A stretch of 33,052 nucleotides of DNA. Origin: Alphaproteobacteria bacterium. Lineage in GTDB: Bacteria > Pseudomonadota > Alphaproteobacteria > Sphingomonadales > Emcibacteraceae. The stretch is taken from the NCBI GenBank assembly GCA_013152755.1, contig JAADFR010000104.1, positions 7,899 to 40,950 on the forward strand, read 5' to 3'. The notes below the pieces were generated by a model. It saw only the letters and a list, made by a program, of their open reading frames with translations, made no database searches and was not told where the DNA came from. Shown here in pieces: positions 1 to 33,052 of the stretch (positions are counted from its first letter, which is position 1; every line of letters begins with the position of its first letter). Both the position numbers and the translations under genes were made by a program.

Positions 1-140
1 GAAGAATTTGTTCTTATGAAATAATATCCTGTTGAAAGTATATTTTTTAGAAGAAAATTTCTCAAACCTGTTGATTTTTCTGGCCTTGTGGGGCGAAGGG
101 TTTTATATGAAGCCCTGAGTTTAAAAGAATGGATGGACAT
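1..140. other. Upstream region of the DAHP synthase gene
   Basis: This AT-rich stretch precedes the first gene. I see no well-spaced -35/-10 pair. A weak imperfect hairpin lies at 97-116, with AGGG and TT pairing with AA and CCCT around a bulged G. There is no convincing leader peptide: the two short ATG frames, at 17 and 108, stop after two or three codons. A gene or promoter element could lie just outside the window. Confidence 0.3.
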
Positions 141-1529
141 ATGAGTAAGAACTGGACACCGGATAGTTGGCGGACAAAAGCCATACGGCAGGTTCCGACC
201 TATACCGACCCGGCAGAACTTGAAAAAGTTGAGGCAGAATTAAGTATCTGTCCGCCATTGGTTTTTGCGGGTGAAGCAAGACGCCTGACGTCGCAGCTGG
301 CAGACGTGGCCCAAGGCAAGGCTTTTTTATTGCAGGGCGGTGACTGTGCGGAGAGCTTCGATGAATTTCATGCGGATAATATTCGCGATACCTTCCGGGT
401 ATTGCTTCAGATGTCCGTGGCCATGACCTATGCGGCGGCCTGTCCGGTGGTCAAAGTAGGCCGTATGGCGGGGCAATTTGCCAAGCCGCGCAGTTCGGAT
501 TTTGAAACGGAAAATGGCGTTGAATTGCCCAGCTACCGGGGGGACATCATCAACGGGCTGGAATTTACCGCTGAATCCCGCATCCCGGACCCCAAACGCA
601 TGTTGAAGGCTTACAGTCAGTCGGCGTCCACGCTGAACCTGCTTCGCGCCTTTGCTCAGGGGGGGTATGCCAATTTGCATAAGGTTCACCAGTGGAATCT
701 GGAGTTCGTTAAAAATAACCCGGCGTCGGAACAATATAGCGATATGGCGGACCGTATTGACGAAGCTCTGCGCTTTATGCGGGCCTGCGGCGTTGATGCG
801 GATACCCGTGAATTAAGCGGTACAGATTTCTATACCTCCCACGAGGCTTTGCTGCTGTGGTATGAGGAAGCCCTGACCCGTGTGGACAGCACAACGGGCG
901 GCTGGTACGACACATCGGGCCATATGTTATGGGTGGGCGACCGGACCCGGATTCTGGATGAAGCCCATATTGAATTTCTGTCCGGCATTGGCAACCCGCT
1001 CGGGGTCAAGGTGGGGCCGACTACGGATATGGATGATTTGATTCGCATTTTGGACAAGCTCAACCCGCAAAATGAGGCCGGACGGATCACTTTAATCTGC
1101 CGTATGGGGGCCGATCTTTTGGAAGAAAAACTACCGCCTGTTATCCGCCGGATCACGGAAGAAGGCTGTCAGGTTGTCTGGTCGTCGGACCCCATGCATG
1201 GTAATACCATCAAGTCGTCTACCGGTTTTAAAACCCGTCCTTTTGAGCAGGTTTTGGCAGAAATCCGCCGCTTTTTCCGGGTGCATCGCACCATGGGCAC
1301 CTATGCGGGCGGGGTTCACTTTGAGATGACCGGACAGAATGTGACCGAATGTACGGGAGGGGCCGAGGCCATCACCGATGAGAAGTTGGCTGACCGTTAC
1401 CGCACATTCTGTGACCCACGCCTGAACGCCAGCCAGTCACTTGAGCTTGCCTTTTTGATCGCAGAAAGTCTAAAAGAAGAACGTCAGGCATTGGCATTGC
1501 AGAAACAGGGTGATACTGCGCAGGCCTGA
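141..1529 (+). CDS. aroG: Class II 3-deoxy-7-phosphoheptulonate (DAHP) synthase
   Basis: It condenses phosphoenolpyruvate with erythrose 4-phosphate, the first step of the shikimate pathway to aromatic amino acids. The family is the plant/mycobacterial class II type, not the E. coli AroG/F/H type. Counting from an ATG at 129, the expected metal ligands are Cys73 (in GGDCAES), His357 (DPMHGNT), Glu399 (HFEMTG) and Asp429 (CDPRLN). Their spacing closely matches the mycobacterial enzyme as I recall it. I chose the ATG at 141 ([10 protein letters not shown]) because the family usually starts there and a purine-rich GGATGGA precedes it; the ATG at 129 would add four residues. The protein is about 462 residues, full length for the family. 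nadE follows within about 20 bases, so the two are probably cotranscribed. Confidence 0.95.
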
Positions 1530-1540
1530 TTTGAAAGGGT

Positions 1541-3208
1541 TTGAAACAGTTGAAAATCACGCTTGCAAGTCTGAACCCCACGGTTGGGGATTTATCCGGT
1601 AATTTTGATAAAATTCTGGCCGCGCGGGAGACTGCGCGGCAGAATGATGCCGACCTTGTGGTCTATAGCGAGCTGTGCCTGATCGGCTATCCACCGGAAG
1701 ATATTGTCCTGAAAGGAGCTTTCCAGAAGGCAGCTATGGACAAGGTCACGGAACTGGCGGCTCTGTCCGCAGATGACGGACCGGCCATGCTGATTGGGAC
1801 TTGTTGGCGGGAAGGGGCACAGCTCTATAATTCCGCCATTTTACTGGATAAGGGCAAGATCGCCGCCATCCGTCACAAGGTTGATTTGCCCAATTACGGC
1901 GTATTTGACGAAAAGCGCGTATTTGCCGCCGGGCCGGACCCAAAAGCTTTGTCTTTTCGGGGGGTGAAGCTGGGCGTTATGATCTGCGAGGATATGTGGC
2001 AGCCGGAGGTATCCAATGCCCTATGCACAGACGGGGCTGAAATTCTGATTGTCCTCAATGGCTCCCCCTTTGAGCAGGGCAAGCATGAGGAACGCGAGAC
2101 ATTGGCACAGGAACGGGTTTCCGAGACATCGCGGCCTCTGATTTATGTCAATCAGGTGGGCGGGCAGGATGAACTAGCCTTTGATGGCGGTGGTTTTGTG
2201 CTAAATGGGGATGGACAGCTTGCGGTGCGCAGTGAAAGCTGGCGGGAAAATATCCATGAGACAGTCTGGCAGAATGATACAGGCGTATGGGCCTGCGTTC
2301 CCGCAGATATACATGAGGTGCCAACGGGCCATGAGGCCCTGTATCAGGCCATGATGACCGGCCTTCGGGATTATGTGCAGAAAAACCGTTTCCCCGGTGT
2401 GGTGCTGGGCATGTCCGGCGGCATTGACAGTGCCATCAGTGCGGTGGTGGCCGTGGATGCTTTGGGCGCGGACAAGGTTCATCTGGTGATGATGCCGTCA
2501 AAATATACTAGCGAGGAAAGCCTGCTGGATGCGGCCCTCTGTGCGGACTGGATCGGGGCGCGGATTGATAATATTCCCATTGAACCAGCGGTTCAGGCCT
2601 ATGATGTGATGCTGGCCGGGCAGTTTGCCGGGACGGAGGCCGACACCACTGAGGAAAATCTGCAATCGCGGATCAGGGCGGTTTTGCTCATGGCGATCAG
2701 CAATAAATTTGGCCATATGGTGCTGACCACGGGCAATAAATCGGAAATGTCCGTGGGCTATGCGACGCTGTACGGCGATATGTGCGGTGGTTATTCGGTC
2801 TTGAAAGACCTCTATAAAACGGATGTTTTTGCCCTTAGCGAATGGCGTAATAGTCACCATCCCACAGGCGGCCTTGGGCCAAAGGGACAGGTCATGCCGG
2901 AAAATATCATCACCAAGCCACCCACGGCTGAGCTGAAACCGGATCAGACGGATCAGGACAGCCTGCCGCCCTATGAAATACTGGATGATATTCTGAACTG
3001 CCTTGTGGAACAGGAAATGCCTGTGGCGGACATTGTGGCCAAAGGCCATGACAGAGAGACGGTTGCACGCATCGAGCATCTGCTGTATATCGCGGAGTAT
3101 AAAAGACGACAGGCCCCGCCCGGTGTTAAACTGACCCGGCGGAATTTTGGCCGGGATCGTCGTTATCCCATAACCAACGGTTTTCGCAATGCCAAAACCG
3201 AAGAATGA
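1541..3208 (+). CDS. nadE: Glutamine-dependent NAD+ synthetase
   Basis: It amidates nicotinic acid adenine dinucleotide to NAD+ using glutamine-derived ammonia and ATP. An N-terminal nitrilase-type glutaminase domain (about residues 1-270) carries the triad Glu44 (YSELCLIGYPPED), Lys113 (RHKVDLPN) and Cys149 (VMICEDMW). The C-terminal synthetase domain holds the ATP pyrophosphatase loop SGGIDS at residues 292-297. The frame has no ATG near its start. It opens with TTG at 1541, and a second in-frame TTG lies at 1550. The purine run GAAAGGG ending at 1539 sits too close to the first and better (10 bases) before the second, so the true start may be 1550. Full length for the two-domain form. It lies between the DAHP synthase gene and gltX, with 12 bases to gltX. 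Confidence 0.95.
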   Translation: MKQLKITLASLNPTVGDLSGNFDKILAARETARQNDADLVVYSELCLIGYPPEDIVLKGAFQKAAMDKVTELAALSADDGPAMLIGTCWREGAQLYNSAILLDKGKIAAIRHKVDLPNYGVFDEKRVFAAGPDPKALSFRGVKLGVMICEDMWQPEVSNALCTDGAEILIVLNGSPFEQGKHEERETLAQERVSETSRPLIYVNQVGGQDELAFDGGGFVLNGDGQLAVRSESWRENIHETVWQNDTGVWACVPADIHEVPTGHEALYQAMMTGLRDYVQKNRFPGVVLGMSGGIDSAISAVVAVDALGADKVHLVMMPSKYTSEESLLDAALCADWIGARIDNIPIEPAVQAYDVMLAGQFAGTEADTTEENLQSRIRAVLLMAISNKFGHMVLTTGNKSEMSVGYATLYGDMCGGYSVLKDLYKTDVFALSEWRNSHHPTGGLGPKGQVMPENIITKPPTAELKPDQTDQDSLPPYEILDDILNCLVEQEMPVADIVAKGHDRETVARIEHLLYIAEYKRRQAPPGVKLTRRNFGRDRRYPITNGFRNAKTEE

Positions 3209-3220
3209 GAAAAAATATTT

Positions 3221-4552
3221 ATGTCCGTAAAAGTTCGCTTTGCCCCAAGCCCCACCGGGCTTTTGCATGTGGGAAATATCCGTACCGCCCTAGTTAACTG
3301 GCTTTTTTGTCGCCAGCAGGGCGGAACATTCCTGTTGCGTTTTGATGATACGGATGCGGCGCGCTCGACCGAGGATTTTGCCGAGGCCATTGAACGGGAT
3401 CTCACATGGTTGGGCCTGACATGGGATGAAACTGCCCGTCAGTCGGACCGCATTGACCGTTACGCTCAGGCCGTGGAAAAACTCAAAGCAGACGGGCGTC
3501 TGTATCCCTGCTATGAAACCGGGCAGGAACTGGAGCTTAAACGCAAAGTTCAGCTGGGGCAGGGCAAGCCGCCCGTATATGACCGGGCCGGACTGTCTTT
3601 GACAGAGGGTGAAATTGCCACCTATGAAGCCGAGGGCCGTGCGCCCCACTGGCGGTTCAAGCTGAACCTGCCCGCGCGGGTGGAATGGCATGATCTGGTC
3701 AAGGGGCCCTTGAGCTTTGACCTTGAGGCCCTGAGCGATCCTATCCTGATCCGCGGGGACGGCAGCTTTCTCTATACCCTGCCATCGGTGGTCGATGATA
3801 TAGACTTTGAAATTACCCATATTATGCGCGGTGAGGACCATGCGACCAATAGCGCGGTTCAGACACAGTTGTTTGAGGCCCTAGGCGGCAGGACGCCGGC
3901 CTATGCGCATTTCTCCCTGCTCACCGGGGCAGGAGGTGAGGGGCTGTCAAAACGTCTTGGCACCGCAAGTATTCAGTCCTACCGGGATGAGGACGGTTTG
4001 GAAGCCATGAGTATCAACAGCCTTCTGGCGCGGCTTGGTTCCTCTGAGCCCATTGAACCGATGACCTCTTTGGAGCCGTTGATTGCGGGGTTTTATTTCG
4101 CCAAATACAGCCGCTCTACCGCTAAATTTGACCCCAAGGATCTTGAGGTTTTGAATGCTAAAATCCTTCATCAAACGGATTTTTCCGCTGTGGCGGATCG
4201 CCTTGACGGCGTTGATGAGGCTCTGTGGAATATATGCCGGAATAATATCAATAAACTTAATGATATTAATATGTTCCGAACTATAGTTAAAGGGCCGCTT
4301 GAACCAAAAATTGAGGATCAATCCTTTTTGGATCAGGCCTTGGGCTTGCTGCCAGCGGCCCCGTGGGATGAAACCACTTGGAAAAGCTGGACCACCGTGG
4401 TTAAGGAACAGACCGGGGCCAAGGGCCGCTCTTTGTTTATGCCCCTGCGTCAGGCGATCACGGGCATGGATCACGGGCCGGAGATGGGGGCTTTGCTGCC
4501 GCTCATTGACCCGGAAATTGTTAAGGCCCGCCTTCAGGGTAAGGTCGCATGA
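3221..4552 (+). CDS. gltX: Glutamyl-tRNA synthetase
   Basis: It charges tRNA-Glu, and possibly tRNA-Gln in bacteria that use the amidotransferase route. The class I signature [11 protein letters not shown] places the HIGH-like motif at residues 16-19 (HVGN). The KMSKS-like loop is LSKRL at 242-246. At 443 residues it is slightly short against the E. coli enzyme. The zinc-binding cysteine cluster of E. coli GluRS is not evident: around residue 100 I see PCYETGQ, with one Cys only. Many alphaproteobacteria carry two GluRS paralogues, and this could be one of such a pair; the window cannot show whether another exists. Its TGA overlaps the ATG of cysS by four bases, which suggests translational coupling. 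Confidence 0.94.
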
Positions 4553-5889
4553 AACTCAAACTTTACAACACCCTGACCAGGAAAAAAGAAGACTTTAAAC
4601 CGATCAAGCCGGATTATGTGAGCCTTTATGTTTGCGGCCCGACGGTCTATAACTATGCCCATGTGGGCAATGCGCGGCCTGTTGTGGTGTTTGACCTGTT
4701 GGTGCGGCTGTTACGCCATGACTATAAAAAAGTCACCTACGCGCGCAATATAACCGATATTGACGACAAGATTATTGAGGCCGCCCAGCAGAGCGGGATG
4801 GCAATTTCCGATATTACCGAGAAATATGCTGCGATCTATGCGGCAGATATGGCGGCGCTCAATGCGGGATCACCGGATATTACGCCAAAAGCCACCGACT
4901 ATATTGACCAGATGATTGTCATGACAGCGGACTTGATAGACAAAGGCCATGCCTACGAACAGGACGGTCATGTGCTGTTTTCCGTCCCCAGCATGGCTGA
5001 TTATGGTGAGCTGTCGGGCCGCAAGCTCAATGAAATGATCGCCGGGGCGCGGGTTGATGTGGCGTCATACAAGAAAGATGCCGCTGATTTCATTCTGTGG
5101 AAGCCCTCCACGGATGAACAGCCGGGATGGGACAGCCCGTGGGGCCGGGGCCGTCCGGGCTGGCATCTGGAATGTAGCTGCATGATTGAGGATAATTTTG
5201 GACCGACCATTGATATTCACGGCGGCGGGCTGGACCTGATCTTCCCTCACCATGAAAATGAAATCGCCCAAAGCCGCTGTGCCCATGATGGGGCGCCGTT
5301 GGCTAATTATTGGATGCATAATGGGTATCTTACGGTGGACGGCGAGAAAATGTCCAAATCCCTTGGCAATTTTGTCACGGTTCATGACTTGCTGGAAGAA
5401 TTTCCCGGCAAAGGCGAAGCCATCCGCATGTGCCTGCTCACCGCCCATTACCGCCAACCTGTAGATTTCAGCCGTGATGGTATCCGGCAAGCCCAAAAAC
5501 AACTGGACCGCTGGTATCGCCTGACCAAAGACGTTGAGACGGACGGGGTTGAGGTGCCGGAACCCATTTTGGACGCCCTGCGCGATGACCTGAACACCCC
5601 AAAAGCCATTGCCGAACTGAACAGCCTTGCCAAAAAGGCCGTGAATGATGATACGGCCAAGAAACAGCTAAAAGCCGCCGCTAATCTGTTTGGCGTTTTG
5701 GAGCAGGATGATTGGTTTGACGGGGGCAGGGATGATGAAACGGCAGCAATTGAAAAGCTGATTGTTGAACGCGCGGAAGCCAAGAAGAACAAAGACTTCA
5801 CCCGTGCCGATGAAATCCGTAATGACCTTGCTGAGCAGGGCATAGCCTTGTTGGATGGCCCAGACGGCACCACATGGGAACGAAAGTAG
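4549..5889 (+). CDS. cysS: Cysteinyl-tRNA synthetase
   Basis: It charges tRNA-Cys with cysteine. The class I HIGH motif is HVGN at residues 38-41, and KMSKS is intact at 267-271. The four zinc ligands known from E. coli CysRS are all present at matching positions: Cys29 (VCGPTVYN), Cys209 (LECSC), His234 and Glu238 (PHHENE). Length (446 residues) is standard, with the helical anticodon-binding region at the C terminus. The start overlaps the gltX stop (ATGA). It is the last gene of the plus-strand cluster and faces the minus-strand SDR gene across a repeat-filled gap of 261 bases. Confidence 0.97.
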
Positions 5890-5921
5890 TTTTTTCTCCC
5901 ATTATTTATGCTTTTTTCTCC

Positions 5922-6017
5922 CGTCATTCCTGCGTAGGCAGGAATCTAGCTAAAGAAAAATGACTTCGTAGAAGACTTGATTTGTTTCACTGGGTTCCTG
6001 CCTCCGCAGGAACGACA
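5922..6017. repeat. Paired palindromic repeat, first of two in the cysS/SDR gap
   Basis: Two 25-base arms, 5922-5946 and 5993-6017, are inverted copies of each other with about 21 of 25 positions matching. Each arm is itself an imperfect palindrome with a TTCCTGC...GCAGGAA core. The arms are separated by about 46 AT-rich bases. The consensus resembles the dispersed GTCATTCC...GGAATC palindromes of many alphaproteobacterial genomes. A transcript through either arm would fold, so it may also act as a 3' end for cysS or for the facing SDR gene. Confidence 0.8.
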
Positions 6018-6046
6018 GCTGTTTGGATATTTTGTCACCCCATTAG

Positions 6047-6126
6047 GTTATTCTGAACTTGTTTCAGAATCCACCTGTCCACCATCTAGATATTCGAAAC
6101 ATGGACCCTGAACTAAATTTAGGGTG
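6047..6126. repeat. Paired palindromic repeat, second of two in the cysS/SDR gap
   Basis: The left arm (about 6050-6073) is the palindrome TTCTGAA-CTTG-TTTCAGAA followed by TCCA. The right arm (about 6101-6126) is ACCCTGAA...TTTAGGGT preceded by TGG. The reverse complement of the right arm aligns with the left arm at about 15 of 21 positions, ending in the same TCCA. This gives the same arm-spacer-arm design as the neighbouring repeat but with a different core. It lies directly 3' of the minus-strand SDR stop codon, where it could act as a terminator. Confidence 0.65.
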
Positions 6127-6150
6127 GCACGTTTGTGTGGGGGAGGGCGT

Positions 6151-6894
6151 TTAGAGAATTTCCCCGTAAACGCCGGCCTTATAATCCCTATAGGAAATAA
6201 TCCGGCCATTTTCTTGAAATTGGGGCAGGCACATTTTTACAAACAGCGGTGCAATGTCGTCGGGGGTGTCCAGAGTGTCCGGGTCCTCTCCGGGCATGGC
6301 GGCGGAACGCATGTTGGTGCGGATGGGGCCGGGGTTGAGGATATTGGCCCGGATGCTGGTCACATTGGCCACCTCAAGGGCATAGGTCTTGACCATGCAA
6401 TTGAGCGCGGCTTTGGTGGTGGCATAACCGCCCCAATAGGCCCGGCAGTCTTCGGCTACTGTAGAGGTCACAAAAACCGCTCTTGCGGCCTCTGCGGCCT
6501 TTAGAAGCGGGTCAAAGGAGCGTAACAGACGGTAATTGGCGGTCACATTGATCGCCATCAGCTTTTCCCATTCTTTAGGTGAAATATGGCCAAGGGGGCT
6601 GATCGGGCCAAGGATGCCCGCATTACCGATCAGAATATCCAGCCGTCCCCATATTTCGGCCACATGGCCGCCGAGCCTGTCAATGGCGTCGAAATCCTGT
6701 AAATCCATGGGGACAAGGGTGGTTTCAGCCCCAAGTTCGCGTACCGCATCATCCATTTCTTCCAAGGCACCGGTGGTGCGGCCTGTCAAAATAATATGAG
6801 CACCTTCGCGGGCGAGGGCCTTTGCCACACCAGCCCCAATGCCGCGCGTCGCCCCTGTAATCAGGGCAACTTTTCCATTCAGTCGTTTTGTCAT
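6151..6894 (-). CDS. SDR-family NAD(P)-dependent oxidoreductase
   Basis: A classical short-chain dehydrogenase of 247 residues. The Rossmann glycine motif is TGATRGIG at residues 13-20, NAG occurs in the middle (GNAGILG), and the catalytic set is Ser144, Tyr157 and Lys161 (YATTK). The substrate is unknown; overall style recalls the YciK-like group often found beside purF in alphaproteobacteria. The frame is open further upstream, but those residues lie in purF. The start MTKRLNGKVALITG fits the family, and its ATG overlaps the purF TGA by four bases. It is the last gene of the minus-strand cluster, so it is probably translated from the same transcript as purF. Confidence 0.9.
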   Translation of the reverse strand: MTKRLNGKVALITGATRGIGAGVAKALAREGAHIILTGRTTGALEEMDDAVRELGAETTLVPMDLQDFDAIDRLGGHVAEIWGRLDILIGNAGILGPISPLGHISPKEWEKLMAINVTANYRLLRSFDPLLKAAEAARAVFVTSTVAEDCRAYWGGYATTKAALNCMVKTYALEVANVTSIRANILNPGPIRTNMRSAAMPGEDPDTLDTPDDIAPLFVKMCLPQFQENGRIISYRDYKAGVYGEIL

Positions 6895-8393
6895 GATTTT
6901 AATCTTATTTCTTTGAGGAATGAAATTTGCGCCGGGGCGTCTTTCTGTTCCTTGTCCGTCAGGGAGGTGGGATATTCCCCGGTAAAACAGGCGTCGCAAT
7001 ATTGGGGATTATCACTGTCCCGCATGCTTTCGCTAACGGCGCGGTATAATCCGTCGATGGAGACAAAGTCGAGGCTGTCCGCCCCGATATATTTTGTCAT
7101 TTCCGCAATTGTCATATTGGCCGCCAGCAATTTATCTTTTTCCGGGGTATCAACACCGTAATAGCAGGGGCCGGTGGTGGGCGGGCTGGCGATGCGCATA
7201 TGAACCTCTTTGGCGCCGGCCTGACGCACCATGTCAACGATCTTAGTCGAGGTGGTGCCGCGCACAATACTGTCATCTACCAGCACAACAATCTTGCCTT
7301 CCAGCTCCCCCCGGTTGGCGTTATGTTTCAGCTTAACGCCCAGATGGCGGATCTGGTCAGAGGGCTCGATGAAGGTCCGGCCTACATAATGATTACGGAT
7401 GATGCCCAGCTCAAAGGGAATACCCGCTTCCTGCGCATAGCCAATGGCCGCCGGGGTGCCGGAATCCGGGACCGGAACCACAAGGTCCGCATTGACCTTT
7501 GCTTCCTTGGCCAGCTCCTTGCCAATATTCTTGCGCACCTTATAGATACTCTGCCCGCCGGACAGGCTGTCGGGACGTGAGAAATAGACATGCTCGAAAA
7601 TACAGGGCCGGGGTTTATGGGTTCCAAAAGGTTTCATGGAATGAATTTTACCGCCGGTGATGGTCACGACTTCACCTGGTTCCACATCGCGGATATAGTC
7701 CGCGCCAATAATATCCAGCGCGCAAGTCTCAGAGGCAAAAATGCAGCTGCCATTGGATAGCTTGCCTAATACCAGAGGACGCACGCCAAGGGGGTCACGG
7801 GCGCCAATCAGGCTGTCATTGCTGAGGGCGACGATGGCGAACGCCCCCTCAATCCGGCGCAGGGCATCGATAAAACGGTCTTTCAGCGTGAGATAGGTAC
7901 TGGTGGCCACCAGATGAATGATAACCTCTGAATCCGACGTTGACTGAAAGATAGACCCCTTGCTGACCAACAATTGACGCAACGTCAGGGCATTGGTCAG
8001 ATTGCCGTTATGGGCCACGGCGAACCCACCCGCAGACAGGTCGGCGAACAGGGGCTGGATATTGCGCATGCCCGACCCGCCCGATGTGGAATAGCGTACA
8101 TGGCCGATGGAGCAGTCCCCGGGCAGTGATTCGATCACCGGCTGGGAATTGAAATTATCGGCTACATGGCCCAAGGACTTATGGGAATGAAACTGGCTTT
8201 CATCACAGGACACGACCCCGGCGGCTTCCTGTCCCCGATGTTGCAGGGCATGGAGGCCAAGTACGGTTAGAGCGGAGGATTCAGGATGGTCGCAGATGCC
8301 GAAAACACCGCATTCATCGTGAAATTTATCTTCCTCAAATAAATGGGGGACAAAGGGTTCCATAGGTAACGGGCGGTGATTTCGATCTGTCAT
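6891..8393 (-). CDS. purF: Amidophosphoribosyltransferase
   Basis: It makes 5-phosphoribosylamine from PRPP and glutamine, the committed step of purine synthesis. The N-terminal nucleophile glutaminase domain has its cysteine at residue 28 (DECGVFG), which implies removal of a propeptide of 27 residues. If translation starts at Met11 the propeptide would be 17. The PRPP-binding phosphoribosyltransferase motif is VLVDDSIVRGTT in the C-terminal half. Length (500 residues) is normal. It follows cvpA after 66 bases, the classical cvpA-purF pairing, and overlaps the downstream SDR gene by ATGA. Confidence 0.97.
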   Translation of the reverse strand: MTDRNHRPLPMEPFVPHLFEEDKFHDECGVFGICDHPESSALTVLGLHALQHRGQEAAGVVSCDESQFHSHKSLGHVADNFNSQPVIESLPGDCSIGHVRYSTSGGSGMRNIQPLFADLSAGGFAVAHNGNLTNALTLRQLLVSKGSIFQSTSDSEVIIHLVATSTYLTLKDRFIDALRRIEGAFAIVALSNDSLIGARDPLGVRPLVLGKLSNGSCIFASETCALDIIGADYIRDVEPGEVVTITGGKIHSMKPFGTHKPRPCIFEHVYFSRPDSLSGGQSIYKVRKNIGKELAKEAKVNADLVVPVPDSGTPAAIGYAQEAGIPFELGIIRNHYVGRTFIEPSDQIRHLGVKLKHNANRGELEGKIVVLVDDSIVRGTTSTKIVDMVRQAGAKEVHMRIASPPTTGPCYYGVDTPEKDKLLAANMTIAEMTKYIGADSLDFVSIDGLYRAVSESMRDSDNPQYCDACFTGEYPTSLTDKEQKDAPAQISFLKEIRLKS

Positions 8394-8439
8394 GTGTAAC
8401 TCATCAAAATGGTGCTTTGTGGCCTTATATTGCCAATTG

Positions 8440-8461
8440 AAGGTTATGGGAACCTTTTTTT
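8440..8461 (+). terminator. Terminator-like hairpin facing the plus strand in the cvpA-purF gap
   Basis: On the plus strand, AAGGTT and AACCTT form a six-pair stem with loop ATGGG, followed at once by seven T residues (8455-8461). This is the layout of an intrinsic terminator for plus-strand transcription, yet no plus-strand gene ends here. On the coding (minus) strand the hairpin is preceded by As and has no T run after it. The stem is short, so activity is uncertain. Confidence 0.35.
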
Positions 8462-9128
8462 ATTCTTTTGATAATTCCTTAAAAAGTTTATCCATTTCCT
8501 TCTGATTTTCTTTTTTATATTGTTCGTCAGTCTTGTCTTTTTTATTCTTTGTACGAAAAGAGGATGTCATGTTTTTCAGCCTCTCAAGGGCTTCAATATC
8601 TTTACGTTTTTCGTTCAGGTCCAACTTGTCAAAATAGGGGTTCATGGCGGAAATCATGCTGGCCCCATATTGGATAAGGGGCCGGGATTTGGCCTGTTTG
8701 AACCAGTTTGGCAGATTATTCTCTGAAATAAATGGTGTGGTCAGCATATAGAGGGCGCTGATGACAAACATGCCGCTGAACAGACCAAATAGCAGGCCCA
8801 TGGCACTGTCGAGGGTGCCAATATCACTGTTGCGGACCATTTTGCCGACCATCCCGGCTACCAGCTTCAGGATCAGAAGGCTTAAGGCAAACATAACCGC
8901 GTAGGTAATGGCATAGGCAATGATTTCAGGCTGAATAATCTCATAGACATTGGGCATGACTTGCGGCGCGCCGTAGCTTGTCACCATGAAGGCCCCGCCC
9001 CAGGCCGCAAGGGTCAGGGCAGCGGCGGTAAAACCCCGAACATAGGAGGCAATGCCGAATATGAGCATGATCACCACCACCGTCGCGTCCAGCGGGTTGA
9101 AAGATATGCCTTGGGTCAATTCATTCAT
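8460..9128 (-). CDS. cvpA: CvpA-family inner-membrane protein
   Basis: A membrane protein of 222 residues with about four hydrophobic segments: roughly residues 14-35, 37-55, 68-92 and 108-128. It ends in a hydrophilic tail rich in Lys and Glu from about residue 175. The family was named for colicin V production in E. coli and has been linked to envelope stress tolerance; its molecular function is not settled. The position directly before purF is the conserved arrangement and supports the call. Its stop lies 66 bases before purF, and it starts 9 bases after the radA stop. Confidence 0.88.
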   Translation of the reverse strand: MNELTQGISFNPLDATVVVIMLIFGIASYVRGFTAAALTLAAWGGAFMVTSYGAPQVMPNVYEIIQPEIIAYAITYAVMFALSLLILKLVAGMVGKMVRNSDIGTLDSAMGLLFGLFSGMFVISALYMLTTPFISENNLPNWFKQAKSRPLIQYGASMISAMNPYFDKLDLNEKRKDIEALERLKNMTSSFRTKNKKDKTDEQYKKENQKEMDKLFKELSKE

Positions 9129-9137
9129 TAAAATTCT

Positions 9138-10514
9138 CTATAATGCGTCACCAGCTACAAGATCAACTAATTTGATGATCTGGTCAAGTTCTATGCGTTT
9201 TAGTCCCTTGCCGGTATTTTTGATGTTGGACGGCATATAGGCCTGCATAAAACCCAGTTTTGAGGATTCTTTCAGGCGGGCGCCGGCTTGGGCCACGGGG
9301 CGAATTTCCCCGGACAGGCTGATCTCACCAAAAAGAATGGTCTCTTCGGGTATTGGACGATCTGAAAGTGACGAAATCAAGGCCGCCGCCACTGCCATAT
9401 CTGCCGCCGGTTCTGTAATGCGCAAGCCCCCCGCCACATTCAGATAAATATCATAGGCCCCAAGCCCAAGACCGCAACGGGCATCCAGCACCGCAATGAT
9501 CATGGCCAGCCGCCCGTTATCCCATCCGACCACTGCCCGGCGCGGCTGTCCGAGGGAGGAGGGGGCGACAAGGGCCTGTATCTCCACCAGCATGGGCCGT
9601 GAGCCTTCCATACCGGCGAAAATGGCTGAGCCGCTGATGTCACCAGATCGATTGCCGATAAAGAGGGCAGAGGGGTTGGAGACTTCCTGCAGGCCAAGGT
9701 CGCTCATTTCAAAAACGCCGATTTCATCGGTGCCGCCGAAACGGTTTTTAACCGCGCGCAGGATGCGGAACTGATGCCCTCGGTCGCCCTCAAAATACAG
9801 CACCGTATCAACCATATGTTCCAGAACCCGGGGTCCGGCAATCTGTCCATCCTTGGTTACATGGCCGACCAGAAAGATACAGACATTCTTGCGCTTGGCA
9901 TAGCGGATCAATTCCTGGGCACAGGTGCGGACCTGGCTGACCGTGCCGGGCGCACTGCTGACCGTATCGGCATACATGGTCTGAATACTGTCGATGACCA
10001 CCACTTGCAGGCCCGGCTGTTTGTCCAGCGTGGTCAATATATCGCGCAGATTTGTTTCGGCCCCAAGACGGACCGGGCTTTGATGCAAACCAAGGCGTTT
10101 GGCGCGCATACGGACCTGAGATATGGATTCCTCGCCGGAGATATAGATGCTGTTGATGCCATTATTAGCCAGCTTGCTGACGGCCTGTAACAGAATGGTG
10201 GATTTGCCAATACCGGGATCGCCGCCAATAAGGATGGCTGAGCCGGGCACCAGTCCGCCCCCGCAGGCCCGGTCAAATTCATTGATGGTGGAAATCATGC
10301 GCGGCGGCGGGGTGTCCTCTCCCTCAAGGGCACTTAGCTCAATAATCCGGCCCTTGGCCTGATTGGGTGTGGCCTTGCCAAGGCCCGCCGGATGGGTGAC
10401 ATCCTGTTCCTCGACAATGCTGTTCCATTCGTTGCAGGCCTCGCACTGTCCGGCCCATTTGCCCGAGATGGCCCCGCAGGACTGACAGACAAAAATTTTG
10501 CGCGACTTGGCCAT
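9138..10514 (-). CDS. radA: DNA repair protein RadA
   Basis: A RecA-like ATPase that helps branch migration and processing of recombination intermediates. An N-terminal four-cysteine zinc finger (CQSCG...CEACN) is followed by Walker A GGDPGIGKS with Lys104. Next comes the RadA-specific KNRFG motif, then a C-terminal Lon-protease-like domain (around NVAGGLRITEPAADMAVA). Length (458 residues) is standard. The start lies two bases after the mlaF stop, so it is probably cotranscribed with mlaE-mlaF. Confidence 0.96.
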   Translation of the reverse strand: MAKSRKIFVCQSCGAISGKWAGQCEACNEWNSIVEEQDVTHPAGLGKATPNQAKGRIIELSALEGEDTPPPRMISTINEFDRACGGGLVPGSAILIGGDPGIGKSTILLQAVSKLANNGINSIYISGEESISQVRMRAKRLGLHQSPVRLGAETNLRDILTTLDKQPGLQVVVIDSIQTMYADTVSSAPGTVSQVRTCAQELIRYAKRKNVCIFLVGHVTKDGQIAGPRVLEHMVDTVLYFEGDRGHQFRILRAVKNRFGGTDEIGVFEMSDLGLQEVSNPSALFIGNRSGDISGSAIFAGMEGSRPMLVEIQALVAPSSLGQPRRAVVGWDNGRLAMIIAVLDARCGLGLGAYDIYLNVAGGLRITEPAADMAVAAALISSLSDRPIPEETILFGEISLSGEIRPVAQAGARLKESSKLGFMQAYMPSNIKNTGKGLKRIELDQIIKLVDLVAGDAL

Positions 10515-10516
10515 AT

Positions 10517-11293
10517 TTATGCTTTCAGGACTTCCATCTGGATCGGGCCTTCGGCGCGGCCATGGATGAATTGTTCCACATAATCATTACCGCTGCTGTC
10601 AATGTCATTGCGTGGCCCGGTCCAGATGATATTGCCATTATAGATCATGGCCACCTTGTCGGCGATCTTGCGCACGCTGGACATATCATGGGTGATGGTC
10701 AGGGCGGTGACGCCCATCTCTTTGACCCGTTCCACAATCAATTCATTGATCACATCGGCCATGATCGGGTCAAGGCCGGTGGTCGGCTCATCGAAAAATA
10801 TAATTTCCGGTTTGTTCGCGATAGCGCGAGCCAGACCGACCCGTTTCTGCATGCCGCCAGACAGTTCAGCAGGGCTGAGGCGGGCCACATCGGGGCTAAG
10901 CCCCACACTGCGCAGATTTTCCACGGCAATCTCCACGGCCTGCTTGCGGGTAACTTTGCTTTCGGCCAGCAGGCCAAAGGTGATATTTTCCCAGACCGGA
11001 AGGCTGTCAAACAGGGCGGCCCCCTGAAACAGCATGCCGAATTTTTTCTGGAGCCGCTTGCGGTTACTGCCGCGCAGGCCAACGGTTTCTTCGCCGTCCA
11101 CTTTGATGCTACCGCTATCCGGCTGTAAAAGCCCCAGAATACATTTCAGGGTCACGGATTTGCCGGAGCCGGAGCCGCCGATGATCACCATAGATTCACC
11201 GGGCATGACATCAAGATTTACACTATCCAGCACCACTTTTGGTCCGAATGCTTTATGGAGGCCTTTCAGGCTAATTTTTGGCGTGATGGTCAT
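10517..11293 (-). CDS. mlaF: ABC transporter ATP-binding protein, MlaF type
   Basis: The ATPase of a phospholipid/hydrophobic-compound transporter acting between inner and outer membrane. It has Walker A GGSGSGKS (Lys45), signature LSGGMQKRVGLARA and Walker B IIFFDEPTTGLDP. The frame is open upstream into mlaE, but the start MTITPKISLKGLHK (ATG at 11293) fits the family and overlaps the mlaE TGA by four bases. This gives 258 residues. The substrate-binding MCE protein (MlaD) and the MlaB/MlaC partners are not in this window. The order mlaE-mlaF inside an alr-radA cluster suggests they are encoded elsewhere. Confidence 0.92.
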   Translation of the reverse strand: MTITPKISLKGLHKAFGPKVVLDSVNLDVMPGESMVIIGGSGSGKSVTLKCILGLLQPDSGSIKVDGEETVGLRGSNRKRLQKKFGMLFQGAALFDSLPVWENITFGLLAESKVTRKQAVEIAVENLRSVGLSPDVARLSPAELSGGMQKRVGLARAIANKPEIIFFDEPTTGLDPIMADVINELIVERVKEMGVTALTITHDMSSVRKIADKVAMIYNGNIIWTGPRNDIDSSGNDYVEQFIHGRAEGPIQMEVLKA

Positions 11294-12066
11294 GATGCGA
11301 AAAATATCTCCGTTACGATATAGTTTGATAACAGGATCAGCATACAGGCCGATACCACCGCATTGGTGGTTGAAATGCCCACACCCTGTGCGCCGCCCCG
11401 GCTGTGGTACCCGTGATAACATCCCATGAGCGAGATGAAAAAGCCGAAAACAGCCGCTTTCGTCAAGCTGGCATAAACATCGGCCGGCTCAAGAAAATCT
11501 ATGGTCAGGCGCATATAGCTGCTGGAATTAAAACCGAGTTTTCCGGTGGCAATGAGATAGCCGCCCATAACCCCGATGGCATCGGCAACGATGACCAGCA
11601 TGAAAGGCATCATCAGTGTGGTGGCAATGATGCGCGGGGCAATCAGATATTTATAGGGGTCCGTGGACAGGGTGGCCATAGCGTCAATCTGTTCCGTGAC
11701 CCGCATGGTGCCAAGCTCCGCGGCCATGGAGGCACTGACCCGTCCGGCAACGATCAACCCGCAGAGAACCGGGCCAAGCTCGCGAACGATACCGATAACA
11801 ACAATGCTGGGCAGGACGCTTTCCGCATTAAATCTTGATCCGCCCTCATAAATATTCAGGGCCAGAGCCGCGCCGGTAAACAGGGCGGTCAGTCCGACCA
11901 CGGGCAGGGAATAATAGCCGATGGTCATGAACTGACGCATCAGGGACCGGAAATAAAATGGCGGGGTAAACATATGAGCTAATGCATGTCCGGTAAAAAT
12001 TCCGAGCCGTCCGGCGGCTTGCAGAAAACCAAATGTTATCCGTCCGATGACGGCAAGAAAATTCAT
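11290..12066 (-). CDS. mlaE: MlaE-family ABC transporter permease
   Basis: The membrane permease partner of MlaF. At 258 residues it has about five to six hydrophobic segments and the family core RELGPVLCGLIVAGRVSAS followed by AELGTMRVTEQIDAM, which is characteristic of MlaE/TrnI-type permeases. It starts 8 bases after the alr stop and ends overlapping the mlaF start. A role in lipid asymmetry or import of hydrophobic molecules is inferred from the family; the sequence does not show the substrate. Confidence 0.93.
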   Translation of the reverse strand: MNFLAVIGRITFGFLQAAGRLGIFTGHALAHMFTPPFYFRSLMRQFMTIGYYSLPVVGLTALFTGAALALNIYEGGSRFNAESVLPSIVVIGIVRELGPVLCGLIVAGRVSASMAAELGTMRVTEQIDAMATLSTDPYKYLIAPRIIATTLMMPFMLVIVADAIGVMGGYLIATGKLGFNSSSYMRLTIDFLEPADVYASLTKAAVFGFFISLMGCYHGYHSRGGAQGVGISTTNAVVSACMLILLSNYIVTEIFFAS

Positions 12067-12074
12067 ATGGGCAC

Positions 12075-13178
12075 CTAATCGTTTAAAGAATAAATTCGCT
12101 GGTATCTTTCCCTGACCCCGGTCAGTATTTCATATTGGCTTAAGGTAGAGACTTCCGACGCCATTTCAAGTGTTATATGTTCGCCGAGCAGTTCCACATC
12201 ATCGCCGGCGCTGATTGTTATATCCGTCACGTCAACGGCGATCATATCCATGGACACGCGCCCCACAACGGGCAGTTCTTTACCGCCCGCATAAACCCGT
12301 CCACGATTGTTGAACATCTGTAAATATCCATCGGCATAGCCAATATTTATGGTTGCAATATGGCGGGGCTTGCCCGGGTGCCAAGTCGCGCCGTAACCCA
12401 CAGTATCGCCGGGCGCGACCTCACGGATTTGCAGGATTTTTCCGGTAATGCGGAAAACAGGTTTGATGCCCTTCGGCCTATGTCCGGGTCGCGGGTTACC
12501 GCCAAACAACAGCAGGCCGGGACGAACCAGATCAAAATGATAATCCGGCCCCAGCAGAATACCGCCGGAATTGGCAAGGCTTGCCGGAATGCCGGGGAAT
12601 TGTCCGGTGATGGCCTTGAAATCATCCAGCTGTTTCCGGTTCATGGGGTTTTTGCTGTCATCGGAACAGGCCAGATGGCTCATGATCAGGGCAATATTCA
12701 GTTTTTGCCGCACCGCCCCATCATTGATGAATTGCGCCGTTTCTGTGGGGGAGAGGCCCAGCCGGTTGATGCCGGTATCAAAATGAATGGCACAGGGCAG
12801 GGATTTTTCCGGGCAAAAATCAGCCCAGAGTTTTACTTGTGCCAGATCATTCAGTACGGGGCGAATATCATGGCGGGCGAAATAATCCAGATGGCCGGGG
12901 AAAATGCCGTTGAGAACATAAATGATCGCGTGCGGCGTGACCCGGCGTAATTTCAGGGCCTCGGCTAGATTGGCGACGAAAAAAATCCGGCAACTCGCCT
13001 TATTAAACAGGGCTGGGGCCACCTGCTCAATCCCCATGCCGTAAGCATCCGCCTTGACCATGGCCGCCGATTCAATGCCTCCGGCCAGTTGATGGCAGCT
13101 CTTGTAATTTTCAATGATTGCCCTGAGGTCAATGGTCAGGGTGGCCTGTGCATCTGGCGGAAAATCCCCGGAAGTCAT
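12075..13178 (-). CDS. alr: Alanine racemase
   Basis: It interconverts L- and D-alanine using pyridoxal phosphate, feeding D-Ala to peptidoglycan. The PLP lysine is Lys42 in MVKADAYGMG. A second conserved region, GYGATWHPG, matches the C-terminal part where the family's catalytic tyrosine lies, and RVSMDMIAVD is present. Length (367 residues) is typical. Its ATG overlaps the dnaB stop in TGATG, suggesting translational coupling. The dnaB-alr pairing is common in proteobacteria. Confidence 0.95.
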   Translation of the reverse strand: MTSGDFPPDAQATLTIDLRAIIENYKSCHQLAGGIESAAMVKADAYGMGIEQVAPALFNKASCRIFFVANLAEALKLRRVTPHAIIYVLNGIFPGHLDYFARHDIRPVLNDLAQVKLWADFCPEKSLPCAIHFDTGINRLGLSPTETAQFINDGAVRQKLNIALIMSHLACSDDSKNPMNRKQLDDFKAITGQFPGIPASLANSGGILLGPDYHFDLVRPGLLLFGGNPRPGHRPKGIKPVFRITGKILQIREVAPGDTVGYGATWHPGKPRHIATINIGYADGYLQMFNNRGRVYAGGKELPVVGRVSMDMIAVDVTDITISAGDDVELLGEHITLEMASEVSTLSQYEILTGVRERYQRIYSLND

Positions 13179-14707
13179 CAGTCGTTTTTCTCCGGCAGAT
13201 AGTCATCAGAGGTGGGCAGGTCCGAGAATTTGGTGATGTTGGCTTCAAATTGCAGGGTGATGATTCCGGTCGGGCCATGACGCTGTTTACCAATGATAAA
13301 TTCCGCCCGGCCTTCCAGCCTGTCGCCTTCCTCCATCCAGATGAGATGCTCCGCCGTATCGGGGTCCGGTTCTTGTTGTTTGTGGTAATATTCCGGGCGG
13401 TAGACAAAGGTAACCATATCCGCGTCCTGCTCAATGGAGCCTGATTCCCTGAGGTCCGACAGCAGGGGCCGTTTGTTTTCCCGTGATTCGATCGCCCGGC
13501 TTAATTGGGACAGGGCCAGAACCGGAATCTCAAGTTCCTTGGCCAAGCCCTTTAAACCACGGGTGATTTCGGAAATTTCCTGAACCCGGTTTTCCGGCCC
13601 CCGGTTGCCCCGCCCGGTTCCGGTGAGCAGTTGCAGATAGTCAACGATGACCAAGCCAACCCCATGCTGGCGTTTTAGGCGCCGGGCGCGGGTTCTGAGC
13701 GCCCCGATGCTTAAAGCGGCGGTGTCATCAATATAAAGCGGTAATTCTTCCAGTTCCTGTGCCGTTCTGGCCAGCTTGTTGAACTGGTCCTGATTAAGCT
13801 TGCCCTGACGCATGTCCTGTGATGATAGATCTGCCTGTTCCGCCAGAATACGGGCGGCCAGCTGATCTGCGGCCATTTCCAGTGAAAAGAAGGCAACCAC
13901 GGCGCCCTTGCTCTCCGCGTGCGGAATCCCAAGCACCATATCATCCCGGTAAGCCTTAGCTGTGTTAAAGGCGATATTGGTGGCCAATGCGGTTTTCCCC
14001 ATGGCCGGACGACCCGCAAGAATCATCAGGTCAGATTTATGCAGGCCGCCAATATGTTTGTTGATGCTGTCAAAGCCAGTGGTTTTCCCGGCCAGCTTGC
14101 CGCCGCGTTTAAAGGCCATTTCAATGATGTTAATGGCATCGGTGGCCGATTTGGAAAAGCTCTTGAAACCGCCTTCGGTACTGCCCTGTTCGGCAAGGCT
14201 GTAGAGATGTCTTTCGGCTTCTTCGATTTGATTCTGCGCCGTATTATCCACGTTATGATCATAGGCACTATTGACCATATCAGTGCCGACACTGATCAAT
14301 TCCCGTTTGATGGCCATTTGATGGATGATCTGGCCATATTCGGCGCTATTGATGATGGATACGGCGGCACCGGCCAGACGGGCCAGATATTCCGCGCCGC
14401 CAATTTCTGACAGGCTGTCTTCATTTTCAAAGTAGGGTTTCAGGGTGACGGGTGAGGCGATCAGGCCTTTTTCGATTAGCTTGCGGCTGGCCTGAAAAAT
14501 TTTACCATGGGCCGGATTGATAAAATGATCTTCGGTCAGGAAATCCTGCACCTTTTCAAGGGCATCATTATTGACCAGAATAGCCCCGAGCAATGCCTGT
14601 TCCGCCTCAAGATTATGGGGCGTTTGCCGAAAACCAGCTGCATCATAGGCGACAATATTATCGTCACCGCCGCTGTCATCAACTGGTATATCTGGAAAAT
14701 CTGTCAT
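13178..14707 (-). CDS. dnaB: Replicative DNA helicase DnaB
   Basis: The hexameric helicase that unwinds DNA at the replication fork. An N-terminal primase-interacting helical domain (about residues 30-135) is followed by a RecA-like ATPase domain with Walker A GRPAMGKT (Lys238) and the DnaB region VIVDYLQLLTG. Length is 509 residues. No intein is visible. The start lies just downstream of the rplI terminator, so dnaB probably has its own promoter, but I see no strong -35/-10 pair or ribosome-binding site in the short gap. Confidence 0.97.
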   Translation of the reverse strand: MTDFPDIPVDDSGGDDNIVAYDAAGFRQTPHNLEAEQALLGAILVNNDALEKVQDFLTEDHFINPAHGKIFQASRKLIEKGLIASPVTLKPYFENEDSLSEIGGAEYLARLAGAAVSIINSAEYGQIIHQMAIKRELISVGTDMVNSAYDHNVDNTAQNQIEEAERHLYSLAEQGSTEGGFKSFSKSATDAINIIEMAFKRGGKLAGKTTGFDSINKHIGGLHKSDLMILAGRPAMGKTALATNIAFNTAKAYRDDMVLGIPHAESKGAVVAFFSLEMAADQLAARILAEQADLSSQDMRQGKLNQDQFNKLARTAQELEELPLYIDDTAALSIGALRTRARRLKRQHGVGLVIVDYLQLLTGTGRGNRGPENRVQEISEITRGLKGLAKELEIPVLALSQLSRAIESRENKRPLLSDLRESGSIEQDADMVTFVYRPEYYHKQQEPDPDTAEHLIWMEEGDRLEGRAEFIIGKQRHGPTGIITLQFEANITKFSDLPTSDDYLPEKND

Positions 14708-14743
14708 ATATGCTTAATCAATGTTTTTACCAAAGCGCCAGCA

Positions 14744-14781
14744 TAAAAGAAAAGGGCCGCTTCATCAAGCAGCCCTTTTTT
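14744..14781 (-). terminator. Intrinsic terminator of the rpsF-rpsR-rplI operon
   Basis: Read on the minus strand, AAAAGGGCTGCTT pairs with AAGCGGCCCTTTT around a GATG loop. One U-G pair occurs in the stem, and the sequence continues into a T-rich run (TTTTCTTTT). It begins about 24 bases after the rplI stop codon. This is the clearest terminator in the window, separating the ribosomal-protein operon from dnaB. Confidence 0.85.
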
Positions 14782-14804
14782 AAACTTGTAAAATTCAGCG
14801 TAAA

Positions 14805-15443
14805 TTATTCGCTTTTTTCTTCCTCAGGCGCTTCTTCAGGTGCGTCCTCTGCAACGACTTCTTCGGCGTCATCTTCATTGTCAGCCGCCATGGCTGCTTC
14901 TGAATCTTCTTCGTTTTCAAAGTAGTCTTCTACGGAAACGTCCAGCTCTTCTTCCGCTGTTTTGGCATCAAGGCCCTTGGCCTGCATCTCGGCTTCTTCG
15001 ACAGAGCGTGCGATGTTGATCTCTATTTTGGCGGAGACTTCAGCGTGAAGCTTGATCTCGACCTTGTATATGCCAAGATATTTGATGGCATGATCCATGA
15101 TAACCTGAGTACGGTTGACTTTCATGTCCTGCTCATCAAGGGCAGCCGCAATGTCACGGGCGGAAACAGAACCATAAAGGTTGCCGGATTCGCCAGCCTG
15201 ACGGATGATGATCGCCGATACGCCGTCCAGTTTCGCTGATACCGCCTCGGCCTCGTTTTTGGCTTCAAGGTTGCGGGTTTCGATCTGGACGCGTTGGGTT
15301 TCAAAATAGGCCCGGTTGGTCTTGTTGGACCGCAGGGCTTTTTTCTGGGGCAGCAGGAAGTTACGGGCGTACCCGTCTTTTACCGTTACCGTGTCGCCGA
15401 TTTGGCCCAATTTGCGGACACGTTCAAGAAGTATGATTTCCAT
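14805..15443 (-). CDS. rplI: 50S ribosomal protein L9 with long acidic C-terminal tail
   Basis: The large-subunit protein that binds 23S rRNA near the L1 stalk. The N-terminal domain MEIILLERVRKLGQIGDTV with GYARNFLLPQ is canonical, and the C-terminal domain follows. The protein is 212 residues against about 149 in E. coli; the extra part from about residue 150 is dominated by Glu, Asp and Ala. Acidic L9 extensions are known in alphaproteobacteria, so this is probably genuine. It is the last gene of the S6-S18-L9 operon and lies 12 bases after rpsR. Confidence 0.97.
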   Translation of the reverse strand: MEIILLERVRKLGQIGDTVTVKDGYARNFLLPQKKALRSNKTNRAYFETQRVQIETRNLEAKNEAEAVSAKLDGVSAIIIRQAGESGNLYGSVSARDIAAALDEQDMKVNRTQVIMDHAIKYLGIYKVEIKLHAEVSAKIEINIARSVEEAEMQAKGLDAKTAEEELDVSVEDYFENEEDSEAAMAADNEDDAEEVVAEDAPEEAPEEEKSE

Positions 15444-15455
15444 TTTTCATTCTCC

Positions 15456-15710
15456 CTATTGAACAATGTACGGCAAAAGTGCCAGATTACGGGCGCGTTT
15501 GATGGCTTTGGCCAGCTCACGCTGTTTCTTGGTGGAAACGGCGGTGATACGGCTTGGCACAATCTTGCCGCGCTCGGAAATGAATTTGGTCAGCATCCGC
15601 ACATCTTTATAGTCGATTGTCTGGGCATTGGCCCCGGAAAAAGGACAGCTCTTGCGGCGTCTGAAAAAGGGGCGGCGGGTGTTGCCGCCTTCGGAACGTT
15701 GTTCAGCCAT
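15456..15710 (-). CDS. rpsR: 30S ribosomal protein S18
   Basis: A small-subunit protein of 84 residues that pairs with S6 on the platform of the 30S. The core [11 protein letters not shown]...[23 protein letters not shown] and the C-terminal basic helix ([21 protein letters not shown]) are typical. It sits between rpsF and rplI with 11-12 base gaps in the standard order. Confidence 0.98.
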
Positions 15711-15721
15711 GTGAAGGTCTC

Positions 15722-16147
15722 CTATGCACTCGTTGCAGCTTCAGATTTCTCTGAAGGCTTGTTATTGTTAAAGCGGGGCGGACGACTGTCTCTGTTTTCA
15801 AAACGTGAAGGACGTCCCTCGCGGTCTCTTGAACGCAGAACCACAGAATCGCCTTTTTCCAGTTCTTCAACCCGGATAGTCATGAAACGAACCACATCTT
15901 CATGTAGGCGCTCATTACGCTCCAGTTCAGAAATTGCATCAATAGAACCATCAATGTTCAGCAGGACATAGTGACCTTTTTTGTATTTTTTAATCCGGTA
16001 GGCAAGGGTACGCAGACCCCATTGTTCCGTCTTGGTTACTTTGCCGCCATTATCTTCAACGATTTTAGTCAAATCTTTGGTAATCGCTTCAACCTGTTGA
16101 GGTTGGATATCCTGGCGCGCGATAAATATATGTTCATATAAAGCCAT
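15722..16147 (-). CDS. rpsF: 30S ribosomal protein S6
   Basis: Partner of S18 on the 30S platform. The fold is recognisable in [20 protein letters not shown] and [18 protein letters not shown]. The core of about 100 residues is followed by a tail of about 40 residues rich in Arg, Asn, Ser and Pro, a common variable extension in alphaproteobacteria. AAGGAG lies about 10 bases before the ATG. It is the first gene of the operon and starts from a divergent region shared with fabD. Confidence 0.97.
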
Positions 16148-16223
16148 TCGCAGGCTACTCCTTGTGTTTAATGTTCATTTAACGGTTTTTCGGGCGGGGT
16201 GATTACGAATATCAAATCGTCAC

Positions 16224-16229
16224 ATTATA
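16224..16229 (-). promoter_or_regulatory. Candidate -10 element for rpsF
   Basis: A perfect TATAAT on the minus strand would give rpsF a leader of about 70 bases. No good -35 is found 16-18 bases upstream (the best is GGTTTG-like), so this is a candidate only. Many rpsF leaders carry an S6:S18-binding RNA structure; I could not recognise that motif here by eye. Confidence 0.4.
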
Positions 16230-16347
16230 TAATTAACCGACACAGCAAACCGAGGCGTTCCAAACAAGAACACCCTGAAGCGGCGCAATATACAGGAAAG
16301 TCTAGCAAAAACAAGGTATATTTTGGCTTTGAAAGGCAACAGAATTC

Positions 16348-16375
16348 TTGACAGAATTGTGCCAGTTGCTATGAC
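16348..16375 (+). promoter_or_regulatory. Candidate promoter for fabD
   Basis: A consensus -35 TTGACA (16348-16353) is followed after 16 bases by TATGAC (16370-16375), which matches TATAAT at four positions. The start of transcription would fall near 16382, about 30 bases before the fabD ATG at 16415. The leader would contain the purine-rich ribosome-binding site AAGAGGA. Confidence 0.55.
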
Positions 16376-16414
16376 ATATTCCAGATAAAAGAGATAAAGA
16401 GGATTTTCCATATT

Positions 16415-17362
16415 ATGAGCAGTGCATTTGTTTTCCCCGGTCAGGGTAGCCAGACCGTTGGCATGGGACGGGAACTGGCAGAGAATATGCCGGTTGCCGC
16501 ACAGGTTTTTGAAGAAATAAATGATGCCTTGGGGCAAAATCTGTCAGGATTGATGTTTGACGGGCCGCAAGATGACCTGACCTTGACCCAGAATGCACAG
16601 CCTGCCCTGATGGCTGTCAGTATGGCCGTGATACGGGTGTTGGAAAAGGATTTCGATGTAAAGCTGGATCAGGTGGCCTCCTATGTGGCCGGTCATTCTC
16701 TGGGCGAATATTCGGCGCTTACGGCTTCCGGGGCCATAGGATTGGCTGATACGGCTCGGTTGCTTAAATTGCGGGGCGAGGCCATGCAACGGGCTGTTCC
16801 GGTCGGGGTGGGGGCCATGGCCGCCATACTGGGCCTGAACTTCGATGTAGCAGAAGAGGTCGCCAAGGAAGCCGCCGAGGGCGAGGTTTGCACCGCAGCC
16901 AATGACAATGCAGACGGTCAGGTGGTCATCAGCGGCCATAAGGCGGCGGTGGAACGGGCCATTGTAATTGCCAAAGAAAAAGGGGCCAGGCGGGGCATTC
17001 TGTTACCGGTCAGTGCGCCTTTTCATTGTTCCCTGATGCAGCCAGCCGCCGATGAAATGGCGGATGCTCTGGCGGAAACCGTAATTTCTGCGCCCTGCGT
17101 ACCTGTGATTGCCAATGTGACAGCGGCCCCGGAGAGTGACCCGGAAAATATCCGGAAATATCTGGTGGAACAGGTTACGGGCCGGGTGCGTTGGCGGGAA
17201 TCGATCCTTAAAATGAATGAACTTGGTGTAGGCAAGGTGGTTGAGGCCGGAGCGGGCAAAGTCCTGACCGGTATGGTGCGGCGTATTTGCCGGGATATGA
17301 CAGGTCTTTCCCTGCAAAGCCCTGCTGATATTGAAGCCTTTGTAAAAGCAGGAGATGAATGA
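16415..17362 (+). CDS. fabD: Malonyl-CoA:ACP transacylase
   Basis: It transfers malonyl from CoA to acyl carrier protein for fatty acid synthesis. The oxyanion-loop motif FPGQGSQ lies at residues 7-13, the active serine is Ser95 in GHSLGE, and the catalytic histidine is His204 in APFHCSLM. At 315 residues it is full length. It overlaps or abuts fabG (TGATG) and starts the fabD-fabG-acpP-fabF cluster. Confidence 0.97.
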   Translation: MSSAFVFPGQGSQTVGMGRELAENMPVAAQVFEEINDALGQNLSGLMFDGPQDDLTLTQNAQPALMAVSMAVIRVLEKDFDVKLDQVASYVAGHSLGEYSALTASGAIGLADTARLLKLRGEAMQRAVPVGVGAMAAILGLNFDVAEEVAKEAAEGEVCTAANDNADGQVVISGHKAAVERAIVIAKEKGARRGILLPVSAPFHCSLMQPAADEMADALAETVISAPCVPVIANVTAAPESDPENIRKYLVEQVTGRVRWRESILKMNELGVGKVVEAGAGKVLTGMVRRICRDMTGLSLQSPADIEAFVKAGDE

Positions 17363-18099
17363 TGTTTGATCTGGACGGAAAATGCGCTTTGGTGACTGGA
17401 GCTTCCGGCGGCCTTGGCAAGGCCATTGCCACGGCCCTTTATAATAGCGGCGCAAAAGTTGCTTTATCCGGTACGCGGGTGGATCCTTTGGAACAGCTTG
17501 CGGCTGAACTTGGCGAACGGGCGTTTGTGGTTCCGGCCAATCTGTCGGACCCTGAGTCTGTGGCGGCTTTGCCCAAGGCGGCAGAGGCGGCTTTGGGGCA
17601 GGTGGATATTCTGGTCAATAACGCGGGTATCACGCGCGATAATATCGCCATGCGCATGAAGGATGCGGAATGGGACGATGTGATGCAGGTAAATTTGAAG
17701 GCGGCCTTTAAATTGTCCCAAGGCCTGATGCGCGGCATGATGAAACGCCGTTGGGGCCGCATGATAAATATTACCTCCATCGTTGGCGTGACCGGAAATC
17801 CGGGACAGGCCAATTATGCAGCCTCGAAAGCGGGCATGATCGGTATGACGAAAAGCCTGGCCCAGGAACTTGCCTCGCGTAATATTACGGTGAACTGCAT
17901 TGCGCCGGGCTTTATTGAAAGCCCGATGACAGATGTTCTGTCTGATGACCAGAAGAATGGTCTTCTGGCCAATGTGCCTATGAAAAGGCTGGGCATTGCG
18001 GATGAAATTGCGGCAGGTGCATTGTATCTGGCCAGCGCAGAGGCCGCGTATGTGACGGGTCAGACGCTTCATATTAACGGCGGCATGGCCATGATATGA
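17362..18099 (+). CDS. fabG: 3-oxoacyl-ACP reductase
   Basis: The NADPH-dependent reductase of the fatty acid elongation cycle. It has TGASGGLG at the N terminus, NNAG in the middle, and the catalytic set Ser139, Tyr152 and Lys156 (YAASK). Two adjacent ATG codons (17359 and 17362) are possible. I chose the second because AGGAG is 7 bases before it and MFDLDGK is the usual beginning. Length is 245 residues. Position between fabD and acpP separates it from the two other SDR genes in the window. Confidence 0.96.
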   Translation: MFDLDGKCALVTGASGGLGKAIATALYNSGAKVALSGTRVDPLEQLAAELGERAFVVPANLSDPESVAALPKAAEAALGQVDILVNNAGITRDNIAMRMKDAEWDDVMQVNLKAAFKLSQGLMRGMMKRRWGRMINITSIVGVTGNPGQANYAASKAGMIGMTKSLAQELASRNITVNCIAPGFIESPMTDVLSDDQKNGLLANVPMKRLGIADEIAAGALYLASAEAAYVTGQTLHINGGMAMI

Positions 18100-18206
18100 T
18101 ATTATTCTTGGCAAGGGCCGATGTAATGTGCTAGGAAGCCTCCGAAGAATATTAATCGTATTTAGAAAATATTATTTAACAATTTGAAATCAGTTTTTTA
18201 TTGCTT

Positions 18207-18235
18207 TTGCTTGCAAAAGGAAAATAGAGTATTAA
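18207..18235 (+). promoter_or_regulatory. Candidate promoter for acpP
   Basis: In the AT-rich 198-base gap after fabG, TTGCTT (18207-18212) and TATTAA (18230-18235) are spaced by 17 bases. Both match consensus only moderately. The gap also provides a good ribosome-binding site, AGGGA at 18286-18290, 7 bases before the acpP start. Separate transcription would suit the high demand for ACP. Confidence 0.35.
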
Positions 18236-18297
18236 ATACTGTTTTTGTGATTATCAAACCCCGGGCTTAAACGCCCCCTGAAAATAGGGATATTATT

Positions 18298-18531
18298 ATG
18301 AGTGACGTAGCTGAACGCGTAAAAAAAATTGTTGTTGAACATTTGGGCGTTGAAGACGACAAGGTTACAGATAGTTCAAGCTTCATTGATGATCTGGGCG
18401 CGGATAGCCTGGATACTGTTGAACTCGTGATGGCATTTGAAGAAGAATTCGGTTGTGAAATTCCCGATGATGCCGCCGAAAAAATCCTCACTGTGAAGGA
18501 TGCTATTGATTTCATCAGTGCGAATGCCTGA
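18298..18531 (+). CDS. acpP: Acyl carrier protein
   Basis: A small acidic carrier of 77 residues for fatty acid synthesis. The 4'-phosphopantetheine attachment site is Ser37 in [12 protein letters not shown]. Length and the acidic four-helix pattern are canonical. It lies between fabG and fabF with gaps of 198 and 161 bases, each holding promoter- or terminator-like sequence, so it may be expressed as its own unit. Confidence 0.98.
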
Positions 18532-18580
18532 TAAGTCCGGCTTATGTTGCCCGTTAACATAGGTATGGCAAAATAATTTT

Positions 18581-18640
18581 GGCCGCGACATGCTGTGTCT
18601 TTTAATTGTAAAGATATAGTATTCGCGGTCTTGTCATTTT
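18581..18640 (+). terminator. Possible terminator after acpP
   Basis: GGCCGCGA (18581-18588) can pair with TCGCGGTC (18623-18630), with one G-U pair, around a long loop that contains a smaller GACA...TGTC hairpin. A T-rich stretch follows. The long loop makes this a weak call, and its 3' part overlaps the -35 of the likely fabF promoter. Confidence 0.3.
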
Positions 18641-18660
18641 TAGTATATTCTGCTTTTAAT
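18631..18660 (+). promoter_or_regulatory. Candidate promoter for fabF
   Basis: TTGTCA (18631-18636) and TTTAAT (18655-18660) each match consensus at five of six positions and are 18 bases apart. Transcription would begin near 18667, about 26 bases before fabF. The leader holds AAGGGA as ribosome-binding site. Confidence 0.5.
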
Positions 18661-18692
18661 TAACGCCATGTCATTACAAGGGAAAAGATGAA

Positions 18693-19961
18693 ATGATGAG
18701 ACGAGTAGTTGTTACAGGATTGGGGCTTGTTACCCCGCTTGCTTCCGGGGTAGAGGAAACCTGGAAACGCCTTATTGCCGGGGAATCAGGTGCCGGACCA
18801 ATCACTAGATTTGACCCTGAAGGCCTGTCTGCAAAAATTGCCTGTGAAGTTCCTCTGGGCGATGGCAGTGAAGGCACATTTAATCCCGATGACTGGATGA
18901 GCGCAAAAGAACGCCGCCGGATTGATGATTTTATTCTGTATGGTATTGCGGCGGCTGAAATGGCCCTGGAAGACGCGGGCTGGAAACCGGAAAGTGACGA
19001 AGACCAGTGGCGTACGGGTATTTTAACCGGGTCTGGAATTGGGGGACTTCCCGGCATTCAAAAAGAATCCATTATTATGCATGAGCGCGGTGTGCGCCGG
19101 GTCAGCCCGTTTTTCATTCCCCGCTGTTTGATCAATCTTATTTCCGGCAATGTGTCTATTCGTAATGGTTTGAAAGGCCCTAACCATGCGATTGTCACCG
19201 CTTGCGCCACGGGAACCCATGCCATCGGCGATGCGGCGCGGATGATTGCCCTTGATGATGCGGATGTTATGGTTGCGGGCGGCGGTGAAGCGGCCATTTG
19301 TGAAATGGGCGTTGCCGGATTTGCTCAGGCCAAGGCATTAAGCACGCATTTCAATGATACGCCGCATAAGGCGTCCCGTCCTTATGACCGGGACCGGGAT
19401 GGTTTCGTCGTTGGCGAGGGCGCCGGAATGTTGATTCTTGAGGAATATGATCACGCTAAAAAACGCGGTGCCCATATTTATGCAGAAGTCGTAGGCTACG
19501 GCCTTAGCGGAGATGCCTATCATGTGACGGCCCCGGCACCAGACGGTAGCGGCGGTTTCCGCGCCATGCAGGCGGCCTTTAAGCGGGCGGGCCTTTCGCC
19601 TGAAGACATTGGCTATATCAATGCTCATGGCACCTCAACACCGCTTGGCGATGAAATAGAATTTAACGCGGTTAAAAGAATATTTGGTGATGCGGCCGGA
19701 CAGGTGGCTATGTCATCAACAAAATCCGCTATTGGCCATTTGCTTGGCGCGGCGGGCAGTACTGAGGCCATATTCAGCATTCTTGCCATGAATCGCGGTG
19801 AATTGCCGCCGACCCTTAATCTGGATAATCCGTCAGAGGGTATTGAGGGCATTAACCTAATCCCTCATGAAGCTCAGCGGAAAACAGGTATTACGGCTGT
19901 ATTGTCCAATAGTTTTGGCTTTGGCGGCACCAATGCATCCGTGATTTTCAAGGCTGTGTAA
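18693..19961 (+). CDS. fabF: 3-oxoacyl-ACP synthase II
   Basis: The elongating condensing enzyme of fatty acid synthesis. The thiolase-fold active site is Cys171 (TACATGTHAIGDA), His312 (NAHGTSTPLGD) and His349 (SAIGHLLGAAGS), counted from the ATG at 18693. A second ATG directly follows at 18696 and could be the true start. At 422 residues it is full length. mltG follows after 9 bases, an arrangement common in alphaproteobacteria. Confidence 0.96.
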   Translation: MMRRVVVTGLGLVTPLASGVEETWKRLIAGESGAGPITRFDPEGLSAKIACEVPLGDGSEGTFNPDDWMSAKERRRIDDFILYGIAAAEMALEDAGWKPESDEDQWRTGILTGSGIGGLPGIQKESIIMHERGVRRVSPFFIPRCLINLISGNVSIRNGLKGPNHAIVTACATGTHAIGDAARMIALDDADVMVAGGGEAAICEMGVAGFAQAKALSTHFNDTPHKASRPYDRDRDGFVVGEGAGMLILEEYDHAKKRGAHIYAEVVGYGLSGDAYHVTAPAPDGSGGFRAMQAAFKRAGLSPEDIGYINAHGTSTPLGDEIEFNAVKRIFGDAAGQVAMSSTKSAIGHLLGAAGSTEAIFSILAMNRGELPPTLNLDNPSEGIEGINLIPHEAQRKTGITAVLSNSFGFGGTNASVIFKAV

Positions 19962-19970
19962 CGTTATCCC

Positions 19971-20951
19971 ATGACCGGGATACGCAAATATATCATCCTG
20001 TTGATTTTAGGCAGCGTCGCATTTGCGGCGCTGTTTTTCTATCTGGGCTATAAAAAATTCCATGAAAAAGGCCCCGCGACACAGGACGTAATATATTTCC
20101 TGCCAAAGGGGCAGGGGGTTATCCGTACCGCATGGGAACTTGAACAGAAGGGCTATATTACTGATCAGAATATTTTTAAGCTGGGCGTAAAATTATCCGG
20201 TTTTGAGCGAAATTTGCGTGCCGGGGAGTTTGCCATCCCCGCCTATTCGAGCATGTTCGACATTATGATGATATTGTCCAGCGGCAAGGTGATTCAACAT
20301 CGCCTGACCATTGTTGAGGGCTGGACAAGCTGGCAAATTGTCAATTACCTGAACAGCCTTGAAAATTTGACCGGCCAGATTCTTGACCTTCCCCGGGAAG
20401 GCTCAATCCTGCCGGAAACCTATCATTACACCCGGAATACAGACCGCCATGAGATCATCCGGCGCATGCAGGTGCGTCAGCTCGACCTGATGGATGAAAT
20501 ATGGGATCAGCGGGCCGCCGACCTGCCTTTTGTTTCCGTGGAGGATGCGCTTATTCTGGCTTCAATCGTCGAGAAAGAAACCGCCGTTGACCATGAGCGC
20601 GCCCATATCGCCGGGGTGTTTGTCAATCGCCTGCGCAAGAATATGCGCCTGCAAACGGACCCGACAGTGATTTACGGCATTGACCGCCGGGGCTTTTTGG
20701 ACCGGCCAATCCGGAAATCTGATCTGAAATCTGACAATCCCTATAATACCTATCGTTTCAAAGGCTTGCCGCCTACTCCAATTGCCCATCCGGGCCGCGC
20801 GTCCATAGAGGCGGTGTTGCACCCGTTGGAGACAGATGATCTCTATTTCGTCGCTGACGGCACAGGCGGCCATGCCTTTGCCAGCCGACTGCGTGACCAC
20901 CTGAAAAACGTCAAAAAATGGCGCAGGTTGGAGAAAGAGCGTAAAAACTAA
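19971..20951 (+). CDS. mltG: Endolytic peptidoglycan transglycosylase MltG
   Basis: It cleaves nascent glycan strands in the periplasm and is thought to set strand length. It is a type II membrane protein with one N-terminal segment (about residues 6-25), then a LysM-like region and the YceG domain. The conserved LASIVEKET motif places the catalytic glutamate at about Glu201, with TDPTVIYG and NPYNTYRFKGLPPTPI further on. Length is 326 residues. It probably shares a transcript with fabF. Its stop codon abuts the restored 3' end of the convergent SDR gene. Confidence 0.95.
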   Translation: MTGIRKYIILLILGSVAFAALFFYLGYKKFHEKGPATQDVIYFLPKGQGVIRTAWELEQKGYITDQNIFKLGVKLSGFERNLRAGEFAIPAYSSMFDIMMILSSGKVIQHRLTIVEGWTSWQIVNYLNSLENLTGQILDLPREGSILPETYHYTRNTDRHEIIRRMQVRQLDLMDEIWDQRAADLPFVSVEDALILASIVEKETAVDHERAHIAGVFVNRLRKNMRLQTDPTVIYGIDRRGFLDRPIRKSDLKSDNPYNTYRFKGLPPTPIAHPGRASIEAVLHPLETDDLYFVADGTGGHAFASRLRDHLKNVKKWRRLEKERKN

Positions 20952-21716
20952 CTCTTCTTCGGCATCACCCGGAAAATCCGGTCAAACAGCCATTCCGGCA
21001 GGCATCTAACCATGAAACCGAATATAAGGCTCAGTTGCCTGCCACGGGAAGGTGATCCGGGCCTGATTCTTTTCCAGACCCCGGCGCAGGGCCTTGATGG
21101 CTTTATTCGTTTCCATCAGGAAAGGCATGGGGAATTTATTGCTGGCGGTCATGCGGCTTTTGACAAAGCCGGGGCAGACCACATTGATTTCAATGCCGTC
21201 ACTGGCATAAAGGCCGCGCAGGGCCTCACCATAGGCCTTCACACAGACCTTGCTGGTTGAATAGGCCGGGGCCGTGGGCAGGCCGTGATAGCCGGCCAGT
21301 GAGGATATGATGGCGATCTGTCCTTTTCCCCGGGGCTGCATCAGGCGAATGGCCGGATGAACCGTGTTAAAGACCCCGTTCACATTGACCTCAAAAATCT
21401 GTTTGGTGTGGTGGCCTAAATCCATATCCTTTGTATAGCCAAGCCCAATTCCCGCATTGGCGATAATCAGGTCCAGAGATGCTATTTTATCACAAGCTAT
21501 AATCCAGTCTGACATGGCGGTTTCATCCGCTGTATCAACGATGGCAATATGTACCTCTGCGCCCAGAGCGTGACATTGCGCCTGAACCGCATTCAGCCGG
21601 TCTTCATTGCGCCCGGATAAAAACAGGGTTACACCTTCCGTGGCATAGTCTTTGGCCATGGCCTCGCCCAGCCCGCTGCTGCCGCCGGTGATAAGAATGG
21701 ATTTTGGATTTTTCAT
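20948..21716 (-). pseudogene. SDR-family oxidoreductase with apparent 3' frameshift
   Basis: The intact frame (21006-21716, 236 residues) is a classical short-chain dehydrogenase: TGGSSGLG near residue 10, IANAGIG, and catalytic Ser139, Tyr152 and Lys156 (YSTSK). The frame stops at 21006. Removing one base from the T run on the coding strand (AAA at 21015-21017 on the plus strand) changes the ending RFHG-stop into RFMVRC, then LPEWLFDRIFRVMPKKS and a stop at 20948. That gives 255 residues, with a basic amphipathic tail like those I recall for related SDRs. The core is complete, so the short form may still work; it may instead be a sequencing error. AGGA lies about 11 bases before the ATG. Substrate unknown. 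It is transcribed away from yicC. Confidence 0.75.
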
Positions 21717-21738
21717 ATGGGTTTATTCCTGTTATATC

Positions 21739-21768
21739 TTGTTTTAACTCTAACATAGAAAATATAAA
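21739..21768 (+). promoter_or_regulatory. Candidate promoter for yicC
   Basis: TTGTTT (21739-21744) and TATAAA (21763-21768) are 18 bases apart in the 56-base gap between the divergent SDR and yicC genes. Transcription would begin near 21775, essentially at the yicC start codon, so a transcript from here would be nearly leaderless. Confidence 0.4.
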
Positions 21769-21772
21769 TGTA

Positions 21773-22660
21773 ATGACATTATCGAGTATGACAGGATTCG
21801 CCCGCACCGCCGGGAGCTGGGAAAATTATCACTGGACGTGGGAAATTAAGAGCGTTAATGGCCGGGCCCTTGATGTGCGGTGCCGGGTGCCATCAGGCTA
21901 TGACGGGGTGGAACAGATGGCCCGTAAAACCATGAAAGCGGCTATTGCGCGCGGTTCGGTGAATATCAACCTGCAACTGAACCGGGATACGGAGGGGGTG
22001 AATTTCAAGGTCAATCAGAAAATGCTGGATGCCTTGGTTGAGGTCGCGACCCAAACCGCCATGGAAAATCATTTGCCCCAACCCGGCCTTGATGCGTTGA
22101 TGACCGTGCGGGATGTTATCCAATATGTGGAACCGGAAGAGGATGACGCCACCATAAAGGCGCGTGATGCGGCTCTCTCTGCGTCCTTTGAAGAAACGTT
22201 GATTGCCTTTAAGGCGGCCCGTGATGTGGAGGGTGCGGCGTTGCAAACAGTATTGGCTGAGCTGCTGGATGAGATTGAACGTCTGGTCAAACAGGCGGAC
22301 AGTCTGGCAACAGAAATGCCAGAACTGATCAGGCAACGTTATACGGACAAGGTTAATGCCCTGTTGGGTGACAGCAATGCCATTGATCCGGAACGTATCG
22401 CTCAGGAGGTGGTTTTGCTGGCTACCAAGGCGGACATCAAAGAAGAAATTGACCGGTTATATGCCCATATAGAGGCTGGGCGCACTCATATGAAGGCGGA
22501 CGGTCAGATTGGCCGGAAGCTGGATTTCCTGACTCAGGAATTTAACCGGGAGGCCAATACATTATGCAGCAAAGCCTCGGATATTCGCCTGACCGATGTG
22601 GGGTTGTCCTTAAAAACCGCCATTGATCAATTCCGCGAGCAGGTACAGAATATTGAGTGA
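21773..22660 (+). CDS. yicC: YicC-family protein (probable endoribonuclease)
   Basis: A YicC/YloC family protein of about 295 residues; members have been described as endoribonucleases acting in RNA turnover. The N-terminal signature SMTGFAR and the C-terminal block KLDFLTQEFNREANTLCSKASD are both present. The frame is open upstream to 21704, but MTLSSMTGFAR at 21773 fits the family; an ATG at 21788 (MTGFAR) is also possible. No convincing ribosome-binding site precedes either. gmk follows after 4 bases, and this pairing is conserved in many bacteria. Confidence 0.93.
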   Translation: MTLSSMTGFARTAGSWENYHWTWEIKSVNGRALDVRCRVPSGYDGVEQMARKTMKAAIARGSVNINLQLNRDTEGVNFKVNQKMLDALVEVATQTAMENHLPQPGLDALMTVRDVIQYVEPEEDDATIKARDAALSASFEETLIAFKAARDVEGAALQTVLAELLDEIERLVKQADSLATEMPELIRQRYTDKVNALLGDSNAIDPERIAQEVVLLATKADIKEEIDRLYAHIEAGRTHMKADGQIGRKLDFLTQEFNREANTLCSKASDIRLTDVGLSLKTAIDQFREQVQNIE

Positions 22661-22664
22661 GACC

Positions 22665-23300
22665 ATGACCAGAAATATTGAACGCCGGGGCCTGTTATTG
22701 GTCCTGTCTTCCCCATCCGGGGCCGGAAAATCCACATTATCGCGGCTGTTGCTGGACAAGGATAAAAATATTGCCCTGTCCATTTCCATGACCACCCGCA
22801 AACCAAGGCCCGGCGAGCGGGACGGGGTGGATTATAATTTTGTCTCCATTGATGAATTTGAAAGGTTGGTGGAACAGGACGGTTTTCTGGAACATGCCAA
22901 GGTGTTTGATAATTATTACGGCACCCCGGCGGCCCCGGTTGAGCGCGCTATGGAAGCCGGGCGGGATGTTTTGTTTGATATTGACTGGCAGGGAACCCAG
23001 CAACTGTCCCAAAAAGTGGCCAAAGACCTTGTTCGGGTATTTATCCTGCCGCCCAGCAAGCCGGAGCTTGAACGCCGGCTGAAACAGCGGGCGCAGGACA
23101 GCGCGGAGGTGGTCGCCAAACGCATGTCAAAGGCCAGCGAGGAAATCAGCCATTGGGATGGCTATGATTATATCATCGTTAATGATGATCTTGGCAAGGC
23201 CGAGCAACAGCTATTTGCCATCCTGCAAGCCGAACGGCTGAATAGGGAACGGCAAACGGGTCTGGTCTCTTTTGTTCAGGAAATTATCGGCGAGGATTAG
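22665..23300 (+). CDS. gmk: Guanylate kinase
   Basis: It phosphorylates GMP to GDP with ATP. The P-loop is SSPSGAGKST at residues 15-24. The GMP-binding region TTRKPRPGERDGVDYNFV is intact, as is DIDWQGTQQL. At 211 residues it is full length. I place the start at MTRNIERRG (22665); the frame open further upstream overlaps the end of yicC. It is the last gene before a repeat-filled convergent gap with rsmA. Confidence 0.96.
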   Translation: MTRNIERRGLLLVLSSPSGAGKSTLSRLLLDKDKNIALSISMTTRKPRPGERDGVDYNFVSIDEFERLVEQDGFLEHAKVFDNYYGTPAAPVERAMEAGRDVLFDIDWQGTQQLSQKVAKDLVRVFILPPSKPELERRLKQRAQDSAEVVAKRMSKASEEISHWDGYDYIIVNDDLGKAEQQLFAILQAERLNRERQTGLVSFVQEIIGED

Positions 23301-23307
23301 ACATGTT

Positions 23308-23384
23308 TTGTCATCCTCGTGCTTGACATGGGGATCCATTTTTCAATTCTCAAAATGGATACCGGATCAAGTCCGGTATGACGA
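23308..23384. repeat. Paired palindromic repeat in the gmk/rsmA gap
   Basis: The right arm (23355-23384) contains a perfect eight-pair palindrome, ATACCGGA-TCAAG-TCCGGTAT (23359-23379). Its reverse complement reads GTCATACCGG...ATCCAT and aligns, with small gaps, to the left arm (23308-23339), which starts TTGTCATCC and ends GGATCCAT. The arms are 15 bases apart. It nearly fills the gap between the convergent gmk and rsmA genes and may terminate both. The GTCAT...ATCCA ends match the repeats after cysS. Confidence 0.8.
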
Positions 23385-23394
23385 TGGAGGTATA

Positions 23395-24255
23395 TTATTG
23401 ATAGGCTTTTGCCAGGCGGCTAAAATCTTCAATGGTGAGTTCCTCGGCGCGGCAGGTTTCCGTTATTTCGGCGGCTTTCAGAAAGGGCAACGGGTCCTGG
23501 CCCAAGGCCTTCAAACTGGTGCGGAGCATCTTGCGTCGTTGATTAAAGGCGGCATAAACGACCTTTTCCAATATGTCCTGTTTCGGGGTCTCTGGCTGTT
23601 CTTCTTTAGGGGTGATGGCCACAATGCAGGAGGTCACCTTGGGCGGCGGGATAAAGGCACGGGCAGGAACGTCAAACATGATCTTTGCCTCAGCCCGATA
23701 TTGACCCAGCACCGACAATCGCCCGTAAGCCTTCGTGCGCGGCGCGGCAATGATGCGCTGGCCAACTTCTTTCTGGAACATCAGGGTGAGTGAGCTATAC
23801 CACGGTTTCCAGTCTTTCAGCGTCAACCATTTCACCAGCAAAGCCGTACCCACATTATAGGGCAGATTGGCAATAATTTTGACTGGGCGGCCCCCGGTAT
23901 CACCGATTAACGTCTGCTCATCCATTTTCAGCGCATCGCCCTGAAAGACATCAAGCCTGCCCGGATAGGCGGCCTGGATTTCTTTTTGGGCCTCAATGCA
24001 TCTTGGGTCCATTTCAACGGCAACCACCCGGTGCGCACCGTTCATGAGCAGGGCGCGGGTCAGAGCGCCGGGGCCGGGGCCAACCTCATAAATGATCGAT
24101 TCTGTCAGGTCACAGCCCCCAAGGCCATTGGCACTGCGGGCAATCTTTCCGGTTAGATTAAGATCGGTGAGGAAATTCTGGCCCAACGATTTTTTGGCGT
24201 TCAGGCCAAAATTACTGATTACCTCCCGGAGCGGGGGCAGGCCGTCTTCATACAT
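23395..24255 (-). CDS. rsmA: 16S rRNA (adenine1518/1519-N6) dimethyltransferase
   Basis: It dimethylates two adjacent adenines in the 3' hairpin of 16S rRNA during 30S maturation. The N-terminal AKKSLGQNFLTD, the SAM-binding EVGPGPGALT and the catalytic NLPYNV are all present. At 286 residues it is full length. Its start overlaps the pdxA stop by 8 bases. pdxA-rsmA pairing is widely conserved. Confidence 0.97.
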   Translation of the reverse strand: MYEDGLPPLREVISNFGLNAKKSLGQNFLTDLNLTGKIARSANGLGGCDLTESIIYEVGPGPGALTRALLMNGAHRVVAVEMDPRCIEAQKEIQAAYPGRLDVFQGDALKMDEQTLIGDTGGRPVKIIANLPYNVGTALLVKWLTLKDWKPWYSSLTLMFQKEVGQRIIAAPRTKAYGRLSVLGQYRAEAKIMFDVPARAFIPPPKVTSCIVAITPKEEQPETPKQDILEKVVYAAFNQRRKMLRTSLKALGQDPLPFLKAAEITETCRAEELTIEDFSRLAKAYQ

Positions 24256-25276
24256 GAGATTTCATCCGGTTCAGATGTATTTTTTCCGCCTGTTTCAGGG
24301 CATTGATCATGCTGTTGGGGCTGGCCATATTCTTCCCGGCAATATCCAAGGCTGTCCCATGGTCGGGTGAGGTACGCACGATGGGCAGGCCAAGGGTCAC
24401 ATTAACACCGCCGTCAAAATCAAGGGTCTTGAGCGGCAGTAGCGCCTGATCATGATACATGCAAAGCGCGGCATCATAGGTGGCGCGGGCGGCGGCATGG
24501 AACATAGTGTCAGCGGGCATGGGGCCACGAATATCCATGCCCTGATTTCGTAGGCGTTCAAGGGCAGGGGCGATGACTAGCTGTTCTTCCTGCCCCATGC
24601 TGCCGTCTTCGCCCGCATGGGGGTTAAGGCCAGCCACCGCAATGCGGGGGGTTTCAATTCCAAAGTCCTGCTTTAGGGCGGCATGGAGCGTATGGCATGT
24701 CTGTTCGATAAGGTCCGCTGTGATGGCACCGGGAACCTCCGAAATAGCCCTGTGAATGGTTAGGGGAACTACGCGCAGTTCAGCGGACAGGAGCATCATA
24801 ACCGGCGGGGTGTTTGAGCTGCAAAGCTCCGCCAGATACTCCGTATGACCGGGACAAGTAAAGCCAGCTTCATATAATACGGATTTTTGAATGGGGGCGG
24901 TGACCAACCCGGCGGCTTGGCCCTCTAAAATAAGCTGAACAGCCGTTTCTATAGATTTAAGGACTAAGGGCGCGGTTTGGGGTGATGCTTTGCCGAAATT
25001 AAAATCCGCCTTATGGTCAAGCAGTAAAATTGGCAAAGATTTTTGAAAAATATCACCTGATTCAGTCGCTTTGGAGATAGGCTGGAACGGGACATCCAGC
25101 CCCAGTTCCCGCGCCGTTTTGGTGAGGATTTCCAAGCTGCCAATAACGAAAAAGGGCGGCAGATCATGACGTGACCTTTCCGCCCATGTTTTCAGAATTA
25201 TTTCAGGACCAATGCCCGCAGGTTCCCCAAGGGACAGGGCGAAAGGCAGAGACTTATTTATAGTCGATGATGGCAT
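24248..25276 (-). CDS. pdxA: 4-hydroxythreonine-4-phosphate dehydrogenase
   Basis: It oxidises 4-phosphohydroxy-L-threonine in the DXP-dependent route to pyridoxal phosphate. The three metal histidines of the family are seen in LTIHRAI, GLNPHAGEDG and MYHDQALLPLK. The substrate region CPGHTEYLAEL and the ending GTALDIAGKN are also typical. At 342 residues it is full length. The ATG at 25276 places its start 23 bases inside the end of surA; I see no better start further on, since GEPAGIGPE must be included. Confidence 0.96.
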   Translation of the reverse strand: MPSSTINKSLPFALSLGEPAGIGPEIILKTWAERSRHDLPPFFVIGSLEILTKTARELGLDVPFQPISKATESGDIFQKSLPILLLDHKADFNFGKASPQTAPLVLKSIETAVQLILEGQAAGLVTAPIQKSVLYEAGFTCPGHTEYLAELCSSNTPPVMMLLSAELRVVPLTIHRAISEVPGAITADLIEQTCHTLHAALKQDFGIETPRIAVAGLNPHAGEDGSMGQEEQLVIAPALERLRNQGMDIRGPMPADTMFHAAARATYDAALCMYHDQALLPLKTLDFDGGVNVTLGLPIVRTSPDHGTALDIAGKNMASPNSMINALKQAEKIHLNRMKSHV

Positions 25277-26564
25277 CGCGCCTAAGATCCCTGAGGTGAC
25301 GGCGGGCGATCAGGCCAACCCGCTGCTGTGACAGGCTGCCTTCCACACTGTCATAGTCCGGCATGCGGATTTCAGGCTCTTTGCGGTCGCAAACGACAAA
25401 TACACGGTAACCATTGGGTTCCTTAACCGGCGCGCTGGCATGGCCAACTTCAAGGTCCAAAATGGTTTTATGCAGGTTTCTGGGCAGGTCTGAGATAGCC
25501 AGATTGCCAAGACTTCCTGTTTCCTTGGCGCCAAGTTCCTTGCCCTGTTCTTTAAGGTTATCGCAATTTTCAATTTTTGCGGCGGCGGCGGCAACAGTTT
25601 TTTCCAAGGCAGCCAGTTCCTCGTCCTTGGCCTTGTCGGAAACTTCGAAGAACAGATGTTGCAGGTCCACACGGGTGTCAGTTTCCGAAGCCGTTAAAAT
25701 TTGCCTTTTGCCGGCAAGTTGAAGAATATAAAAACCGTCTTCGGTTTCAACGGGGTCTGAAATGTCCCCTGTTTCCATCTTTTCAAGGGTCGCGGCGATT
25801 TCCGGGTTTATCTGTGATTTCATAAGCCAGCCAAGGTCACCGCCAACGGCTGAGGTGGTTGACTGTGAGAATTGACGGGCCATGACCTGAAAGGATGCTT
25901 TTTTTCTGAGCTGTTCAACAATCCTGTTGGCGGCAACTCTGGTTTCATCCCTCTTTTCATTGTCAGACACCAAAAGGAAAATTTCCAGCGGGTGAAATTC
26001 TTCCTGCCCCTTGTTATGATTCATACGGTCAAGAATACTATAGATTTCCTCATCACTGATACTTACCTGAGGCATAAGGAGGCCGCCAACTACCTGTTCC
26101 CAAGCCAGAGAAGCTTCTACCTGAAGCAGCATGGATTCTTTGCGGATACCGGCCTTGTTCAGCTGTTCTTCAAGCTGTTTGGGCGTAAGCCTCATTTGCT
26201 GGGCATAAGAAGCGAAGGATTGTTCCAGCTCTTGCTTGCTGATGACGGTTTTATATTTTTCCGCTTCCTGAGTTTTGAGCTTGTCATCTACAAGGCTTTG
26301 TAAGGCTTGTTGGTTTAAATATTGCTGTTCCTGTTGGGAACGTTGCCTGTTGCCGGAGGAAATGATGAACAACAACACCCGCTGTTTCAGGTCATAAAGC
26401 GAAATGGGGCTGTCGTTTACTACGGCAACAATCTGTTGTACATCGCGTAATTCCTGTGTGTCAGCGGCTTGTTGTGCCTGACCTATTTGGGGCAATAACA
26501 GGAAACTTGCGATGGCTGCCATTGCGCCTGACTTGAATTTTGTAACAACAAATTTAATATTCAT
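25254..26564 (-). CDS. surA: Periplasmic chaperone/peptidyl-prolyl isomerase SurA
   Basis: It escorts outer-membrane proteins, including LptD, through the periplasm. A signal peptide is visible (basic start, hydrophobic segment AAIASFLLLP, cleavage likely after QAQ or GQA). A SurA N-domain from about residue 40 follows (IVAVVNDSPISLYDLKQRV). The first parvulin domain (about 185-290) is well preserved, with GGDLGWL and DGFYILQL. A second, more divergent parvulin-like region (about 300-410) carries two cysteines (ENCDNL, VFVVCDRK) that could form a disulfide. Length is 436 residues. It lies downstream of lptD, a conserved pairing. Confidence 0.92.
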   Translation of the reverse strand: MNIKFVVTKFKSGAMAAIASFLLLPQIGQAQQAADTQELRDVQQIVAVVNDSPISLYDLKQRVLLFIISSGNRQRSQQEQQYLNQQALQSLVDDKLKTQEAEKYKTVISKQELEQSFASYAQQMRLTPKQLEEQLNKAGIRKESMLLQVEASLAWEQVVGGLLMPQVSISDEEIYSILDRMNHNKGQEEFHPLEIFLLVSDNEKRDETRVAANRIVEQLRKKASFQVMARQFSQSTTSAVGGDLGWLMKSQINPEIAATLEKMETGDISDPVETEDGFYILQLAGKRQILTASETDTRVDLQHLFFEVSDKAKDEELAALEKTVAAAAAKIENCDNLKEQGKELGAKETGSLGNLAISDLPRNLHKTILDLEVGHASAPVKEPNGYRVFVVCDRKEPEIRMPDYDSVEGSLSQQRVGLIARRHLRDLRRDAIIDYK

Positions 26565-26625
26565 TTTAAATATACTCAGTTTTTTATATATGGCCTTGGC
26601 CCTGTCCCCGAAAAATTAATACACA

Positions 26626-26654
26626 TCTATACTGGTAAACAGTTGAAAAATCAA
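26626..26654 (-). promoter_or_regulatory. Candidate promoter for surA
   Basis: On the minus strand, TTGATT (26649-26654) and TATAGA (26626-26631) are separated by 17 bases, each matching consensus at four positions. It lies in the 99-base gap after lptD and would give a leader of about 55 bases. It could let surA-pdxA-rsmA be expressed without lptD. Confidence 0.4.
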
Positions 26655-26663
26655 AAGACAAAA

Positions 26664-28847
26664 TCAGCCCAGATGTTTTAATACCAATCTCAAGTGAAAT
26701 GTGCTGGACGGCGTGATGTCCCGGTCAGAGGTAAGCCGCTTTTCAAAACTCAAACCGAACTCCAGACATTCATTCTTGAATTTGATGCCAGCATTATATG
26801 AAATTGTGTCATTTTTAAGTAAATCATGGACCCAGCTTCCATGAACGGCCCATTTATCGGCAAAGAGATAACGCAGGCCAAGGCCCAATTCCTTATTATT
26901 CTGCAATTCCGTATTGGTCAGGTCAGTGGTATCACGATCAAGGTCAAGATAACGGACCGAAGCGCGGATTTTTTTGGTTCCACCGGAGAGAATCATCTCA
27001 TTGCGCCGTAGTCTGAAACTGTTTCTGTCCAGCCTGAACCGGTGAACATAATCAATATAATCGCCAAGGATGAGGTCAAGCCGTCCCACAAAGTCCGAGG
27101 ATTTACCCTCAAAGCCACTGCCAATAGGAAAGGTCTCGGATGATTGCAGACGGAAGCTCTGACCAAGGGTGGCAATGGCACTGATCTTTCCGGCATAAAG
27201 GGAATAGCGGATACCGTAATTAATCCGGGTGCCGCCCTCCCACCGATCATAACCGTTATAGCGGTTATGGCTGAACAGGTTATTCTCATCAAACTCAAAA
27301 TTCCGGCTGTCTTCGTTGACGATGTCACTGGTATTCTGATTGTTGGGGGCAAAAATGATCGACACCAGCGGTTCAATAACCTGTTGAGTGCTATCCCCGT
27401 TTTTGATGAAGGGCAGTTTCCAGTCAATGGCAAATTTTGGCAAGATACGGCTATAGGTGCCGTCCTTGCCGCCGTGAATAGGCTGGTCTTGTTTGTCTGC
27501 GGACGTGATACGGAAAACATCCCCGCGCAGACTGGCGGTAAAAGTATAGAAATCACCAAGGCTGGTTTTCAGGGGCAATTTCCATGCCGCATCAAGGCTC
27601 ATGCGCTGTGAATTCAGCCCGTTGGTGCGCACGATGGAAACCCCGCTGGCATCAATGGTAAACTGGTTGCCCCATTTGCCGGGGGTCGAGGCTATGTTCA
27701 GGTCAAAGGCGGGCAGGGCTTGTCCGGTGGTGGCGCTGTTGTCTTCCTCATCAAGCCCCTGAAAGCCGTATAGGCCTGCGGTAAAATAACTGCGCCCGGT
27801 GAAATTTTCTATTTTGGCATGACTTTTCAGTACATCAGACCTGTCCTGATAATAACGGCGCAAATAGGTATCATCACTGACCCAGCGCACGGCATAGTCC
27901 CATTGCCATTTGTCGCCAATGAAGTCCAGTTTGTCCAGATCAAATTTACCGCCGGAAAAAATATGTCCCCGGACTTCCCGGTTGCCGGTACCAATCTGGC
28001 CAATGTCCCGGTCAAGGGCATTGGTGGCGGACCCGCTAATAAAGAACTGCCCATTCCCCGTATGCTGACGATAGGTTCCCGCCAGAACAACGCCTTCTTT
28101 GGTGGTAAAGATCGGTGCCAGCGTGATGTCTTTATTAGGGGCCAGCGTGAAATAATAGGGCACGGTTACATTGAGGCCCAATTCCGACGATGTGGCGAAT
28201 TCCGGGGTCAGGAATCCTGAGGCGGAATGTACGGTTGGGTCCGGATGAGAGAAATACGGGGTATAGAGAATGGGAATCCCGCCAATTTCCAGAACGACAT
28301 TTTTATAACGGATAACCCGGTCATTCTCGTCATGGGTAATGGTATCGGCTTTGATCTGCCACAGGGGTTCGCGCTGACCGTCTGTGTTACATGTTTTGCA
28401 GGGGGAATAGGCCGCCTGCTTGAATATGGTCTTGCCGCCAATGCGGGTGCCTTCACGGGCCACAAGGTGACCGTCATCAGAAAACAAAACCCGCACATTC
28501 CGGATGAAGCCATCTTTAAGGCCATCTTTGAGGACGGTTTCCGACATGAACATGATATTTCCGTTGTTGTCACGGATGGTAATATTGCCGGTGGCACGGA
28601 CTTCCTGTGTTTTGCGGTTAAAGACAACCTTGTCCGCTTTTAGAACCTTGCCTTCTTGAAAGAGGGTAACGTCTCCGGTGGCCGTTATCAGGTTGTTGTC
28701 ACCATCATATTCAATTTTCCCGGCGGAGAAATTAATCTTCTCTTGTGGGTCAGCGGCAACGGCTTTGTCATCGGCTTGGCTGGCAAGCGCGGATGTTGAC
28801 AAGAAAGTCCCTGATAACAGGCCTATGAGAATTATTCTGAATACCAT
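26664..28847 (-). CDS. lptD: LPS-assembly protein LptD
   Basis: The outer-membrane barrel that inserts lipopolysaccharide into the outer leaflet, working with LptE. A signal peptide ends near ALAS (residue 23). An OstA/LptA-like jelly-roll domain (about 35-140) is followed by the LptD barrel region (about 300 to the end), finishing in a Leu-rich strand with C-terminal HLG. Cysteines occur at 150 and 153 (SPCKTCNT) and at 694 (NECLEFG). E. coli instead has two early and two adjacent late cysteines, so the disulfide pattern must differ. Length is 727 residues. It is divergent from pepA and precedes surA. Confidence 0.95.
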   Translation of the reverse strand: MVFRIILIGLLSGTFLSTSALASQADDKAVAADPQEKINFSAGKIEYDGDNNLITATGDVTLFQEGKVLKADKVVFNRKTQEVRATGNITIRDNNGNIMFMSETVLKDGLKDGFIRNVRVLFSDDGHLVAREGTRIGGKTIFKQAAYSPCKTCNTDGQREPLWQIKADTITHDENDRVIRYKNVVLEIGGIPILYTPYFSHPDPTVHSASGFLTPEFATSSELGLNVTVPYYFTLAPNKDITLAPIFTTKEGVVLAGTYRQHTGNGQFFISGSATNALDRDIGQIGTGNREVRGHIFSGGKFDLDKLDFIGDKWQWDYAVRWVSDDTYLRRYYQDRSDVLKSHAKIENFTGRSYFTAGLYGFQGLDEEDNSATTGQALPAFDLNIASTPGKWGNQFTIDASGVSIVRTNGLNSQRMSLDAAWKLPLKTSLGDFYTFTASLRGDVFRITSADKQDQPIHGGKDGTYSRILPKFAIDWKLPFIKNGDSTQQVIEPLVSIIFAPNNQNTSDIVNEDSRNFEFDENNLFSHNRYNGYDRWEGGTRINYGIRYSLYAGKISAIATLGQSFRLQSSETFPIGSGFEGKSSDFVGRLDLILGDYIDYVHRFRLDRNSFRLRRNEMILSGGTKKIRASVRYLDLDRDTTDLTNTELQNNKELGLGLRYLFADKWAVHGSWVHDLLKNDTISYNAGIKFKNECLEFGLSFEKRLTSDRDITPSSTFHLRLVLKHLG

Positions 28848-29012
28848 ATTATGTTATTTACATATTTTTCTTTTGGTTGCCTATTTTTATTTCGCCTTCA
28901 TGTGATATGGCGTTGAAATAAGTAATAATTTACACTTGCGCAATGACTTTTACAGCAGTATCAGTCATTATGGAACTGCATAAAAATATAGTTGGTCACA
29001 ATTGAGGCAATA
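28848..29012. other. Divergent intergenic region between lptD and pepA
   Basis: This AT-rich 165-base stretch must hold the start signals of both genes. For pepA the best pair I can see is TTGCGC (28936-28941) with TATCAG (28959-28964) at 17 bases, which is weak. A palindrome TTGCGCAA is at 28936-28943. The ribosome-binding site for pepA is GAGG at 29004-29007. Nothing else is recognisable. Confidence 0.35.
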
Positions 29013-30506
29013 ATGAATATAAAATTTATCAAAAATAGCTCTCCCACCTCTGATTCACACGTTATTTTCGTTTACGGCGACCGGGAATTATCGGCCAGTG
29101 CCAGCAAAGTGGATAAGGCAACGGACGGCCTGATCAGCCGGGCGATGATGGTCGGTCATTTTGAAGGAAAATTTGGTCAGACCATTGATCTTGTGGCCCC
29201 TGCGGGGCTGGACATTAACCGGGTTCTGGTTGTGGGGCTTGGGGATGAGGCAGATCTTGATGAGGTAAAATCACAAAAAATCGGCGGCAAAATCATGGCG
29301 AGCCTGATTGCATCCGGCGATGAGAGCCTGTCTATTGCGGCGGATACGCCGAAAAAGGCCAATATCTCCGGCGCGGAATTTGCCGCCCATCTGGGTTTTG
29401 GGATTCGTTTGCGCCGTTACCGGTTTGATAAATATTTCACCAAACAGGAAGAGGCGAAAAAACCGTCACTCATCGGGGTGCAACTTATGTGCGCCGCCCA
29501 GACGGGGGCGCAAAATATATTTGATGATCTGGACCGGGTGGCAGACGGAGTGAGCTTCGCCCGTGATCTGGTGACGGAGCCGGGCAATGTGGTTTATCCG
29601 GAAAGCTATGCCGAAAAGATCAAGGAACTGTCGGATGTGGGCATTGATGTGGAAATCCTTGCCGAGGATCAGATGGAAGAACTGGGCATGGGGGCGTTGC
29701 TGGGCGTAGGGCAGGGCAGTGCGTGCGAATCCCATCTGGTGATTATGCATTGGAATGGCTCGGAAAATGACGATGAACCGCCGGTGGCTTTTGTGGGCAA
29801 GGGGGTGACTTTTGATACGGGCGGAATATCCTTGAAGCCCGGCGCCGGGATGGAGGATATGAAGTTCGATATGGGCGGGTCCGCCGCCGTGGTTGGTGCC
29901 ATGTTGGCCCTGGCGGGGCGAAATGCCAAGGTGAATGCTATCGGGGTTGTGGGGCTTGTGGAAAATATGCCGTCCAGCACGGCACAGCGTCCCGGTGACG
30001 TGGTCACTAGCATGTCCGGCCAGACCATCGAAGTGATCAATACGGACGCCGAAGGCCGTTTGGTGCTTGCGGACGCGCTCTGGTACACGCAGGACCGTTT
30101 TCAGCCAAAGTTCATCATTGACCTTGCCACCCTGACCGGGGCCATGATGGTGGCCTTGGGGCATGAATATGCCGGGATATTCTCCAACGATGATGATCTC
30201 TGCGAAAATCTTTCCAAGGCAGGGGCGCAGGTGGATGAACCGGTATGGCGGATGCCCATCGGCAAAGCCTATGACAAGCTGATCGATTCCAAGATTGCCG
30301 ATATGAAAAATATTGGCGGAAAATATGCCGGCAGCATCACGGCGGCGCAGTTTCTGCAACGCTTTGTCAATGATGTGCCATGGGTCCATATTGACATTGC
30401 CGGAACCGCCTGGAAAACAGAGGCCTCGGACGTTGCAGACCGGGGGGCTACTGGATACGGGGTTCGGCTTCTGGATCAGCTGGTACGTGAGTTTTATGAG
30501 GATTAA
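29013..30506 (+). CDS. pepA: Leucyl aminopeptidase (M17 family)
   Basis: A two-metal cytosolic aminopeptidase that removes N-terminal residues from peptides; in E. coli PepA also binds DNA. The metal-binding and catalytic blocks are GKGVTFDTGGISLKP, FDMGGSAAVVGAM and the M17 signature NTDAEGRLVLADAL. The frame is open from a TTG at 28992, but the ATG at 29013 with GAGG 5 bases before it is the better start, giving 497 residues. holC follows after 30 bases, as in many proteobacteria. Confidence 0.96.
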   Translation: MNIKFIKNSSPTSDSHVIFVYGDRELSASASKVDKATDGLISRAMMVGHFEGKFGQTIDLVAPAGLDINRVLVVGLGDEADLDEVKSQKIGGKIMASLIASGDESLSIAADTPKKANISGAEFAAHLGFGIRLRRYRFDKYFTKQEEAKKPSLIGVQLMCAAQTGAQNIFDDLDRVADGVSFARDLVTEPGNVVYPESYAEKIKELSDVGIDVEILAEDQMEELGMGALLGVGQGSACESHLVIMHWNGSENDDEPPVAFVGKGVTFDTGGISLKPGAGMEDMKFDMGGSAAVVGAMLALAGRNAKVNAIGVVGLVENMPSSTAQRPGDVVTSMSGQTIEVINTDAEGRLVLADALWYTQDRFQPKFIIDLATLTGAMMVALGHEYAGIFSNDDDLCENLSKAGAQVDEPVWRMPIGKAYDKLIDSKIADMKNIGGKYAGSITAAQFLQRFVNDVPWVHIDIAGTAWKTEASDVADRGATGYGVRLLDQLVREFYED

Positions 30507-30536
30507 GCCTGTTATTGATAGAGAGACCCATCTCTA

Positions 30537-30986
30537 ATGACTGAGGTCAGCTTTTATCACTTGTTGCATCTGCCGTTGAATGTTGCTTTGCCAAAGTTAC
30601 TGGAAAAGGTGAGCGGAGCCGGGTTGCGGGCGGTGGTCAAGGTCGGGTCGGAAGACCGCATGAAAGAGCTTGATCATATTCTCTGGACTTTCCGCAAAAG
30701 CAGCTTCTTGCCCCACGGCACCATGAAGGACAAATTTTCAGAAGATCAGCCGATTTACCTGACCACCGGGGATGAGAATCCGGCAGGGGCCACGGTTTTA
30801 ATATTGGTGGACAGTATGGAATCGGATTTTCTGGACAAATATGATCGCTGTCTTGAGATGTTCGACGGCACGGATGATGCGGCGGTTACTGCGGCGCGGG
30901 TGCGTTGGAAAAGCTATAAAGAGGCGGGCCATGATCTGACTTACTGGCAGCAGACCGAGCAGGGCGGATGGTCGAAAAAGGCCTGA
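30537..30986 (+). CDS. holC: DNA polymerase III chi subunit
   Basis: The clamp-loader-associated subunit that links the polymerase to single-strand-binding protein. The family pattern is visible: SFYHLLHLPLNVALPKLLEK at the start, DRMKELDHILWTFRKSSFLPHG in the middle, VLILVDSM next, and a Trp/Tyr-rich C terminus (YWQQTEQGGW). Length is 149 residues. The pepA-holC order supports the call. Its TGA lies two bases from the stop codon of the convergent DUF188 gene. Confidence 0.92.
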   Translation: MTEVSFYHLLHLPLNVALPKLLEKVSGAGLRAVVKVGSEDRMKELDHILWTFRKSSFLPHGTMKDKFSEDQPIYLTTGDENPAGATVLILVDSMESDFLDKYDRCLEMFDGTDDAAVTAARVRWKSYKEAGHDLTYWQQTEQGGWSKKA

Positions 30987-30988
30987 TC

Positions 30989-31453
30989 TCAGGCGTTTAA
31001 TTTCAGCTGAATCTCTTTTTCAAGAGCTTGAAGAAAATTGGATTTATCCGTTTTGCTAAAGCTCGGGTTATAGCCCTTGCTCTCGCCGGTTTCCCTGAGG
31101 TGGGCTTTCAGGTCACGCATGGCCACGGCCATGCCGATGTTATCCGGTGAAAAAGCCTTGCCTGTTGGCCCGATTACGACGGCATCATTATCAAGGCATC
31201 TTTTGGCCAGCAGAATATCAGCGGTCACGGCGATACCATTGCTGTCAATATGATCCGCAATCCAATCATCGGCAACATCGGGTCCATCCGGCACAACAAT
31301 TTTCTGCACCAGAGGTCCAACCTCCATACGCATCCATTGATTGCTGACAATATAGACTTTAAGTCCGTGGCGGTAAGATACTTTAAGGATTTCATCCTTA
31401 ACCGGGCAGGCATCCGCATCCACAAAAATAGAAATCTGGCTTTTATCGGTCAT
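30989..31453 (-). CDS. DUF188 (YaiI/YqxD) family protein
   Basis: A 154-residue protein of the YaiI/YqxD family, which is predicted to have a PIN-like nuclease fold. The acidic N-terminal motif FVDADACPVKDEI, the middle block PDGPDVADDWIADH and the AVTADILLAKR segment are characteristic. The experimental function of the family is not known to me; a metal-dependent nuclease is a structural inference only. It lies 7 bases after the OmpA-like gene and converges on holC. Confidence 0.9.
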   Translation of the reverse strand: MTDKSQISIFVDADACPVKDEILKVSYRHGLKVYIVSNQWMRMEVGPLVQKIVVPDGPDVADDWIADHIDSNGIAVTADILLAKRCLDNDAVVIGPTGKAFSPDNIGMAVAMRDLKAHLRETGESKGYNPSFSKTDKSNFLQALEKEIQLKLNA

Positions 31454-31460
31454 TTGTCAG

Positions 31461-31904
31461 TCAATCCCGGCGGCTTGTGATGGTAATGCTGTCGTTTTCA
31501 TGGTTATCTTGCGGGCCGATTGATTTCAATATCAATCTATTGTGCCTGATGCCGCTCTGTTCAAGGAAGTTTTTTGCCATTAAGCCCCTGTTAAAGGCGA
31601 TACGCACGGCTTCATGTCTGGCGGCTTCCGGCGTTAAATTACGTATGCCTGTGGGGGCAGAGGCATAACTGTGGATATAAACCGGGATATTGAATTTGGC
31701 GACCTTTTCAGCCCACTGGCGGATCATTTCCCGGTTGTTGTCCGTCAGTTGAACTTCACCCTTTAAAAACCGAAGCCTTAAAGGGCTGATCTCGGTCACT
31801 TCGCGGGCCTGTAAGAAAATCTTTTCGTTCAGCGCTTCCGCATTTGCCGTGCCCCCGGCATCTGGTGCGGCGGCGATAAGGCTTAACCATAATGCGGAGG
31901 TCAT
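31461..31904 (-). CDS. Small OmpA/MotB-like domain protein
   Basis: A 147-residue protein. From about residue 40 it resembles an OmpA/MotB C-terminal peptidoglycan-binding domain: LRLRFLKGEVQLTDNN, then YIHSYASA in place of the usual I-x-GHTD, then EAVRIAFNRGLMAKNFLEQSGI and RLILKSIG. The first 20 or so residues are hydrophobic and end in TANA, like a signal peptide, but there is no Lys or Arg in the n-region. An in-frame stop lies just upstream, so no longer N terminus is available. It sits between suhB and the DUF188 gene. Cell-wall binding is inferred from the fold only. Confidence 0.6.
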   Translation of the reverse strand: MTSALWLSLIAAAPDAGGTANAEALNEKIFLQAREVTEISPLRLRFLKGEVQLTDNNREMIRQWAEKVAKFNIPVYIHSYASAPTGIRNLTPEAARHEAVRIAFNRGLMAKNFLEQSGIRHNRLILKSIGPQDNHENDSITITSRRD

Positions 31905-31916
31905 GGAAAGTATGGC

Positions 31917-32741
31917 TCAGGACTCCTTGTTATCGGCCTTGGCAGCTTTGCGGGCCTTGGCCAGAAGGCGGGACAGGGGGCCGTGAATGACATTGTTGGT
32001 CGCCAGAATTTCGCCGGTTTCATAGGCTTTGTCTTTGCCGTCAAAGGTGGTGACGCTGCCGCCTGCTTCCCGGACCAGTAGGATCCCGGCGGCGATGTCC
32101 CATTTATTCAGGTTCTTTTCCCAGAAGCCTTCATACCGTCCGGCGGCAACATAGGCAAGATCAAGGGCAGCGGAGCCAAAACGGCGCACGCCGGAGACTT
32201 CACCCATGATGGTGCTGAGGCTGTGGATGAACTCTTTATGGCCTGGCGTGCCGTGAAAGGGAATGCCGGTGGCCAGCAGGCTGTCTATCATATTGCGGCG
32301 GGCGGAAACCCGAATTTTCATTTCATTCAGAAATGCCCCGCGACCTTTTTCCGCCCAATATGTATCATCCGTAATGGGGTTATAGATAACACAGGCGGTA
32401 ATTTCGCCCTTTTGTTCCAATGCGATGGAAATACAAAAGTGAGGTATGCCGTGGAGGAAGTTTGTCGTGCCGTCCAGCGGGTCCACGATCCAGCGGCCAC
32501 TACCGTCCCCCAGATTTATCTCCCCTTCTTCTTCCAGAAGAAACGCAATATTGGGCCGGGCACGGAACAGCTCTTCCTTGATGATTTTTTCGGCTTTCAG
32601 GTCGGCGGAGGAGACGAAATCAGCAGGGCCCTTGCGGGATACCTGAAGCTTTTCGACCTCGTTGAAATCGCGGTTTAATTTGCGGCCAGCTTTCTGGGCG
32701 GCCATTTCCATGACATTAATGACGGCTGATTTTAAAGCCAT
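31917..32741 (-). CDS. suhB: Inositol monophosphatase family protein (SuhB-like)
   Basis: A magnesium-dependent phosphatase of 274 residues. The family motifs are present: the first-metal acidic run LEEEGE, DPLDGTTNFLHG with the catalytic aspartates, and the C-terminal WDIAAGILLVREAGG. SuhB homologues hydrolyse inositol-1-phosphate and in E. coli also assist rRNA antitermination; which role applies here is not visible. It lies 33 bases after efp, an order common in alphaproteobacteria. Confidence 0.92.
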   Translation of the reverse strand: MALKSAVINVMEMAAQKAGRKLNRDFNEVEKLQVSRKGPADFVSSADLKAEKIIKEELFRARPNIAFLLEEEGEINLGDGSGRWIVDPLDGTTNFLHGIPHFCISIALEQKGEITACVIYNPITDDTYWAEKGRGAFLNEMKIRVSARRNMIDSLLATGIPFHGTPGHKEFIHSLSTIMGEVSGVRRFGSAALDLAYVAAGRYEGFWEKNLNKWDIAAGILLVREAGGSVTTFDGKDKAYETGEILATNNVIHGPLSRLLAKARKAAKADNKES

Positions 32742-32774
32742 TTGACGTAGTCCTTCAAAAAAATTCTATTGGCG

Positions 32775-33052
32775 CTATTTGGCGCGTTCAACATAAGTAC
32801 TTTCAGCAACATTTACCACGATGCGATCCCCGACGCCGACAAAAGGCGGCACCATCACCCGGCTGTCATTATCCATGATGGCGGGCTTGTTGGAGGAGGT
32901 CGCGGTTTGTCCTTTGACAACCGGTTCAGTTTCAACCACTTCGAGGGTCACATTTTGCGGCAGAGTAACGCTAAGGGGGCTGTCATCATAGGATTCAATA
33001 ACCACTTCCATACCGTCCTGCAGGAAGGCCGCCTGTTCACCAACAAGGTCAG
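32775..33052 (-). CDS. efp: Elongation factor P, C-terminal part (cut by window edge)
   Basis: Only the last 92 or so residues are in the window; the frame continues past 33052. The visible part covers the end of the middle domain ([20 protein letters not shown]) and the C-terminal OB domain with [19 protein letters not shown] and the ending [10 protein letters not shown]...YVERAK. The Met at 33011 is internal and not the start. EF-P relieves ribosome stalling at proline runs; its modified lysine lies in the missing N-terminal domain. Confidence 0.95.

Follow-up and report, generated by a model that had tools for sequence, protein, structure and literature searches.

A four-base tandem duplication shifts the frame of a conserved short-chain dehydrogenase/reductase gene and hides its C-terminal tail in the assembly of an Emcibacter-like alphaproteobacterium

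We found that a conserved short-chain dehydrogenase/reductase (SDR) gene of an Emcibacter-like alphaproteobacterium carries a 4-bp tandem duplication that puts the family's 28 C-terminal residues out of frame. The gene lies in a stretch of 33,052 nucleotides, which we call the window. The reading we favour, with a probability of about 0.6, is that the duplication is a recent and real mutation by which the tail was lost and the core left untouched, the product being probably destabilised or mislocalised. As it reads now, the SDR open reading frame runs on the minus strand from 21716 to 21006 and encodes 236 aa ending in YIRFHG; an initial annotation of the window had likewise given the stop at 21006 and the ending RFHG. 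Residues 1-226 form an intact Rossmann/catalytic core, and the last ten residues (ATEPYIRFHG, 227-236) are out of frame.

The core of the protein has the properties of its family. Its match to Pfam PF00106 (adh_short) reached 151.9 bits (2e-44) and passed the gathering cut-off of 26.6. In an alignment of 33 sequences that includes the window protein, the cofactor motifs TGxxxGxG (T10, G11, G15 and G17) and NAG (N87, A88 and G89) were invariant, as were the catalytic positions N111, S139 and Y152; K156 was conserved in at least 90% of the sequences and is a lysine in the window protein. We take the two motifs, and the Asn-Ser-Tyr-Lys positions as catalytic residues, to have here the meaning that they have in other SDRs. 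Judged by its motifs, catalytic residues and Pfam match, the gene product is a classical SDR. The best family model was NCBIfam NF005437 (PRK07024, SDR family oxidoreductase), which matched the intact relative L003 through its tail (residues 3-253) and the window protein only to residue 227; however, both scores (209.9 and 182, respectively) fell under the curated cut-off of 266, and neither protein can be assigned to this equivalog.

The position of the lesion was given by the nearest sister, genome G011 (contig C55), whose SDR protein is the same as that of NVVY01000013.1 from the MAG NORP51 and to which the window is 93% identical over 17,137 columns. The sole indel between the two in the SDR gene consists of 4 bp that are extra in the window and were placed by the alignment at 21036. 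Two adjacent copies of TGCC (GGCA on the minus, coding strand) stand there, at 21036-21039 and 21040-21043, where the relatives have a single one, and the coding strand around the break reads TTCCCGTGGCAGGCAACTGAGCC in the window and TTCCCGTGGCAACTGAGCC in the sister. The frame is broken after Q226. From 21034 an open frame runs to the stop codon at 20948; it translates to LSLIFGFMVRCLPEWLFDRIFRVMPKKS, so that the conserved tail, 28 residues and a stop, occupies positions 20948-21034 of the minus strand. The initial annotation had rightly suspected that a frameshift hides a conserved tail but had located it in the T run (21015-21017), as a slip of one base, from which it derived a tail of 21 residues and a restored protein of 255 aa. 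We ruled out this site, as the comparison with relatives shows that the frame is wrong already from residue 227, upstream of the T run; the lesion precedes the run by 19-28 bases on the coding strand, and the run itself sits within the part already shifted. A one-base change in the T run would chance on the right frame, which explains why the end of the true tail had been seen, and joining the frames there would keep the wrong stretch ATEPYIR in the restored protein, which in the sisters is mostly of 254 aa.

The relatives were drawn from 60 related genomes, from GTDB genome contigs and from 296 genomes of the order, and the best 30, 10 and 30 loci, respectively, were fetched; orthologues weaker than the best 30 loci in the related-genome and order searches contributed open-frame lengths only. 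Locus L024, whose contig breaks off within the SDR gene, was excluded and identical proteins were collapsed, which left 34 distinct proteins including that of the window, that is, 33 complete relatives; the locus of the nearest sister (L010) was kept out of the protein alignments on account of its undetermined residues. Among these best loci the tail was in frame, in a single uninterrupted frame, in all 33 distinct complete relatives (for L052 as read from the protein alignment), with a total length of 245-259 aa, and the 4-bp duplication was absent from every one of them. None of the 33 ended at or near RFHG, an ending that would have spoken against the hidden tail of the initial annotation, and this ruled out a naturally shorter end of the family. 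The 14 distinct relatives of the same genus encode 254 aa in 13 cases and 259 aa in one; a further genus member, G014 (67% complete, one of 15), gave no SDR match at E ≤ 1e-50. Across the order, 51 of the 296 genomes, the window's own (G000) included, had a match at this threshold, and the shortest of the 51 was the open frame of the window (238 aa), followed by one of 239 aa that is cut by a contig end. With a private indel in a frame that is conserved among its relatives, the present gene can be classed, on sequence grounds, as a frameshift allele or young pseudogene.

The same comparison bears on two mechanisms that would make use of both frames. Programmed ribosomal frameshifting, which had been offered in the initial annotation as programmed slippage, would produce two isoforms, with and without the tail, and would agree with the intact state of the hidden tail and with the purifying selection that acted on it until recent times. 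Against it, in the 33 relatives the tail continues the frame of the core without a break, so that a two-frame organisation is not conserved, and the shift is due to a duplication found in this genome only. A slippery heptamer was not seen by eye in the sequence (TTT only). We discarded this mechanism on the single frame of the relatives and rank it as the least probable of all the explanations considered. The second is a reversible contingency (phase-variable) site, at which gain or loss of one TGCC unit by slippage would switch the tail between present and absent within the population; the lesion is indeed a tandem unit, and the relatives with one unit are in frame. Phase-variable tracts, however, have many repeat units and only two are found here, a 4-mer pair like TGCC TGCC starts at 104 positions of the window, and the single-unit state is seen in 33 of the 33 relatives at the best loci fetched. 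We regard such a site as very improbable.

Among the neighbours, mltG (endolytic transglycosylase of the YceG family; 19971-20951, plus strand) is convergent to the SDR gene, and its stop codon overlaps that of the restored tail by 4 nt (20948-20951), in agreement with the initial annotation. The same tail-to-tail overlap was found in seven of the 14 distinct genus-level relatives, including the nearest, and mltG is convergent to the SDR gene in the fetched locus of 22 of the 33 relatives. Some of the SDR-mltG distances were large and negative (e.g., in L005, L012 and L018), probably as a result of partial mltG matches. Upstream of the SDR gene lies a divergent yicC-like gene (21773-22660, plus strand), with its start as in the sister; its longest frame in the window starts at 21704. 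At the far end of the window, positions 1-6166 encode a class II DAHP synthase, an NAD synthetase and class I tRNA synthetases of the Glu/Gln and Cys kinds, and no collinear match to them was present in the fetched stretches of G011 contig C55, whose match starts at 6167. This start may mark a synteny break, a rearrangement or simply the end of the fetched stretch.

The codon differences between the window and G011 give an estimate of the age of the lesion. In the tail, all 28 residues are identical, while nine codons differ, nine of them synonymously and none non-synonymously; in the core, 191 codons were compared (34 were skipped for N), with 15 synonymous and five non-synonymous differences. 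No sign of long decay was seen in the differences of either part. A purely synonymous divergence indicates that selection on the protein kept acting on the tail through almost the whole period after the two lineages separated; the duplication is therefore either recent or absent from the organism altogether. The first alternative supports the recent mutation that the initial annotation had listed among its explanations. The second amounts to an assembly or consensus artefact, in which the gene is intact in the cells and the four extra bases stem from metagenome assembly or strain merging; that relaxed selection has left no trace in core or tail is what such an artefact would predict.

The source genome is one consensus assembly in 191 contigs, a degree of fragmentation that favours an artefact. 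On the other hand, within the approximately 27 kb of the window that could be aligned with G011, in two pieces, no gene other than the SDR has an N-free, uncompensated frame-breaking indel in its interior. The remaining indels are intergenic, at the first bases of a gene, beside Ns of the sister, or belong to a single +1/-1 pair 7 bases apart at 25767-25774, inside gene 25254-26564. Two of the 27 sister ORFs examined in this part were not covered in one frame, namely the SDR gene and an ORF antisense to gene 16415-17362 that coincides with many undetermined bases of the sister. Gene 16415-17362, whose position suggests fabD, is open in the window (315 aa) and is read in three frames in the sister assembly, with Ns at two indels; since G011 is N-rich at this gene, its calls there are not to be read as mutations.

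Outside the window, six of 57 sister ORFs examined in other stretches were not covered in one frame: four contain 16-26 undetermined sister residues, one is a DJ-1/PfpI-family gene and one is an ORF of 100 aa that may be spurious. In the reverse direction, the sister lacked a single frame covering 12 of 85 ORFs of the window's genome, taken from partly overlapping stretches; several of the 12 lie at sister Ns or at the ends of stretches. A wider census, of 155,233 aligned sister bases (664,716 fetched), counted 28 isolated indels that break the frame and are free of N, in coding and non-coding sequence together. Among the census breaks in frames of at least 140 aa, relatives were checked for the SDR and the DJ-1/PfpI gene; most of the other entries lie near frame starts, and L163:15565, L077:1478 and L077:2712 are also listed. 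Frame breaks are uncommon in the sequence compared, and many frame errors were not seen in the window or in the other stretches compared with G011.

In the DJ-1/PfpI-family gene (L077:2189 on G000:C164; relative at L065:4449-5126), a 5-bp tandem duplication (TCCGG) breaks the frame near codon 25. The window's genome aligned to the query from residue 24, and all eight other genus genomes with a match among the 16 searched, one of them being G011 as the query's own genome, aligned from residue 1. Several of these matches, including that of the window's genome, count a stop within the matched range, which is probably the natural end near residue 196-200. A paralogue neighbouring this gene (G000:C164:1082-1570, L077:1478) has an open frame of only 179 aa. 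Of four relatives, three have 323-335 aa, and that of G006, which lies near a contig start, has 214 aa. The paralogue also differs from the sister by one base in a G run.

Both of the breaks that were checked against relatives are thus short tandem duplications, which fits slipped-strand mutation but could also be a habit of the assembly, and a second conserved gene broken in this way adds to the case for an artefact. The SDR lesion, in turn, being a 4-bp duplication and lying outside any homopolymer, does not resemble a typical short-read error. Taken together, an artefact appears possible, though at well below even odds, and we favour a real mutation over it by roughly 2 to 1, a ratio that is our judgement and not a computed value. 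The sequencing error suggested by the initial annotation survives only in this broader form, and not as a one-base error in the T run. Target-site duplications are commonly 4 bp and 5 bp long, and the two duplications could accordingly be read as footprints of a departed insertion element that left them behind after excision. This seems highly unlikely, because the flanks are gapless against the sister apart from the duplicated bases and slippage is the simpler account of both duplications. A more speculative proposal, to which we give hardly any weight, is that the lineage is prone to 4-5 bp tandem duplications that silence or trim conserved genes, and that trimming of the membrane-touching SDR tail, by which a membrane-bound enzyme would become soluble, is a selected and perhaps reversible switch. 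The loss of the tail is probably due to an ordinary recent mutation, or possibly to an assembly error, with no special mechanism behind it.

To describe the missing element we used AlphaFold2 models. The model of the intact relative L003, built on a 33-row alignment, had a mean pLDDT of 88.8 and comprised the SDR core followed by two helices (225-237 and 240-248), the confidence in the tail being moderate (block means of 79, 69, 71 and 57). In the model of the window protein the core was kept (mean 90.6) and the chain ended in a poorly supported short helix. A C-terminal helix-turn-helix between conserved prolines, seen in the intact relatives from the L003 model and the alignment, is lost from the window protein. 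The best PDB matches of Foldseek were chains of HSD17B13, with 11-beta-HSD1 also listed. VIA-align gave 8g9v_E (HSD17B13) a Z of 29.6 and an rmsd of 2.7 over 253 aligned residues, and the HSD17B13 chains at the top were tied with several other SDRs (3tjr_A and 7djs_D at equal Z). A profile search ranked HSD17B13 first, aligned through residue 246, and paired P224 and P239 with two HSD17B13 prolines at chain positions 261 and 275 by our own count, which would be P260 and P274 of the published numbering (PMC10449848) with an offset of one. The best 11-residue hydrophobic moment of the tail was 0.87, a value reached by 103 of 5000 shuffles, and is only suggestive of amphipathicity. The tail is predicted from these models to be a proline-bounded helix-turn-helix similar to the membrane-associating element of HSD17B13.

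If the duplication is a real mutation, as we favour, it would have been gained recently after codon 226, probably through ordinary slipped-strand replication. Translation would shift frame at the duplication, add ten foreign residues and stop, and the family's last 28 residues would be lost with the catalytic core untouched. The lost tail would be an amphipathic, proline-bounded helix-turn-helix whose counterpart in solved enzymes of close structure, those of the 17-beta-HSD13 and 11-beta-HSD1 type, contacts the membrane and has a stabilising effect on the protein. By analogy with these enzymes, the product is likely to be destabilised, or detached from the membrane and mislocalised, and we infer that the function of this SDR is likely lost or weakened. 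An annotation of the gene should record a frameshift caused at 21036-21043 rather than in the T run, and should not treat the present RFHG ending as the natural end of the protein.

Finally, we compared the window allele with known systems. Its orthologues in the genus and order (G011/NORP51, G006 and the Emcibacter sp. MAGs) have the same core, and the nearest sister has the same 28-residue tail, but those of the genus differ from it in their single frame, their length and the lack of the 4-bp duplication. Ordinary frameshift alleles and young pseudogenes of bacteria have a small indel in a conserved and otherwise intact gene, and so does the window allele, whose only distinction lies in the kind of indel, a 4-bp tandem duplication. 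11-beta-HSD1 is a membrane-associated SDR with the same fold as the window family; HSD17B13 shares the fold and has a C-terminal proline-bounded helix-turn-helix at the same place of the alignment. Both enzymes differ from the bacterial family in that the identity is about 20-27% and the bacterial model has no N-terminal anchor helix, starting instead at the cofactor strand. In PMC10449848, residues P260-N286 of HSD17B13 are described as a helix-turn-helix that forms an amphipathic patch of the membrane-anchoring domain, and the isoD (P274del) variant, without the C-terminal peptide, as unstable, with an incompletely formed membrane-interacting helix. The isoD truncation lies in the matching element and is a natural loss-of-function parallel. 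The window allele may be a small counterpart in nature of this human variant, a related enzyme that becomes unstable once the corresponding part of its C-terminus is damaged.
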